Origin: Methanobrevibacter sp.
Lineage (GTDB): Archaea; Methanobacteriota; Methanobacteria; Methanobacteriales; Methanobacteriaceae
DNA: 64,000 nucleotides
Direction: 5' to 3'
Assembly (NCBI RefSeq): GCF_015062935.1
Contig: NZ_SUTM01000001.1
Location: 1-64,000 of the forward strand
The notes below the pieces were generated by a model. The model was given only the letters and a program-made list of their open reading frames with translations. It did not search any database and had not been told where the DNA came from. The position numbers and the translations under genes were made by a program. Below, one piece after another: positions 1 through 64,000 of this stretch (position 1 is its first letter; each line of letters opens with the position of its first letter).

Positions 1-42
1 GAAACAATCCGTCAGTATATTGAACGGCAACGAGAAAAATAA
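1..42 (+). CDS. tnpA: IS200/IS605 transposase TnpA, C-terminal end only (partial)
   Basis: The window opens inside a reading frame that ends at TAA 40-42 and encodes ETIRQYIERQREK. This matches the typical C-terminus of IS200-type Y1 transposases, which end in a helix of the form V-x-x-YIE-x-Q. The Y1 catalytic tyrosine and HUH motif lie outside the window. It sits 69 bases before tnpB in the same orientation, the usual tnpA-tnpB order of IS605-type elements, so the element is probably complete on the left. Only 13 residues are visible, so the call relies on their form plus context. Confidence 0.6.
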   Translation, partial: ETIRQYIERQREK

Positions 43-75
43 TATAATTAATCAATAATTTTCATTTGAAATGAT

Positions 76-108
76 TACTTTTCAAATGCTCTCTCACTTT
101 CTTTATAT
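76..108 (+). promoter_or_regulatory. tnpB promoter with the shared CAAATGCTCTC element and TATA box
   Basis: ACTTTTCAAATGCTCTCTCA (77-96) is followed directly by a TATA-like TTTATATAG (101-109). Nearly the same element occurs before hjc (40041-40060), the integrase gene (51092-51111) and, inverted, the 52524-53036 regulator. In all four places it lies immediately upstream of an AT-rich TATA region, 25-75 bases from a start codon, the place of a BRE or activator site. The repeat is seen directly; the regulatory role is inferred. Confidence 0.6.
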
Positions 109-110
109 AG

Positions 111-1466
111 GTGTTGTTTTCTAATATATTAAACATGTCAAGTCGTATTGATGAAAATAACTATCATGGGGGAGAACAAGATGTAACTGAAGCAGTCAAG
201 ATTAGATTATATCCTACAGATGAGCAGAAAAAGATAATTAATCAAAATATTGGAAATAGGGGTTTTATTTGGAATAAAATGCTTGTAAAAATCAAATATG
301 AAAATGTGAAACCCACTCAGAAAACATTAAACAATATTCTCAAAGAACTAAGAAGTGAATATCCGTTCCTTGAAAAAAGTGAATCCAGCAGCCGACAGCA
401 GGTTTACCGGGATCTTATAAAAGCATATAATAAACATAAGAAAGAAGGTGCTGGATTTCCCAAGTTCAAATCAGAAAAAAATCCCAATACCTCATTTAGA
501 ATACAAGCCAACAACAATAACATCCACTTAAATGAACGAAAAAACAGGATACAAATACCGACAATCGGTAAAATCAAATTCAAAACCAGTAAAGAACATA
601 AACAAAAAATACAGGAATCCAAAATCAACAACATAACAATCAAACACGAAAATGGCATATACATGGGAATAATAAACATAAACACAATAAATACTCCCTT
701 GAAGTACTGTTTTGAAGCCGTTGGCATTGATATGGGTATTAGAAGACCATTAACCTGCAGCAATGGTTTAAAAATCGAAGAATTTGATTTAACACGAGAA
801 GAGAAAAACGTTAAATATTATCAGCGTGAAATGAGCAAAAAACAACCGGGAAGCAAAAATTATTGTATAGCTCAAAAAAGATACTGGAAAGCATTGAACA
901 AGAAAATCAACAAGAAAAACGACCAATATCACAAAATCACACACCATATAGTAAAAAACAATCAGGTAATAGTACTAGAAACACTAAACATAAAAGGATG
1001 GTTTAAAAATAAGCATTGGGCTCCAAAATTACAACGCATATCATTATACGAGATAATAAGACAACTAAAATACAAATCAGAGCGAAACAATCGTAAAATA
1101 ATTCAAGTGGGAAGATTTTTCCCTTCAAGCCAAAAATGCAGCAACTGCGGATACCAATACTATGATTTGGAATTGGGTGAAGAAGATTGGATCTGTCCGG
1201 TATGTGGAAAACATCATGATAGGGACTTAAATGCAAGTATTAATATAAAAAATGAAGGATTAAGATTAATCCTAGAAAAAATAATAAAGACAATTTCATA
1301 TTTGGGATTGTCATGGCCTGCGGTGCGCGGGTATCGGCTCGAAAGTATTAACATTCCACTCAACAAAGAGTATGTTAAAAAATCGAGAATCCCCAACTTC
1401 TTAAAAGTTGGTGGAAGTTCAAAAAATCGACCTGTACCATTGAATAGATTCCAAATATTACAATAA
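111..1466 (+). CDS. tnpB: TnpB (IS605 OrfB) RNA-guided nuclease-type protein
   Basis: A 451-residue TnpB. It has the N-terminal beta strand EAVKIRLYPT, a RuvC-like domain with GIDMGIRRP (first Asp), VLETLNIKG (Glu) and HDRDLNASINI (last Asp), and a zinc finger CSNCGY...CPVCG between the second and third acidic motifs, all intact. TnpB proteins are programmable nucleases guided by an omega RNA made from the element's right end. The first 28 residues before TEAVKIRLYP are unusual for the family; the true start may be ATG 135 or a non-standard codon near the GGGGGAG at 169-175. The last ~15 residues are read through the hairpin that probably marks the right end, into DNA of the disrupted DUF4405 gene. 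Confidence 0.9.
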   Translation: MLFSNILNMSSRIDENNYHGGEQDVTEAVKIRLYPTDEQKKIINQNIGNRGFIWNKMLVKIKYENVKPTQKTLNNILKELRSEYPFLEKSESSSRQQVYRDLIKAYNKHKKEGAGFPKFKSEKNPNTSFRIQANNNNIHLNERKNRIQIPTIGKIKFKTSKEHKQKIQESKINNITIKHENGIYMGIININTINTPLKYCFEAVGIDMGIRRPLTCSNGLKIEEFDLTREEKNVKYYQREMSKKQPGSKNYCIAQKRYWKALNKKINKKNDQYHKITHHIVKNNQVIVLETLNIKGWFKNKHWAPKLQRISLYEIIRQLKYKSERNNRKIIQVGRFFPSSQKCSNCGYQYYDLELGEEDWICPVCGKHHDRDLNASINIKNEGLRLILEKIIKTISYLGLSWPAVRGYRLESINIPLNKEYVKKSRIPNFLKVGGSSKNRPVPLNRFQILQ

Positions 1467-1900
1467 TGATATATAAAAAATAGGTTAAGGTTTTTGGAAG
1501 TTTATTTTCAACTTTTCTAAACAGTCCATTAATATTCATACCCAGATGGATTCCCAGCAGTATTAAACATAAATAAGCAAGGATTTTGTGAAGATAAACT
1601 GTTGTTAAACTTCCAATATTCAAAAATGTCAATATCTCTTGGCTGGATAGCAAACCAAAGATCATGGTTAGGATAAAGACAATCATAAACACTACATTAA
1701 TGATTAAAAATGAACTTCTTTTTAGGTTATATTTTCCTTTTGGAATTGCTTTGATGTATTTTCCATTTAAGATTAGATGGACAATAACTAATGCAAGTAA
1801 GCATACCGACTATTTCATGTATTTGTGGGGGAAGATATACTTTTGAAAACTCAATCAGCATTAATATAAACATTAGTATGTCTATGATTATCTTTTTCAT
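1375..1900 (-). pseudogene. DUF4405 cytochrome-like membrane protein, frameshifted and disturbed at the 3' end by the IS
   Basis: Two minus-strand frames together give one DUF4405-type protein. From ATG 1900 the first frame reads MKKIIIDILMFILMLIEFSK up to HEIVGML. The match continues in another frame as LLALVIVHLILNGKYIKAI with further membrane segments, including VYLHKILAYLCLILLGIHL. The His residues in HEIVG, VHLILN, YLHK and GIHL fit the heme-ligand pattern of this family. The frame changes within about 1795-1812, so one base has been lost or gained. The C-terminal codons overlap tnpB, where the insertion element joins the gene. The start is 7 bases after the flavodoxin stop, so both were one operon. 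Sequencing error at the frameshift cannot be excluded. Confidence 0.7.
1393..1421 (+). ncRNA. Right-end hairpin of the IS605 element, probable 3' part of omega RNA
   Basis: CCAACTT (1393-1399) pairs with AAGTTGG (1405-1411) over a 5-base loop and is followed by TGGAAGTTCAA. In IS605-type elements the omega RNA overlaps the 3' end of tnpB and ends in such a hairpin; the guide is the host DNA just beyond. The guide here would start near 1421. The hairpin is seen; the exact element end and guide start are inferred. Confidence 0.45.
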
Positions 1901-1907
1901 CAAATCA

Positions 1908-2549
1908 CTAATATCCTAAACCTTTTAACCAGTCTATTGTTTGCTGTTTTCCATCGTCGCTTCTGGCGGTTTTTCCGTCTAGTGCGAGACCTTTTGTATT
2001 GACTTTTGCATTTGGCAGTTTTGTCTGTATTGACGGATATGTTCCGGCATCCCCTGATCCTTCATGGGTGTTGAATGGGATTACATTTTTTCCGTTGAAA
2101 TCATATTCTTCCATGAATGTGTACATTATCATTGGAAGGTCTCCCCACCATATCGGATAGCCTATGAATACTGTGTCGTAGCTATCAAAATTATTGATTT
2201 TATCCTGAATCTTTGGTCTTGCGTTATCGTTTTTTTCTTTTTGTGCAATATCTGTACATTCATCATATTTTTCAGGGTACTTATCTACAGGAACTATCTC
2301 AAAAGAGTCAGCTTTTAAATATTCCTTGATATATGATGCAACCATTGCGGTGTTTCCGACTTCTACATTACCGACATTGTAGTTTTCACCGGTTCTTGAA
2401 AAATAAACGACCAGTACTTTGCTGTCGGTATTGTTTTTGTTTAAAATATCGTTTGCTTGCGTTTCAGCATCAGTGATTGCAGTTACTTCACTGATTCCCA
2501 ATCCTAAAACGATCAGGATTATTGTAAATAAGATGATTTTCTGATTCAT
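1908..2549 (-). CDS. Secreted or membrane-anchored flavodoxin-like protein
   Basis: A 213-residue protein with an N-terminal hydrophobic signal or anchor (about 1-25), then a flavodoxin fold beginning KVLVVYFSRTGENY, in which SRTGEN is the FMN phosphate loop. Later motifs include DTVFIGYPIWWGDLP and FNTHEGSGDAGTYPSI, typical of the flavodoxin_4 group. It would carry electrons or a flavin on the outer face of the membrane. It is followed after 7 bases by the DUF4405 cytochrome-like pseudogene, suggesting that a flavodoxin/cytochrome redox pair has been broken. The start ATG lies near TTATCACTTG on the complementary strand (AAGTGATAAC before the ATG). Confidence 0.85.
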   Translation of the reverse strand: MNQKIILFTIILIVLGLGISEVTAITDAETQANDILNKNNTDSKVLVVYFSRTGENYNVGNVEVGNTAMVASYIKEYLKADSFEIVPVDKYPEKYDECTDIAQKEKNDNARPKIQDKINNFDSYDTVFIGYPIWWGDLPMIMYTFMEEYDFNGKNVIPFNTHEGSGDAGTYPSIQTKLPNAKVNTKGLALDGKTARSDDGKQQTIDWLKGLGY

Positions 2550-2601
2550 GTTATCACTTGATAATATGTTGATACTTACAACATTTATATGTTCTGTTTA
2601 G

Positions 2602-2796
2602 TTAGGAAATCAGAAATACTATTTCCGATTTGTTGAATCAAATGGAAAACAATTGGATGAAGTTTCTAGGATTTTTGAAGAGAACATTAAACCTTCTGTA
2701 GACACTATCTTCGAATTAAGTGAGGTTAACAAGGCTTTGGAGAAGGTTGATAAAGGTGGCTCTAAAGGTAAAACTTTAATTAAAATCGGAGAATAA
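2602..2796 (+). pseudogene. C-terminal remnant of a zinc-type alcohol dehydrogenase (MDR family)
   Basis: An open plus-strand frame from just after a stop to TAA 2794-2796 reads YFRFVESNGKQLDEVSRIF, later PSVDTIFELSEVNKALEKV and SKGKTLIKIGE. This is the C-terminal signature of NAD(P)-dependent zinc-type or quinone-oxidoreductase-like dehydrogenases (the pattern F-x-x-P-x-G-x-Q-L ... P-V-I-D-x-x-F-x-L-x-E ... A-x-E-x-V-x-x-G-x-x-x-G-K-x-V-x-K). There is no start codon with a ribosome binding site, and the catalytic and Rossmann parts are missing. It ends directly against the convergent dus gene. It is read as a decayed gene. Confidence 0.7.
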
Positions 2797-3786
2797 TTAT
2801 TTTCTATGATTTTCATAGGATGTCAAATATTCATCCAACAAATCATACAATTCCTTTTTGGTATTCATTTTAAAAATGCGAGGCTTGATTTCATAGCTTC
2901 CCGGAAGGTTTTTCAAATAGTATGCTGCATGGCTTCTCATTTCGGGAATCGCTATTTCTTCGCCTTTTAAATCAACCAGCAAATCAGCATGCTTTTTTGC
3001 CATGGCTATTTTTTCATGAGCACTGACTCTTTCAGGTTCAATTCCGTTATCGATATAGTCAATGCATTGCTTTACAATCCAGGGATTTCCTCTGATTGCC
3101 CTTCCAATCATTATTGCATCACAGCCGGTTTCATCAAGCATCCTTTTGGCATCGTAGCATGTCCAGATGTCACCATTTCCAATAACGGGTATTGAAAGTT
3201 CATCCTTAATCTGTTTAATTAATGACCAGTCTGCAGGAATGTCATATCTGTCTTCTTTGGTTCTTGGATGTACTGTAATGGCTGATGCTCCGGCATCTTC
3301 AACAATTTTTGCTATTTCAAGTGCATTGATGCTGTTTTTATCCCATCCGCTTCTGATTTTAACGGTAACTGGTATGGGCACTGAATCAACAACAGTTTCA
3401 ATTATCTCTTGAGCTTTTTCGGGATCTTTTAAAAGCGCGCTTCCTGCTCCGCTTTTAATGGCAACTTTTCTGACAGGGCATCCCATATTGATGTCGATGA
3501 TATCGGGGTTCATGTATTCATAAACGAATTGTGAAGCTATTTTAAATGATTTCGCTTCCGATCCAAAAATCTGTTGGGAAATTGGTCGTTCTTCTTCGGT
3601 CATATAAAGCATTTCTTTGGTTTTGCGGTCATGATACATGATTGCTTTATCTGAAACCATTTCTGTTTCAATAAGTCCGCAGCCCATGGATTTAACAATT
3701 CTTCTAAATGCGGAGTCACATATTCCTGCCATAGGGGCTAAAACAACTTGATTGTCTATTTTAACATTACCAATTTTCCACTTCAT
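2797..3786 (-). CDS. dus: tRNA-dihydrouridine synthase family protein (Dus)
   Basis: A 329-residue FMN-dependent TIM-barrel enzyme that reduces uridine to dihydrouridine in the tRNA D loop. Visible family motifs are VVLAPMAGICDSAFRRI near the N-terminus, the active-site DINMGCPVRKV with the conserved Cys, SGAGSALLKDP, VTVKIRSGWD, AITVHPRTKEDRY in place of the bacterial H-G-R-T-R motif, and the phosphate-binding VIGNGDI and MIGRAIRGNPW. Length is normal for the DusB-like group. It stands alone on the minus strand with its own AT-rich upstream region, and its stop abuts the dehydrogenase remnant. Confidence 0.92.
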   Translation of the reverse strand: MKWKIGNVKIDNQVVLAPMAGICDSAFRRIVKSMGCGLIETEMVSDKAIMYHDRKTKEMLYMTEEERPISQQIFGSEAKSFKIASQFVYEYMNPDIIDINMGCPVRKVAIKSGAGSALLKDPEKAQEIIETVVDSVPIPVTVKIRSGWDKNSINALEIAKIVEDAGASAITVHPRTKEDRYDIPADWSLIKQIKDELSIPVIGNGDIWTCYDAKRMLDETGCDAIMIGRAIRGNPWIVKQCIDYIDNGIEPERVSAHEKIAMAKKHADLLVDLKGEEIAIPEMRSHAAYYLKNLPGSYEIKPRIFKMNTKKELYDLLDEYLTSYENHRK

Positions 3787-3894
3787 ACTATCAACAAATT
3801 TTTACAATATTGTTATATATTATATAATTTAGTTTTTAAGTAAAATAAGTAATGGGTAAATTTTTTATTTTAAAAAAAGAAATAATGGGACTAT

Positions 3895-4743
3895 TTAACC
3901 AAATAGTCCATCAAATAATCCTTTTACAGTATCAGTGCCATTTGTATTGTTTAGAATGTCTGATACTTGTGATTCATAACTGTTTTTATCTCCTTGCGCA
4001 TTTTGAACTTGCTGAATAGCAGTTGCAAGGTTTTCAATGTCACTGTTTGTAATGTTAATGTTATTTACGACAGTGTAATTATTGATTATGTTTACAATAG
4101 TTTGGTGATCTGTTACATTGTCTTCTTTAACGGTTTCTTTAACATCATCAACTAATTTTGATACTTTTTCAGAGCTAACATTTGAATTTTGAACAACTTC
4201 TGCCTGGGTGTAAATTTCATTGTTAGCTGCTTCTTTTACGTTTTCAGGAATTTCTACATTTGTAGCTACTTCATATGAATTCATAATTCCCGCAAGCGCA
4301 GATTCTCCAGTTGCTGTCACAGGACTTGTTACATAAACATGTCCACTTGTAATTCCAGCTGATTTCAATGCAGATAAGTACATGTCCCCTGTAATTGTAG
4401 TTATTTTTGCTTTATCAACACTGACTTGGAGTTTTGCATTATCATTTAAATCAACCAGTGCAGATGAAAATATTTGATTTGATCCGTAAGTTTTTCCAGT
4501 TATTGTGCTTGCAATTTTATTCACGTCACTTGCTGTTATGACTTTTGAATTTGCATTTTTCAAATCGGCATTAGCCTGATTTTGGAAAAATGTGTCAACA
4601 GTATTTTTGTAATTTGCATTTCCATATGTAGTTTCACCATAAGTGACCACTACAGAGTCCGCTTGGCCTGAAAATCCTATAGGGATAATCATTCCAACTA
4701 ATATTATAGATAAAATAACAATACCTATTGTACTCTTACGCAT
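3895..4743 (-). CDS. Secreted DUF1002-family protein
   Basis: A 282-residue exported protein. It has a signal peptide of about 28 residues (STIGIVILSIILVGMI, then a cut near GFSGQA), followed by a region with VVTYGETTYGN, SALVDLNDNAKLQVSVD and GHVYVTSPVTATGESALAGI, the form of DUF1002 proteins. The C-terminal half is predicted helical and Asn/Val-rich. Function is unknown for the family. The gene is followed by no hairpin I could see, and a good GAGGTGATAA ribosome binding site lies before the ATG at 4743. Confidence 0.75.
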   Translation of the reverse strand: MRKSTIGIVILSIILVGMIIPIGFSGQADSVVVTYGETTYGNANYKNTVDTFFQNQANADLKNANSKVITASDVNKIASTITGKTYGSNQIFSSALVDLNDNAKLQVSVDKAKITTITGDMYLSALKSAGITSGHVYVTSPVTATGESALAGIMNSYEVATNVEIPENVKEAANNEIYTQAEVVQNSNVSSEKVSKLVDDVKETVKEDNVTDHQTIVNIINNYTVVNNINITNSDIENLATAIQQVQNAQGDKNSYESQVSDILNNTNGTDTVKGLFDGLFG

Positions 4744-4941
4744 ATTATCACCTCTTTATAATAGCAAATTTTATTTGGTGTTTTTAGTATTTAAATGTAT
4801 ATTATTTGTGGATGTATTTTTTTAAATTTTTATAAATATTGCTGAAATTCAATAATATTTATATGTTTTCAAATCAAATTTAAACTTATAGTAATTCTAT
4901 TACTATTGTTCAATTTTAATAGACTAAAAGGAGGTGAAAAT

Positions 4942-7900
4942 ACGGTAAAGTTAAATAATCGAATAGTATTTGCATTATTGATTTCTATATTGCTTCTGTT
5001 TTCTGTAGGAAGTGTTTTTGCAGGAGATAATGAAACCATATCTGAAGTAGTAAGTGCTCCAATTGATTCAGATGGAATAACGTCGCAGGATGATGTAAGC
5101 CAACTTCAGGTTTCTGATGATTCAGTTTTATCCGCAAACAATAATGTCATTAACATTGTTGATGTAAGGGATTCGTATAATGAAAATTCCAAAACATGGG
5201 ATGAAGACGGATTTACCTTAGCTGGAGCTACCGTAAAATTATATGACTCCAACCATAAGCTGATTTCAACTCATACCACTGATTCAAAGGGTAATGTTGC
5301 AATTAAAAACTTGGGTTCTGCCAAATATTATGTGGAAGTCAGTTATTCCACTTATGAGACTCAAAAGCTTGATGTCATTGATTTTACAAAAAACAGTGGT
5401 ACTGTAACCATTAGGGACATAATGTTCACTCCGGATATCTTATTGCTTGTTGACTATAACTCCCACAATGAAAAGGTAGACGTGCTGATGAACATGTCAA
5501 GAAGGGTAGCTTATATCAGTACAACCGATTTCGACAAGTCCAGATCATGGCTGGTCGAATATGCTCAGTTTATGCATATTGATATGTTTTCAGAATCCGC
5601 ATACAGTGTTCTTACAGGACAATACCTAAAAGAGCTCCTGGCAGAATCACCTGCTAATGCAAGATATAATGTAGCTTACACATTCAGTGTATTCTCAAAA
5701 CAGATCTTGAATAATACAGGTTTGCATGTTGTCGGTGCTTCTCCTGAGAACAATACTTACGATACTATTGAAAATACATATATCGGTTCTTATTTCCAGG
5801 CAAGAGACATTGCGGAATCAGATATTCTCCAAAGCAATATGAAAAATTATCTAGATTATGTTCGTTACTTAATCAATCCATCTAAATATGCAGATCCGAC
5901 ACTTGATGAGGATAACGCTCCATTGATGTCACCTGAATGCGGATTTTATCATCCTGATTTGGGAATGTATACTTTGGTTCCTGAAGGAAAATTAATCAAC
6001 AGCTGGATTCGTGAAAATCCGGGTTATACTCATAGTTCAGACGGTAGTTTGAATTGGATGACTGAAAATTATGTTGTTTGGCTGACTGAAACATTGGATC
6101 CAACAGCATTGTTTAAGAAGTTTGAAAATGATTATATTGACAAATTCCATCCGACAAAACCATTCATAGCTATCGCTTCATACTATGGTGGTGAAGAAGT
6201 GTCCGATGCATTAATCAGAGGTTATGAGGCTAATGGCAGACCTGCTTTCAATGTATTTAAAACAGGAACTCAACCGCCAATGTCTTCAATATTAAATAAA
6301 ATCAATAATCTCTCAAAAGTTGGAATATCTGCTGTAAATTCATTATGCAGCTGGTCACTTGACTATGCTAACGGTACTGCAGAACCTGATTTGACTGATA
6401 TTGATTTACATGTATTAAAAGGTATTGTGGAAATATCTGAATACAGTTATAACTCTGAATTGGGTGCACAGGTTGAATGGACTTATATGGTTACATATCC
6501 TAGTTTTGAAGGGGTATTCGGTCAGGTTGCATTGTCTTGGGTTGACAGTTTCGGTAACTCTCATGTGATTCAGGACGGTGTTGACAAGATGGTTAAGTTA
6601 AACTGCAAATGGGCTGATTTACATGACTTGAATAATTCAGATAAAAAAGTTGCAATTATGCTTTATAACTATCCGCCGGGTAAAGCTGAAATTGGTGCTT
6701 CATACTTAGATGTATTTACTAGTGCTTATGATTTACTTCTTCAATTATATGCTCAAGGTTATGACATTGGAGGTACAGTAGAGTATTCCAACTACTATAA
6801 CAACACCTATCAATTCCTTATCAATTCAGAGAATAATTATCAAATCAATGGGTCATTTACTCACTTGGTTTCATTATACAATTTGACTAGAATTATTTTC
6901 GATATGAACAATAAGGGGTCATGGGCTAGCGGTCTGCTTGAGAAATATGTTGAAGAAAATTGGGATGACTTGATGGCACATCATCAATTGATATCACTTA
7001 AGGACTTTGAATATTTAACTTCAGACATTAGGGATTCCTTGTATTACAACCTTACCGGCTATTGGGGTGACGGTTTAGGTCCTGCAATGGTCTATAAAAA
7101 CAAATATATTGTAATTCCTGGTGTTTGGTTCGGTAATGTATTTATCACTTTCCAACCTAGTAGGGGATGGGAAGAAGTCCAGGATTATCACAGTTTAGTT
7201 ATTCCTCCGCACCAACAGTATGTTTCATTCTATAAATGGATGGAAAAAACTGCTAAAATAAATGCTATTGTCAGTATGGGTACTCACGGAACATTGGAAT
7301 GGTTACCTGGTGTAAACCTTGGTGCATTTCCGGGAGATTGGACATTTGAGTTAACAGTAATTCCTACAGTATATCCTTATATTGTATCCAACCCTGGTGA
7401 GGCGATGGTTGCACGTGATAGAAGTTCTGCATTATTGATTACTCACATGACTCCTGCAATGGTTTCATCTGAGTTGTATGGTAATTATACTACTTTAAAA
7501 AATTATATCAATTACTATAAAGAACAGATGTCTCTTAACGTTACTTCCAATGCGGATGAATATAAAAGGATGATTGTAGAATTAGCTCCTGAATTAGGTT
7601 TTAGAAACTTTTCATCCAAAAACGAAACATTCCAAAACTATATAGATGATTTGCATCACTATCTGGATGACATGGAAGATGACTTCAACACTTATGGTCT
7701 TCATACTTTAGGTAAAGTGCTGGAAGGTTATGAATTGGCTGAAGAGGTTGTTACTATCGTAACTTCCCAAACAAAGATTTATGACCAGCTGGTAGAATTT
7801 TTATATCCTAAATTGAAGGGACTGAGCTTCTTTAAGGACATGCAAAAGAACTTCAAGTACACAAAAGAAGTGGATGCTATAAAAGCATTCATGATGAATT

Positions 7901-9864
7901 ATTCAAATTCATTAGTCAATGGAAGTTCTGCCAAAGACCTAAATAAGAAATTCGGAATTGAGGAAGGCACTGCATTATATAATTCAACACTTTATTGTGA
8001 GGACATTATTGCCAATATCAAAAATAACAACGAATGGAATGCAATCATGCTTGCATTATCTGGACGTTATGTGAAATCAGGTTTATTCGCTGATCCATCT
8101 TATGGTGATTCAATACCTACAGGATTCGACGGTTATGCTTCCGACCCTACAAGAATGCCATCTCCAGCAGCTTTTGAGTCTGCTGTTAAAATCGTTGACA
8201 TGCTTCTGGCTAATTACTATGAACAGCACGGTAAATGGCCGGAGTTAACTTCATTAATCTTATGGGGTACAGAGATATCCAGGACTGAAGGTATTGGTGT
8301 TGCTGAATTCCTATATCTTTTAGGTTGTAAACCGGTTTGGGCGGACAACGGAAAAGTACTCGGCGTAGAACAAATTCCATTAAGTGACTTAAACATAACT
8401 TTAAATGACGGTTCTGTTGTAAATAGACCTAGAATAGATGTATTTGCAAGTATGGTTACAAACAACAAGGATTGGATTACATGGATGTTAACTGCTATTA
8501 ATCTGGCTGTAAATGCTACCGGTGAGGATGAAACCAACAACTATGTTATAAAACATTATGCTGAAAATCCTACTTTGGATAGATTATTTGGTCTTCCAGG
8601 TAATGTATTAGAAGGAACCGGTATGTCAAATCTCTTGCCAAACACTGCAGACTGGAACATTTCATCTGTAAACGAATATGCGATGGACATATATTTAAGC
8701 AAAGTATCCTATTCATGGACATTGGATGCAAAAGGAAACATCGTTGTTAAAAACGAAAAAGAGAATTACAAATATCTGCTCGAAAAAGTTGATGTGATTA
8801 CTCAAAACTTCGACAGTTCATGGAGATTGTTCGATTCTGATGATTACTATGACTGGTTCGGTGGTTTATACAATGCTGCAAATGTATTGAAAGAGAAATC
8901 CGGTAAAGGTAAACCTGATACTGCATTCTTTGATATTAGGAACAAGAACAATTACATTTCAAGAACCTATGAACAGGAAATTGATTTCGAAATACGTAGC
9001 AAACTCTTAAATCCTAAATATTATGGAATATTATCCAAAACCGCCGGAGGTATGAACTCTCTTGCATCAAACATGCAGAACATGTACGGATCTCTAGTAC
9101 TAAGCGGTGAAAAACTCAACAAGGAACTGGGAGACCAATTGGCTCAACGTAATCTTGAAGCACTTGCCGGTGCTAATGACCCTACTTTAGCTCCTGCAGC
9201 ACAGTCCATGGCAGGTTGGCAAATATATATGGCTGATCAAGGACTTTGGGACGGTGACGCATCAACAGTTCAGAAACTAGTCGATGCATATATGCAAAGT
9301 GTAATCGAATACGGTGTAGCATGTTGTCACCATACATGTAAGAACCTTGCATGGAATGCAAAAATCATTCAGTTAAGTTCTCTAACTCCTGCACAAAAGC
9401 AGAAATTCGCAGAAATCCTTGCTCAAGCAACAAACACAGATCCATTATACCAAATGGATGAAGATTTCAACAAACAAGGTAGCGAAGGTAACAATAACGG
9501 AAATACTGGTGATGGTGATGATGGTCAGCAAAAAGCCAATCAGCTATCAAACAGTACTTCTCAGCAATCAGAATCTGACGGATCAAATGCTGGCGGTCAA
9601 ACCGCAGTCGGTGATGACCCATCTGCAACTGGAGATGCTAAATCTGTAGCAGATTCCCAAAATTCACAGGATGCTTCATCCGGAGGAGACGGTGCAGGTG
9701 GTGCAAAATCATATGAACTTTCTGAAAAGTCAGCATCCAAATCTGCAAGTTCAACAGAATCTAGTATGCCTATATTTGTAATTATTGCAGTAATTATCTT
9801 GATTGCAATATTCCTGGTTGGGTATGTAAGAGATAGTAAAGACGACGAATATGATGATTATTAA
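4942..9864 (+). CDS. Extracellular, membrane-anchored CobN/Mg-chelatase H-like protein
   Basis: About 1640 residues. A signal peptide (VKLNNRIVFALLISILLLFS, cut near VFAGD) is followed by a carboxypeptidase-regulatory/Ig-like domain at about 50-150, then a long CobN/BchH-like region (about 160-1490) with the family motif GTHGTLEWLPG at about 780. A Ser/Gly/Gln/Asp-rich linker (about 1513-1606) precedes a C-terminal membrane helix (PIFVIIAVIILIAIFLVGYV) and an acidic tail. CobN-type subunits normally work in the cytoplasm with AAA+ partners, but this protein faces outside, so it is more likely a tetrapyrrole- or metal-binding or adhesive surface protein. The ribosome site GAGGTGA (4931-4937) is followed 4 bases later by ACG 4942, with no ATG, GTG or TTG suitably placed; TTG 4906 lies before the ribosome site. 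Confidence 0.85.
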   Translation, partial: TVKLNNRIVFALLISILLLFSVGSVFAGDNETISEVVSAPIDSDGITSQDDVSQLQVSDDSVLSANNNVINIVDVRDSYNENSKTWDEDGFTLAGATVKLYDSNHKLISTHTTDSKGNVAIKNLGSAKYYVEVSYSTYETQKLDVIDFTKNSGTVTIRDIMFTPDILLLVDYNSHNEKVDVLMNMSRRVAYISTTDFDKSRSWLVEYAQFMHIDMFSESAYSVLTGQYLKELLAESPANARYNVAYTFSVFSKQILNNTGLHVVGASPENNTYDTIENTYIGSYFQARDIAESDILQSNMKNYLDYVRYLINPSKYADPTLDEDNAPLMSPECGFYHPDLGMYTLVPEGKLINSWIRENPGYTHSSDGSLNWMTENYVVWLTETLDPTALFKKFENDYIDKFHPTKPFIAIASYYGGEEVSDALIRGYEANGRPAFNVFKTGTQPPMSSILNKINNLSKVGISAVNSLCSWSLDYANGTAEPDLTDIDLHVLKGIVEISEYSYNSELGAQVEWTYMVTYPSFEGVFGQVALSWVDSFGNSHVIQDGVDKMVKLNCKWADLHDLNNSDKKVAIMLYNYPPGKAEIGASYLDVFTSAYDLLLQLYAQGYDIGGTVEYSNYYNNTYQFLINSENNYQINGSFTHLVSLYNLTRIIFDMNNKGSWASGLLEKYVEENWDDLMAHHQLISLKDFEYLTSDIRDSLYYNLTGYWGDGLGPAMVYKNKYIVIPGVWFGNVFITFQPSRGWEEVQDYHSLVIPPHQQYVSFYKWMEKTAKINAIVSMGTHGTLEWLPGVNLGAFPGDWTFELTVIPTVYPYIVSNPGEAMVARDRSSALLITHMTPAMVSSELYGNYTTLKNYINYYKEQMSLNVTSNADEYKRMIVELAPELGFRNFSSKNETFQNYIDDLHHYLDDMEDDFNTYGLHTLGKVLEGYELAEEVVTIVTSQTKIYDQLVEFLYPKLKGLSFFKDMQKNFKYTKEVDAIKAFMMNYSNSLVNGSSAKDLNKKFGIEEGTALYNSTLYCEDIIANIKNNNEWNAIMLALSGRYVKSGLFADPSYGDSIPTGFDGYASDPTRMPSPAAFESAVKIVDMLLANYYEQHGKWPELTSLILWGTEISRTEGIGVAEFLYLLGCKPVWADNGKVLGVEQIPLSDLNITLNDGSVVNRPRIDVFASMVTNNKDWITWMLTAINLAVNATGEDETNNYVIKHYAENPTLDRLFGLPGNVLEGTGMSNLLPNTADWNISSVNEYAMDIYLSKVSYSWTLDAKGNIVVKNEKENYKYLLEKVDVITQNFDSSWRLFDSDDYYDWFGGLYNAANVLKEKSGKGKPDTAFFDIRNKNNYISRTYEQEIDFEIRSKLLNPKYYGILSKTAGGMNSLASNMQNMYGSLVLSGEKLNKELGDQLAQRNLEALAGANDPTLAPAAQSMAGWQIYMADQGLWDGDASTVQKLVDAYMQSVIEYGVACCHHTCKNLAWNAKIIQLSSLTPAQKQKFAEILAQATNTDPLYQMDEDFNKQGSEGNNNGNTGDGDDGQQKANQLSNSTSQQSESDGSNAGGQTAVGDDPSATGDAKSVADSQNSQDASSGGDGAGGAKSYELSEKSASKSASSTESSMPIFVIIAVIILIAIFLVGYVRDSKDDEYDDY

Positions 9865-9895
9865 TTTAATCATCAACTTTTTTTATTTTTTAGTT
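9853..9895 (+). terminator. Hairpin and T-tract after the CobN-like gene
   Basis: GATGATTA (9853-9860) pairs with TAATCATC (9867-9874) over a 6-base loop, followed by a T-rich run. The stem overlaps the last codons and stop of the gene. Confidence 0.7.
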
Positions 9896-10006
9896 ATTTT
9901 TAAATATTATATTTTATCATATCTAATAATATAATGAAAATTTTTAAAGTTTGATTTAATAAAAATTTTTAAGAATTTTTTAAATTTAAAATGATGAGGT
10001 ATAATA

Positions 10007-13000
10007 ATGGTTAAAAAAATTAATATTATATTAGTTTTATTGCTTTTATTCATTTCCATATCTGCAGTAAGTGCGGCTGATGATGGAAACATTACTGAAT
10101 TGGCAAGCAATGAAGCTATTCAAGATACATTACATGTATATGTTGGTGAAGATGTCAGTTATTCTTCGGATAGTCTTGACGATGTTGTGGCTATCGATGA
10201 ATCTGACTTGGAACTTTCTTCATCTTCATTTACAATCAATGACGGTAATTACAACCAATATTTTAGTTTTGCAACTGGCCAATTGTCTTCTTCTGATGTC
10301 AAATCTGGCGATACTATAATTTTAGACGGCACTATTCAAAAAAAGAATTTCATTTTCAATATCCCAGTAAATATTATCGGATCTTCTTCAAATAATATGA
10401 AAAATTCAATGATTATTTTAAGGAATGGGGCTTCTAACAGTACTGTTTCTAATTTGCATATTGATAATGCCATGGATGGAAAATCTGGAGTTGTTTTAGA
10501 TTCCGTTAGTTACTGTACAATTAAAGATTGTACTATAAAAGTTACCAAGGCTAGCTCATATCCAATTTCAGTCATTAATGGCGCAAATTATAACAATGTA
10601 ACTGGAAACAATTTAAAGGCTTATGGTCTGACATATGGTCACGGTACCAGATCCACTCCTGGATTGATTGTAAGCGGGTCCCACTATAATTATATAGCTA
10701 ATAATTATGTTGAAGTAGATGATGCCAATGGTATATATCTTTCAAGTTATTCCGGTAAGAGTACTGATGGACTTGTAGTGAATAATGGTGGTAATTCCAA
10801 TTTCAATATAATTTATAACAATACTGTTAAATGTAATGATGAAATATTGCCTACTTCATGGAGTTACAATATTCAGATAATGGGTAACAATAATACTATT
10901 AAATCCAACACTGTCTTTAGGGGTTACAGAGGTATTTCCACTTCAGGTGCAGGAAATATTATTGATGGTAATATAATTAGCGTTGCCGGTTCTGATTATA
11001 CTAATCCTGGTGTTGAAACAGGTGGGGAATATGGTATTGTAGGGGCTTATTTCTCAACAATAACAAATAATATAATTACTGGTAAAATCATTTCCACTGG
11101 TGGAGGAATCTCTGCTCTTGACAAGTCAGTTGTTGAAAATAATTGGGTTAATGTTACTAAAGTTGGTAAAGGTATAAATGCTGAGGGTTCAAACATCATA
11201 ATTCGAAATAACACTGTATTCACTGTGTCTGGTTCAGGTATTTATCAACAAGGTAAATATTTCGGACTTATAGTTGAAAATAATAACATCACTTCCGAAT
11301 CTGGTGTAGGTATTTTAATAGATAAGGAAAACTCTAAAAAAATGCCTTCAAATGTTACTGTTATCGGAAACACTATCAAAACTGGAAATAAAGTTGCTAT
11401 TGATGCTAGCAACGTTGTGGTATCATCCTCAAATATAGACCCTAAATCCAATAATGTTTATGGAAAAATTATTATGAGTCCCGAAGGGATTATAGATACA
11501 TCCAAACCGGTATACATTTTTAAGGGAAATACAAGTATTATCACACCGGACAATATTAGGGAATACATTAATGCCAATGGTGATTTAACATATAATGTAC
11601 ATGATGGCGATACATTAGTATTTGAGGGAACATTTGATAATGAGGTAATCTATATTAATAAACGCGTTAAGATAACTGGTGATGATCCTATATTTTACAA
11701 TTCCACATTTAAAATAACATCTGGTGGAGTATTAATTGAAAATTTAACAATCATCAATAATAAAGCAAATAGGGTAAATGCGTGGGGTATTTTCACAAAT
11801 CAGGCGAATGGTGTTAGAATCATTAACAATAAAATCACTGTCAGCGATTCTAAGGCCGCATATGCAGTTTATGTTTTAGAATCAACAGAGGTTGAAGTAA
11901 TTAACAATGAATTAACTTCTGAAGGGGACTTTTTAACATTTACTTTACTTTCATATGCTTCTGAAGACTGTACTTTTGCAAACAATACTATTAAAACAAT
12001 TGGAACCGGTGAAGTATACTCATTTACACCTGAAAAATGTATTGACGGTAATGAAATAACTGTTGATGGAAAACAATATTGTATTGATGGTAATGAGTTA
12101 TTTATTGACGGTAAATCTTATTGTATTGATGGTAATGAGCTGACTATTGATGGCAGGTCTTATTGTATTGATGGTAATGAGTTGAGTATTGACGGTAAGA
12201 CTTATTATTTTAGTGAAGGTCAAAATTTCACTATTGAAGGTAAGACTTATTGTATTGACGGTGAAGAGTTGACTATTGAGGGTAAAACTTATTGTATTGA
12301 TGGTAATGAGTTGACTATTGACGGTAAGACTTATTGCATTGACGGCAATGAGCTTTGCATTGACGGCGCTGAATACAGCATGGGTGAAGCACATGTCATT
12401 TCAGAAATTTATCAAACTTATGGAATTTTATTATTATACTCATCAAACAATAATATTTCTGGAAATGACATAAATGCTACATCTAAATTAGATTCTGTAT
12501 ATTCAACAAATGACTCTCAAAATTCTGTAGTTGGTATTGACTCATACTTCAACACTCACAATAATGTATTTTCAAACAACACTGTCTACATAAAGGCTAA
12601 TGACAATTACATTTATGGTATGGGTGTTTTAGGATATAACACTGGTCACACTGCTCCGGCAGGCCAAGGTGCTTCCAACAACACATTTGTAGGAAATAAT
12701 ATCTCTCTTGAGGGTCCGTATTGTACTACTGGATTGATTGTAGGAAGCTCATCTGAAGAAACTATTTTGAAAGACAATGCTATTGACTTAAAATCACCTG
12801 TAGGTTATGGTATTACTTTAGAGATGTCTCAAAAGTCAACCATTGAAAACAATAATGTAAACTTGAATTCAGATGCAGTTTATGGTATTGATTTAATTTC
12901 ATCCTCTGATAATGTCATTAATAATAATACTATTGCAGGTGAAGGTAAGCAAGTTTATGGCATTTTGATTTCCAACGGTAAAAACAATGAAATTACTGAT

Positions 13001-14371
13001 AATGTAATTAAAGCTAAAGGTAATGGTGAAAGTTTAACCTTCAAAGTCCTCGACTCTCTTGGAACAGGCAATGCGGGTATTTGTCTTATGGCTAATTCAA
13101 CTGATAACAAGATTGCCGGTAACAACATCACTTCAACTACAGGTTATTCAATTTTGGTTGGCGATATAGCAACTTCAAATGTAATTTCCGATAACTATCT
13201 TGAAAGTGAAATAGGTATTGGAAATAATGCAATAAGCAGCACCAAGAATAATGATGTTGCAGATAACTATGTATATGTAGCTGAAATATTATCACTCAGC
13301 ACTCCTAATGTTGTATATCTTGGTGTTGGCGAGTTTTCAGTAACATTGGATAAAAGCATGGATGGAGCTATCGTAAAATTCTATGATAGTGATGGTGAAT
13401 TGTTCACCCAATCAGCAGTCTCAAATGGAATTGCCAAGGCCAAATATCAGTTCGATGAAACATATGCTCCTGCACAGTATTCATTTAAAGCAATAACTTC
13501 AAAAGAGAATTATAAAACCATAACTTCCGAATTGAAATTTTCAGTAATTAATGGAAACATTGTTATTACTGTAAAAGATGTTTCAATGGAACAGGGTGGT
13601 TCTGGAAACTTTGTTGCTACTGTTTTGGATGAATTTGGAAATCCAATAGCTAATGCAGATGTTGTATTCAACAGGGTTAGTTCAGTAGGCAGACTTAATG
13701 TTTTAGGACATGCCGTCACTAATAAAGAGGGCGTTGCAACATTCAAGTTTGATGTTCCTGCAGAATATGATCTTGAAGATTATAATATAGTTTCCAGTGT
13801 TGCCGATGTGGATAACTATAATGATGCCAACACAACTTCAGTTTTAACTGTGGTTGAAAAATTAGCTATTACTGGAAACAAGGCTTATACTGTATACTAT
13901 GGAAATACAGTAACATATAAAGTTAAAATATTGGATGCAAATAAAAAAGCGGCTGCTGGAAAATCAGTGACCTTCAAAATAAAAGGCAAATCCAAAACAG
14001 TTAAAACTGATAAGAACGGTTATGCATCTTATAAGGTTAAATTGGCTGCAGGTTCATATACAATCACTGCCACATGCGGTCTTCATAAGGTATCCAACAA
14101 GATCACATTCAAGCCTACAGTAATTGCCAAAAGTGTTTCTAAAAAGAAAGCAAAAACCATTAAGTACACAGTTAAAGTTCTAAACAATAAAGGCAAAATC
14201 TTAAAGAACAAAAAAGTTACATTTAAGGTTAAAAATAAAAAATACACTGCAAAAACCAATAAGAAAGGTATTGCTACTTTAACACTTAAAAATTTAAAAG
14301 TGGGTAAATATGCGGTATCATCTACTTATGGTGGATGTACAGTAAAAACTACATTAACAATTAAAAAATAA
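10007..14371 (+). CDS. Giant adhesin-like surface protein with beta-helix repeats and a Cys-rich tandem repeat
   Basis: A 1454-residue exported protein. A signal peptide (INIILVLLLLFISISAVSAAD) is followed by many PbH1-type right-handed beta-helix repeats of the form NNIITGN, NNTVF, NNITS (about 100-660). A block of eight 14-15-residue units with repeated CIDGNE follows (about 678-790), then more beta-helix repeats to about 1090. The remainder holds Ig-like (Big_1-type) domains such as GNFVATVLDEFGNPIANADV and two lysine-rich tail domains ending TTLTIKK. This build is typical of Methanobrevibacter adhesin-like proteins, which are thought to bind other cells or glycans, with basic tails contacting the wall. 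The ATG has GAGGT 8 bases upstream. Confidence 0.88.
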   Translation: MVKKINIILVLLLLFISISAVSAADDGNITELASNEAIQDTLHVYVGEDVSYSSDSLDDVVAIDESDLELSSSSFTINDGNYNQYFSFATGQLSSSDVKSGDTIILDGTIQKKNFIFNIPVNIIGSSSNNMKNSMIILRNGASNSTVSNLHIDNAMDGKSGVVLDSVSYCTIKDCTIKVTKASSYPISVINGANYNNVTGNNLKAYGLTYGHGTRSTPGLIVSGSHYNYIANNYVEVDDANGIYLSSYSGKSTDGLVVNNGGNSNFNIIYNNTVKCNDEILPTSWSYNIQIMGNNNTIKSNTVFRGYRGISTSGAGNIIDGNIISVAGSDYTNPGVETGGEYGIVGAYFSTITNNIITGKIISTGGGISALDKSVVENNWVNVTKVGKGINAEGSNIIIRNNTVFTVSGSGIYQQGKYFGLIVENNNITSESGVGILIDKENSKKMPSNVTVIGNTIKTGNKVAIDASNVVVSSSNIDPKSNNVYGKIIMSPEGIIDTSKPVYIFKGNTSIITPDNIREYINANGDLTYNVHDGDTLVFEGTFDNEVIYINKRVKITGDDPIFYNSTFKITSGGVLIENLTIINNKANRVNAWGIFTNQANGVRIINNKITVSDSKAAYAVYVLESTEVEVINNELTSEGDFLTFTLLSYASEDCTFANNTIKTIGTGEVYSFTPEKCIDGNEITVDGKQYCIDGNELFIDGKSYCIDGNELTIDGRSYCIDGNELSIDGKTYYFSEGQNFTIEGKTYCIDGEELTIEGKTYCIDGNELTIDGKTYCIDGNELCIDGAEYSMGEAHVISEIYQTYGILLLYSSNNNISGNDINATSKLDSVYSTNDSQNSVVGIDSYFNTHNNVFSNNTVYIKANDNYIYGMGVLGYNTGHTAPAGQGASNNTFVGNNISLEGPYCTTGLIVGSSSEETILKDNAIDLKSPVGYGITLEMSQKSTIENNNVNLNSDAVYGIDLISSSDNVINNNTIAGEGKQVYGILISNGKNNEITDNVIKAKGNGESLTFKVLDSLGTGNAGICLMANSTDNKIAGNNITSTTGYSILVGDIATSNVISDNYLESEIGIGNNAISSTKNNDVADNYVYVAEILSLSTPNVVYLGVGEFSVTLDKSMDGAIVKFYDSDGELFTQSAVSNGIAKAKYQFDETYAPAQYSFKAITSKENYKTITSELKFSVINGNIVITVKDVSMEQGGSGNFVATVLDEFGNPIANADVVFNRVSSVGRLNVLGHAVTNKEGVATFKFDVPAEYDLEDYNIVSSVADVDNYNDANTTSVLTVVEKLAITGNKAYTVYYGNTVTYKVKILDANKKAAAGKSVTFKIKGKSKTVKTDKNGYASYKVKLAAGSYTITATCGLHKVSNKITFKPTVIAKSVSKKKAKTIKYTVKVLNNKGKILKNKKVTFKVKNKKYTAKTNKKGIATLTLKNLKVGKYAVSSTYGGCTVKTTLTIKK
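12038..12376 (+). repeat. Tandem 42-bp coding repeat, eight units, one Cys per unit
   Basis: Units begin at 12038, 12080, 12122, 12164, 12206 (45 bp, divergent, no Cys), 12251, 12293 and 12335. The consensus peptide is CIDGNELTIDGKTY. Seven of eight units start with Cys, and the last has a second one. Units are alike in DNA as well as protein, so the array could change length by slippage. Confidence 0.9.
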
Positions 14372-14400
14372 GGGTTTTTAACCTTTATTTTACTATTTTT
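14367..14400 (+). terminator. Hairpin and T-rich run after the first adhesin
   Basis: AATAAGGGTT (14367-14376) pairs with AACCTTTATT (14380-14389), ten pairs including one G-T, and is followed by TTTACTATTTTTT. Confidence 0.65.
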
Positions 14401-14517
14401 TCAATGTTATTTTAATTAAATTTAAATAATTTTAAAATATAATATTACTCAATAGTCATTATTTTTTTTCAATTTTATTAGACTATTTCTAAATTTATAT
14501 ATAAATGAGGTGAAATA

Positions 14518-17500
14518 ATTAGGTCAAAAACTTTATTTGTTTCATTAATCATGTTATGCTTCGTAATGTTATCTGTTGGAGCAACATTTGCTGCAGATAA
14601 TGCTACTGATGTTATAGCTATTGATGATGAAATAACTATTGATGAACCGCTTGCGGTTGAACAAGATGTTCAAGATGTAAGCGCAAATGAAAGTTCCGCA
14701 GCTGTAGTTACTCCGGAAACTATTGGTCAGTATATAGATGATTCTGGTCAGTTGTATAAAAATGTAACTGCAGATGAAATTGTATTTAACGGTACTTTTA
14801 ATAATTTGAATTTAACTGTTGAGCGTCCTATTACATTAACCGGCGGATTTTTCAACGATCCAAACTTTGAAATTTATTCCAGTGAGGTTATATTGAGAAA
14901 TTTCTCAATTATTCAAAATAAAGGTGTAAATTCCATTTTTGTTGCTGGAAGTGAAGAAAATCATACTTCTGATGTTTTAATTGACAATGTAAATATTGTA
15001 TTTACAGATGACCAAAGCGGTGCAGGTGCAATTCCTATTGAAGTAATGTATTCTGATGATTTCATGTTTAAAAATTCATTTATTGCATATGGTGGTAGAA
15101 CCAACGGTTATTATAATAATAATGCTGTTCGCATAACCAGTTCAAAAAATGCAATAATTTTTAACAATCAAATATTTGCAAACCTTGTTTCCGCTTCTGT
15201 TGGCTGGGCTGAAGAGCCTGCAGGTTCTGGTAATTGGGTAAGTGCTCCTATGAGTGAAGCAATTGTTATTAAAAATTCTGATGGTGCTATTTTAGATGGA
15301 AATTTAATAAATGTTACATATGGAAATGTTACTGGTGATTGGGATACAATTTATACTGTAGATGTATCTGAGTCCGATGATGTTTTAATAACCAATAATG
15401 AGATAATATCTGATGGTTTCTCTTATATTTATGGTATAATCATATCTGGTGATGATTTCACAATCAGAGGTAATAACATTACTTCTACCGGTGTATTATA
15501 TGCTAACGGAATCGATATTGAAGGTCCTGCAACTGGTGTAGTTGAAAACAATAATATTGATGTTAGTGCTGTAAACAGTGCTTATGCTATTTATTCTGGT
15601 ATGAATGGTAAAACTGTTAGTGCTAACTATACTGATAACAATATCACAGGTAAAGCTTACAATATCTTTGGTTTCTCTTTAGGTGATGTTGAATCCAATG
15701 TTAAAGATAACTTTGTTGATCTTGAAGGTAATTATACTACAGGTCTTGCTGCTAGAACTGATGTTTTAAATGTAGATGGCAACAGATTTATTTTAACTTC
15801 TTCTGAAGAAGGTAATGAATCTGTCCAAGAAGGATTTGGTGTTGAAGCTAGAGGTATTCTTGTAATTGCTGGTAATGCTACTATTGCTAACAACACTATT
15901 GCAACTAATGGTAAAGGTGTTGTATTATCTGGTAAAGGAACTTCTGCTACTTTAGAAGGTAACTTCATTAATGTTGTTGGTAATGCTGATAAAGATGCTT
16001 ATGCTCTTTACGCTGATGAATTAGCAAGTTTAATTGTTAACAATAACACTGTTGACTATCAGGGTACTACTAACGGTACTGGTGTTAATAATGGTGTTTA
16101 TGTTTACAACACTACTGATGCTAGAATTACCGGTAATACTTTTACTTTGGATTTGGTTTCCAGTTATGTTCCTTGGTTTGAAATTCCTGCTGGTTCCGGT
16201 AACTGGACATCTTTCCCGGTATCTGAAGGTATTGTTGTTGATTCCAGTGAAGCTGTTCAGTTTATGAAAAATAATGTAACTGTAACTTATGGTGATGTTG
16301 TAGGTAGTTATGATACTATATATGCTGTTAGCTTTAAGAATTCTGATTATGCTTTGATTGAAGGCAATAAAATTGATGCTAAAGGTCATACTCACATTTA
16401 TGGTATTATTTTATCCGGTGATAACTTCAATATAGGCGCTAATACTATTACTGTTGAGTCTGATAATTATTATGCTAATGGTATTGATATTGAAGGTCCT
16501 GCTACCGGTGTTGTATATGATAACACTATTGATGTTACTGGTGTAGAGTCTGCTTATGCTATTTATTCTGGTATGAATGGTCAGAATGTATCTGCTTTAT
16601 ATCAAAACAACACAATTACCGGTAAAGGTTACAATGTATTTGGTATGTCTTTAGGTGATGTTGAATCCAATGTTAAAGATAACTCCATTATATTGGATGG
16701 TAATTACACCACTGGTATCGCTTACAGAGGTTCTGGCATAAATGCAACAGGTAACTACATTGTCTTAAGTTCAACAGAACAAGGTAATTTAACTGTTTGG
16801 GAGAATTTCGGTGTTGAAGCTGTCGGTATTAAAGTTATTAATGGTACTGCTGTAATTGAAAACAACACTATTGCAACTCCTGGAAAAGGTATTCACATAG
16901 AAGGCGCTGAGACTGATGCTCACATATTCGATAACTTCATAAATGTTGTTGGTAATGACGATCAAAATGCTTATGCTATCTTTGCTATTGATGCTGCATC
17001 CTTATTCCTTAATTTAAATAATATTGATTATCAGGGTGCTACTAAAGGTACTGGTGTTAACAATGCTGTTTATGTAAACAATGTTACTGATACTTCTATT
17101 ATAGCAAATAACTTTACTATAGATTTAGTTTCCAGCTATGTTCCTTGGTTTGAAATTCCTGCAGGTACTGGTAATTGGGTATCTTTCCCAATTAGTGAAG
17201 GTATTGTTATTGAAGATACTGTCAATCCTGTATTCTCACTCAATAAGGTTGATTTAACCTATGGTGATGTTGTAGGTTCTTATGATACTATTTATGCTGT
17301 TGACGTTAAAGCTGATGATGCAATTATTTCTGATAACGAAATCAATGCTAAAGGTCACACATACATTTACGGTCTTATAATTACCGGAGATAACTTCACA
17401 GTTGAAGCAAACAACATTACTGCTGAGTCTGATAATTATTATGCTAACGGTATTGATATTGAAGGTCCTGCTACTGGTAGTGTATACAACAACAATATTC

Positions 17501-19386
17501 GCGTTAATGCAACAACCTCTGCTTATGGTATTTATTCAGGCATGAACGGTCAAGACACTACTGTTTTATATGACGGCAATTATATCTTTGGTGTCGCTTA
17601 CAATGTATTTGGCATGTCTTTAGGTGATGTTGAAAGCACAATTTTGAACTCTGAAATCATTGCGGATGGTAACTACACTACTGGTATTGCATACAGAGGT
17701 ACTAAACTTACCATTAATAACACATCTATATTAGCATTTGGTTCAAATGTAGGTAATGAAGCTATTTGGGAAGCTTTCGGTGTTGAATCCGTAGGTGTTA
17801 AAATTGTAAACGGTACTTCTGAAGTCACTAACAACCGTATCATGACAACTGGAAATTATCCTGTCAATGTTGGAAACACTTCCGCTTCAGTTCATGATAA
17901 CAACTTAATTGGTTTGAAATACATTGGTGATGAAGGTGTTGCTAATGCGGATAATGCAGAAGTTTACAACAACATTCCTGAAATAGGAAATAAAACTGCT
18001 GTTGTTATATCAATTACTGAAGTCAACGGAAATTGTGAAGTTTCAGGTATATTAAAAGAGATTAATGGAACTCCAGTCAGTTTCTATGAGTTATCCTATA
18101 CCTTTGATGGTGTAACCAAACCTGTCAAAACCGATGAAAACGGTACTTTCAAAATTACTGGAATTGGCAACGGTAAATTGGACTTATTCCTTGAAGAGGA
18201 CAGCCACTATTTAGCATCTGATGTTGTTTCACTTACATTAACTGATATTGCTCCAGTTAAAGAACCTACAACTGCAAATATCACTATCGGAGATTATGAA
18301 ATCGGTAAGGATGCTAATGTAACTATTGACATTCCTGGCGCTACAGGTAATGTTTCTGTCATCGTCGACGGTGTTGAAACAATTGCACCATTAGATGAAA
18401 ACGGCAGTGCTGTTGTTACTATTGAAAATGTTACTGGTGGTGAACATTCCATTGTAGTAATCTATACTGGTGATGAAACACATGCTGCTGCATATAAGGT
18501 TGAAAACATTTTCTTAGAACAATTTGACACTAGATTTGATAATTTAACTGTTGAAGGTTCCGGATATATTGATGGTGTGCTTGTAAATGCATTAGGTGAT
18601 CCTATTGCTAACGCTACAGTAGTTTATATAGCTAACGGTGTTGAATCAAATGTCACAACTGATGAATATGGTTGGTTCATATTCAACGTTACTCTTGATG
18701 CTGATGTAACAATCAGTTATGCTGGTACAGATGTTTACATGCCAACTGAATTGTCCATCAAATTGCAGGATATGGCTCCTTCAAGGACTAATACTTCCTT
18801 CAATAGTGCTGACTTTACACAATATTCTTGTGATTTCTATGAAGGAGAACGTGGTGGAAACTTCACTTTCCAACTCTTAGATATGGCCGGTAATCCTCTT
18901 GCAAACAAAACTATTTACATTGGTTATAATGGTGTAACATTAAACAGAACCACTGATGAAAACGGTTATGCAAATGTTCAGATTAACCTGAAAAACGCAG
19001 GATTATACACCTTTGTAGTAGTATTCCTAGGTGATAAAGACTACAACGCTACCATGGCTGTACACAAAGTTACTATTGAAAAGAAAACAACTTCAATATC
19101 TGCAAGCGCAAAAACATTTAAAGCTACTGCAAAAACCAAAAAATACACAGTAACTTTAAAAACCATCAAAGGATCATCCATCGATGGAAAAACATACTTA
19201 GCTGCAGGTAAAAAAGTATCCCTTAAAATCAATGGTAAAACCTACACAGGAAAAACCAATGCGAAAGGTCAAGTAACATTCAGCCTTAAAATAACCAAAA
19301 AAGGCAAATTCACCACTAAAATATCATTTGCTGGTGACAAATCATACGAAGCCTCAAGCAAATCTATAAAAATAACAATTAAATAG
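14518..19386 (+). CDS. Giant adhesin-like surface protein with three long beta-helix modules
   Basis: About 1622 residues when read from ATT 14518. The signal region is RSKTLFVSLI then MLCFVMLSVGATFAAD. Beta-helix (PbH1) repeats fill most of the protein, with three copies of a 323-324-residue module containing YANGIDIEGPATG, AIYSGMNG and SLGDVES. Ig-like and carboxypeptidase-regulatory-like domains follow (GEVSGILKEINGTPV-type strands), and a lysine-rich tail ends SYEASSKSIKITIK. The ribosome site GAGGTGA (14507-14513) lies 4 bases before ATT 14518; the next ATG is 14551, with no ribosome site and a signal peptide lacking its basic start. The role is probably adhesion, as for its neighbour. 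Confidence 0.87.
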   Translation: MRSKTLFVSLIMLCFVMLSVGATFAADNATDVIAIDDEITIDEPLAVEQDVQDVSANESSAAVVTPETIGQYIDDSGQLYKNVTADEIVFNGTFNNLNLTVERPITLTGGFFNDPNFEIYSSEVILRNFSIIQNKGVNSIFVAGSEENHTSDVLIDNVNIVFTDDQSGAGAIPIEVMYSDDFMFKNSFIAYGGRTNGYYNNNAVRITSSKNAIIFNNQIFANLVSASVGWAEEPAGSGNWVSAPMSEAIVIKNSDGAILDGNLINVTYGNVTGDWDTIYTVDVSESDDVLITNNEIISDGFSYIYGIIISGDDFTIRGNNITSTGVLYANGIDIEGPATGVVENNNIDVSAVNSAYAIYSGMNGKTVSANYTDNNITGKAYNIFGFSLGDVESNVKDNFVDLEGNYTTGLAARTDVLNVDGNRFILTSSEEGNESVQEGFGVEARGILVIAGNATIANNTIATNGKGVVLSGKGTSATLEGNFINVVGNADKDAYALYADELASLIVNNNTVDYQGTTNGTGVNNGVYVYNTTDARITGNTFTLDLVSSYVPWFEIPAGSGNWTSFPVSEGIVVDSSEAVQFMKNNVTVTYGDVVGSYDTIYAVSFKNSDYALIEGNKIDAKGHTHIYGIILSGDNFNIGANTITVESDNYYANGIDIEGPATGVVYDNTIDVTGVESAYAIYSGMNGQNVSALYQNNTITGKGYNVFGMSLGDVESNVKDNSIILDGNYTTGIAYRGSGINATGNYIVLSSTEQGNLTVWENFGVEAVGIKVINGTAVIENNTIATPGKGIHIEGAETDAHIFDNFINVVGNDDQNAYAIFAIDAASLFLNLNNIDYQGATKGTGVNNAVYVNNVTDTSIIANNFTIDLVSSYVPWFEIPAGTGNWVSFPISEGIVIEDTVNPVFSLNKVDLTYGDVVGSYDTIYAVDVKADDAIISDNEINAKGHTYIYGLIITGDNFTVEANNITAESDNYYANGIDIEGPATGSVYNNNIRVNATTSAYGIYSGMNGQDTTVLYDGNYIFGVAYNVFGMSLGDVESTILNSEIIADGNYTTGIAYRGTKLTINNTSILAFGSNVGNEAIWEAFGVESVGVKIVNGTSEVTNNRIMTTGNYPVNVGNTSASVHDNNLIGLKYIGDEGVANADNAEVYNNIPEIGNKTAVVISITEVNGNCEVSGILKEINGTPVSFYELSYTFDGVTKPVKTDENGTFKITGIGNGKLDLFLEEDSHYLASDVVSLTLTDIAPVKEPTTANITIGDYEIGKDANVTIDIPGATGNVSVIVDGVETIAPLDENGSAVVTIENVTGGEHSIVVIYTGDETHAAAYKVENIFLEQFDTRFDNLTVEGSGYIDGVLVNALGDPIANATVVYIANGVESNVTTDEYGWFIFNVTLDADVTISYAGTDVYMPTELSIKLQDMAPSRTNTSFNSADFTQYSCDFYEGERGGNFTFQLLDMAGNPLANKTIYIGYNGVTLNRTTDENGYANVQINLKNAGLYTFVVVFLGDKDYNATMAVHKVTIEKKTTSISASAKTFKATAKTKKYTVTLKTIKGSSIDGKTYLAAGKKVSLKINGKTYTGKTNAKGQVTFSLKITKKGKFTTKISFAGDKSYEASSKSIKITIK
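15199..18000 (+). repeat. Three tandem ~970-bp modules within the adhesin gene
   Basis: Equivalent points (V-x-W-x-E-x-PAG-x-GNW) occur at 15199, 16168 and 17140, giving periods of 969 and 972 bp (323 and 324 residues). Modules 2 and 3 are closest, sharing long stretches such as SSYVPWFEIPAG and DNYYANGIDIEGPATG. The third module fades out near 17850-18000, before the Ig-like domains. Confidence 0.88.
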
Positions 19387-19412
19387 AGATTTTTATCTCT
19401 ATCTTTTTTCTT
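19384..19412 (+). terminator. Hairpin and T-run after the second adhesin
   Basis: TAGAGAT (19384-19390) pairs with ATCTCTA (19395-19401) over TTTT, followed by TCTTTTTTCTTTTTTT. The stem begins in the stop codon. Confidence 0.75.
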
Positions 19413-19618
19413 TTTTTATTAAATTCTAAAAATTTACCTTGCACATGTAGATGGACTTATTCAAACATTAATTTTTTTAGAATAAGTATAATTATTATTG
19501 AAATAATATCTAATTAAACAGATTAATTTTTGTTAAATTATAATTTAATTAATCGTTATTGTAATTATATTGATGGTTTTTCGAGTGGTGTTTTTCAAAA
19601 AAATTTTTAAAAAAATAG

Positions 19619-19645
19619 AATAAATTAGCATATTGCTAATTTATT
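19619..19645 (-). terminator. Perfect 12-bp hairpin at the end of dnaJ
   Basis: AATAAATTAGCA (19619-19630) pairs completely with TGCTAATTTATT (19634-19645) over a 3-base loop. It overlaps the dnaJ stop codon and is followed in the minus direction by an A/T tract, so it is a likely terminator for the heat-shock operon. Confidence 0.7.
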
Positions 19646-20786
19646 TCATAGCGTCTTTAACTCTATCGAAGAGTCCTTTTTCAACATGTTTAATTTCATC
19701 ACCGCTGACTTCGGCAAATTCAGTAAGTATCTTTTTCTGTTTTGAACTTAATTTTTTAGGAACAACCACAGTTACAGTAACGTACATATTTCCTCTTCCT
19801 GAATGTCTAACAGAGTTCATTCCCTGACCTTTTAATTTAAATACGGTACCACTTTGTGTTCCTGAAGGTATTTTAAATTCAACTTCTTTTCCTTCAATAG
19901 TAGGAATGCTAATCAAATCACCTAATGCAGCTTGAGGGAAACTAATTTGTTGGTCTAAGTATAAGTGATCGCCTTCACGTGTAAAGTTTCTATGTCCTTT
20001 GATGTGGATTGTAACAATTAAATCTCCTTCAAGTCCTGGTGATTCACCACAGTTTCCTTCACCTGAAACTCTTAAGTGGTTACCTTCATCAACACCTTCT
20101 GGAATTTCAATTTTAATTGTTTTGGATTTTCTTTTACTTCCTTTTCCGTGACAATCATCACAAGGGTCTGTAATTATCTTTCCAGTTCCTCCACACTCTC
20201 TACATGGTCTTACATTTACCATTTGACCTAAAAATGTGTTGCTGACTTCTTTTATTTGTCCAGTACCGCCACATTTAGGACAGGTTTGAGGGTCGGAACC
20301 TGGTTTGGATTTAGAACCGTTACATGTTGGACATAATTCACTTCTGGTAATCTTGATTTCTTTGTCACAACCATTGAATGCTTCTTCTAGAGAAATTGGT
20401 ACTTCAGTGTAAATGTCTGAACCTCTTTGAGGACCTGCTCTTCCTCCACGGCTGCGACCTGGTCCACCGAATCCGAACATTTCAAATATGTTTCCAATAT
20501 CGAATCCTTGGAAAATATCCTCAAAGTTCACGTTTTGATAGAAATCTTCAGCAGTAAATCCATCCATTCCGGCATGACCGAATTGATCATATCTTTGACG
20601 TTTTTCTTCGTCAGACAAGACAGCATAAGCTTCACTTACTTCTTTAAACTTATCTTCAGCATCTGGTTCATCACAAACGTCTGGATGGTATTTTCTGGCT
20701 AATTTACGATAAGCTTTTTTAATAGTCTTTTCATCCGCAGTTTTATCTACTCCAAGAACTTCATAATAATCTCGCTTGTCTGCCAT
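19641..20786 (-). CDS. dnaJ: DnaJ co-chaperone (Hsp40)
   Basis: A 381-residue class I J-protein that stimulates DnaK ATPase and delivers unfolded substrates. The J domain has the essential HPD in KYHPDV, followed by a Gly/Phe-rich region (about 80-130). Four zinc-binding repeats follow ([36 protein letters not shown]), then the C-terminal substrate-binding domains. Length is normal. It lies 124 bases downstream of dnaK and may have its own promoter in that gap. The upstream GGTGAATAA before the ATG supports the start. Methanobacteriales are among the archaea that acquired the bacterial DnaK system. Confidence 0.97.
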
Positions 20787-20844
20787 TTATTCACCTTAAA
20801 ATAATTTTAAAAAAATAATAGAAAAAATAATAGTTTTATCTATA

Positions 20845-20886
20845 TTGTTAGTTTATTTGATTCTGATTTTATATATTTCCTAACAA
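20845..20886 (-). promoter_or_regulatory. dnaJ promoter region with TTGTTAG / CTAACAA half-sites
   Basis: Between dnaK and dnaJ, TTGTTAG (20845-20851) and its exact inverse CTAACAA (20880-20886) flank a TATA-like sequence read on the minus strand (GAAATATATAAAAT). The half-site GTTAG resembles the heat-shock operator seen before grpE. The repeat is seen; its regulatory role is inferred. Confidence 0.4.
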
Positions 20887-20910
20887 TGCAATAAAACTAT
20901 ATTATTTAAT

Positions 20911-22785
20911 CTAGTCTTTTACTTCATAGTCTGCATCAATTGTGTCATCATCTTTGTTGTCTTGAGCACCTGAGTTAGGGTCAGCTCCTGCTTGTTGTTG
21001 AGCTTGAGCTTCTGCTTGTGCTTGTTGGTAGATTTTTGCACCAATCTCTTGAATTACATTTGATAATTCATCAGACTTTGATTTAATGGCATCAATATCA
21101 TCGCCAGCTATAAGTTCTCTTAATTCAGCTACAAGTCCTTCGACTTTTGATTTTTCATCTTCAGATACTTGATCTTTGAGTTCGTCTAAGGTTTTTTCTG
21201 AAGTGTAAATTAATGAGTCTGCGTTGTTTCTGATTTCGATTTCTTCTTGTCTTTTTGCATCTGCTTCAGCATTCATTTCTGCTTCTTTAACTTTTTGTTC
21301 GATTTCTTCATCAGATAATTTAGTTGAGGAAGTAATGGTAATTGCTTGTTCTTTACCTGTTCCTTTATCTTTTGCAGTTACATTTATAATACCGTTAGCG
21401 TCAATATCGAAGGTTACTTCAATTTGTGGTACTCCTCTTGGTGCAGGTGGGATTCCTACAAGTTGGAAACGTCCGAGTGAAGTGTTGTCTGCAGCCATTT
21501 TTCTTTCCCCTTGCAATACGTTAATGTCTACAGATGGCTGATTATCTGCTGCTGTGGAGAATACTTGACTCTTTTTGGTAGGAATAGTAGTGTTTCTTTC
21601 TATTAATGTAGTTGATACTCCTCCTAAGGTTTCAATACCTAAAGATAATGGAGTTACATCTAAAAGAACGATGTCTTTAATTTCACCAGCTAATACTCCT
21701 CCTTGAATAGCTGCTCCCATGGATACACATTCCATTGGGTCAATACCACGTTCAACTGGTTTTCCTATGAATTTTTCTACGTATTTTTGAACGATTGGCA
21801 TTCTGGTAGGTCCACCAACTAAGATGATTTTATCAATTTCAGCTCTGGTCATTTTAGCATCATCTAATGCTTGTTGCATTGGTTTTCCAGATTTTTCCAC
21901 AATGTGGTCAACTAATTCTTCTAATTTTGCTCGGGTAAGAGAGATGATTAAGTTTTTAGGAGTTCCGTCACTGCCCATTGCGATGAATGGTAAGTTAACT
22001 TCAGTGGTTGTGGTAGTGGATAATTCAATTTTTGCTTTTTCAGCAGCTTCTCTTAATCTTTGTACTGCTTGATCATTATCCATTAAGTCAATACCTTCTT
22101 GTGCTTTGAATTCATCAGCTAAGTATTTGATTAATACGTTATCCATATCGGTACCACCAAGTTGGGTGTCTCCGCTGGTGGATCTTACTTCAAATACTCC
22201 TCCACCGAATTCCATAATGGTTACGTCTAAGGTACCTCCACCTAAATCGTATACCATAATGTTCATGTCATCTTCTTCTGCTTTGTCAAGTCCGTATGCT
22301 AAACTTGCTGCAGTAGGTTCGTTTACGAGCCTTACAACATCGAGACCTGCAATGGTTCCTGCGTCTTTTGTTGCGGTTCTTTGGTTATCGTCAAAGTATG
22401 CTGGTACGGTAATTACAGCTTTTTCGATTGGTTCACCTAAGAAGGTTTCAGCATCTTTTTTAATTTTTTGTAAGATGAATGCAGAGATTTCTTGTGGAGA
22501 ATATTGTTTTCCGTTTACAGTTACTTTGTGATCAGTACCCATGCTTCTTTTGATAGCGCTGATTGTATTTTCTGGGTTGGTAACTGCTTGTCTTCTTGCT
22601 GGTTCTCCAACTAACATTTGACCATCTTCAGTAAATGCAACGTAACTTGGGAAGGATTTACCGTATTGGCTTGCTCCTTCAGCGGAAGGGATTGTAGTTG
22701 GTTTTCCCCCTACAAGCACTGATGCTGCTGAGTTACTTGTACCTAAATCAATTCCAATAATTTTTTCTTTTTTAGTATCAGACAT
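20911..22785 (-). CDS. dnaK: DnaK chaperone (Hsp70)
   Basis: An Hsp70 of 624 residues from ATG 22785, chosen because GGTGATAATT lies directly before it; an upstream in-frame codon at 22794 would fall inside that site. The actin-like ATPase domain shows [47 protein letters not shown] and [12 protein letters not shown]. The substrate-binding domain shows [17 protein letters not shown] and the helical lid follows. The C-terminus is Gln/Ala-rich and ends in an acidic [13 protein letters not shown] tail. It works with GrpE (upstream) and DnaJ (downstream). Confidence 0.98.
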
Positions 22786-22827
22786 AATTATCACCTATTT
22801 TTTTTTCATGAATTATATTAATAAACA

Positions 22828-23379
22828 TTATTTTTTACAAACAATAACTTTTGAGTATTTTAGAACTTTATCCTTATACATGTAGCCTTTCATTAGTTCT
22901 TCAATGACGTAGCCGTTTTCCACATCATCGGATTCCTGTACCATTAATGCTTCATGTTTGTTCAAATCGAATTTTTCACCTTTTGCATGAATTTCTTCAA
23001 CGCCTTCTTTTGTTAATATGTCTTTAAATTTATTGTAGGTAAGTTCTATACCTTCTCTTAAGTTTTTGTCATCTTCAACTTCTAAAGCTCTACCGAAGTC
23101 TTCGTAACAGTCTAAGAATTCTTTGATAATATTTTCATTGGCAAATTTGATAATTTCTTTATTTTGTTTGTCGGTTATTTTTTTGAAATTTTCAAAATCT
23201 GCCTGAAGTCTTTGAGATAGTGAAATGTATTCCTGGGTTTCACTTTCCTGTTTTTCAAGGTCTTCTTTAAGTTTTTCAACTTCTTCATCTTTTTGAGCTA
23301 ACTCTTTGAGAAGCTCCTCATATTTTTCTTGAAGATCTTGTTTGGTTACTTCAGTTTCACTTTTATTTTCGTCAGTCAT
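22828..23379 (-). CDS. grpE: GrpE nucleotide exchange factor
   Basis: A 183-residue protein. The N-terminal half is an acidic, Glu/Lys-rich long coiled coil (about 10-75), then LQADFENFKKITDKQNKE, the typical dimer helix of GrpE. The C-terminal beta domain carries GVEEIHAKGEKFDLNKHEAL and ends in GYMYKDKVLKYSKVIVCKK. It releases ADP from DnaK. It is the first gene of the grpE-dnaK-dnaJ operon, 42 bases before dnaK. The start ATG 23379 is preceded by AGGTGTACAT. Its leader of nearly 190 bases carries striking inverted repeats. Confidence 0.95.
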   Translation of the reverse strand: MTDENKSETEVTKQDLQEKYEELLKELAQKDEEVEKLKEDLEKQESETQEYISLSQRLQADFENFKKITDKQNKEIIKFANENIIKEFLDCYEDFGRALEVEDDKNLREGIELTYNKFKDILTKEGVEEIHAKGEKFDLNKHEALMVQESDDVENGYVIEELMKGYMYKDKVLKYSKVIVCKK

Positions 23380-23402
23380 ATGTACACCTTTTAGGTTTTT
23401 TA

Positions 23403-23597
23403 GAAAAACTTTTGTAATAACTCATTTGGCGAGAAGTCATCAAATTGTTCTTTAATATTGGTTAATGGGAATTTATGGACATATAGGAAAATGGTTCATC
23501 AAATTAGAGTTATTACTTCAAGTTTTTCCGAACCAAATATTAAAGTAACAAAAAGTTATCTTTCTCTTACATTATTATAGTAACAAAAAGTTATATA
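23403..23597 (-). promoter_or_regulatory. grpE promoter, two GTAAC-N5-GTTAT operators and a leader with interleaved inverted repeats
   Basis: Read on the minus strand, a TATA box (TTTATATAA near 23588-23597) should start transcription near 23566. Two identical boxes GTAAC-AAAAA-GTTAT lie at 23545-23559 and 23580-23594, the second over the TATA. They resemble the CTAAC-N5-GTTAG palindrome reported for the Archaeoglobus heat-shock regulator HSR1. In the leader, 23531-23545 is complementary to 23450-23463 (14 pairs, one bulge), and 23507-23528 is complementary to 23403-23423 (19 pairs, small internal loop). The two pairings interleave. The sequences are seen; regulation by repression plus RNA structure is inferred. 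Confidence 0.6.
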
Positions 23598-23844
23598 AAC
23601 CTTTCGATATTCAAAGTGTCAAAAATTTGATATTTTCTTTGCTTAAAATCATTTGATTTTATTATAATTAAATTTATATCATTATTTTTCATATGTTTAT
23701 ATTAAAAAAACTTATTTAATTTTTATATTAGATTTAACATTAACATTAATAAAATAGGCTTCATATATTGGGGTTTTAACTTTTCTTACAATATGTAATA
23801 AAAACATAATGTTTTATATAATATGTTTAATATAATCTATAATC

Positions 23845-24420
23845 ATGACAAACGCAAATGACATTGAAAAAAATGATAAACATCATAGAAATGTCAATTC
23901 TTCTAATGGCCACATAGAAATTAGAGGAAATTACAACGACCAATTAGGAGATATTGATAAAGAAGATATACTTGACGTAATGGGTTGTAAAACAAGAAGA
24001 GATATCATAAATCTCTTAAGGGAAGAGCCGATGTTTGTTAGTGAAATATCTAATGAGCTCGATATTGGTCAGAAGGCTATCATAGAACACTTGCGTGCTA
24101 TGGAAGATATAGGAATTTTGAACTCTTCTTATAAGAAAATCTTAAGAGGTCGTCCGCGTAAATATTATGATTTGCAGCATGAGGTAAATATTCACATTAC
24201 TATTAATAAAAATACTTTTGATGTAAATTTTTCCGACGATATGCTGAATACTTTGCAGTTGCCTTCAGGTGACGAATGGTCAAAACTCTTGGATATCGAA
24301 AAAAGGATTGACGCAGGTCAGCTTGAAGCAATCGATGAGCTAAAAAATCAAATCAGATTATACGGCAATCTCAAGGAAAGAGCAGAATATATTCTTGAGA
24401 GAACTTTAAAAAATAGATAA
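23845..24420 (+). CDS. ArsR-type winged-helix regulator, possible heat-shock regulator
   Basis: A 191-residue DNA-binding protein. After a polar start, a winged helix-turn-helix at about 30-105 shows DVMGCKTRRDIINLLREEP, FVSEISNELDIGQKAIIEHL and the wing RGRPRKYYDL. The C-terminal part (about 150-190) is helical and may dimerise. It is transcribed away from grpE, 465 bases apart, and its sequence type (ArsR-like with an R-G-R-P wing) is like archaeal heat-shock repressors. That makes it a candidate for the factor binding the GTAAC-N5-GTTAT boxes, but no direct evidence links them. A typical GTAAC box was not seen before its own start. Confidence 0.75.
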   Translation: MTNANDIEKNDKHHRNVNSSNGHIEIRGNYNDQLGDIDKEDILDVMGCKTRRDIINLLREEPMFVSEISNELDIGQKAIIEHLRAMEDIGILNSSYKKILRGRPRKYYDLQHEVNIHITINKNTFDVNFSDDMLNTLQLPSGDEWSKLLDIEKRIDAGQLEAIDELKNQIRLYGNLKERAEYILERTLKNR

Positions 24421-24444
24421 ACTAATATTTAGTGGTCATTATTG

Positions 24445-24471
24445 AATGGTTTAAATCATTTTTAAACCATT
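24445..24471. terminator. Bidirectional hairpin between the regulator and hypF
   Basis: AATGGTTTAAA (24445-24455) pairs with TTTAAACCATT (24461-24471) over 5 bases, an 11-bp perfect stem between two convergent genes. Confidence 0.7.
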
Positions 24472-26715
24472 TCATTCTTGTTTTTTTGCAATTATGCTTT
24501 GTCCCAATGAAACTGATCCATCCCCTGCACATGTGTTGAGGTGCTGGATGAATTCATAACCTTCTTTTGTTATATGTTCCTTAACCGCATTTGTAATGGC
24601 TTCGTTGTAGAACACTCCGCCTGTTGCACCAATATCATTCAATCCTTTTTTATCAGCAGCATTCATTGCAAGCTCAGCCAAACCATTTGCAACTGCATTC
24701 TGACCTGCTTTTGCAACATCTGCCTTTTTTTCTCCATTCTGATATAATTTAACAACTTCTCTTAAAATTTCAGTAGTATTTAAAATGTTGTTTTCAATAG
24801 CGTATGGAATTTCAATGTCGTTAGTTGAATAATATGCGCAGGATTCGAGTTTCATGGAACACTCTCCTTCATAGGTTCTTTCATGCGCAATCTCCAAAGC
24901 CACTGCCATTGAATCAAGCACTCTTCCGGTACTTGTGGTTTTTCCAACATTGATTCCGGCTTCAAGCTGTTTAAAAAGATTTCTGATTTCAACATCTCCA
25001 TATTTGAAATACTTGGAATAGCCTTTTATTAAATCAGGCTCACCAAGTATGCTTGCAAGCATTCTTGCAGGATATCGGGTTGCCATGTCTCCGCCGGGCA
25101 TCAGTTGTGTTTGAAGATGGCCCAATCTTTCGAAAGTGTTAATGTCAGTATAGAGAATTTCTCCTCCCCAGCTAGTTCCGTCACTTCCGTATCCAACTCC
25201 ATCCGCTGCAATAACAATCATTTCCTCAAGGGCATGGTCGTTTGCCAGTGCAATTGAATGGGCATGGTGGTGCTGTATTGGCATAACTTCAGCATCAAAT
25301 TTTTCGCCCAGCTCATATGCAAGTCTTGTTGTGAAAAAATGAGGATGCAGGTCGCATGCAATTATGTCGAATTCATTAATTTTTGTAATTCTCTGCATGT
25401 TTTCTATGGCCTGTTTTAAAAATTCCAATGTTTTAGGCTTGTTTGTATTTCCTATATGCTGTGAAGGATATACAATATTGTCTTTGGCAATGGAGAAGGT
25501 TACATCAAGTTCGGGACCTAAAGCAAGGACATTGGAATCATTCACATCATAATTTATCTTATACGGTTCCGGAGTATATCCTCTTGACCTTCTTATGAAT
25601 GACAATTCATTATTTCTAAATCTGATTACTGAATCATCACATCTGTTTAGTATTTTACGGTTATGAACCAGTGAATAGTCATTAACTCCGCTGATTATTT
25701 CCTCATTGGTAATCATCATTGGCTCTCCGGGAGTGTTTGCAGAGGTCATGACGTAGGTGTCTATGTCACTTTCATCAAACAGCAGGTAATGCATAGGTGA
25801 ATAAGGAAGCATTACTCCAATATTGTGAAGTCCGGGAGACAGTGATTCCGGAAACGGATAATTTTGATTTTTCTTTAAAATAACAATCGGTCTTTTGTTG
25901 GATGTGATTGTTGCAATTTCTTTTCCTGACAGTTGAGCATAATTTTCAACGGCATCCAAATCTTTAGCCATCACTGCAAAAGCCTGGTTTGGACGGTTTA
26001 AACGTCTTCTTAATTCTTTAATTGCATAGTCATTGTATGCATCGACAACTAAATGTGTTCCGCCGATTCCCTTAATTGCTAGGATTTCACCGTTTTCCAG
26101 TTTCTCAGCACCTAATTTAATAGGATTTTCGCAGTCAATTTTATTCCTGCCTTCATAGAAAGCCATCTGCGGCCCACAATCTCCACAGCAAATAGCCTCT
26201 CCATGGTAACGTCTGTTCAATGGTTCCCTATATTCCAGAAGACAGTCATCACATAATGGAAATTCATCCATTGAAGTCCTGATTCTGTCATATGGCACGC
26301 TTTCGATAACTGTAAATCGGGGTCCGCAATCGGTACATGCATTAAAGGGATATTTGTAACGTCTGTCATTCGGATTTCTGATTTCTTCAAGGCAGCTGTC
26401 ACATATTGCAATATCCGGTGGAATGACACTAACGCCGGAGTAAGAATCGCCACTTTCTATAATTTGAAAGTCAGTGTAATTTTTCAATTCAATTTCTTCA
26501 ACGGTCATCGAATCTATTTTAGCTATTGGTGGTAGTTCATTAGGCAATCTTTCAATAAATAAGTCTGTAGATTCACCTTCAATTATGATTTCAACAACAT
26601 TTCCAAGGTTTCTAACGTATCCGTTGAGATTCAAGTCGGATGCGAGTCGGTATACATAAGGTCTAAATCCAACTCCTTGGACAATTCCCTGTGTTAAAAT
26701 CTTTTGGCATTTCAT
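24472..26715 (-). CDS. hypF: HypF carbamoyltransferase for [NiFe]-hydrogenase maturation
   Basis: A 747-residue enzyme that uses carbamoyl phosphate and ATP to give the thiocarboxamide on HypE that becomes the cyanide ligands of the hydrogenase iron. Domains in order: acylphosphatase (GIVQGVGFRPYVYRLA, about 1-90); paired CxxC zinc fingers (CDSCLEEI, CTDCGPRF, CDDCLLEY, CCGDCGPQ, about 105-180); a YrdC-like domain (AIKGIGGTHLVVDAYN onward, about 200-380); and a Kae1-like carbamoyl-transfer domain with HHHAHSIALANDH and ADGVGYGSDGTSWGGE. All key motifs are intact. It stands alone, divergent from larB with only 50 bases between them. Confidence 0.97.
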   Translation of the reverse strand: MKCQKILTQGIVQGVGFRPYVYRLASDLNLNGYVRNLGNVVEIIIEGESTDLFIERLPNELPPIAKIDSMTVEEIELKNYTDFQIIESGDSYSGVSVIPPDIAICDSCLEEIRNPNDRRYKYPFNACTDCGPRFTVIESVPYDRIRTSMDEFPLCDDCLLEYREPLNRRYHGEAICCGDCGPQMAFYEGRNKIDCENPIKLGAEKLENGEILAIKGIGGTHLVVDAYNDYAIKELRRRLNRPNQAFAVMAKDLDAVENYAQLSGKEIATITSNKRPIVILKKNQNYPFPESLSPGLHNIGVMLPYSPMHYLLFDESDIDTYVMTSANTPGEPMMITNEEIISGVNDYSLVHNRKILNRCDDSVIRFRNNELSFIRRSRGYTPEPYKINYDVNDSNVLALGPELDVTFSIAKDNIVYPSQHIGNTNKPKTLEFLKQAIENMQRITKINEFDIIACDLHPHFFTTRLAYELGEKFDAEVMPIQHHHAHSIALANDHALEEMIVIAADGVGYGSDGTSWGGEILYTDINTFERLGHLQTQLMPGGDMATRYPARMLASILGEPDLIKGYSKYFKYGDVEIRNLFKQLEAGINVGKTTSTGRVLDSMAVALEIAHERTYEGECSMKLESCAYYSTNDIEIPYAIENNILNTTEILREVVKLYQNGEKKADVAKAGQNAVANGLAELAMNAADKKGLNDIGATGGVFYNEAITNAVKEHITKEGYEFIQHLNTCAGDGSVSLGQSIIAKKQE

Positions 26716-26765
26716 AAATATTATTTAAGTTAAATTTTATATAAAATTTTGTCCTATATTAATAT

Positions 26766-27527
26766 ATGAAAGAAATTCTTGAGAAATTAGTCGAAGGAAA
26801 AATCAATATTGATGAAGCGCAAACTCTTTTGAAAGCGGAAAATATTCTGGAATTTGACGAGATTGCCAAATTTGACGTTAAAAGAAACGAGCGTACAGGT
26901 TTTCCGGAGGCAGTATTTTCACCCAGTAAGGATTATGATGACCTTATATTAATAATAAAAAAATTCCTTGAAAACAATGATGACGATTTAATCATAACCA
27001 AATTGTCAAATGAAAGATATGAAAAAATTTTGGAGGATTTGGGAAAAGATTCATTTATTTTTGATTATAATAAACGAGCTCAGATATTGGTCATAAGAAA
27101 AGAGGTTAAAGTCAAAGAAAAAATTGCAAAAATAGGAATCATTACCGCAGGCACTTCAGATATCAATATTGCTGAGGAAGCAAGAGTGATAATTGAAGAA
27201 GGTGGATGTGAAGCAATAACCTCCTATGATATAGGCGTTGCGGGAATTCACAGACTATTTCCTCAGATAGCACACATGATAAAGGAAGGTGTTCGCGCAT
27301 TTATTGTATGTGCAGGAATGGAAGGTGCGCTTCCTTCAGTTGTTGCAGGCCTAGTTGATGTTCCTGTAATTGCTGTTCCAACTTCTGTTGGTTATGGTGT
27401 TGGCGAAGGAGGGCGTGTGGCACTTGATGCCATGCTTCAGTCTTGTGCTCCTGGAATTGCAGTTGTGAATATTGATAATGGTTTCGGTGCGGGCGTTTTT
27501 GCATTAACTATTGTAAACAGTGATTAA
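26766..27527 (+). CDS. larB: LarB-like pyridinium-biscarboxylate mononucleotide synthase (PurE-related carboxylase)
   Basis: A 253-residue protein. The C-terminal two thirds is the PurE-like core with [53 protein letters not shown], and the near-invariant [18 protein letters not shown]. LarB carboxylates and hydrolyses nicotinic acid adenine dinucleotide to the precursor of the nickel-pincer cofactor. LarC and LarE are not in the window. It is divergent from hypF, so two nickel-enzyme genes sit back to back. The start ATG 26766 has no strong ribosome site, so the mRNA may be nearly leaderless. Confidence 0.9.
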
Positions 27528-28089
27528 TTTGATTTATGAAACTTTCAATCCTGAGGTTCATGATGTAAATCATGTGGCCAAATTAGTTTATGATGTTGAT
27601 TTTAGAACATTTGACATGTTTTTCAAGTCTCCGCAAAAAGCAGTCGGAGCTATTTCTAATTATTTAGCTAAAAAGAATTTGAATGATTATTTTAAAGTTA
27701 TTCTGGATGATGAAGGAAACCTGATTGGTTATGTGAGCATTTATCTTTATGATGATAAGCATGAATTTCATTTAAAATCTCTGAAATTGTACCTTGTGGA
27801 CTTGTTGGATCATTTTGTTTTGTGCGATATTGAAAAGAGGGATTTATATCTTGCAGAAATAGCTATTGACGAATCTCAAAGGGGAAAAGGGCTTGGAAAA
27901 AAGGTCATTCAGGATGTAATTGAGTATGCTCGCTCAAAAAATTTCAAACGGGTAATTCTTGATGCTGATTTTAGAAATAAAGGTGCAAAGAAACTTTATG
28001 AATCATTAGGTTTTAAGGTATTTAATAAAAAAAGAGTTAAAATAGCCAGTTTTGAAAGGGGAATGTACAATATGGAGTTCAATCTCTAA
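27520..28089 (+). CDS. GNAT-family N-acetyltransferase
   Basis: A 189-residue acetyltransferase. The acetyl-CoA site lies in [20 protein letters not shown] (the R/Q-x-x-G-x-G/A loop) and is followed by [21 protein letters not shown], the typical last helix and strand of the GNAT fold. The N-terminal part (about 1-95) is less conserved and probably binds the substrate, which cannot be predicted. It starts with GTG 27520, overlapping the larB stop (GTGATTAA), so the two are translationally coupled. The 3' end overlaps the end of the convergent glycosyltransferase gene by 11 bases. Confidence 0.88.
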
Positions 28090-30656
28090 CTCGAACTTTT
28101 TTAATTGCATCGTGGACTCTCATGCAATTGTTTTTGTCGGTAAATGTGAAGTATTCTTCAACATTTTGCACATGCTTCTCTTTCATTTCACAATCATTTT
28201 CCATATAATCCACAATTAAATCCACTAGCTCATCTTCAGTTTCACATACTTCACCGAAACCCATGGTTTCATAGTCAAAATAGCTTTCTTCTAAATTGAA
28301 ATGATAATCTTCACCATATTGATAATAAAGTACTGGTTTTTTAAGATATGCGAAATCAAAAGCTACGGAGGAGTAATCAGTAACCATCAAAGCACCTTTT
28401 TTAAACAGGTCCTGATAACTTCCACGTTCAAGGTCAATTTTAATATAATCATTTTCATCGAAAAGTTCTATAAATTGATATACGTGGGGATGAGGTCTGA
28501 ATATTATTTCATAGCCGTATTCTTCTGCCTTTTGAATTAATTTTTCGTTGTTGATTAGTGAATTGTAGGTTTTAAAGTAGCTTGAATTACTGATGGTATA
28601 TTTATTTTCATTTGTGAGGTACCTTCTCCAGGACGGCATCAGCAGGATTGTTTTTGTCTTTTCATCTTTCAAATTATCAAACCTTGGAAATCCCAGCAGA
28701 TGAATAATGTCTTCGTCATAATTGTAATAGTATTTAAATAAAGAATCATATTCTTTTTTAGATGCTGTAAGTAGGAAATCAAGGTTTTTATCATATTTGT
28801 TCAGCCAATTGGAAATGTTATTAAGGGTTATTCCGTGCTGTAAAAATATTGTGCTTGATTTCAGAATGCCTGTGAAGTTAGGATAATGTCCCCAGAATGC
28901 ATAGATATAATTATTGTCGGGATGTGATGTAATAATCTTTTCTGCATATAATCCCAGTATCCTATGTTTCATTGAGTGGTATGCAATTGTAGGGCCGATT
29001 TTTTTCAGTTTTCTGTAGTAAGGTGTATTTTTATCGATGATGAAATACTTTTTAATGTTCTTATCATCCTGTTTGATGGAATATTTGAATAGGTGCATTC
29101 CGTTGTCGTCAGCTATTGTCGGAAAATCCATATAAAACCAAATGTGTTTGTTTCTTAAGAATGGGTAGAGTATCATATATATTATTCTTAGTGGGATTGC
29201 GGTTTCAAAACCTGGAACTCTATTTTTTAACATGCCAAAAAGTGTTTTTATTTCTTTTTTAATCCATTTGGTTGTTGTTTTCTTTTCTATTTTAATTTCA
29301 TTGCCTATCAGATAGCTCAGGTATCTTTTTGTTTTTGCATAACCTACGGCTTTTGAAAAGTTACATGGTCTTGAAAAGTCAATATTTAAATTATCATTGA
29401 TGTTTGACTTGAATTTTAGAGTATATTTTTTTGCATTGTCTAATTTGTAGTAAAATTCAATTGTGTGGTTGTTTAGATATTTTTCGTTTAGATAATATCT
29501 TTCCCTCTGTGGGAAATTTATTGTTTTTACTTCTATCTTTTCATTGTTAATATATACATCAATCTTTTCATCTTTTGAAATTGAATTTATGTTAGCAAGG
29601 ATGTGCAATTCATCATTGATAATTTCATATATGTCGACGTATAATGTGTCTAATTTTAAACGTTTTGTTAATGTAATTTGGTCTTCTTCGGGATAGGAAT
29701 AATTGTTCTTCAAGTAAAACAGGAATGTCTTAATTTTATCATCCATTACTCCCTGGCTAAAAATACTTTCGTCATCAATATACTGCAAATCCTCTTTGAA
29801 TTTGCCATTTAATATTCTGATTTCATTTTTTGTTAATTTTTCATCAATGGTTTCATTAGCAATTACTACATTGAAGTACTCCAGGAAAACTTTTTGGATA
29901 AAAAGTGGAATTTTACCGAATCTTCTTTTACTTTCCTCAATTAATTCATCTAAGTAAAAATTAACTTTTCTGTTTTTAGAGTTTTTTAGATGGGGAATAT
30001 AATTTAAAAGTTCGTTATGTCCTTTAGAATTTCGATTAAAGTAAATGGCTTCACTGCATATTCCTAAATTAGGATTATTGAGCAGTATTTTATTGATGAA
30101 TGTTAAATCTTCAGGAAGGGTGATGTGTTTTGAAAATCTCACGTGTTCAAGTGATGATCGTTTTATAAAACAGGGATTACTTCGCATCTGGATTAATTCA
30201 GGGGTTTCAAATAAATTAATAACTCTTGTTGACTTGTATTTCTCATCAAAAAAGGGGTTTTCAAAATCCTTATTTAAATATTTCATGGGTATGGTTACCA
30301 CATCAATATTGTCATATTTTTTAAACATGTCTAAAACTTCAGATAATGCATTTCTTGAAAGATAGTCCTCCCCGTCTAGGAAATGTATATACTCACCTTT
30401 AGCATACATTATTCCTAAATTTTTACTTGTTCCTTTCCCTTCATGATTCTTAGAAATGTATCTTATGTTAGGATATTTCAATGCAAAGTCTTCACAGATT
30501 TCATGTGTTCTATCAGTACTTCCATCGTTAACCAGTATTATTTCAGTGGCGTTCCTAAGTTTAAATGTTTGATTTAAAACGGATTTGATACATTCCTCAA
30601 GAGTTTTTTCTACATTATAAGCTAAAATAACAATGGTAAATTTAAACTCAGACATA
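28079..30656 (-). CDS. Two-domain glycosyltransferase: GT2 plus CDP-glycerol (TagF/TagB-like) transferase
   Basis: About 858 residues from ATG 30656 (a longer start at 30691 would overlap the previous gene). The N-terminal GT2 domain (about 1-230) has FTIVILAYNVEKTLEECI, ILVNDGSTDRTHEIC and HFLDGEDYLS, the acidic nucleotide-sugar site. The C-terminal half (about 490-855) is a TagF/TagB-like polyol-phosphate transferase with FLQHGITLNNI, IIFRPHPHVYQF and VTDYSSVAFDFAYLKKPVLYY, the family's H-x-x-H and D-Y-S-S motifs. This protein would assemble a teichoic-acid-like or sugar-polyol-phosphate polymer on the cytoplasmic face. It is the last gene of the export operon. Confidence 0.9.
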
Positions 30657-30665
30657 TTTTCATCA

Positions 30666-31178
30666 TTAATCCTGTTTTTGTTTGATATCACGCATTAAAG
30701 TATCCATTAAAAAGCTTACATCGTTTTTCAGCTTAGTTTCATCATGGAAATTTTTACATTCGAATGAAAAAGTATGTTCATCTTTAGTCATGAAAATAAT
30801 TTTGTTAATATTGTCATTATTGATTGTTTTGTATTCGAGAGTTGTCATATTTTCACAGTTGATTTCAATCGAAGAGTATTCGGTTGAAGTGATGTTTTCA
30901 TTGTTTTTAAAATTATCTGTTCTTTTAACAATTTCAGAACTGATTAAATTTCCTTTACCCACATCCTTAATGACTATATGCTCATTGGTCTGTTTGTTTA
31001 TTGCATCCATATAAGTGTTCCCGTCGCCAGCCACATTGTAATCGGGAGGCAATGTAACTATAAACTTGTTTACATGAACATTAGCACTTCCCAATGTTGT
31101 TGAACTATCAACAATGTAAAATAAACATGCAAAACCAATGATTGCTATTATTAAGATATATATCCATCGTTTATCCAT
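30666..31178 (-). CDS. Membrane-anchored protein of unknown function in the polymer-export operon
   Basis: 170 residues. A single N-terminal membrane anchor (WIYILIIAIIGFACLFYIV, about 4-23) is followed by an outside domain beginning VHVNKFIVTLPPDYNVAGDG, with alternating strands and helices up to the polar C-terminus. I do not recognise a named family; the P-P-D-Y-x-V start resembles small lipoprotein-like domains common in methanogens. It lies 8 bases after the ABC ATPase gene and 9 bases before the glycosyltransferase start, so it belongs to the same transcript and may act at the wall side of polymer export. Confidence 0.8.
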   Translation of the reverse strand: MDKRWIYILIIAIIGFACLFYIVDSSTTLGSANVHVNKFIVTLPPDYNVAGDGNTYMDAINKQTNEHIVIKDVGKGNLISSEIVKRTDNFKNNENITSTEYSSIEINCENMTTLEYKTINNDNINKIIFMTKDEHTFSFECKNFHDETKLKNDVSFLMDTLMRDIKQKQD

Positions 31179-31186
31179 TTTAAAAC

Positions 31187-32650
31187 CTATTTTTTCTTTT
31201 TAGCTTTTTTTATATCTCGTTTAGCACCCTTTAAATATGCATCGCAGACTTCTTCAGCATCTCCTTCCATTTTGATTTTACCATTTTCAAGCCAAATACA
31301 TTTGTCGCATATTTTTCTGATTTGATTAATTGAGTGTGAAACTAATAATACTGTTACTCCTTCTTCCATCATTGAATTAATTTTATCCGCACTTTTTTTC
31401 TTGAACTTAATGTCTCCGACAGATAATATTTCGTCAATGATTAGAATATCTGGATTGATGAGTGTAGCTATTGAAAAACCTAATTTGGATCTCATACCTG
31501 AAGAATAATTTTTAATCGGGTAATTAATGAATTCTCCAAGTTCTGAAAATTCAACGATTTCATCATATTTTTCCTTAAGGAAATTCTCATCAAGGCTTAA
31601 CATAGCTCCATTCAAATAAATGTTGTTTTTACCAGTATAATTTTTATCGAAACCGGCACCTAATTCAAGTAATGGTGCAATTTTTCCATAAGTTTTTATT
31701 GAACCGGAGGTAGGCTCATAAATTCCGGACATTATTTTTAACAATGTACTTTTTCCAGCACCGTTAAATCCTAAAATTCCAAGTTTGTCTCCTTTATAAA
31801 CTTTAAATGATATGTCGTCAAGAACTTTAATCTTTTTCTGTTCTTCCTTATTTCGTTTAATTGTTCTTATAATAAATTCTTTTAAAGTATCGATTTTATC
31901 TTTAGTAACTTTAAATTCCATGCTGAGGTGTTCTACATCAATAACAAGTTCCAGGTCAATTTCTCTGTCAAACATCTGTAGTTCACTTGTTCTGGATACT
32001 TCATCATATTGTGAACTGCCTTCATACTCTGCTAAAACATCATATATTCCTTTTTTTAAACCTTTAATTTTTATTCTTGCATAACCTTTATGATCTGTAG
32101 TAGCAGTATATACATTATCATCAATGGTGAACTTTATTTTTTCATTTTCTAGTGGGACAAAATCTTTTCCGCGTAATCTGGCATAAAATGAACCTTCATT
32201 ATTCACATACATGCTCATGTTTGGAAGTTCCATGGTGGTGAATCTGTCAGTTTTTTGTTTGGCCTTACGTGTTGGATGGTTTCTTAGAACTTTCAAAGTT
32301 CTATAAATGATTTGGGAATAATCTCCATTAGGATAGGTAATCTCCACATCATGGATTCCAGGTTCCAAATCGTTAGGGATTTTTATGATTCCTTTTTCAC
32401 TAGTAGTGTATTTTCTGGTTTCATCGTCAATATTGACAGAAATTGTTTCGTTTATGATAGGGTTGCTGTCTTTATCTACTGCATCTATATAAAAAGCTGT
32501 TTTTTCTCCATAAATTAATGTTTTGGACGGTGCAAATAGAATCATATCATCATATTTCCATTCAACGGGTGGAAGAATCTTCTTTTCTGATCCTATCTTT
32601 TTATTTTCATCTTTTTTGAAAATATTTTTAATTTTTGACAAAATGCTCAT
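31187..32650 (-). CDS. ABC transporter ATPase for polysaccharide/teichoic-acid export with N-terminal Ig-like domains
   Basis: 487 residues. The C-terminal ~240 are a Wzt/TagH-type ABC ATPase: Walker A ILGFNGAGKSTLL, signature YSSGMRSKLGFSIA, Walker B PDILIIDEILSVGD, and the switch His in LLVSHSIN. The N-terminal ~220 hold two Ig-like/carboxypeptidase-regulatory-like domains (GEKTAFYIDAVDKDSNPIIN and FYARLRGKDFVPLENEKIKF), with no signal peptide, so they are cytoplasmic. Bacterial Wzt proteins carry their polymer-binding beta-sandwich at the C-terminus; here beta-sandwich domains lie in front. The gene is 12 bases after the permease gene. Confidence 0.92.
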   Translation of the reverse strand: MSILSKIKNIFKKDENKKIGSEKKILPPVEWKYDDMILFAPSKTLIYGEKTAFYIDAVDKDSNPIINETISVNIDDETRKYTTSEKGIIKIPNDLEPGIHDVEITYPNGDYSQIIYRTLKVLRNHPTRKAKQKTDRFTTMELPNMSMYVNNEGSFYARLRGKDFVPLENEKIKFTIDDNVYTATTDHKGYARIKIKGLKKGIYDVLAEYEGSSQYDEVSRTSELQMFDREIDLELVIDVEHLSMEFKVTKDKIDTLKEFIIRTIKRNKEEQKKIKVLDDISFKVYKGDKLGILGFNGAGKSTLLKIMSGIYEPTSGSIKTYGKIAPLLELGAGFDKNYTGKNNIYLNGAMLSLDENFLKEKYDEIVEFSELGEFINYPIKNYSSGMRSKLGFSIATLINPDILIIDEILSVGDIKFKKKSADKINSMMEEGVTVLLVSHSINQIRKICDKCIWLENGKIKMEGDAEEVCDAYLKGAKRDIKKAKKKK

Positions 32651-32662
32651 AATAAACCCGCC

Positions 32663-33430
32663 CTATAGTTCTAAAGCTAATTTTTTATTGTACATGCTAA
32701 ATAATATTATTCCAATAGCCAATGTCACTACTCCAAAGACGCCTAAATAGGCTAAAGTATACATATTCGGAATGGTTCCATAGACGACACATTCTCTGAA
32801 TGAAACTACTGCTGAATATATTGGATTCAATGTAAATATTTTCTGGACTGTAACAGGAACGATTTCCATTGGATAGAACAATGCAGATGCGTACATTAAA
32901 ATCAATGAAAATACATTATATAAATGCCCGACATCAGTGAAATAAGTGTTACAGACTGCTAAAATTAATCCTATTCCAAATATTAAAATTACAAGTAAAG
33001 CTAATGGCACAACAGCAAATAAGATAGTTATATGGAATTGTGCTCCTGTAACAAACATTACTCCGAATAAAATTACAAATGATATTAAAAAATTGATAAA
33101 TTCGTAACATACTTTACTTACTGTAAACATGTATTTTGGAACGTAAATCTTTTTAAGAATGGATGCATTTCCTTTAATGGATTTCATTGCACCTGTTGTT
33201 GCAGATTTATAAAAATCATAAATAAGCCTACCTGACAAATAATAAACCGGATAGTTTTCAATTTGACGACCAAAAAGCATGGAGAAAATTGCAGTAAATA
33301 CAATCATAATCAATAGAGGATTAAGAAAACTCCAAACTATTCCCAATACTGAATCTTTATATTTTGAAGTTAAATCCCTTTTAACTAACTGTTTTAATAA
33401 AAATTTTCTCTCAGCGAATGTATCAAACAT
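32663..33430 (-). CDS. ABC-2 type permease (TagG/Wzm-like)
   Basis: A 255-residue integral membrane protein. The start VKRDLTSKYKDSVLGIVWSF is the amphipathic N-terminal helix typical of Wzm/TagG permeases. It is followed by about six membrane segments, the conserved loop SGRLIYDFYKSATTGAMKSI, NASILKKIYVPKYMF, and the end NPIYSAVVSFRECV. With the downstream ATPase it should move a lipid-linked polymer across the membrane. It is 18 bases after hisE. Confidence 0.93.
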   Translation of the reverse strand: MFDTFAERKFLLKQLVKRDLTSKYKDSVLGIVWSFLNPLLIMIVFTAIFSMLFGRQIENYPVYYLSGRLIYDFYKSATTGAMKSIKGNASILKKIYVPKYMFTVSKVCYEFINFLISFVILFGVMFVTGAQFHITILFAVVPLALLVILIFGIGLILAVCNTYFTDVGHLYNVFSLILMYASALFYPMEIVPVTVQKIFTLNPIYSAVVSFRECVVYGTIPNMYTLAYLGVFGVVTLAIGIILFSMYNKKLALEL

Positions 33431-33448
33431 TTTAAACCCTTGAATTAT

Positions 33449-33739
33449 CTATTTTCTACGTTTTTCAAATTCTTCAAAGACTTCGTCCAGTTCTATTCCT
33501 TTGTAAACTAAAATGAGTAAAGTATGGAAAATTAAATCTACAGATTCGTGTACAAGATTTTCATCATTTTTAGCTGCAAGCAATACTTCTCCTGCTTCTT
33601 CAGCGATTTTTTCAAGAATTTTATCTTCAGCTTTTTTATCGCTGTCCTGCATGATTTTGGAAGTGTATGAATCGATTGGATTGTCCCTTCTGGATTCTAA
33701 GACTTCATAAACTTCTCTTATAACTTTTTCACTTGCCAT
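33449..33739 (-). CDS. hisE: Phosphoribosyl-ATP pyrophosphatase HisE
   Basis: A 96-residue all-alpha NTP pyrophosphatase from ATG 33739 (GGTGAC ribosome site). It hydrolyses phosphoribosyl-ATP to phosphoribosyl-AMP in step 2 of histidine synthesis. Motifs: [22 protein letters not shown], then [12 protein letters not shown] and [14 protein letters not shown], the acidic residues that bind magnesium. Length is normal. The start overlaps the stop of the CBS-domain gene, indicating translational coupling. Other his genes are not in the window. Confidence 0.95.
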
Positions 33740-33740
33740 A

Positions 33741-34547
33741 TCAGTCACCATCTTTACCTTCTTGATCTTGCATGCTTTCTGTAAGTGCGATTAATGGATG
33801 TTTGTCATCATCAATAATTTCGATATCATCGAATGTTTTAATTCCAGCTTTATCAGCTGTTTTTTCCATTCCTAATCTGATATCCTGTCCTAAATCAATA
33901 ACATAAGAGTCTACAGTTTCATATCCTCTTTGTGCAGATGCCACTGCCCTGTGATGTCCGTCTACAAGAATCCATCTGTTTCCGGTTTTAACAACGATTG
34001 CAGGTTCAGCCAATCCTTTTTCTAATTCATATGCTCTTCCTTCAAGTTCATCAGCATAAACTCTGTCCTGTGTTGGTCTTAATTTATTGGTTTCAACAGG
34101 CATATGTTTCAGGGTAGTGTGGATGCCGTATAACTGTTCCAATGTCTTTTTGAAGTATTCCACTTTATTTGGAGTTGACCTTTCAATATGGGATCTTACC
34201 ATATCAGTATTGGTAATAATTCCAACAAGTTTTCCTTCTTCGTCAACTACAGGCATTCTTGAGATTCCTCTTCTGAACATGACTCTTGACGCATCATTAA
34301 TTGATAAATTCTGATTTGCCACAACTAATTTAGTGGTCATTATTCCGGACACTGTGTCATGCCATTTTTTAGCAACAATATCGAATGCTGTTACCATTCC
34401 CACAAGTTTACCGTTTTTGACTACTGGATAACTGTTGTGGTGACTTTCTTTCATTAAATCAATAATGTGGTCTGTAGGTGTGTCTGGAGAAACACTAATA
34501 ACATTTTTAGTCATATAATCTTTTACAAAAGATTTTTTTCCAGCCAT
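33741..34547 (-). CDS. CBS-domain pair fused to a ParB/SerK-like domain
   Basis: 268 residues. Two CBS domains ([20 protein letters not shown] and [20 protein letters not shown], about 5-125) probably sense an adenine nucleotide. A ParB/sulfiredoxin-like fold follows, with [20 protein letters not shown] and the nucleotide-site motif [16 protein letters not shown]. This DGHHR motif is shared with the archaeal ADP-dependent serine kinase SerK, so a kinase of free serine or a related small-molecule kinase is possible; a DNA-binding role is less likely. It sits between gatB and hisE in the seven-gene operon. Confidence 0.75.
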
Positions 34548-34555
34548 TTTATCAC

Positions 34556-35908
34556 CTATTCGATGTTTTCTTTTAAAAGTTTTACAGTTTCACCAGGATC
34601 AGCTTTTCCACGAGTTAATCTCATTACTTGTCCTACTAAGAAGTTTATTGAAGCTGTTTGACCTGATAAGTAATCGTTTACAGCTTTTGGATTTTCATCA
34701 ATAGCCTGTTTTACTGCTGCTAGGATTTCATCATCTTTAACAACACCAAGCAATCCTAATTCTTCTGCAATTGCTTTAGGTGATTTATCATTGTTTGGCA
34801 TTTGTTCGATGATTCTTTGACCTGCTTTAACGGTTATTTCTTTTGATTGAATCATGCTTAATAATTCAACAATGTTTTCAACACTAATTTCACTGCTTGC
34901 GAAATCCAATTTGTTATAAGTTAAAACCCTTTTGAGTTCATCTCTCATCCATTTAGCTGCGAATATTGGGTCAATCTCTTTAACAACTTCTTCATATGCA
35001 ATAGCTAAATCCAATTCGGAAGTTAAAACTTTTGCACTTTCTTCATCAATGTTATAATCTTTAACAAATCTTTTTACTTTATTGTGAGGAGCTTCAGGCA
35101 TGCTGTCTAAAACTTTTTGTATAGTTTCATCAGAAATTTGCATTGGAGGTAAATCTGGATCAGTAATGAATCTATAATCATCTGCATCTTCTTTTAATCT
35201 CATTGCAGTTGTAATCATTTGACTTTCGACATATGCACGAGTTTCCTGTTTGGTTTCAACTCCTCTTTCCAAGTTTCTTTTTTGTCTGTTACGTTCAAAG
35301 ATTAAAGCTCTGTAAGCACCTTTAATGGAGTTAACGTTTTTCATTTCTACTCTGTTTCCTCCATTAATGGAAATGTTTACGTCAGCTCTCATGGTACCTT
35401 CACCACGAGCTCCGCCACTGTATTGTAAAACACGAATTAATTCATTTAAGAAGTTTCTTGCTTCTTCTGGGGATTTTATATCCGGTTCGGTAACAATTTC
35501 AACCAATGGAATTCCTGAACGGTTGAAGTTGACAGTACCTCTGTCAGGTTTAAATTGGCCAGGGTCTTCTTCAACGTGAATTTCCCTAATTCTAATTCCA
35601 TTCAATTCACCGTTGATTCCAATAGGAACTGAAGTTCTCTGATAACCGGATGGTAAATCAGGATAATCGTAATGTTTTCTCATGAAGTAGGTAACACCTT
35701 GATCAATTTCACAGTTTAACATTAAAGCTATCATTAAAGCATTTTCCAATGCTTTTTCATTTGTAGGGTGTGGTTTTGCTCCAGGTTGGTTTAAACAAAC
35801 TGGACAAATATTTGAGTTTATAGGCGCTTCCTGATAATTTGTTGGACAGTCACAGAATAATTTTGATTCGGTTTCTAGTTGTACGTGGATTTCAAGTCCA
35901 CACATCAT
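34556..35908 (-). CDS. gatB: Aspartyl/glutamyl-tRNA amidotransferase subunit B
   Basis: A 450-residue GatB. It starts MMCGLEIHVQLETESKLFC, with the zinc-site CPVCLNQPGAKPHPT, then MRKHYDYPDLPSGYQ, RGEGTMRADVNISINGG, the helical tail domain and the YqeY-like end DYLSGQTASINFLVGQVM, which contacts tRNA. With GatA and GatC it converts mischarged Asp-tRNAAsn (and possibly Glu-tRNAGln) to the amide form, which methanogens need for Asn-tRNA. The window also holds tRNA-Asn. It is the first gene of the polymer-export operon, 8 bases before the CBS gene. Confidence 0.97.
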   Translation of the reverse strand: MMCGLEIHVQLETESKLFCDCPTNYQEAPINSNICPVCLNQPGAKPHPTNEKALENALMIALMLNCEIDQGVTYFMRKHYDYPDLPSGYQRTSVPIGINGELNGIRIREIHVEEDPGQFKPDRGTVNFNRSGIPLVEIVTEPDIKSPEEARNFLNELIRVLQYSGGARGEGTMRADVNISINGGNRVEMKNVNSIKGAYRALIFERNRQKRNLERGVETKQETRAYVESQMITTAMRLKEDADDYRFITDPDLPPMQISDETIQKVLDSMPEAPHNKVKRFVKDYNIDEESAKVLTSELDLAIAYEEVVKEIDPIFAAKWMRDELKRVLTYNKLDFASSEISVENIVELLSMIQSKEITVKAGQRIIEQMPNNDKSPKAIAEELGLLGVVKDDEILAAVKQAIDENPKAVNDYLSGQTASINFLVGQVMRLTRGKADPGETVKLLKENIE

Positions 35909-36019
35909 ATCGACATCATCACTAATAATAATTCCTCCATATGCATATTTTTTATATTATATTAATATTTGTAATATGCAACTTATAAAGATTTTTGAAA
36001 ATATGGAGTATAATAAAAA

Positions 36020-37000
36020 TTAGTATTTGTTTTTCAAAGATTCTTTAACATATCTTTTTATGAATTTGTCAAGTTCGGGATTGACTTCACTTTTTTGAGG
36101 ACCTAACATATTTTTATCGGTAAATGTTCCCTTCAAGTCTCTTCCCGCCCATTTAACTTCTTCTTCAACTCTTTTACCATATTTTGTTGCAAACATCTTG
36201 AACAGTGGGAATTTGGTTATTCCATTTGCACCGCTTAAAATTAGTATTCCTATATTTGCAAGATTGTCTATCCAAGTTCCGCAGATTATCTCAATGTCCG
36301 GAAATGCCAATCTTACTTGGGCAACAACCTGCGCATAATAAAGGGATGCAGGCTGTGAAGAATTTGCATAAACGGTTTCTTTGTGAGGATTCAATGAATA
36401 AAATATTACCCTATCTATATTATGGTCTTTGATGTAATCTATAAGGTAGTCAACATCATCTAAGGTTTCTCCTAATCCTAAAATAATTGTTATTGCTTTT
36501 TTAAAGCCTAAATCTCCTGCGACATCTAACATATTGCTTATGTCATCTAATTTTTTTGAAGGACATACTTTTTCGTGAATTTCAGGATTTGCTACTTCTA
36601 TTGCGCCTGTGATTCCTTTTATTTCTGAACCATATTCATTTAATTCATCTGTAATTCCTGTATTTAGCCAAACGCCATCTCCTGTAATGTCTTTTATGTC
36701 TGTGGCAATTTGTTTAATTTCTTGTGTGGTGAATGACTTGTATCCTCCAGATAAAAATTCAATGTTCCAATCTAATCGTCTGCACATTTCAGCTTCTGCA
36801 AGAATGTTGTTGATATTTCTTCTGGCTTTTGTCGGATCTTTTATTTTATTTTTTTGTGTGGACATGTAGCAAAAAGCACAATCTCCCTTGTCACACCACC
36901 AGGATAAGAACACCGCCCTTTCAAGAGTTATTAGATTTCCATGCTTTTTTAAAGTAACGTCATTAGCATTTTTTATCAAGTCAAATATGTTAGAATCCAT
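36020..37000 (-). CDS. Radical SAM protein with an unusual CX4CX2C cluster motif
   Basis: A 326-residue radical SAM barrel, related in layout to the biotin-synthase/HcgA side of the superfamily. The cluster site reads SWWCDKGDCAFCYMS, giving CX4CX2C rather than the usual CX3CX2C. Further supports are NIEFLSGGYKSFTTQEI (the GGE-like motif), GAIEVANPEIHEKV, AITIILGLGETLDDV and IFYSLNPHKETVY. No auxiliary Cys cluster is evident. It stands alone on the minus strand with no informative neighbours, and I cannot name its substrate. HcgA, which makes part of the Hmd cofactor, has CX5CX2C, so it is a relative only at a distance. Confidence 0.8.
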   Translation of the reverse strand: MDSNIFDLIKNANDVTLKKHGNLITLERAVFLSWWCDKGDCAFCYMSTQKNKIKDPTKARRNINNILAEAEMCRRLDWNIEFLSGGYKSFTTQEIKQIATDIKDITGDGVWLNTGITDELNEYGSEIKGITGAIEVANPEIHEKVCPSKKLDDISNMLDVAGDLGFKKAITIILGLGETLDDVDYLIDYIKDHNIDRVIFYSLNPHKETVYANSSQPASLYYAQVVAQVRLAFPDIEIICGTWIDNLANIGILILSGANGITKFPLFKMFATKYGKRVEEEVKWAGRDLKGTFTDKNMLGPQKSEVNPELDKFIKRYVKESLKNKY

Positions 37001-37046
37001 ATTTGTATATAAGTTTCTTAAAGTTTATATAATTTGAATAGAAAAT

Positions 37047-39164
37047 TTATAATGGTTTACAATACTTATTTTTATATTTCAGGAATTTTTCAGGGGTGAT
37101 TATTTCATCAATGTTTAGTTCTTTTTCTATCTTCTTCAAATCCTCAAGTGATAAAATTTTCAAGCATTTCTTAATATTTATTCGTTTTAATATTTTTTTT
37201 GTGAATGGTCGTTTAGAATCAAGAAAAGCAATATTTTTAAGGAAGTTTTTTACTAATTGACTATTTAAAATCAACATTGAGATGTATGCTTCATCAAAAT
37301 CATCAAAAGATAGATAATAACAAGTATTATCTAACATTGCTGGTTTTTCACTATAAATTAATGAAAATTTTGGATCTTTTTTAAAATTTGAAATTGCTAC
37401 TTTATATTTTTTAAATGAGTAATCTCCAATACCAAAAATGCTGAAATTAGGAGTATTTTTGTACATTTTACTTTTTCGTTTGTTAAAAAAATCTTTATTT
37501 TTATTTAAGTAGTCCCAGGTTTTAGGCAATTTTGTTTTAATGTAACTAGTGTCTTGCTTTAGTTTTTGTTGAGTAATTATTATATACATTGAAGTTTTAT
37601 TAACGATTGGTTTTTTAAGATTTCTGCTCTTAAACAAGGGGTATAAAAGATTATCCTCAATTAAAACAGTTTCATCAAGGTTATTTTTAAATTGGTTATT
37701 TTCATTAGTTAATTCTATAATTTTAGCGCAGTCATGTTTAATTCCTTCTTGCCATATCATTTCACATGGTCCATCAATATCAATGATATCTTGAATATTT
37801 GAAGAAGAATTCCTTGATTCAAAACTTAATTTATATAATATTTTTTCAGGGTCTGAAAAGTCTGAAACTTCACATATGTTATCTTTTAATCGTTTTTTTC
37901 CAAATTGCAGTATAAATAAACAAGCTTCGTCTTCAAGTTTAAAATATTTCGAATAACTGAAATTTATTTGTTTAACAAAATTATAAGAGATATTATTTTT
38001 TATTACTTCTTTAAAAACTTTTTTACTCACTTTTCTTTTACATATGAATGCAATAGTTGTTTTCGTGTTTTTAAATTCATCAATTATTTTTAGGATTATC
38101 TCCTTTGAAATATCAAAATTGTTTGTTTTAGGAATATTAATGTATGGAGTATCTGTTTTGATGTTTTTTGAGTTTAATTCTGAAATTTTTACATTTGCTG
38201 ACCATGGAAGATTCCCAAGGATTAGATAGGAATCATTTTTATTTATCATGTTGAAATTAAATTTAAAAATATCTTCATTAATCAAATTAATATTTTTAAT
38301 AGAATTATCAACTAAATTTAATTTTTCTTTATCAATTTCAATTCCATATATTTGTTTATAATGAAAAACACGTGCCGCACTTTTTAAAAAATTTCCAATT
38401 CCACAAGTTGGGTCAATAATTATAGTGGGGTTTATTTCCAATTTTTTTAAATAATCACACACAGTATCAGTAAAAAATAATGGTGTTTGATACTCAGATA
38501 ATTCTTTTTCATTGTATTTTTCATTAGTATAAATTCCTCCAAAGCTATTTTTTAACTTAAAAATTTGATTATATTTTATTCGCCATTGGAATGCATTAGA
38601 AATTGTTAGATATCCTTGTTTAGGAGGTGTGGATAAGATTTTTCTTGCTAGTTTTATTAAAATTTCTTTATCGCCCAGACCTTCCTGTTCGTCTAAAATT
38701 TCAACAATGTCTGATTCTTTTGCACCGAGTTCAATCATTTTACGTAATATTTTAGTTAGATTATAATCTCCGCTCTTTTCTGCTTCAATAAATATGCAAT
38801 GTTTAAAACCCAGATAACAGTTATTAGATGTATCTATCTTTTTATAAACAAAAATAAGTAAGTTATATCCTAAACCATAAATTTTTTGCTCAATATTTTT
38901 AAATGGTGATGAATTTTGAGGTTTTGTGACAGAAGTTACTTTGATATCAGTATTTATATGAGGATCAGGTAAATCAACTCCTTTTGCGCTTGATCCTATT
39001 GTAACTTCATATTTGTTTTTAAGATATTCTTCAAATTTATGTTCTATATAGGTTCCAATTGCTTTGCCGTCAGTAATTCCTAACAAATCTTCATGAGAAA
39101 TAGTACTTTCATATTTACAAAAGTTAATTGCCTCTTCTTTAAGTAGGTTGATGGTTAATTTCAT
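37047..39164 (-). CDS. Type IIG-like restriction-modification protein (nuclease plus N6-adenine methylase)
   Basis: 705 residues. The N-terminal part (about 1-150) looks like a PD-(D/E)XK nuclease, with GTYIEHKFEEYLKN and an acidic-x-Lys strand INTDIKVTSV. A methylase core follows: motif I IIDPTCGIGNFLKSAARVF, motif II IYGIEIDKEK and motif IV LGNLPWS. Motif IV is NLPW instead of the usual NPPY/F/W. The C-terminal ~300 residues probably recognise DNA (DNTCYYLSFDDFDEAYISML resembles the ends of type IIG enzymes). It has a GGAGAC ribosome site before ATG 39164. It is alone, very AT-rich and beside a tRNA cluster, consistent with horizontal gain. Confidence 0.75.
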   Translation of the reverse strand: MKLTINLLKEEAINFCKYESTISHEDLLGITDGKAIGTYIEHKFEEYLKNKYEVTIGSSAKGVDLPDPHINTDIKVTSVTKPQNSSPFKNIEQKIYGLGYNLLIFVYKKIDTSNNCYLGFKHCIFIEAEKSGDYNLTKILRKMIELGAKESDIVEILDEQEGLGDKEILIKLARKILSTPPKQGYLTISNAFQWRIKYNQIFKLKNSFGGIYTNEKYNEKELSEYQTPLFFTDTVCDYLKKLEINPTIIIDPTCGIGNFLKSAARVFHYKQIYGIEIDKEKLNLVDNSIKNINLINEDIFKFNFNMINKNDSYLILGNLPWSANVKISELNSKNIKTDTPYINIPKTNNFDISKEIILKIIDEFKNTKTTIAFICKRKVSKKVFKEVIKNNISYNFVKQINFSYSKYFKLEDEACLFILQFGKKRLKDNICEVSDFSDPEKILYKLSFESRNSSSNIQDIIDIDGPCEMIWQEGIKHDCAKIIELTNENNQFKNNLDETVLIEDNLLYPLFKSRNLKKPIVNKTSMYIIITQQKLKQDTSYIKTKLPKTWDYLNKNKDFFNKRKSKMYKNTPNFSIFGIGDYSFKKYKVAISNFKKDPKFSLIYSEKPAMLDNTCYYLSFDDFDEAYISMLILNSQLVKNFLKNIAFLDSKRPFTKKILKRINIKKCLKILSLEDLKKIEKELNIDEIITPEKFLKYKNKYCKPL

Positions 39165-39516
39165 TCTTTGTCTCCATTTTGTTAGTTGAAGATTTTTTAG
39201 AATGCAAATGGTGTGTTATGGTTTAAAGGATTATTTAGTTCTTTATATGTTTGGTTATACATGCTAAAAAACTTTATAAATTTAATATGTCTGTAGTATT
39301 ATAAATTTATTTCTCCTAACAAATTTTCAGATTAACTTCTTAAAGTTTATATAGTAGTTTGTAATAAATTAATTTATAGATTTTGTAAATTTTGTTTAAA
39401 AATTACAAAAAACCAAAAGCTTTATATATAAGTAAAACTAAACTTATTATTACTGTTTAAAGTCTTTTGATTTTTAATCATGGGTTTTATTTGGTTAAGT
39501 TAGATGGGTGTCTCAT
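39165..39516. other. Gene-free spacer between the methylase-like gene and the tRNA cluster
   Basis: No open frame with a ribosome site was seen. Very AT-rich runs at 39255-39300 and 39345-39375 may hold the promoter of the minus-strand methylase gene. AAAAGCTTTATATATAAG (39416-39433) fits a BRE/TATA for the tRNA array, about 90 bases before tRNA-Asn. Confidence 0.5.
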
Positions 39517-39589
<73 letters not shown>

Positions 39590-39594
39590 CTTTT

Positions 39595-39668
39595 GGGCCC
39601 ATAGCTTAGCCAGGTAGAGCGTCCGGCTCATAACCGGAAGGTCATGGGTTCGAAGCCCATTGGGCCCA
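39595..39668 (+). tRNA. tRNA-Met (CAT), elongator type or Ile2
   Basis: Acceptor GGGCCCA/TGGGCCC, anticodon CAT in CTCATAA, T loop TTCGAAG, discriminator A. Only five bases separate it from tRNA-Asn. The anticodon stem CCGG/CCGG lacks the three G-C pairs usual for initiators. A CAT tRNA could also be tRNA-Ile2 after agmatidine modification. Confidence 0.9.
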
Positions 39669-39691
39669 TGTTAAAATTATTTGTATTCGTT

Positions 39692-39770
<79 letters not shown>

Positions 39771-39825
39771 TAAAAATTTGTTAAGATTTTTCATGGTTTC
39801 TACGTATCCTTTGTTTTTTATTTAA

Positions 39826-39908
39826 GCGGGGGTGCCCGAGAGGCCAAAGGGGACAGGCTTAGGACCTGTTGACACAGGTCTTCCAGGGTTCGAATCCCTG
39901 CTCCCGCA
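39826..39908 (+). tRNA. tRNA-Leu (TAG)
   Basis: Acceptor GCGGGGG/CTCCCGC, anticodon loop CTTAGGA (TAG), and a long variable arm TTGACACAGGTCTTC typical of class II tRNAs. T loop TTCGAAT, discriminator A. Confidence 0.94.
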
Positions 39909-39942
39909 CTTTAACAACTTTTTATATTAATTATTTATATCT

Positions 39943-40015
39943 GCCGGGGTAGGGTAGGTGGTCATCCTCCAGGACTGTGGATCCTGGGACTCGGGTTCGA
40001 ATCTCGGCTCCGGCC
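39943..40015 (+). tRNA. tRNA-His (GTG)
   Basis: Acceptor GCCGGGG/CTCCGGC, anticodon loop CTGTGGA (GTG), discriminator C as expected for His. The extra G-1 is not encoded (T precedes), so it would be added after transcription. Confidence 0.92.
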
Positions 40016-40040
40016 TTATTTATAAAACTATTTTTATATT

Positions 40041-40073
40041 ACTTTTCAAATGCTCTCGCATATTTTTTAAATA
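40041..40073 (+). promoter_or_regulatory. hjc promoter with the shared CAAATGCTCTC element
   Basis: ACTTTTCAAATGCTCTCGCA (40041-40060) is followed directly by TATTTTTTAAATAC, a TATA-like stretch. The element differs from that before tnpB at one base in 20. Start codon 40117 lies about 45 bases beyond the TATA. Confidence 0.6.
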
Positions 40074-40116
40074 CTATTTTAAATAATATTTTCATATAGA
40101 AATTTTGAGTGTTAAT

Positions 40117-40527
40117 ATGGCTAAAAAAGGATCTGCTGAAGAAAGAGATTTGGTTCATAAATTATGGGATAGGAATTTTGCCGCTATGAGGGCTCCTGCT
40201 TCTGGCGGTGCTACTAAAAATCCATTGCCTGATGTTGTTGCGGGAAATGGTAAGATTTATCTGGCTATTGAAGTAAAGACAACTACCAAAGATAAGGTAT
40301 ATATTGAAGAGGCGCAAATTTCAGCATTGTGTGACTTTTCAAAAATTTTCGGTGCAAAGCCATATATTGGTGTTCGTTTTAAATATACTAAATGGTTATT
40401 TTTAGAGCCTGAAAATACTCCTAGAACCAGAAACGGTAATTATAAGGTTGAAAAGGATTATGCGTTGGAAAAAGGTTTGGAAATAGATGAAATAGCTGGT
40501 ATCGATAAACAAATGAAATTTGAATAA
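40117..40527 (+). CDS. hjc: Archaeal Holliday junction resolvase Hjc
   Basis: A 136-residue nuclease from ATG 40117 (MAKKGSAEERDLVHKLWDRN). It resolves four-way DNA junctions in recombination and repair. The PD-(D/E)XK site is visible as the Glu in the first helix, PLPDVVAGNGKIYLAIEVKTT (Asp, then Glu-x-Lys), and the following EAQISALCDFSKIF helix. Length and motif order match archaeal Hjc. It sits between tRNA-His and tRNA-Trp, and its promoter carries the element shared with tnpB and the integrase gene. Confidence 0.95.
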   Translation: MAKKGSAEERDLVHKLWDRNFAAMRAPASGGATKNPLPDVVAGNGKIYLAIEVKTTTKDKVYIEEAQISALCDFSKIFGAKPYIGVRFKYTKWLFLEPENTPRTRNGNYKVEKDYALEKGLEIDEIAGIDKQMKFE

Positions 40528-40579
40528 ATGGTAATGTTTATATATCATTAAAATATATTTATTATTGTATGTTATATGT

Positions 40580-40727
40580 GGGGTTATGGTGTAACCTGGC
40601 ATCATCTGGGACTCCAGTTGTCTTTGAAGAAATATACGCGTAACTGAACAGTATCCGTTGTGATGATCAATTGGAGTACTGAGGCAAGAGAAATCCCAGG
40701 ATCGGGGTTCAAATCCCTGTGACCCCA
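40580..40727 (+). tRNA. tRNA-Trp (CCA) with an intron
   Basis: Acceptor GGGGTTA/TGACCCC, discriminator A at 40727, anticodon loop start CTCCAG, T loop TTCAAAT. An insertion of about 75 bases (near 40618-40692) follows position 37 and must be spliced out; the anticodon stem TGGGA/TCCCA closes it. Introns at this place in tRNA-Trp are common in euryarchaea. Confidence 0.95.
40618..40692 (+). ncRNA. C/D-box guide RNA within the tRNA-Trp intron
   Basis: The intron shows a C-like box TTGAAGA, D' box CTGA (in TAACTGAACA), C' box GTGATGA and D box CTGA (in GTACTGAGG), in the right order. The stretch before D, CAATTGGAGT, is complementary to ACTCCAGTTG across the anticodon (one G-U pair). Counting five bases from D points to C34, the first anticodon base, as the 2'-O-methylation target. 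This agrees with the guide known in haloarchaeal tRNA-Trp introns. The guide before D' has no evident target in this tRNA. Confidence 0.8.
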
Positions 40728-40786
40728 TTTTCATATTAAACTTTTTTTCAAAACTTTTAATTACTTTCTTAATTATATTATTTTTC

Positions 40787-41392
40787 ATGTCAGATATTGT
40801 TTTTATATTGGGATTTAATTATGATTCAAATTGCTATTTGATTAATAAAAATATTTTGGTAGATACTGGAGCTGGCCAAAATAAGGATTATTTATTCTCT
40901 AAACTTCGTGAAAATGGTGTTGAACCTGAAGACATTGAACTGGTTGTAAATACTCACTGTCATTTTGACCATATTGGGGGAAACTATCTATTTCCTAATG
41001 CAAAAATTGCAGTTCACAGGTTGGATGCAGTTTCAATTAAAAATAAGGATACGTTGGGAACTTCAATGTCTGCTTTTGGTGATGAAGGCAATTCAAGAGT
41101 TGATATAGAACTAGAAGACGGTGATGAAATAGCTGATTTTAAAGTAATTCACACTCCTGGACATACAAGTGGAGGAATCTGCTTATGGGACGGTGAAAAT
41201 CTTATAAGCGGAGACACTATCTTTGCAGGCGGCGGAGTTGGCAGAATGGATATCGGCGGCGATTATGCTGATATGAAAAATAGTGTTGAAAAGCTATTAA
41301 AATTGGATGTTAAAAATATCTACCCCGGACATGGTCCAATAGTAGAAAATAATGGAAAAGACCATATTAAATTGTCTTATTCCTATTTATAA
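40787..41392 (+). CDS. Metallo-beta-lactamase-fold hydrolase
   Basis: A 201-residue zinc hydrolase of the glyoxalase II-like group. Motifs: VNTHCHFDHIGG (H-x-H-x-D-H), VIHTPGHTSGGICLW, LISGDTIFAGGGVGRMD and the final YPGHGP. All metal ligands are present. The substrate is unknown; a thioester or lactone is typical. It begins 59 bases after tRNA-Trp with little leader, and it converges on trkA with 8 bases between the genes. Confidence 0.92.
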   Translation: MSDIVFILGFNYDSNCYLINKNILVDTGAGQNKDYLFSKLRENGVEPEDIELVVNTHCHFDHIGGNYLFPNAKIAVHRLDAVSIKNKDTLGTSMSAFGDEGNSRVDIELEDGDEIADFKVIHTPGHTSGGICLWDGENLISGDTIFAGGGVGRMDIGGDYADMKNSVEKLLKLDVKNIYPGHGPIVENNGKDHIKLSYSYL

Positions 41393-41400
41393 TTTCTTTT

Positions 41401-42051
41401 TTATTTTTCTAATTTTTTGGAAACCTTTTTGAATGTTCCTCTTTTAACCACGACTGAAATTTTTTCGCCACGTGAAATAACGTCATCAGGCTGTGGAATT
41501 ACAAATTTTCCGTTTTGATATGTGGCAATTATAATAAAGTCTTTAGTAGGGGAAATGTCTTTAAATCGTTTTCCGACAACTTTGTCATTTGTAATTGTCA
41601 TTTCTTTAATTTCAGCATCTCCTTCTCCAAGTGTAGTCAATGTGGATACATTCGGATTCATTACATATTGTGCAAGTTCTCTTGCTGCGCTTATCTCTGG
41701 ACTTATTACCTTGTCAATTCCGACTTCTTTAAATGCTTCTTCGTGGTCAGGGTTACTTACACGAGCAATAATGTTTGGAACATCAAATTTTCTGACTAAT
41801 ATGCATGAAAGCAAGTTCGCTTCATCATTTCCAGTTGTTGCTATGAAATAATCTGCATCTTCAATATTGGTTTCTTCAAGCAACTTTGAATTTGTACCAT
41901 TTCCATGAATAACAAGAGCATCAAGTTCTGATGCAACATCATTGCATAATGATTCATCGTTTTCAATCAAAGTAATATCCGCTCCAGATTCAATTAAAAT
42001 ATTGGCAAGAGCAAGTCCTACACGACCTCCTCCCATAATAATTCCATACAT
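41401..42051 (-). CDS. trkA: TrkA-type potassium uptake regulatory subunit
   Basis: A 216-residue RCK protein. The Rossmann domain starts YGIIMGGGRVGLALANIL with the NAD-binding G-x-G-x-x-G and acidic LIENDE, then VIHGNGTNSKLLEE and FIATTGNDEANLLSCILVRK. The TrkA-C domain follows (DKVVGKRFKDISPTKDFIII). It gates the membrane partner in response to NAD(H) or ATP. It lies 54 bases downstream of trkH. A GAGGTGG ribosome site supports ATG 42051. Confidence 0.94.
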   Translation of the reverse strand: MYGIIMGGGRVGLALANILIESGADITLIENDESLCNDVASELDALVIHGNGTNSKLLEETNIEDADYFIATTGNDEANLLSCILVRKFDVPNIIARVSNPDHEEAFKEVGIDKVISPEISAARELAQYVMNPNVSTLTTLGEGDAEIKEMTITNDKVVGKRFKDISPTKDFIIIATYQNGKFVIPQPDDVISRGEKISVVVKRGTFKKVSKKLEK

Positions 42052-42105
42052 TAAACCACCTCGCTACAATTAATAATCATTATTTAGTATTATCTAAATA
42101 TAAAC

Positions 42106-43539
42106 TTATCTTTTAAAAATTTCAAATCCTGCTCTTAAAGTAATCAATACAGGATATATTTCCAACCTTCCGGTCCACATGTCAAACATGCTGACCACTT
42201 TTAATATAGGATTTAGGGTGTGGTTTATAACTCCAAGTTCCAAACCATTGTTACCCTGCAGTGACATTGCAGCAAACAGGCTTCTGAATGGATCATATCC
42301 GAATAAACAGAATAAAGCCCATGTAAACATTATGAACATCATGTAAAGTGTAATGTAGTTTCCTGCCTGCGATATTGCCTTTTCAGGAATTTTATGTCCA
42401 TGTAACTTCACAGGCACAACCCTTCCTTCAGGGGACAATATCTCTCGGATGTGTCTGTAAATTCCTTTAAAAAATGTAATCATTCTTACAAGTTTTATAG
42501 CACCTACTGTGGATCCGTTTGAACCTCCTGTAATCATAAGGCACATGATACATATTATTACAAATGACGGCCATCTTGCCATGGTCAACGGTGATGCAAC
42601 ACTGGCTCCTGTGGTGGTTATGGCTGAAACAACGGTAAACAGCAAATCTATTGGAACAATGTTTGACAATAGATAAAGCATGAATGTTACTGTCGCAATA
42701 ACTGTAATTATAATTTTAAACTGTAAATCTTGAATCAGGGATTTTCCTCTTGTTTTAATAACGTTGTAGTGCACTAAAAAGCTGGTTGCACCAAGAATCA
42801 TTAAAACAATTGAAATGAAATAAATCAAATCGTCATTATAGTATCCCATATTTGCATTTTTAATGCTCATTCCGCCTGTTGAAATGATACTGAAAGTGTT
42901 ACAGATGGAATCAAAAGCAGGCATTCCGGCCAATAGGTATAGGATTATTCCTGCAATAGTATATATTGCATAAATTTGCAGTGTCTTTTCCAGTGTGGTT
43001 TTAATACTTGGTTTAATTCTCTCATCTCTTGCTTCGGAGTGATATAATTTTGATGATACTGACCCGGGTTTTGTTAAGATACCAACTACCATAACAACAA
43101 CTCCCAAACCACCAATCCATTGTTCTAAGGCTCTAAAAAATAGTATACTGTGAGGTAAAATTTCAACATCTTCAAACATTGTTATTCCGGTCCCGGTTAA
43201 TGCTGACATACTTTCAAATATGGCATCGATAGGGGGCATGTGTGTCGCAAGCATAAAAACAAGTCCTCCGATAATACTTGCCCACAGCCATGCAAATGAT
43301 GAAATCATCATCCCATGTTTAAGCCGTATGGTTTTTTTGGCTCTGTCTTCCAAATATTTCACAAGACCATAACCCAATAATATTGAAATCGCACCTGGAA
43401 TAACAAAACTAATCAAATCAAATTCAAAATAAACTAAATCAAATATTAATGGTATCAGACACATCATTCCGATTCCAATCATAATATAACCGGAATTTTT
43501 TGCCACTATCAATAAATCTGTTTTAGTTATATACCTCAT
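42106..43539 (-). CDS. trkH: TrkH/KtrB-type potassium uptake membrane protein
   Basis: 477 residues with about ten membrane segments. Four selectivity-filter-like loops are visible: SMSALTGTGITMFED, TFSIISTGGMSIKNA, VVSAITTTGASVASP and AMSLQGNNGLELGV, the pattern of the TrkH/KtrB/HKT family. The C-terminus GRLEIYPVLITLRAGFEIF is also typical. It takes up potassium, driven by a cation gradient and regulated by TrkA encoded downstream in the same operon. Confidence 0.95.
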   Translation of the reverse strand: MRYITKTDLLIVAKNSGYIMIGIGMMCLIPLIFDLVYFEFDLISFVIPGAISILLGYGLVKYLEDRAKKTIRLKHGMMISSFAWLWASIIGGLVFMLATHMPPIDAIFESMSALTGTGITMFEDVEILPHSILFFRALEQWIGGLGVVVMVVGILTKPGSVSSKLYHSEARDERIKPSIKTTLEKTLQIYAIYTIAGIILYLLAGMPAFDSICNTFSIISTGGMSIKNANMGYYNDDLIYFISIVLMILGATSFLVHYNVIKTRGKSLIQDLQFKIIITVIATVTFMLYLLSNIVPIDLLFTVVSAITTTGASVASPLTMARWPSFVIICIMCLMITGGSNGSTVGAIKLVRMITFFKGIYRHIREILSPEGRVVPVKLHGHKIPEKAISQAGNYITLYMMFIMFTWALFCLFGYDPFRSLFAAMSLQGNNGLELGVINHTLNPILKVVSMFDMWTGRLEIYPVLITLRAGFEIFKR

Positions 43540-43619
43540 ACATATCTAATATTATTAAAATATCTATATAAATTTATAAGTATTATGAAATTACATATTT
43601 TAAAATAATAGTTGATAAT

Positions 43620-44684
43620 ATGGATTGTAAAACAATTATTTTATTAGGAATAAGTCTGCTTATATTGGCCGTAATGTTATGGTTTGTAGGGATAGACAAT
43701 GTTATTAATGCTTTAAAAGTTGCAAATGTGACTATTATTGCTTTAGCGGTCGTTACTCAATTGGTAACTTATGTGTTATACACTTTAAGGTGGAAAATCC
43801 TTAACAATCTTGCAGGCATGAACGTTGGAGTTAAAAAGTTACTGCCTATGGTATTGGTGGGTCTTGCTGTAAATAACATAACTCCTTCCGGACGTGGTGG
43901 GGGAGAGCCTGTAAGGGCATACCTTTTGTCCAAGGATAATGATGATTATCATTTTGAAGAGACATTTGCAACTGTTGTTGCAGATAGGGCTCTGGATACT
44001 TTTCCTTTTGTTGTTCTGGCCGCAATCACAATTGCTTCAATGGCATTGTTTTTTAACTTTCCATTATGGTTGCTTGTGGTAATGGTCATTGCAGTCATAG
44101 CTATTGTTGCAGTTTTGGTGATTTTAATTTACATGTGCATTAATCCTAGTTTTGGAGGCCGTGTTGAAGGATGGATTGTAGGTCTTGTAAGAAGGTTCTA
44201 TAAGAAAAACTCCGAAAAATTGGAATCTCAAATTCATGATGCCATATTCGGATTCCAGGGGACTATGAAAATATTGATTTCAAATAAAAAGGGATTGGTA
44301 GTTACAGTCGCATTATCTTTTATTATATGGATTTTTGAAATCCTTAGGGTTTATTTGGTCTTCTTGGCATTCGGCGCTAACGTTAATTTGATAGTAATTG
44401 GTGAAGTATTCATCCTTGCTTGTTTAGTTGGTATGATTCCTCTTCTTCCAGGGGGAATTGGTGCAATAGACAGTGTAATGATTATATTTTATTCCGCTGC
44501 AGGAATATCCGCTTCCGTAAGTGCTGCGGCTACAGTTATAGAAAGATTGATTTCATATTGGATGCCTACCATTATCGGTTTGGTTATTTTACCTTATTTC
44601 GGATCTTCTGTTTTGGATAAGGTATCATTCGGTTCTTCTTCAGAAGAGATTGAAGAATCAATAGCGGAAGACATTGAAGAGTAA
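43620..44684 (+). CDS. Flippase-like/lysylphosphatidylglycerol-synthase-type membrane protein
   Basis: 354 residues with about eight membrane helices. Family marks are RWKILNNLAG, VGLAVNNITPSGRGGGEPVRAY, FATVVADRALDT, and toward the end EVFILACLVGMIPLLPGGIGAIDSVMII. Relatives include AglD of haloarchaea and the membrane part of bacterial MprF, which act in lipid or glycan transfer across the membrane. The exact substrate is unknown. The acidic C-terminal tail is EEIEESIAEDIEE. Confidence 0.88.
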   Translation: MDCKTIILLGISLLILAVMLWFVGIDNVINALKVANVTIIALAVVTQLVTYVLYTLRWKILNNLAGMNVGVKKLLPMVLVGLAVNNITPSGRGGGEPVRAYLLSKDNDDYHFEETFATVVADRALDTFPFVVLAAITIASMALFFNFPLWLLVVMVIAVIAIVAVLVILIYMCINPSFGGRVEGWIVGLVRRFYKKNSEKLESQIHDAIFGFQGTMKILISNKKGLVVTVALSFIIWIFEILRVYLVFLAFGANVNLIVIGEVFILACLVGMIPLLPGGIGAIDSVMIIFYSAAGISASVSAAATVIERLISYWMPTIIGLVILPYFGSSVLDKVSFGSSSEEIEESIAEDIEE

Positions 44685-44712
44685 TCTTCAATTATTTCAT
44701 ACTTTCTTTTTT
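44673..44712 (+). terminator. Hairpin after the flippase-like gene
   Basis: ATTGAAGA (44673-44680) pairs with TCTTCAAT (44685-44692) over GTAA, which includes the stop codon. A T-rich run follows at 44702-44712. Confidence 0.65.
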
Positions 44713-44847
44713 TTAAATTTTTTCGTAAAACGATATTCGATGTAAATAGAAAACTTTATTTTAATAATAAGATATACTTTTAAATGTTATAGAATTAGAT
44801 TAATTTATAATTTTAATCTGATTTTCAACGAACTTAATGGTGAAAAA

Positions 44848-45732
44848 ATGGAAATTAATGGCGTAAAAATACAAGATACCTTTGCTGAAGGTTTCGGAAT
44901 TAAAGTATCTAGATTAATTATTACTGCTGCTACTAAACATTTAGCTAAAATTGCAGCTACTGAAGCTACCGGATTTGCTACTTCAGTTATCGGATGTCCT
45001 GCAGAAGCAGGTATCGACCAATATGTTCCTCCAACTGAAACTCCAGATGGAAGACCAGGTTATGCAATCATGATTTGCCACATGTCTAAAAAAGCTTTAG
45101 GCGGACAAATTATGGACAGAATCGGTCAATGTGTTTTAACCGCTCCTACTGCAGCAGCATTCAATGCTCTTGAAAGTGAAGAAGCATTCCCAACTGGAAA
45201 ACAACTCAAATTCTTCGGTGACGGATTCGAAACTGAAAAAGAAGTAAACGGTAAAAAAATGCACGTAATTCCTATCATGTCTGGTGACTTTTTAGTAGAA
45301 GATGAAATGGGATGGAAAGATGGAGTAGCTGGTGGAAACTTCTTCATTATGGCTGACAGTCAAATGGCTTCTATTGTTGCAGCTGAAGCTGCTGTTGATG
45401 CTATTCACGCTGTTGCTGGTGTAATTACTCCGTTCTCTGGTGGTATGGTTGCTTCTGGTTCCAAAACAGGTTCCAAATACTCATTCATGAGCGCATCTAC
45501 CAACGAAAAAGAATGTGTAACCTTAAAAGATCAAGTTGACACTGAATTACCAGAAAATGTATTTGGTAACATGGAAATCGTTATTGACGGTGTAGATGAA
45601 GAATCCGTCAAAGCTGCTATGAAAGCAGGTATTGAAGCTGCTTGCCAGGTACCTGGTGTTCTTGAAATCGGTGCTGGTAACTACGGCGGAAGCTTAGGAC
45701 CTTACCAAATCCACTTACAAGAATTATTCTAG
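44848..45732 (+). CDS. ftr: Formylmethanofuran-tetrahydromethanopterin formyltransferase
   Basis: A 294-residue enzyme of the second step of methanogenesis from CO2: it moves the formyl group from methanofuran to tetrahydromethanopterin in the cytoplasm. Recognised from [71 protein letters not shown] and [16 protein letters not shown]. Length is that of Ftr. It is a single gene with GGTGA four bases before ATG. Codon use is biased toward that of highly expressed genes, and a strong terminator follows. Confidence 0.98.
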
Positions 45733-45772
45733 AGAGAATTCACATTCTCTTTTTTTTACTTTTTTTTTACTT
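45733..45772 (+). terminator. Hairpin and poly-T after ftr
   Basis: AGAGAAT (45733-45739) pairs with ATTCTCT (45744-45750) over TCAC, followed by eight T and then two further long T runs. It is the clearest terminator in the window. Confidence 0.85.
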
Positions 45773-45887
45773 TTTTTAATTTCATTTATCTAATGTTCAC
45801 TAATTAATAATATATTTTTATAATTGATGTTGTACAAACAATTAAGTGTGTATAATAATTTAAATTATTGAGTATATTGGTGATTAT

Positions 45888-47723
45888 GTGTCATATTTTA
45901 GGAAATTCTTAAATATTGCTTTAATATCTTTAATTTTCATTGTTTGCTTGAATATGGTTTCAGCTCAGGAAAATGCAACAGATACTATTCAGGATGAATT
46001 GATTCCATCTCCTGAATTTGAAGATGAAATAACTGTCTTTGACGATGATTTTGAAAATTCCACTCAGGCTGTCACTCAATTGAAAATAAATTGTTCTGAT
46101 TCGTATTATAAGGAAAATAATAACATCATAAGTTATCTTAAAGATATAAATGGAACACCCATCAAAAATAAACAGCTAAACGTATTTCTTGATGGAAAAC
46201 AGTTCAATAAGACTACAGATAATTCAGGAAAAATTTCAATATCCTGCAATTTGAAACCTAATACATATAAATTATCAGTAAAATTCAATGGTGATGAAAA
46301 TTTCACAGCCAGTGAGGCAAGCTCAACCATTAAAATCAAAAAAACTCCATTAGCTATCAAAATGAGTAATTACAATACTTATGTTGATTCTGATCTGTTT
46401 TTTAAAGTGAAAGTTTACAATAAAATTACTGGAAAAACAGTGTCCGGAATTAAAATTAAATTTAAAGTTTATTCCACAAAAACTAAAAAATACTATTATT
46501 ATTATGCAACAACCAATGAAAAAGGAATTGCCACTTTAAATAAGAATTTTAGGGTAGGCACCTATAAAATTTCTGCAAACGTTCATGACTCTAAAAATAA
46601 GAAGTATATCTCTTATAAAGTTTCAAAAAACAAAGTAACCATGAAAGTTAAGCCTACTGCGGAAACAGGATGTTGCTCCTTTTATCTTCAGGTAAGTTCA
46701 GCTGAAAGTGTGGCAGGATTTAGAAGGGATGCCACCAACGCACTTAACATTTATATCAAACATGTTAAATGGCATGGACGAACTGCAATAAAACAGTATA
46801 AATTGGGTTATTCCGATTTCTTCCATTCAATTACCACTTCGGATGGATGGATGGTAGGTACCGGGGGAATCGATAATCCTGGAATTAACAGAGCTATAGA
46901 AAAACTTGCAGGCAGCATGGTAAAAGAAAATAAAATTAAAAAATCCACCTTAAAAAAGATTCAAAACTATGAAAGACGTCTGGGCCTGGGTCATTTTTCA
47001 ATTAAAGCGCCTGATGGCAGATATGCAGTAGTCTGGTTAAACGGATTTTGGACAGGTAAACTGAAATCCGGAGAATATATAAGCGTTCCCAATCTGATGT
47101 CCTGTTATCGTCATGGAACTTATGCAAAGTTCAGTTCCGATCCTGTTAAAGCGGCTGTTAAAGTAGGTGCTACCGATTCATTTGGAGTTAATAGAAGAGA
47201 CATCACGGTATTTCACTGGAAAGCAACAACAAACTCCAATTATAAGACCACTTCTGTATTAAAGACTTATGCTTCAAATGACAATGGTAAACTTGTTGGA
47301 AGATCCACTGCCGGTTTAAAAGACCATATCTATTATAAAAACAAGTTTGTAAGCAAGTATAGTCTTCCTAGCAGTCCTAACATGAAATTTTTAGGAACCC
47401 ATAAGTTTGGAAACATAGATAAACTTATTAAAACTCCGACAATAGTTAAAGCTCCTAATGTTTCCCATCAGTTCAATAAAACCAAATACTTTAAGGTCAC
47501 TGTAAAAAATAAAAAGACCAACAATGTTGTTTCCAATATCAAAATTAAGATTAAGATTTCCAATGTAAATAAAACCAGATGGATTACTCTTAAAACTGAT
47601 AAAAATGGTATAGCTAAATGGGATACAAAGAAATTGGCGGTTGGAAGTTATGATGTTGTAGTTTCTCCGGCTAACAACAAATATCTGATTTCTGCCAAAA
47701 GTAAAATTATAATCAAAGAGTAA
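45888..47723 (+). CDS. Cell-surface protein with Ig-like domains and a Cys-centred domain, paralogue 1
   Basis: 611 residues. A signal peptide (FLNIALISLIFIVCLNMVSA) is followed by two Ig-like domains (about 65-155 and 160-255), then a domain starting GCCSFYLQVSSAESVAGFRR at residue 261 and running to about 505. A final Ig-like domain ends SAKSKIIIKE. The middle domain has GHFSIKAPDGRYAVVW and FHWKATTNSN. The G-C-C-S start and D-G-R-Y-A-V-V run recall Ntn hydrolases of the penicillin-acylase/AAT type, which cut themselves before the Cys; this is only a suggestion. Start GTG 45888 has GGTGAT upstream; an ATG two bases earlier is out of frame. The next gene is a paralogue. Confidence 0.8.
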   Translation: MSYFRKFLNIALISLIFIVCLNMVSAQENATDTIQDELIPSPEFEDEITVFDDDFENSTQAVTQLKINCSDSYYKENNNIISYLKDINGTPIKNKQLNVFLDGKQFNKTTDNSGKISISCNLKPNTYKLSVKFNGDENFTASEASSTIKIKKTPLAIKMSNYNTYVDSDLFFKVKVYNKITGKTVSGIKIKFKVYSTKTKKYYYYYATTNEKGIATLNKNFRVGTYKISANVHDSKNKKYISYKVSKNKVTMKVKPTAETGCCSFYLQVSSAESVAGFRRDATNALNIYIKHVKWHGRTAIKQYKLGYSDFFHSITTSDGWMVGTGGIDNPGINRAIEKLAGSMVKENKIKKSTLKKIQNYERRLGLGHFSIKAPDGRYAVVWLNGFWTGKLKSGEYISVPNLMSCYRHGTYAKFSSDPVKAAVKVGATDSFGVNRRDITVFHWKATTNSNYKTTSVLKTYASNDNGKLVGRSTAGLKDHIYYKNKFVSKYSLPSSPNMKFLGTHKFGNIDKLIKTPTIVKAPNVSHQFNKTKYFKVTVKNKKTNNVVSNIKIKIKISNVNKTRWITLKTDKNGIAKWDTKKLAVGSYDVVVSPANNKYLISAKSKIIIKE

Positions 47724-47752
47724 TGTCCTGCATTACTTAATATTTTTTTTTC
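47719..47752 (+). terminator. Hairpin and T-run after paralogue 1
   Basis: AGTAATG (47719-47725) pairs with CATTACT (47731-47737) over TCCTG, followed by a run of nine T. Confidence 0.7.
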
Positions 47753-47877
47753 AACGAATTTCAAATAGTGCTATTTTTTATAATATTTATAACAAAGTGT
47801 AATTTATAGATGCAAATTTGTATTTGCTTGTACAGGACATATAAATTAAAAAAAATTTTAGGGAAATTGGTGTAACT

Positions 47878-49716
47878 ATGAAATTATCTTTTAAAAGTTT
47901 TAATATTGTGTTAATACTTTTAATTTTATTTATTAGTTTGGGTATGGTTTCTGCTCAGGATAATACAACACAGACAACTCCTGATGAGATAATTTTATCT
48001 GATAATGTTGCCGATGATACTGTCAACATTGAGGATGATTTAAGCGCCGCAGATGAAAATGTTTCAGCAGCAGATACTCAAATTATAACAAATAATGTTG
48101 ATTCGTATTATAAAGAAAAAACAAATCTGGTAAGCTATCTAAAAGATGCAAATGGAGCTCCAATAAATAATAAACAGGTTTCTGTTTCATTAAATGGCAA
48201 GATATACAATAAAATAACAGACGGTTCAGGTAAAATTACATTAGCTTTGAACTTAAAGCCAAGTACTTATAATGTGCTTGTCAAATTCGAAGGCGATGAA
48301 AATTTCACTGCAAGTGAATCAAGTTCCGTTGTTAAAATCAAAAAGGCTCCGTTAGCTATTAAAATGAACAATTTTAACACTTATTCTAATTCTAATTCAT
48401 TTTTCAAGGTTAAAGTTTATAATAAGTTAACTGGTAAAGTAGTATCTGGAATTAGGATTGCATTTAAAGTATATTCTTTAAAAACAAAAAAATACTCATA
48501 TTATTATGCAACAACTGATAGTAAGGGTATAGCAACTTTAAACAAGAATTTAAAGGTTGGTACTTATAAAATTTCCACACATATTAAGGATTCTAAAAAT
48601 AAGAAATACATCTCTTATAAGGATTCTAAAAATAAAGTAACAATGAAAGTGAAATCTTCTGCAGGTGAAGACTGCTGTTCATTTTTCCTGCAGGTAAGTG
48701 GAACTGAATCAGTTGCCGGTTTTAGAAGAGACAATACTGCAATGACCACTATCACTGTTAAAGAATATAAATTAGGTGGAATACCAGTAATAAAACATAC
48801 TAATGCTAACGGTTTTGTTCATTTGATTGTATTTGCAAACGGTTGGATAGTTGGTAATGGTGGTCTTGATTCACATGATTTTATCAATTCCATGGAAAAA
48901 TTGGCTGTGGACATGGTTAAATCCAACAAAATTAAAATGTCTTCACTTAAAAAAATTTACAGATATAAAAGAAGTATTAATTTCGGACATTTTTCAATCA
49001 AGGCTCCAAATGGTCAATATGCAGTTGTATGGAAAAACAAAATCATAACTGGTAAATTAAAACCTGGTGAATTCAGCTGTTCTCCTAACTTTAAAGAGTA
49101 CTATCGTCACAGTACCTATAAAAAATACAGTACAAATCCCGCTAAAGCTGCAATCAAAGTAGGTGCTACAGATAAATATGGTGTTAACAGAAGACAAATT
49201 GTTGCGCTTCACTGGAAAGCCACAACAGATAAAAACTTCAAAACCACTTCTTCAATCAAGGCTTATGTCGCAAACGATAACGGCAGATATGTTGGAGTAT
49301 CTTCCGGATGGCGTGTGGATAATGTAAGATTTAAGGACAAATTTTTCAGTAGCAGTAAAATACCTAAAGTTCCTAGCATGAAATATATGGGATCACATAG
49401 CTTTGGAAATATCGATAGTCTTGTTAAGATTCCAACAACAGTTAAAGCACCAAACGTTACAAATCCGTTTAACCAAACTAAATACTTTAAAGTTACTGTA
49501 AAAAATAAAAATACCAATAAGGTTATTTCTTATAGTAAAATTAAGATTAAAGTTTCTAATAAAAATTTAACTAAATGGTATACTGTTAAAACTAATAAAA
49601 ATGGTGTGGCTAGTTTGAATACTAAACAATTGATGGTCGGAAATTATGATGTTGTCATATCTCAGGCCAACAGTAAATATTACATAACTGCTAAAAGTAA
49701 AATTGTCGTAAGATAA
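47878..49716 (+). CDS. Cell-surface protein with Ig-like domains and a Cys-centred domain, paralogue 2
   Basis: 612 residues, the same layout as the preceding gene: a signal peptide (NIVLILLILFISLGMVSAQD), two Ig-like domains, a Cys-centred domain (CCSFFLQVSGTESVAGFRRD), and an Ig-like end SAKSKIVVR-like (AKSKIVVR). Shared stretches such as APLAIKM, YYYATT and KVGATD show a tandem duplication. Here the residue before the Cys pair is Asp rather than Gly. His of GHFSIKAPNGQYAVVW and ALHWKATTDKN are conserved. GGTG five bases before ATG. It converges on the potassium channel gene with 2 bases between stops. Confidence 0.8.
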   Translation: MKLSFKSFNIVLILLILFISLGMVSAQDNTTQTTPDEIILSDNVADDTVNIEDDLSAADENVSAADTQIITNNVDSYYKEKTNLVSYLKDANGAPINNKQVSVSLNGKIYNKITDGSGKITLALNLKPSTYNVLVKFEGDENFTASESSSVVKIKKAPLAIKMNNFNTYSNSNSFFKVKVYNKLTGKVVSGIRIAFKVYSLKTKKYSYYYATTDSKGIATLNKNLKVGTYKISTHIKDSKNKKYISYKDSKNKVTMKVKSSAGEDCCSFFLQVSGTESVAGFRRDNTAMTTITVKEYKLGGIPVIKHTNANGFVHLIVFANGWIVGNGGLDSHDFINSMEKLAVDMVKSNKIKMSSLKKIYRYKRSINFGHFSIKAPNGQYAVVWKNKIITGKLKPGEFSCSPNFKEYYRHSTYKKYSTNPAKAAIKVGATDKYGVNRRQIVALHWKATTDKNFKTTSSIKAYVANDNGRYVGVSSGWRVDNVRFKDKFFSSSKIPKVPSMKYMGSHSFGNIDSLVKIPTTVKAPNVTNPFNQTKYFKVTVKNKNTNKVISYSKIKIKVSNKNLTKWYTVKTNKNGVASLNTKQLMVGNYDVVISQANSKYYITAKSKIVVR

Positions 49717-49718
49717 TT

Positions 49719-50849
49719 TTACTTTATATTTTTCTTTGTCAGTTTGACGATTTCTTTTTTTGTCAGATTTATTCCAATTATTTCAAATTTTTTTTCTAAC
49801 TCATCCACCAATTTTTGAAAGGTTGCACGGTCAGGTCCGGAGATTATATGTGAATGGACATTGGAAACGATTTTATATAAATTTTCAATGGCATCTTTTT
49901 GGTCGGGATTCTTGTCAAGGTGATTCCAGAATTGTTTGCCGTCTTCAATGTTCATAGTGTTTATTTTACGGGTTAATGGTGTTTCAATTCCCGGTAAGTG
50001 GTATTGTATATTTTCCAGTGTGCATCCGTGTTTGCTGATGATTTTAAATTCATCGTATATTTCATCGACGCCATGTCTTATAGTTATCTTTAATATATGT
50101 GGTCTTGTTGATTCGAGGTAGAGATCTTTTCCACCTATCAGCTCAGGAGATACGATTTTATCCGCCCCTGCTTTTCTTAGTCTTGAATAATTTTCTTCTT
50201 TGCTTGCTCTTGAAACAATCCATGCATCAGGATTGCTTTCCCTTATGGCTAAAACAATGAATAGGTTGGCAACATCATCTCCAGTACTTATGATAACACT
50301 TCTGCATTTTTCACCGGCTAACTGTGATATTAATTCGCTTTGAGTTGCATCTTTGTTAAGAACCACTACAGATTCATTTTCTTCAATATCTTCACATATT
50401 TCTTCGTTTTTTTCATAGATGATGACGTTCTGATTTCTTTTGGAAAGTTCTTCAAAAACCACTTTTCCAACTCTTCCAAAACCGCAAAGAATATAATAAT
50501 CATCCATGTTTTCAATTTTTTTCATTTTTCGCGCTCCTTTTGAGTATTCGCTCATTCTTTCCTGAACATTGGTTAAAATTATATTAAATACATAAGCAAG
50601 TAGGGCAACACCTCCAAGGGCTAAGGTTGTTGCAAATATTTTTTGGATTCCTGTTGTTGGAATGTAATCTCCATATCCTACTGTTGCCATAGTAATTATG
50701 GAATAGTAAATGGAATCGATGGGATTTAACCCCATGATAAAATAAGACCCGACAATTCCGTAAATAAATAACGCTATGATTAGTATTAATCCACTGGTCA
50801 CAATTTTTGTAAGCAATGTTTTTAAAAGTTTTAATGTAGTTTTTCGCAT
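49719..50849 (-). CDS. Two-helix potassium channel with RCK domain (MthK-like)
   Basis: 376 residues. Membrane helix 1 (SGLILIIALFIYGIVGSYF), the pore with the filter TMATVGYGDYIPTTG, helix 2 (FATTLALGGVALLAYVFNII), then an RCK/TrkA-N domain (YYILCGFGRVGKVVFEEL, VIISTGDDVANLFIVLAIRE, GADKIVSPELIGGKDLYLES) and a TrkA-C-like region. It should form a potassium channel gated by a cytoplasmic ligand such as calcium or nucleotides. The region upstream of the start contains the 60-bp repeats. Confidence 0.93.
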   Translation of the reverse strand: MRKTTLKLLKTLLTKIVTSGLILIIALFIYGIVGSYFIMGLNPIDSIYYSIITMATVGYGDYIPTTGIQKIFATTLALGGVALLAYVFNIILTNVQERMSEYSKGARKMKKIENMDDYYILCGFGRVGKVVFEELSKRNQNVIIYEKNEEICEDIEENESVVVLNKDATQSELISQLAGEKCRSVIISTGDDVANLFIVLAIRESNPDAWIVSRASKEENYSRLRKAGADKIVSPELIGGKDLYLESTRPHILKITIRHGVDEIYDEFKIISKHGCTLENIQYHLPGIETPLTRKINTMNIEDGKQFWNHLDKNPDQKDAIENLYKIVSNVHSHIISGPDRATFQKLVDELEKKFEIIGINLTKKEIVKLTKKNIK

Positions 50850-50921
50850 ATGATTTTTCCTTTAATTAAGATAATTATATGTATATTAAATTGTTATATT
50901 TTAACTTAAAGGTGATTTTTT

Positions 50922-51086
50922 GGACCCAATTGATATGGAGTTACAAAAAATATCCGACACTTAAAAAGTGTGGGATATTATGCATCCGACTGACATGCAG
51001 TAATCGAAAATATCCGACACTATAAATGTGTGGGATATTATGAATCCTATCGATATGGAGGTATTGAAAATATCTTACACTTCTTG
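50922..51086 (+). repeat. Tandem 60-bp repeats, each with a large dyad, beside the integrase gene
   Basis: Three units with an exact 60-bp period: GATATGGAG at 50932, GACATGCAG at 50992 and GATATGGAG at 51052. Units 1 and 2 contain a dyad AATATCC-x-ACAC...GTGT-x-GGATATT (50949-50979 and 51009-51039). Unit 3 keeps only TTACA...TGTAA. The frame is kept over the period, and translation gives a repeated 20-residue peptide (DPIDMELQKISDT, HPTDMQ, NPIDMEVLKIS) broken by stops. It may be an operator or recombinase-arm array, a run of leader peptides, or a decayed coding repeat. Confidence 0.85.
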
Positions 51087-51090
51087 TAAA

Positions 51091-51130
51091 TAATACTTAT
51101 CAAATGCTCTCTATGAAAATATATTATATA
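51091..51130 (+). promoter_or_regulatory. Integrase promoter with the shared CAAATGCTCTC element
   Basis: TAATACTTATCAAATGCTCT (51091-51110) plus CT, then ATATATTATATATTTTAG as TATA region. The start codon follows at 51151. Its inverted partner lies at 53081-53105. Confidence 0.6.
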
Positions 51131-51150
51131 TTTTAGTAGAAAGTGATAGT

Positions 51151-52278
51151 ATGGATAACGAACTTTTAGATGAAATACACATGATGAGAAATCATGCGAA
51201 AAGGACACGAGAAGTATACAAGGATGCTGTAAACAAATACACTACTTTTTGTTCAATGTCTTTGGAAGAACTGTTGAAAGAAGCAGAAGCTGAAGAAGAT
51301 GCAGGCATCAAATGGAAAAAAAGAAAATTAAAAAGAAGATTGTTAACATTCAGACAACACTTGTTGGAAAACTATGCATTGAATACAGTCAACACTCTTT
51401 TAAGACCTATTTTAACAATATACAAATATTTTGAGATTGAACTGTTCCCATTGCCTCCAGTCAACAAAAAGAATGTCACTACTTCAGAACCTATAAGATT
51501 CAGTGATTTGCCGGACAAAGAACTGTTAAGGAAAGCACTAAGTGTTGCCAGTCCTTTAATGTCAGCTATCATTTGCTTTATGGTTTCCAGTGGTTGTGCT
51601 AAAAGAGAAGTGCTTAATTTAACAATCGGAGAGTATATTAAGGCCTTAAGCGACTATACAGATAAGAAAGATATCTATGAAATAATTGAGGATTTGGGCG
51701 ATGCAGAAAATGTAGTTCCTACATTCAATATCAGAAGACAAAAAACTGATAAGCATTACACTACCTACTGCAGTCCTGAAGCTGTCAATGCGATAAATTC
51801 ATATCTGTTAAGCAGGAATGATCCTTTAACTAATGACAGACCTCTTTTTAAGATAAATACAACATATCTTTCAGAAATGTTTGTTGCTATCAATGACGGA
51901 TTGGGTTTTGGCAAAGTAGGATATTTCAACAGGCTGAGAAGTCATATGCTCCGTAAGTTCCATGCATCTGCACTTTACAATGACGGCATGAGTCTGGATG
52001 ATGTCAATGACTTGCAGGGAAAGGCTAAAAACAAAACCGATCAGTCTTATTTCATGACAAATCCTGAAGATTTGAAATATGAATACATCAAGCATCTCCA
52101 TGCTGTAACTATAAGTAAGGAAGTTGAAAAGCTGTCTATCAAATCTCCTGAATTTATGCAAATGGAGAATGAAAAGAATAAGCTTGAATCCGAACTTGTT
52201 GACATTAGAAAAGAGATGGATGATGTTAGAGAAATGAAAAGAGAACTGGAAGGTCTCAAAGCAAAAGTTGGAAAATAA
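51151..52278 (+). CDS. int: Tyrosine recombinase/integrase of the integrated element
   Basis: 375 residues. The N-terminal SAM-like core-binding domain (about 10-110) has TREVYKDAVNKYTTFCSMS and LLTFRQHLLENYALN. The catalytic domain has Arg in CAKREVLNL, Lys in RQKTDKHYTT, the H-x-x-R of SHMLRKFHASALYNDGM, Gly-Lys in DLQGKAKNKTDQ, and Tyr in QSYFMT. A C-terminal coiled coil (about 325-375) is an addition. It integrates or excises the element whose genes extend to the right. AAGTGATAGT precedes the ATG. The attachment site was not identified. Confidence 0.92.
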   Translation: MDNELLDEIHMMRNHAKRTREVYKDAVNKYTTFCSMSLEELLKEAEAEEDAGIKWKKRKLKRRLLTFRQHLLENYALNTVNTLLRPILTIYKYFEIELFPLPPVNKKNVTTSEPIRFSDLPDKELLRKALSVASPLMSAIICFMVSSGCAKREVLNLTIGEYIKALSDYTDKKDIYEIIEDLGDAENVVPTFNIRRQKTDKHYTTYCSPEAVNAINSYLLSRNDPLTNDRPLFKINTTYLSEMFVAINDGLGFGKVGYFNRLRSHMLRKFHASALYNDGMSLDDVNDLQGKAKNKTDQSYFMTNPEDLKYEYIKHLHAVTISKEVEKLSIKSPEFMQMENEKNKLESELVDIRKEMDDVREMKRELEGLKAKVGK

Positions 52279-52283
52279 GAATG

Positions 52284-52332
52284 ATGAATGTGGTGGCATC
52301 TTACTTGTGAGATGCTCCTACCAAACATTCAT
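52284..52332 (+). terminator. Large imperfect hairpin after the integrase gene
   Basis: ATGAATGT and GGTGGCATCT (52284-52301) pair with AGATGCTCCTACC and ACATTCAT (52310-52332), giving about 17 pairs around a TACTTGTG loop. A T-rich run follows. It is larger than other terminators here, so it could also be a structured RNA. Confidence 0.6.
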
Positions 52333-52383
52333 TTATTTTAATTTTAATGTTGATATAACTAATAGCTACTTTTTTTCTTTTAT

Positions 52384-52449
52384 TTTAATCAACTGGTTTT
52401 TACATTAACTGCCGTGATTTTGAAAATAATGTCTTGTTTTAAATTGCAG
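52384..52449 (+). repeat. Degenerate direct repeat, copy A, left of the regulator gene
   Basis: This stretch aligns with 53154-53218 at roughly 70% by eye, sharing TTTAAT, ACTG, ACATTAAC, ATAAT, TTGTTTT and AATTGCA in order. The two copies flank the regulator gene 52524-53036. Confidence 0.5.
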
Positions 52450-52523
52450 TATATGAACTGGTTCTGGATTGTTGGTTTTGGATAGCTGATGGCGGGTGTT
52501 AATGTTGGTTGGTAACAGGTAAG

Positions 52524-53036
52524 CTATGATGATTCAAGTATTCTTTCGCCTTTTTCGGTTAATCTAAATATTTTGCCGGTTTTAACTTCGGGGTTGATGC
52601 ATTCCATGACTCCCATGTCAAGCAGATGTTTTATGTTATTGTAAATAAAATTATTACTTCTAATGCTGCCGATTTCAGGATGCAATACCTGATCAACATC
52701 TGACATGTCCCAGTTTTTACGTCCGACAGATTTGTTCCAGCGATAGATTACAAGACTCATGTGCCTTGATATGAATCCTTTTTCCAAACCTTCTTTGATG
52801 TCATCAAATTCAGTTATTTCAATAAAATACATTCTGCAGGAATATATTCCATACTTTTGAGCTTTTTCTTTTGGAGGAATGCTTCCCATGAACTTCAAGG
52901 CGTCTTCATGTGTGCTGTTCCAGGTTAATCCGGATTCATCATTCTCATCTTCGAAGTCAACTACATTTTCACAAATCCATTGCAATAAATTTCGGTCGTT
53001 TTTCCTAATCATTTTTTTACTTCTCCCTGTTTTCAT
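52524..53036 (-). CDS. Winged-helix regulator of the integrated element
   Basis: A 170-residue protein. The N-terminal part (about 1-75) is polar and acidic with a basic start (TGRSKKMIRKNDR). The C-terminal part has NNFIYNNIKHLLDMGVMECI and KTGKIFRLTEKGERILESS, the recognition helix and wing of a PadR/MarR-like winged helix. It lies just inside the integrase, transcribed toward it, and its own promoter carries the same CAAATGCTCTC element as the integrase gene. It may repress both, as a lysogeny-type switch. The family is not firmly identified. Confidence 0.75.
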   Translation of the reverse strand: MKTGRSKKMIRKNDRNLLQWICENVVDFEDENDESGLTWNSTHEDALKFMGSIPPKEKAQKYGIYSCRMYFIEITEFDDIKEGLEKGFISRHMSLVIYRWNKSVGRKNWDMSDVDQVLHPEIGSIRSNNFIYNNIKHLLDMGVMECINPEVKTGKIFRLTEKGERILESS

Positions 53037-53066
53037 GAGTGGTGATTATTATTTTTTTTAACGAGC

Positions 53067-53105
53067 GTATTTATAGTGAATGAGAGAGCATTTGGTAAGT
53101 ATTAT
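53067..53105 (-). promoter_or_regulatory. Regulator promoter with the shared CAAATGCTCTC element (inverted)
   Basis: On the minus strand ATAATACTTACCAAATGCTC (starting at 53105) is followed by TCTCA and then ACTATAAATACG as TATA. It matches the integrase site at 22 of about 25 positions. Confidence 0.6.
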
Positions 53106-54163
53106 TTCAATAATTTCACATGGGATAAATTAAACGAGATGCTTTTATTTTTGTTTAATTGACTGCATTGACATTAACGTTGGTGTTATTGAATCCATAA
53201 TATTGTTTTGAATTGCATATGGAAAAGTAAGTTTTAAATTGGAAATTGCAGTCGTTAATGTCTGATTTATCAATTGAGTGAATTTTATCGTTTAAGATAT
53301 TACTGCACTGCTATTGTAATTATTCATGATGTTAGATGGATAGCTGTATTGTTGAAATATTTAAATGATTATGAAATAATAATAGCTATGGTGAGTCTTT
53401 AAAAAAACTTAAATAGTGTTCTGCATCTGAATTTATATTTTCATTATTTTGATTTGAGATGAAATTTTATGGCCATGATTTTTTGGGTTTTCGAATTTTT
53501 GATTTTATACATTTCACTTTTCCCGTCGAATTTTAATATTGAATTGTTTATACAAATTCTCAAAAACACTATGCTTAAAGTCAAGTATTACAATGTTATA
53601 TTTAAACAGTTTCTAAAAATATGCCAAACAAAATGTTTATATACACAAAATTATAGACCTTAAAATAGTCATTACTGACTGAAAGCAATTTTACGAAGTG
53701 GGGGCAATACTTCACACTCGTACAACTTTTCCTTGGTAATGTCTGTAAATAAATATCTGGAGGTAAAATATCAAAAAAGCAGTGAGAAAAAAAGATCATA
53801 ATAAAAGGATTATAAAAAAATAATTTTATTTTGGATAACGAACTATAAAATATTTTTAATATAATCCTGTAATGGGTCAGTAAGAAAAATAAAAATAATT
53901 AGACATGTCCACAAAAACATAGTTAAAAATTAATACTTTTCAAAACTTAACCCAATATCTAGTTTATTTTAAGCAATATATAAATATTTATACATATTAA
54001 ACCAGAGCCAACTTATATTATTCTAAATATTCGGTAAAGAATGGAAAATTGATTTTACAACATACTATTTTTATTTTCAAAGACTTCTGGCCCATAACAA
54101 GTTTTCAGACTGTTGATTATTAAACCCGTTCATGATTACGGGAAAAATAGGAGACAAAAGATC
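53106..54163. other. Noncoding region of about 1.06 kb between the regulator and the early gene run
   Basis: Short open frames here have no ribosome sites and no protein-like composition. It holds repeat copy B (53154-53218), a short hairpin GAAGT/ACTTC around 53695-53713, and TATA-like AATATATAAATATTTATACA near 53976-53995 that may start the early operon. A promoter for a small RNA is possible at 53634-53645 (TGTTTATATACA). No gene could be supported. Confidence 0.5.
53154..53218 (+). repeat. Degenerate direct repeat, copy B, right of the regulator gene
   Basis: Partner of 52384-52449, in the same orientation. Shared blocks are ACATTAAC, ATAAT, TTGTTTT and AATTGCA in order. Confidence 0.5.
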
Positions 54164-54322
54164 ATGTGTGAAGTAATAAAACAGCGGCCAAATGAAATAA
54201 TTATCTTCAATAACTTCAGGGCACTTGAAGAATGCATTGCCGAAATTCAGGAAACAGAAAACATCCGCAATGAAAGGGAATTCTTCGAGTCATACAGAAT
54301 CAAGATAATGAAACTGGACTAA
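54164..54322 (+). CDS. Small protein of unknown function, first of the early run
   Basis: 52 residues from ATG 54164, preceded by GGAGACAAAAGATC. Read as MCEVIKQRPNEIIIFNNFRA, then mostly helical and charged. A longer frame to TTG 54113 lacks a ribosome site. No family recognised. It starts a run of closely spaced same-strand small genes. Confidence 0.6.
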   Translation: MCEVIKQRPNEIIIFNNFRALEECIAEIQETENIRNEREFFESYRIKIMKLD

Positions 54323-54374
54323 ATACCAGAAGTGTAGAATTTAAATTTAATATCATGACAGGAGTCTTTAAAAT

Positions 54375-54509
54375 ATGATGGAACAAGAAATTGACGGTAA
54401 AATCCACGTTGTGGTCCCAAAAGAAATGTGGGAAAAAATGTGGAATATTTTTGATAGAATTGACCAATTGGGCATTGACATAAATAGCTGTTCACAATTT
54501 GAAAGATAG
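54375..54509 (+). CDS. Small 44-residue protein
   Basis: Starts MMEQEIDGKIHVVVPKEMWE and ends INSCSQFER. AGGAG lies 12 bases upstream at 54358-54363 (ACAGGAGT). Its stop overlaps the next ribosome site (TAGGAGG). The V-V-V-P-K-E-M-W start recalls small ribbon-helix-helix-like or coiled proteins, but it is too short to assign. Confidence 0.6.
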   Translation: MMEQEIDGKIHVVVPKEMWEKMWNIFDRIDQLGIDINSCSQFER

Positions 54510-54523
54510 GAGGCTGAAAAATA

Positions 54524-54826
54524 ATGGCAACCTCAATCAATCAATTCGAAGACAATTTCCACGGCATCTTAACCCATAGCGGTGAGGTCAAAATTGCCAA
54601 AGGAGATATGGAACAGGAAATCCTCTACATTGACGATGACGGCATAGTATTGATGGACGGAGGTAAACACGCATACCAGGCAGCAATACATGCCAAACTA
54701 TTGTCATTAATCCAATATGCAACAGAGGGTGATATTGGATTTATCAAATTCATAAGAGGGGAACCTTTCATTGTCGGATTCAGGAAAAACAAAAGAGAGG
54801 GTAAATATGGAAAATGCAATCCTTGA
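54524..54826 (+). CDS. 100-residue protein of unknown function
   Basis: ATG 54524 has GGAGG nine bases upstream. Composition is normal, with strands such as GVKIAKGDMEQEILYIDDDG-type pattern (EVKIAKGDMEQEILYIDDDG) and GDIGFIKFIRGEPFIVGF. No membrane segment. No family recognised. Its end overlaps the next gene by 20 bases in another frame. Confidence 0.65.
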   Translation: MATSINQFEDNFHGILTHSGEVKIAKGDMEQEILYIDDDGIVLMDGGKHAYQAAIHAKLLSLIQYATEGDIGFIKFIRGEPFIVGFRKNKREGKYGKCNP

Positions 54827-55025
54827 AATGCAGCAAAACCTCAGAGACGGTTTCTTTGTCGCATTTGTATCTGCAAATAAAGATCACTACTTTCCAGTTA
54901 CCAAATCAGATGACATTGCTTTCCTGAATGATAACAGAATATCCATCCATAGAAAAAACGGATGGACTTCAATAATTAACTTGGATTTAATTGTTGAAAT
55001 ATGCATCAGGCGTGAGTTGAGTTAA
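54807..55025 (+). CDS. 72-residue protein of unknown function
   Basis: ATG 54807 is preceded by GAGAGGGTAAAT. Sequence MENAILEMQQNLRDGFFVAF, then DDIAFLNDNRISIHRKNGWT. It overlaps the end of the previous gene, suggesting coupling. It may be a small beta-barrel-like protein; function unknown. Confidence 0.65.
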   Translation: MENAILEMQQNLRDGFFVAFVSANKDHYFPVTKSDDIAFLNDNRISIHRKNGWTSIINLDLIVEICIRRELS

Positions 55026-55026
55026 A

Positions 55027-55164
55027 ATGTCCAAACCAGCAAGATTATATCCAAAAGAAGAACCGATGAGGCCAAATCCAAAAATGATTTGGATTGGAAG
55101 CATTATATTTGCCATAGCTATCGGATGGTTTGGAATCACAACCGCAAGCTTCGGAGTATTATAA
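55027..55164 (+). CDS. 45-residue single-span membrane protein
   Basis: MSKPARLYPKEEPMRPNPKM followed by one membrane helix IWIGSIIFAIAIGWFGITTA and a short tail. It starts two bases after the previous stop (GAGTTGAGTTAAAATG), where GAGTTGAG may serve as ribosome site. The positive N-terminus suggests an N-in orientation. Function unknown; small membrane proteins are common in early regions of archaeal viruses. Confidence 0.55.
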   Translation: MSKPARLYPKEEPMRPNPKMIWIGSIIFAIAIGWFGITTASFGVL

Positions 55165-55178
55165 AAAAGGTGATAATA

Positions 55179-55733
55179 ATGGTAAAAGCAGAACTGATAG
55201 AAAATCCACAAGAGACTGAAATAGTCACTGCTGTTGATAATGTCCCGGACGTTGATGTAGCTATTGAACAGTGGGACGCTTATCAAAAACTCTGCAAAGG
55301 ATTATTGAATGACAGTGACTATCAGGAAATAATTGTTAAAGAAAAAGATGAAGACGGAAACTACGTTAAAGTGAAAAGACACTTCAAGAAAAAGTCAGCA
55401 TGGCAGAAGCTCTCAAGAGCATTCAATGTTGATACTGAAATTGTTGACCGTGACCTTGAAAGGACAAAAATGGGCAGAATCAGAGAAGCATACTACTGCG
55501 TGCGTGCAACATTGCCTAATGGTCGCAGCGTAGAATCTGATGCATTATGCTCAAGGTCTGAAAAAGGTAAAGACAAAGTGTCTGACCACACAATAATGTC
55601 AACTGCAAAGACACGTGCAACCAATCGTGCAATAGCTGAACTGATTGGAGCAGGTGAAGTGTCAGCAGAAGAGATGTCAGCAGAAAAGATTGTAAGTCAA
55701 TCAAAATTTTTAAAAGAGGATAACTCCTCTTAA
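55179..55733 (+). CDS. Probable viral recombination-type protein (single-strand-annealing-like, tentative)
   Basis: 184 residues from ATG 55179 (GGTGATAAT). It contains KKKSAWQKLSRAFNVDTEIV, YYCVRATLPNGRSVESDALC and DHTIMSTAKTRATNRAIAEL-IGAGEVSAEEM. The final helix with TRA-x-NRAI followed by a Gly-rich turn is a mark of a family common in archaeal and cyanobacterial viruses and resembles Rad52/Erf-type annealing proteins. It lies before the replication-type ATPase, as such genes often do. The family resemblance is recalled, not searched. Confidence 0.55.
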   Translation: MVKAELIENPQETEIVTAVDNVPDVDVAIEQWDAYQKLCKGLLNDSDYQEIIVKEKDEDGNYVKVKRHFKKKSAWQKLSRAFNVDTEIVDRDLERTKMGRIREAYYCVRATLPNGRSVESDALCSRSEKGKDKVSDHTIMSTAKTRATNRAIAELIGAGEVSAEEMSAEKIVSQSKFLKEDNSS

Positions 55734-55757
55734 ATAATTTTTTAGGAGACAAATAAA

Positions 55758-56261
55758 ATGAGTTTTGAAAATACCAGACAAACAATATTTACAGGTACAG
55801 AATTGGACTTTGAAGAAATCGTGGAAATCCCGGAAGGATATGAAAAAGCCGAACTAAGGGACTTTGAAGATGGAACTTTAATAACTGGCAGGCCTGAAAT
55901 GTCTTCAGTAACATCCTATACTTTCGATGATGACGGTGAGGAAAAAACCGTCAACCGTTTTAAATTATTCATTTTCAAAGATGATGAAAAAATATACGTT
56001 GAAATAAACGTTAACCTCAAAAACGATGGTGACCTTCACAAAAACATCAGAAAAGGAAGTGTACTCTTTGACTTCATAACCTCTATCTTAGAATTGGAAA
56101 ATACAGGAAGTGTTGGCAGATCCAATATCTTAAGAAACGTCAACCTCGCTGAATACAGGGAATTCGTAAACAACTTAGGTGAAATGACAATACAGGTCAA
56201 AGAAAAGTCCGGAAGCTATATCTATTACAGTTTCATCGTACGTGACGTTCAGGTAAAATAA
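55758..56261 (+). CDS. Unknown 167-residue protein of the replication module
   Basis: GGAGACAAATAAA precedes ATG 55758. Beta-rich: VEIPEGYEKAELRDFEDGTL, KTVNRFKLFIFKDDEKIYVE and SGSYIYYSFIVRDVQVK. The order of strands could suit an OB-fold single-strand-DNA-binding protein, and it sits between the annealing-like gene and the ATPase, but no sure motif is present. It ends 12 bases before the ATPase start. Confidence 0.6.
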   Translation: MSFENTRQTIFTGTELDFEEIVEIPEGYEKAELRDFEDGTLITGRPEMSSVTSYTFDDDGEEKTVNRFKLFIFKDDEKIYVEINVNLKNDGDLHKNIRKGSVLFDFITSILELENTGSVGRSNILRNVNLAEYREFVNNLGEMTIQVKEKSGSYIYYSFIVRDVQVK

Positions 56262-56273
56262 GCGGGTGTATGA

Positions 56274-57968
56274 ATGAGTAATGTAGCTGAATTACCTACA
56301 AAGGATACAATAACTCTCATTATCAACAGGGACAATGTTGATAAGGTCACATATGTATTTAAAAACAGGTATGGTAATAAAATCGGAGAATATCTAAATA
56401 AATCTCCCGCTACATTATCTTCCCAAAGCAATGTCGCAAGACAGTTCAAACAGATTATAAATCCTAACGGCGAGTTGAAACCGAGACAGGTCAACAACCA
56501 GTTTTCAGAACTTAAGCAATTGCTGCAGCTTCACTATGAAAATGAGCTATCTGTTATCGAGCAGGAAATAGCTGACAAGAAACAGGCCGAGCAGGAAAAG
56601 GATTCCAATAAATTAAAGGAAGCTATCACCAAATTGCAATCTCTAAGCTGTCCTTTAGTTTATATCGGAAGTCTTGTTGAATGGTTTACTGCAGGTGAGC
56701 GCAACAACATAATGTATGCATTTACCGTATATGCAGGACAAGTTATCCTCAAAAATCCTGTTTCTGTAATATGTCTTGGCGAGGCAAGCAGCGGCAAATC
56801 ACATATTCAGGAAACAGCATTAAGACTGATTCCCAAAAGGTTTGTTGTCAATGAAAAAAAGATTACCGAGGCTGCACTCTTCAACCGTGCAAAAAAGGAC
56901 AGATATTTCTATGACGGGATGATTGTCAACTATGGCGATATGGGAGGAAGCAATGACCATGAATTCATGGAGGAGTCCAAAAACCTCATGAAGGAACTTC
57001 AGTCTGACGGCTTTCTAAACAAGCCATTAAACATTCCGGACGGTGAAGGCGGATGGGATGTAAAAGACCTGGAACTTGAAGGCAAGCCATGCCTGACATA
57101 TACTACCGTACCTAATCATTATTTTGATGATCAGGAAATGAGCAGAAGCATTTTCATCACACCTAGAATGGACAATCAGAAAATCTTCAACAGAAGAAAA
57201 AGTGCACTGGAATTCAAGCACGGCAAAAGCTACAGGATTTTAAAGCAATACGAAAAGGAAGCTGAACTGGTGCCATACATGCTATTGCATCTAAAGGAGG
57301 TATTTGAAAATACTGTAGTGATTAATCCGTATGTTCATTTTGTCATAGACTTTTTAAAGAATTCTTCTTTTTACAAAAGGGATTTTGACAAGTTCAATGG
57401 GTTACTTAAAACAATAACTGCCCTGAACTATTATAATCATAAAGTCTATGATGTTGACGGTAAAAAGGTGGTGCTCACAAATATTGCTGATGTGCAATTG
57501 TTCATGAGTCTTTTAAGACCATACAAGGAAAGCATATCTGCAAACCTTGCACCAAAAGCTGTTGAAGTTCTAAACGATATCAGAAACAATATTGATGATT
57601 GGAAGGTAAGCAAGGACAGGGAAGTGCTGAACATGGGCATTACAACCAATGATTACTTCACACTTCAAAGCCTCGGATTGAGCAAGGCATCAGCAAGGAA
57701 ATATATGTATGAACTGGCTGACAAGGGATTTCTACAGATTACTGACAGGTCAGGAAGATCCAATGTATATGATCTTGCAAAAAGTGAAGTGGAATCAATC
57801 AGCTATGATTTAAAGCACATGGACGATTCAGTATATGATGATATCTGCTATGAGATTGGGCAGTGGGTTGTAGACATTATGAAGGAAGATAAATTTGTTG
57901 AGGGGTTAAGTATAATGAACTTTGATTCAGATATAAGAAAGCCAATATGGATTGGCAAAAAACCATAA
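56274..57968 (+). CDS. P-loop ATPase with winged-helix end, probable viral replication protein
   Basis: 564 residues. The N-terminal part (about 1-150) has a coiled coil (ELSVIEQEIADKKQAEQEKD). The ATPase core shows Walker A VICLGEASSGKSHIQETALR, a Walker B-like GMIVNYGDMGG and an Arg-bearing DDQEMSRSIFITPRMDNQ. The C-terminus is a winged helix (SLGLSKASARKYMYELADKGF). This is the form of AAA-type helicase/initiator proteins in archaeal and bacterial viruses. It is followed directly by origin-like repeats. GGTGT six bases before ATG. Confidence 0.75.
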   Translation: MSNVAELPTKDTITLIINRDNVDKVTYVFKNRYGNKIGEYLNKSPATLSSQSNVARQFKQIINPNGELKPRQVNNQFSELKQLLQLHYENELSVIEQEIADKKQAEQEKDSNKLKEAITKLQSLSCPLVYIGSLVEWFTAGERNNIMYAFTVYAGQVILKNPVSVICLGEASSGKSHIQETALRLIPKRFVVNEKKITEAALFNRAKKDRYFYDGMIVNYGDMGGSNDHEFMEESKNLMKELQSDGFLNKPLNIPDGEGGWDVKDLELEGKPCLTYTTVPNHYFDDQEMSRSIFITPRMDNQKIFNRRKSALEFKHGKSYRILKQYEKEAELVPYMLLHLKEVFENTVVINPYVHFVIDFLKNSSFYKRDFDKFNGLLKTITALNYYNHKVYDVDGKKVVLTNIADVQLFMSLLRPYKESISANLAPKAVEVLNDIRNNIDDWKVSKDREVLNMGITTNDYFTLQSLGLSKASARKYMYELADKGFLQITDRSGRSNVYDLAKSEVESISYDLKHMDDSVYDDICYEIGQWVVDIMKEDKFVEGLSIMNFDSDIRKPIWIGKKP

Positions 57969-58330
57969 AAACTGAAAAACCATGAAAACCAAAAAACTAA
58001 AAAAACCATGTAAACTTATAAAAACTTTTGTAAAAGTTTTTTTTAAAAATTGTTTATAATCGTTTTTAGATAAATTGGAGGATTTTGCTTTTGTTTTGGG
58101 GGGGTGGTTTACACAAAAAAACTTAAGGTCGGGGTATGAGCGGGAGCAGGTTTAACAAGTTGTCCCGTATACTCCGGCAAAATTTGGTTTTTTAAAAAAT
58201 CATTTTCGTGAAACTTCTTATGGATTGTTATTATTTGATTTAACGGATTTTAAGGAGTTTTTAAAAAAACCATCAAAAAAGTTTACAATAGTTTTTATGG
58301 TTTTTATGGTTTTTATAAAAATTGATTGTT
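57956..58330. other. Origin-like noncoding region with inverted arrays of ACCATAAA-type repeats
   Basis: The left part (57956-58016) has ACCATAAAA, ACCATGAAAA and ACCATGTAAAC. The right part (58268-58318) has the inverse: GTTTACAATAG, then two ATGGTTTTT repeats. Between them lie a perfect 9-bp stem AAAACTTTT/AAAAGTTTT (58019-58038), a run of seven G near 58099-58105 and a GC-richer block (58130-58185). No gene is seen. It is directly downstream of the ATPase gene. The arrays are seen; origin function is inferred. Confidence 0.5.
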
Positions 58331-58645
58331 ATGAAATCTATTAAGCAGCAGATAATCGAAGCTAAAAAAGAAAAACGAGAAAGAGAGGAAGAATTATGGT
58401 TTGTGGATTACTGTAACAACTGCAAAACAGGATTGGCTTCAGAACATGATATTCCCTGCCATCATCCATGGTACTGTTGGCATGAATGCGAATCAGCCAT
58501 TGTACAATCAGGGATTGTCCGGATAGATGAGTTTAGAAAGCTGCATGGATACGTCACATCACAGATGTATTGGGAGTATAAGGAGTTGAGAAAAAGGCAG
58601 CGCCAATTGATATGGCAGGGTAGAAGAAAATTATTGAGAGATTAA
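58331..58645 (+). CDS. Small Cys/His-rich protein
   Basis: 104 residues from ATG 58331. A charged helix (SIKQQIIEAKKEKREREEEL) precedes a possible zinc knuckle YCNNCKTGLASEHDIPCHHP followed by WYCWHECES, then a basic end RQRQLIWQGRRKLLRD. It may bind nucleic acid. It lies where a small terminase could be expected in a tailed virus, but it has no mark of that family. Confidence 0.6.
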   Translation: MKSIKQQIIEAKKEKREREEELWFVDYCNNCKTGLASEHDIPCHHPWYCWHECESAIVQSGIVRIDEFRKLHGYVTSQMYWEYKELRKRQRQLIWQGRRKLLRD

Positions 58646-58666
58646 AACAAATAAATTTATTACTAA

Positions 58667-58720
58667 TTTTATATAAAAAATATAATAAACAATATAATAA
58701 AAAATTATAATTGGAAATGA
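58667..58720 (+). promoter_or_regulatory. Probable late promoter before the portal-like gene
   Basis: TTTTATATAAAAAATATAAT (58668-58687) followed by AAACAATATAATAAAAA is similar to the identical 28-bp elements before the two later structural genes (60888 and 62513). Confidence 0.45.
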
Positions 58721-58726
58721 TATGTC

Positions 58727-60028
58727 ATGGGAATTACTGATTATATTAGAACCAGATTATTGAATAATCGTGTGGAGCAGTACAACACCAAGCGCAGCTA
58801 TTGGGGTGAAAGTGAAAGACAGCCTAGAGTCGATGGAATCAACACAGGTCTTGATCTTGTCGATGCACTTCCGCCAGTGATAAATAAAACAATAACCAAT
58901 GCACGTTATGCTGTTAAGCTTGACGGTTATACTTCAGGAATTTTGAAAAACAGAATTGATAAGGCCAATGTCAATATTGTTCTTGTGGATAAGGAAAACA
59001 AGCTGTCTCAGGAGCAAAAATTAACATTAATTCTTTGGGCCAGAAAAATTGATATTAGACAAGTGGCTAAGGAAATCCTGCAGGGTGGGATGGTTGACGG
59101 TGAAGGACTAATCAAACCTGTGCAGCGCTGGGATAAAAGTATTGGCAAATACATCAAGCCAATATTTCTTGAAATTGGTGCGCACGGTTACGGACTGAAA
59201 AAGGAATTCAATGACGATAATGAAGTCCAGCTGTACCTTCATGAGATGCCGAAAGATATAGTCAATGGTTCTCCCGAAGACTTTAACAACTATGTCAGTG
59301 TTGAGGAAGGGACATTAACGGTCAAATATGATGCTGATGAGGTCATTAACTTCATGTACAATGAAATTTACGGTGAAGCCCAAAGCATCATCTTAAATTG
59401 CCTTGATGACATTTACCATAAATGCAATCTGGAGAGAAACCAGGTTGAAAGAATCAACAAGGACAACATCATTGAAGTAAAGCCGTCTCTTGACGCTAAC
59501 GGCCAGCCTATAATAACCGAACTGTCATCAACCGCTAAAGAGAATCTTTATGCAGATTATGGAACAACTGCCGATTCGAATGTAGCTATTGTGCCTCCTG
59601 GAATTGAAAGTAAAATCTTAGGTGGTAACAACTACCAGTCCGACTATACAAGACAGACTGAAATCTTCAGGAATAATATCTTAAGGACTTTCGTTACTCC
59701 ACAATCACAGGCAGGTAACGAACGGTCTAACCAGAACGTTGCCGAATACATTAACGATTCTGCCATTACAGGATTTATCGTTAATGTTGCCAATGACCAG
59801 AAATGGGTGTTAAAATATTGCAATCAACTATTGAATATGCAGCTGGAACTTATGGGTATTGACGAAACATTGAATATATATTTCAGCTATTCAAGAGATG
59901 ATGTGCTCCGATACATTATGGAACTCTCCTCTGAAGGTGATGAAATCTATAAGAACTACTTGTCTAACTTTGAAGAGGAACAGCCTGTCGGTGAGAGAAT
60001 TTCATCTGAAAGCGGTGTTGAAGTATAA
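58727..60028 (+). CDS. Portal-like structural protein
   Basis: 433 residues. The layout suits a virus portal: GINTGLDLVDALPPVINKTI near the start, a middle part with GGMVDGEGLIKPVQRWDKSI, and a later region YTRQTEIFRNNILRTFVTPQ-SQAGNERSNQNVAEY, with the crown-like N-N-x-x-R/S pattern of portal proteins. The acidic C-terminus follows. No signal or membrane segment. It leads the structural block. GGAAATGAT lies upstream; a nearby ATG at 58722 is in another frame and closes quickly. The similarity is to layout, not to a named family. Confidence 0.6.
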   Translation: MGITDYIRTRLLNNRVEQYNTKRSYWGESERQPRVDGINTGLDLVDALPPVINKTITNARYAVKLDGYTSGILKNRIDKANVNIVLVDKENKLSQEQKLTLILWARKIDIRQVAKEILQGGMVDGEGLIKPVQRWDKSIGKYIKPIFLEIGAHGYGLKKEFNDDNEVQLYLHEMPKDIVNGSPEDFNNYVSVEEGTLTVKYDADEVINFMYNEIYGEAQSIILNCLDDIYHKCNLERNQVERINKDNIIEVKPSLDANGQPIITELSSTAKENLYADYGTTADSNVAIVPPGIESKILGGNNYQSDYTRQTEIFRNNILRTFVTPQSQAGNERSNQNVAEYINDSAITGFIVNVANDQKWVLKYCNQLLNMQLELMGIDETLNIYFSYSRDDVLRYIMELSSEGDEIYKNYLSNFEEEQPVGERISSESGVEV

Positions 60029-60096
60029 TGTTTTTTGCAAAATATTTATATGCAATATCATACATAATTATAAATTGAATTTTATAGGAGGTAAAA

Positions 60097-60192
60097 ACTT
60101 CATTTGAGGTTCAGCCTGTATATCCTTGTCTCGACGAGGGGCGAATTAGGTGGTATACGGGTTCTTCTATCATTCATATAAATCAATTCTAA
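60097..60192 (+). CDS. Possible 31-residue gene with a strong ribosome site but no standard start
   Basis: TATA-like AATATTTATATG (60041-60052) and GGAGGT (60087-60092) lead to an open frame from ACT 60097: SFEVQPVYPCLDEGRIRWYT then GSSIIHINQF and stop. A TTG at 60104 opens another frame of 25 residues. The same DNA can fold (GTATA/TATAC enclosing CCTTGT/ACGAGG), so a structured RNA is an alternative. Low confidence as a gene. Confidence 0.3.
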   Translation, partial: TSFEVQPVYPCLDEGRIRWYTGSSIIHINQF

Positions 60193-60827
60193 TTTTCATA
60201 TACAAACTTAATTACTTTATTTTTTATTAGATCAATGAATTCATGATTTTCATTTTCAAAATTCTGGAATGCAGACCATGAAATCAAATCCGCCATTTGC
60301 AAACCTTTATAGTGCATTGAATCCGCATGCTCGATTACAATAGGTTGCTTTTGAATATTATTTAAACTGTTTAAAAAGAGTTCATTGAAATTGTCAATTT
60401 CTTTCTGTTTGTTTTTTGACTTGTCAATGAATATGAAAGTGGGTTTATCGATATTGATTAATTCAGCCAGTTTTGAAGCTAAAATGTCATATGTCTCTTT
60501 GTTGTCATATTCATAACCTATTTTATATCTGTTTGATTTGTCAAAAACTATTATGAAAGCTTCATAGTCCAGGTTTTTCAACTTTTTGAGGATTTTGATT
60601 TTTAATTCATAAGGTAAGTTTCCGCCTTTGATTTCAGCTGAACTTAACATTTTCTTTTTAGATTCTCTTCGGCTTTTCTTGATTGTCTTATCCAGCTTCT
60701 TTGAATCCTCAACTTTGATGGCAGCCATAATAAAATGCTTTGAACTGCTTTGTTTAGTTCCCAAATCTCCGCTTTCATCAATATAAATATAAGACATGCT
60801 TAAAACCCGATTATAATTATTTAACAA
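60189..60827 (-). CDS. DUF3800-family protein
   Basis: A 212-residue protein with the family ends SYIYIDESGDLGTKQSSSKH at the start and HYKGLQMADLISWSAFQNF near the end, plus FIFIDKSKNKQKEIDNF in the middle. The acidic residues (D-E-S-G-D, D-K-S, Q-x-A-D) suggest an RNase H-like metal site. The start is given at the first methionine of the frame, 60827; a start at MSYIYIDES, 60797, is equally likely. It is reversed relative to the surrounding structural genes, as accessory cargo genes often are. Function unknown; defence is possible. Confidence 0.85.
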   Translation of the reverse strand: MLNNYNRVLSMSYIYIDESGDLGTKQSSSKHFIMAAIKVEDSKKLDKTIKKSRRESKKKMLSSAEIKGGNLPYELKIKILKKLKNLDYEAFIIVFDKSNRYKIGYEYDNKETYDILASKLAELINIDKPTFIFIDKSKNKQKEIDNFNELFLNSLNNIQKQPIVIEHADSMHYKGLQMADLISWSAFQNFENENHEFIDLIKNKVIKFVYEN

Positions 60828-60887
60828 CGCATTATTAATCTATTTTTTATCATTAATTAATCTTTTTAATGACAAATAGAATATAAA

Positions 60888-60915
60888 TATTTATATAAAA
60901 TAAATAATAAAATAT
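60888..60915 (+). promoter_or_regulatory. 28-bp late-promoter element, copy 1
   Basis: TATTTATATAAAATAAATAA and the next eight bases (60888-60915) are identical to 62513-62540. Each lies just before a structural gene and contains a TATA box. Confidence 0.6.
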
Positions 60916-60944
60916 ATAATAAATAATATAATAAAGTGATAATC

Positions 60945-61934
60945 ATGAAACATGAACTTTTTGAAGTCGGATCATATGACTACTCCGATTTGGATAAACG
61001 TCTGACCAAACCTGTTGAATGGACTGCTGAAGATCTAAAGCTAATAGCTGAAAACTACCGTGGCGGAATTCCTTTAACATCAGAGCACGATAGGGTTTAT
61101 ATCGGCATCGGAAACAACATCGTATTCGAAGAGGATAAGGGAAAGCTATTCATAGACCTTCCGGATGAACTTGACATGAAAGGAAAAGGGCTGTCACCAA
61201 AAGTTGATGTTTTGCTGAAAGACAATGGAGATTCATTTGGAATTGATACTATGAGCTTGATAGATGTTGGCGTAACCAAAAACCCGAGAAAGATAACTTT
61301 GTTGAATTCTGAAATAACCGGCGAGACTGGTGCAACCGGAGAGACAGGAGAAATCGGAGAAACTGGAAATCCAGAACCTGCACCACAACCTCCTGAACCG
61401 CAAAACCAGGACGCTAATGTGGCCACTAATCTGCTTTTGGAAAAACTTCAGGGCAAAGATGCTGAAATCGGAAAACTGCAGGATGAAATTGACAACCTGA
61501 AAAAGGAATCCAAAAAGTATGACAAGATTAAAAAGTCTATAGAGGAAAACAAGGAATTCATAAACAATAAGGAAGATATCCTAAAGGAATTGTCTGAACT
61601 TAGAAAACATGAAAATGAAAGGAAAATAAAAGAGTACGAAGCCAAGTACAACTTCAACTACAATGAAAACGCACAGGACAAGGAAATAATCGATAAGCTA
61701 CTCACAGGTGATGTTGATATGGAGCTGATGGAAAAATTGGCTGAGAGAAGAATAAAGATTGAAGCTACAAATGACATTTCAGTTCCTGGAGGACGCAACC
61801 CTCAAAACTCAGGTGAAATAGGTGAAATTGGATCAACTGGAAAAACAGGAGATGAAAACGCTCCGTCATTTACAACCCGTGAAGAATATAACAAGATTCT
61901 AAAGGACATGGGATTCAACCGAACTAGAATATAG
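60945..61934 (+). CDS. Structural protein with collagen-like triplets and coiled coil (scaffold/protease-like)
   Basis: 329 residues from ATG 60945 (GTGATAATC). The N-terminal part (about 1-120) has VGSYDYSDLDKRLTKPVEWT and GIPLTSEHDRVYIGIG, like the start of Mu gpI-type protease/scaffold proteins. Then come G-x-T/G-x-I triplets (GETGATGETGEIGETG), a Pro-rich hinge, a long coiled coil (about 165-235; LQDEIDNLKKESKKYDKIKK), and a second triplet run GEIGEIGSTGKTGDE near 290. The layout suits a capsid assembly protein. Triplets lack Pro and are short, so triple-helix formation is uncertain. Confidence 0.65.
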   Translation: MKHELFEVGSYDYSDLDKRLTKPVEWTAEDLKLIAENYRGGIPLTSEHDRVYIGIGNNIVFEEDKGKLFIDLPDELDMKGKGLSPKVDVLLKDNGDSFGIDTMSLIDVGVTKNPRKITLLNSEITGETGATGETGEIGETGNPEPAPQPPEPQNQDANVATNLLLEKLQGKDAEIGKLQDEIDNLKKESKKYDKIKKSIEENKEFINNKEDILKELSELRKHENERKIKEYEAKYNFNYNENAQDKEIIDKLLTGDVDMELMEKLAERRIKIEATNDISVPGGRNPQNSGEIGEIGSTGKTGDENAPSFTTREEYNKILKDMGFNRTRI

Positions 61935-62545
61935 CTATGATGGTGTTTTTCTAACTTTTCCACCGGAGCTATACTTTCATTGAATCGCTCGTTATTTATA
62001 TTTTGGGAAAGTGTTTTCATGTGTTTTCACTTTCCCTTTTTAAATTTACAAAACTTAACCCTCGAACCGACCGGTAAACGGTCGGTTCTTAAATCTGACA
62101 TGATTAATCATTTCTTCATATGGCTATTGCGACTCATTTCATTCGTCGCAACCTGTCCATCATAGATGGACAGCTTATTTTTCTTGATTGGCCTTTACTG
62201 GAAAATAGCAAAAACAAATCAGTAATATTATTAAACATTAAAGTAATAAATAATATTAGAGGAATGAATAAATGTTTTGTAAATGGTATTATCATGGCTG
62301 TTGTTTACTATTTGCGTGCCCCTGTGATTTGACTGGCTCATGCGGGCTCAAAGAATGAAACATACTTAAGGTCATATTTCATGAATTGTTTTTTGCATTA
62401 ATGCCTGCGGTATTGATGTCTGTTTGTTGATGTAAACTATTTTTTCAAAGGTAATCCTATTGATAGTTTTTCCGTTAATGTAACTAATTTTTTATTACTA
62501 TTTTTATTATATTATTTATATAAAATAAATAATAAAATATTGATT
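61935..62545 (+). other. Noncoding block with four strong hairpins
   Basis: Perfect stems: GGGAAAGTG/CACTTTCCC (62005-62036), GAACCGACCG/CGGTCGGTTC (62064-62088), TTGCGAC/GTCGCAA (62127-62151) and CTGTCCATC/GATGGACAG (62153-62173). The last two are one base apart. The first is followed by a T run and may end transcription of the preceding gene; the others are not. Short open frames across them (such as 61980-62165 and 62120-62332) lack ribosome sites and are not accepted. The rest (62175-62510) is AT-rich with no gene seen. Confidence 0.75.
62513..62540 (+). promoter_or_regulatory. 28-bp late-promoter element, copy 2
   Basis: Identical to 60888-60915. The start codon of the next gene lies only six bases further, so the transcript would be leaderless if the TATA in this element is used. 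Confidence 0.6.
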
Positions 62546-63736
62546 ATGACATTGCAGGAAGAACTACAAATCAATATTGTAATGAGTAATTACAACCAGA
62601 GAAGCGGAAGCTATTCATCCGGCTATGATTACCTCTTTTTGGATAATCTATCTGACAGCCCATATGTCAATCTTTTCAGAAATGACTTGAAAAATCTTAA
62701 AATCAAAACCAAAGACAAAACGGAATGCAAACTTCTATACATTCCAGCTTATGAATCTCAAAGCTCAGCCATTCTAGTTAGAATTCCAACAGGTAAGATC
62801 TCTCAAACCACAAAGCTATTGCTGGATGTTCATGACAAATCAACAACATTTTCAAGCACTTTAACAATTGGAGGAGATGTGTTAATGTTTGATGCAAACT
62901 CTGATACATACTCACAATTTTTCATGAACTACTCAGGATTATCATCAAACAATGACTCAACAGACGGTGGGAAATTTTTAAGAGTTAGATTTGTTCCAAG
63001 CATTGACGGAAGCTCTCCAACCGGATTAATCACAACCAGCGCTTCAGGTCAATCATTAGCAAATAATCGTGTCACCGTTGCAAGATTTAAAAGGATAAAC
63101 GGTAATGTCAGCGTTAATGATAATGCAACATATCATGGAACAACAACCGGATGTGTCATGATGCAGTCAGACTTTAATCTCACGATTTACCAGGAGGATT
63201 TGAAATCAACAAGCATAAACTTCGGAGGCAGTAAATCCTACTGCATGTTCACTGGTGCTGAAACATTGCTTATGGCCAGTTCATTTGATGCATATTCATC
63301 AGGAAGCGATGACGAGGGAAACTGGAAAAAGTATCATATTCACGGCCGTGCAGGAACGGGAACATCAAACACTTCAGATTACTTGGAAGGATTCATGAGA
63401 GACAATCCAACCAAAATTTATCAAAATGATTACAATGAGGTTTCCATTTCTCCGGAATGGTATCTGACAGATGAATTTGAGGAATATAATTATGTTGACT
63501 TGAAGTGGCTTTTGATATTTCCATCGCCATTGTTTGCAGCCAATGGAATTCCGCAGGTAAGCGTAACGCAAAGGCAGACAAAAACCGGAATCAGATTATA
63601 CAAAGGTGAACATGAGTATCCTAAGGCCTATAAAGGCAGTACATTATTGTGGGATGCCAATGACGAGTCATTGGAAAATACAGGCCTTTACATACCGGAT
63701 AAGATAATCAACCATGATTGGGATTGGGTGTTTTAG
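62546..63736 (+). CDS. Probable virion (tail or decoration) protein, DUF2341-like start
   Basis: 396 residues from ATG 62546. The N-terminal ~120 residues (VNLFRNDLKNLKIKTKDKTE, CKLLYIPAYESQSSAILVRI) resemble the DUF2341 beta-sandwich found in surface and virion proteins. Middle parts are Ser/Gly/Asn-rich beta (SYSSGYDYLFLDNL, TLTIGGDVLMFDANSD). The end has VSVTQRQTKTGIRLYKGEHE. No signal peptide, which fits a virion protein rather than an exported host protein. Family assignment is tentative. The next gene starts right after its stop. Confidence 0.55.
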   Translation: MTLQEELQINIVMSNYNQRSGSYSSGYDYLFLDNLSDSPYVNLFRNDLKNLKIKTKDKTECKLLYIPAYESQSSAILVRIPTGKISQTTKLLLDVHDKSTTFSSTLTIGGDVLMFDANSDTYSQFFMNYSGLSSNNDSTDGGKFLRVRFVPSIDGSSPTGLITTSASGQSLANNRVTVARFKRINGNVSVNDNATYHGTTTGCVMMQSDFNLTIYQEDLKSTSINFGGSKSYCMFTGAETLLMASSFDAYSSGSDDEGNWKKYHIHGRAGTGTSNTSDYLEGFMRDNPTKIYQNDYNEVSISPEWYLTDEFEEYNYVDLKWLLIFPSPLFAANGIPQVSVTQRQTKTGIRLYKGEHEYPKAYKGSTLLWDANDESLENTGLYIPDKIINHDWDWVF

Positions 63737-64000
63737 ATGATTATCGATTATGATGAAACAATAGGACATAATCGTGGCCATCCGACAGGATTAAGTCATG
63801 AAGAGAAAATGGATGTTATTGCATGTCTTCTGGATGAGGGCGAAAAGAGGTATGTTAATGAGGAGCATACTGCATGGATTTCAGCAAACCAGTGCCGTGT
63901 CGGTGAAATGGTAACGCTGGATGAGTCATCAACAATGGAGCATACAATAGTTAGAAAAGCTAATGAAGGCGATCTGGCCTTTGGTTATCTTCTGGCTAAA
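63737..64000 (+). CDS. Truncated gene at the right edge, unknown
   Basis: ATG 63737 abuts the previous stop (TAGATG) and the frame stays open to the window end (88 codons). It reads MIIDYDETIGHNRGHPTGLS and continues in acidic, helical sequence (HEEKMDVIACLLDEGEKRYV). No family recognised. Tight linkage suggests another virion protein. Confidence 0.7.
   Translation, partial: MIIDYDETIGHNRGHPTGLSHEEKMDVIACLLDEGEKRYVNEEHTAWISANQCRVGEMVTLDESSTMEHTIVRKANEGDLAFGYLLAK

Follow-up and report, generated by a model that had tools for sequence, protein, structure and literature searches.

The grpE, dnaK, dnaJ operon of this Methanobrevibacter genome is preceded by a leader that contains two long, interleaved inverted repeats, raising the question of whether its RNA forms a structure that contributes to expression of the chaperone genes. 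An earlier note on the window (the whole stretch of 64,000 nucleotides that was analyzed) had suggested that the repeats form either a pseudoknot or two mutually exclusive helices, possibly as a heat-sensing switch. To our knowledge, little is known about post-transcriptional control of archaeal chaperones, and we know of few structured leaders described in methanogens; a covariation-supported leader of gut methanogens with a single target would represent a concrete RNA for probing.

Arrangement and predicted fold of the leader

Direct reading of the minus strand placed the four arms where the earlier note had located them, upstream of the grpE ribosome site and the ATG at 23379 (Table 1). The pairings were also as that note described: in s1/s1' (P1), runs of 9 and 10 pairs flank a small internal loop, which has 3 nt on one side and 2 nt on the other, and s2/s2' (P2) has 14 pairs with one bulge. 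The strands follow one another in the order s2-s1-s2'-s1' and the arms are disjoint, which is the order of an H-type pseudoknot. Based on the spacing of the BRE and TATA elements, the transcript is predicted to start at approximately 23570, upstream of every arm, and the promoter stretch is kept in nearly all of the grpE leaders that were read. An ArsR-type regulator gene lies divergent from the operon. Two further features, absent from the earlier note, are a possible third helix (P3) and the nearly invariant core (Table 1).

Table 1. Coordinates of the genes, promoter, operators and predicted RNA elements at the grpE locus, numbered as in the window.
Feature	Position	Strand	Remarks
dnaJ	19641..20786	-	Pfam DnaJ and DnaJ_C
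dnaK	20911..22794	-	Pfam HSP70, 5.5e-226
grpE	22828..23379	-	Pfam GrpE, 8.5e-41; ATG 23379-23377
Shine-Dalgarno (SD) of grpE, AAGGTG	23385..23390	-	
P1 3' strand, s1', GAGTTATTACAAAAGTTTTTC	23403..23423	-	covariation, arm-swap test
P3 3' strand, TTCTC	23431..23435	-	kept within otherwise variable spacer
P2 3' strand, s2', AACCAATATTAAAG	23450..23463	-	covariation, pairing tests
Unpaired core, GAACCATTTTCCTATATGTCCATAAATTCC	23468..23497	-	nearly invariant in genus alignments; between s1 and s2'
P1 5' strand, s1, GAAAAACTTGAAGTAATAACTC	23507..23528	-	covariation, arm-swap test
P2 5' strand, s2, CTTTAATATTTGGTT	23531..23545	-	covariation, pairing tests
Operator 2, ATAAC-TTTTT-GTTAC	23545..23559	-	just after predicted transcript start
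Hairpin H1, TAAC/GTTA	23558-23555/23549-23546	-	operator 2 core in RNA
P3 5' strand, GAGAA	23562..23566	-	adjoins predicted mRNA 5' end
Operator 1, ATAAC-TTTTT-GTTAC	23580..23594	-	overlaps TATA box
Promoter, BRE-like CGAAAG + TATA box TTTATATA	23592..23606	-	read directly
ArsR-type (HTH_5) regulator, divergent	23845..24420	+	Pfam HTH_5, 5.1e-14

The minimum free energy of 23570-23377 was -35.3 kcal/mol (z -3.1), with one of 200 dinucleotide shuffles equally good. Comparative data, described below, rule out a chance origin of the predicted pairings.

Comparative support for the crossing helices

Leaders that contain the 5' anchor together with the core numbered 69 and came from the window's genus (g1), G068 (g3) and G072-G075 (g6). 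In a model-based alignment of 65 sequences (A4), which was fitted to a model that contained s1, 96.4% of the s1/s1' cells were paired, compared with 38-55% in slid controls, and both-side changes were found in 12 of the 18 pairs (shuffled mean 4.6; none of 500 shuffles reached 12). An alignment-free analysis in which the arms were swapped among 11 lineages gave -23.6 kcal/mol for native and -12.8 kcal/mol for swapped s1/s1' arms (0/20,000 permutations). Across the three genera the sequence of s1/s1' has almost wholly changed with the pairing retained; the arms of G066, G068 and G072-G075 are little like those of the window, yet are paired lengthwise. The crossing helix P1 had energies of -25 to -30 kcal/mol in g1, g3 and g6 leaders, versus -8 to -15 kcal/mol in shuffles, and was clear in these three and only hinted at in g9.

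The s2/s2' pairing was given a separate test because s2 is partly constrained as promoter/operator DNA; the tandem operators overlap the 5' part of the leader and so account for some of the conservation of s2. A looser first swap test of s2 (684/20,000) was only suggestive, as the whole 3' region had been searched. When only the 36 nt that follow the core were searched, and sequence groupings unlike those of the first test were used, permutation of partners among 12 distinct s2 types gave 1/20,000 (2/20,000 with the variable half taken by itself), and permutation over deep lineages gave 3/20,000 and 0/20,000, although these counts, as well as those for s1/s1', were only partly corrected for shared ancestry. 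In addition, the spacing between the core and the start of s2' is steady, and the pairing of s2' beats shuffled sequence (mean z -3.4). Variants of the helix include GGCT/AGCC in G039, GGGT/GCCC in G061 and TTTTAGTTT/AAACTAAAA in G074.

The short P3 helix reads AAAGAT/ATCTTT in G072-G075, whereas G068 has ATATGAG/CTCATA; by itself it was only modestly supported in the window's genus (median p 0.13). The conserved 5' stretch of the leaders in other genera, GAGAAAGATAACTTTTTGTTACTTTAATA, is able to pair with sequence far downstream, with P3, H1 and P2 as the closing helix. Jointly, P2 and P3 reached z values of about -5 to -9.5 in g9, where H1 recurs in the consensus fold; support for g9 is drawn from between-genus comparison and shuffles, because most P3/H1/P2 pairs are invariant within g9. 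P2 and P3 were also supported in parts of g6, g7, g8 and g11, and were not significant in several g8, g10 and g13 leaders.

Paired changes in relatives, whose absence the earlier note had named as refuting its suggestion, were thus found for both s1/s1' and s2/s2', across three genera. The pseudoknot part of the earlier suggestion is borne out by this covariation, and mutual exclusion of the helices is disfavored by the disjoint arms and by both pairings having been kept. With non-overlapping arms and two retained pairings, the helices are best read as an H-type pseudoknot. The leader RNA is real and conserved, and it is probably pseudoknotted. We infer that both helices form within one molecule; what sequence comparison demonstrates is that both pairings persist.

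Distribution of the element

GrpE was found in 64 of the 67 genomes of the genus. Leader DNA was matched in 113 of the 139 family genomes; within the genus the match covered most of the leader, and in most others it was confined to the promoter part. With a covariance model, 64 of the 139 had the element at grpE, once per genome except for two assemblies that carry a second copy on another contig; one extra, marginal match (G083) lay away from grpE. A pattern for most of the core matched 43 contigs in a collection of named genomes, once in each contig, and every one of these contigs carries the label Methanobrevibacter. The distance from s2 to the end of s1' was 142-149 nt in 45 of 46 representatives, even where the arm sequences differ, and P1 ends 17-25 nt from the ATG in most of the genus and up to 76 nt from it in relatives. 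Taken together, comparative sequence analysis showed conservation of the predicted crossing-helix pairing, the core and the single genomic location.

The grpE leaders of other genera are often 280-450 nt long. Those of g9 (L093, L094, L095, L103, L118 and others) are 374-434 nt and contain two highly conserved stretches, AAATCCTCTTTAAAAATCACACTATAA and a 3' block, GGAGCTTATCGCTCTCTTTCTC; these are perhaps the counterpart of the Methanobrevibacter core.

A second near-copy of the core, with 2 mismatches in 24, was observed between two convergent genes in G046 (contig 77; L220:983-1006), where it directly follows a GGGAGTT/AACTCCC hairpin.

Possible roles of the leader and its operators

The leader is most likely a previously undescribed cis-regulatory RNA that binds a factor or ligand. 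Rfam 15 contained no covariance-model match to it at the gathering score, the text of a survey of 104 motifs mentions neither Methanobrevibacter nor grpE (PMC2864571), and no described leader of a grpE-dnaK-dnaJ operon was found in the openly licensed literature. The explanation that we favor, with some reserve, is a conserved, cis-acting structured and pseudoknotted leader of grpE-dnaK-dnaJ whose core binds a partner and thereby alters expression. P2, extended to the mRNA 5' end by H1 and the short P3, would close a domain, and P3 would bury the first nucleotides of the mRNA. P1 would begin within the P2 domain and end outside it, upstream of the ribosome site, producing a long-looped H-type pseudoknot that displays the 30-nt core as a single strand. 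The near invariance of this core points to a specific, searchable binding partner, likely a protein, metabolite or small RNA, the binding of which may alter survival of the chaperone mRNA or ribosome loading. Heat-shock induction itself would probably occur at the DNA level, through the divergent regulator acting on two operators. More speculatively, and with confidence short of even, the leader may belong to an archaeal cis-regulatory RNA class older than the genus, one combining a pseudoknot, an aptamer-like core and a 5'-end clamp for post-transcriptional control of the Hsp70 operon besides the repressor.

A riboswitch, in which the core and pseudoknot would form an aptamer for a metabolite or ion, is a special case of this explanation and one to which we assign a modest chance. 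The long, near-invariant unpaired core held by covarying helices is aptamer-like, and pseudoknot topology is common to several known aptamers: SAM-II, preQ1-II and SAM/SAH riboswitches have the same crossing topology, covarying stems, a conserved unpaired core and a location in 5' leaders. The leader differs from them in its P1 of about 19 bp, its loops of tens of nucleotides, the lack of an Rfam match at cut-off and its confinement to one chaperone operon. The restriction to a single target gene in each genome and the narrow range of taxa also argue against a riboswitch, chaperone genes give no hint of a ligand, and no expression platform was found, there being no conserved SD pairing and, on inspection, no conserved terminator-like U-run. 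Sub-threshold preQ1-II matches were observed at the 3' ends of g9 leaders (L118:556-640, L094:531-613 and L206:348-430). We rejected preQ1-II identity, as these scores, found in g9 leaders only, were weak (31-32 bits against a cut-off of 47) and the stems of that family are absent.

The proposal of a heat-sensing switch fared less well. In an RNA thermometer the structure would hide the grpE ribosome site and melt on heating. In favor of this, the leader belongs to a heat-shock operon, a short ACCU/AGGU hairpin is able to cover the SD in 39 of the 69 leaders, and a nested fold model predicted partial pairing of the SD, with a mean unpaired value of 0.31 at 37 C. The same hairpin is absent from the other 30, however, so that sequestering of the SD is not conserved across the 69 leaders, and s1' lies anywhere between 17 and 76 nt from the ATG. 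In this fold model, which has no pseudoknot energies, SD exposure was nearly flat, rising from 0.30 (30 C) to 0.36 (50 C), and mean pairing of the s1 arm was 0.67 at 37 C and still 0.54 at 70 C. Pairing of the core with the SD was no better than with shuffled cores, and masking of the SD by s1 or the core was rejected based on this result and the modelled exposure. Heat sensing is therefore unsupported, on account of the lack of conserved SD masking, the near-constant SD exposure and an s1 that is too stable. A simple thermometer also has no need of the near-invariant unpaired core and leaves it unexplained. We consider a thermometer unlikely; its standing was lowered, and only lowered, by the fold results, because the computed energies lack pseudoknot terms. 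Bacterial thermometers of the ROSE, FourU and hsp17 types resemble this leader in being structured 5' leaders of heat-shock genes, but the leader differs from them in lacking conserved SD masking and in having stable helices, a near-invariant unpaired core and a pseudoknot. An RNA thermometer in Methanosarcina mazei, according to the paper the first to be employed in an archaeon (PMC11549558), likewise confers temperature control from a methanogen 5'-UTR, but was designed and is not natural.

Slightly less probable again is that the leader is a stable 5' fragment that functions as an independent small RNA directed at other targets. The self-contained fold with its near-invariant single-stranded stretch and the near-copy of the core between convergent genes in G046 would fit such a role. 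However, the element is always joined directly to grpE, no conserved terminator was seen, and G046 is a single case. Other candidates were rejected. An upstream peptide can be read across the core (ATG AAC CAT TTT CCT ATA TGT CCA TAA), and its being a conserved peptide was discounted because several relatives have lost its start codon, it has no SD and the conservation continues beyond the stop. A C/D-box or K-turn was rejected as UGAUGA is not conserved, as was transcription attenuation, no conserved terminator having been seen in the leaders.

The remaining alternative, that the repeats are regulator binding sites in DNA rather than RNA structure, is very improbable. The leader 5' part does overlap tandem Hsr1-like operators that are conserved across the family, but operators leave unexplained why changes are paired in arms separated by more than 60 nt, and account for neither s1/s1' nor the near-constant element length. 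The two operators lie in a 35-nt tandem direct repeat (23538-23607 in the window), and nowhere else in this genome is the repeat consensus matched perfectly. The HSR1 motif is CTAAC-N5-GTTAG (PMC9133787); ATAAC-N5-GTTAC, present twice here, has the same core, TAAC-N5-GTTA, with different outer letters. The divergent HTH_5 protein is a natural candidate for the heat-shock repressor, and two Hsr1-like operators beside an ArsR-type gene would be a simpler account of heat control than an RNA. HSR1 of Archaeoglobus fulgidus and Phr of Pyrococcus similarly involve an HTH regulator adjoining a heat-shock operon, although their targets are hsp20 and AAA ATPase genes and the target here is an Hsp70 operon; this comparison concerns the DNA layer and not the leader RNA.

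The operator pair was observed to recur at grpE across the family. In G004 (L221) the HTH regulator and grpE are separated by a transposase-like ORF that has a zinc-ribbon CxxC motif, and a TATA box and one operator copy are still beside the regulator. An operator/s2-like sequence, TTACTTTTTATTACTTTAATATTTGTTCG, was also observed in L119 and L120 upstream of an apparent cdc48-type AAA ATPase gene; this site is weak and is orthologous in several genomes.
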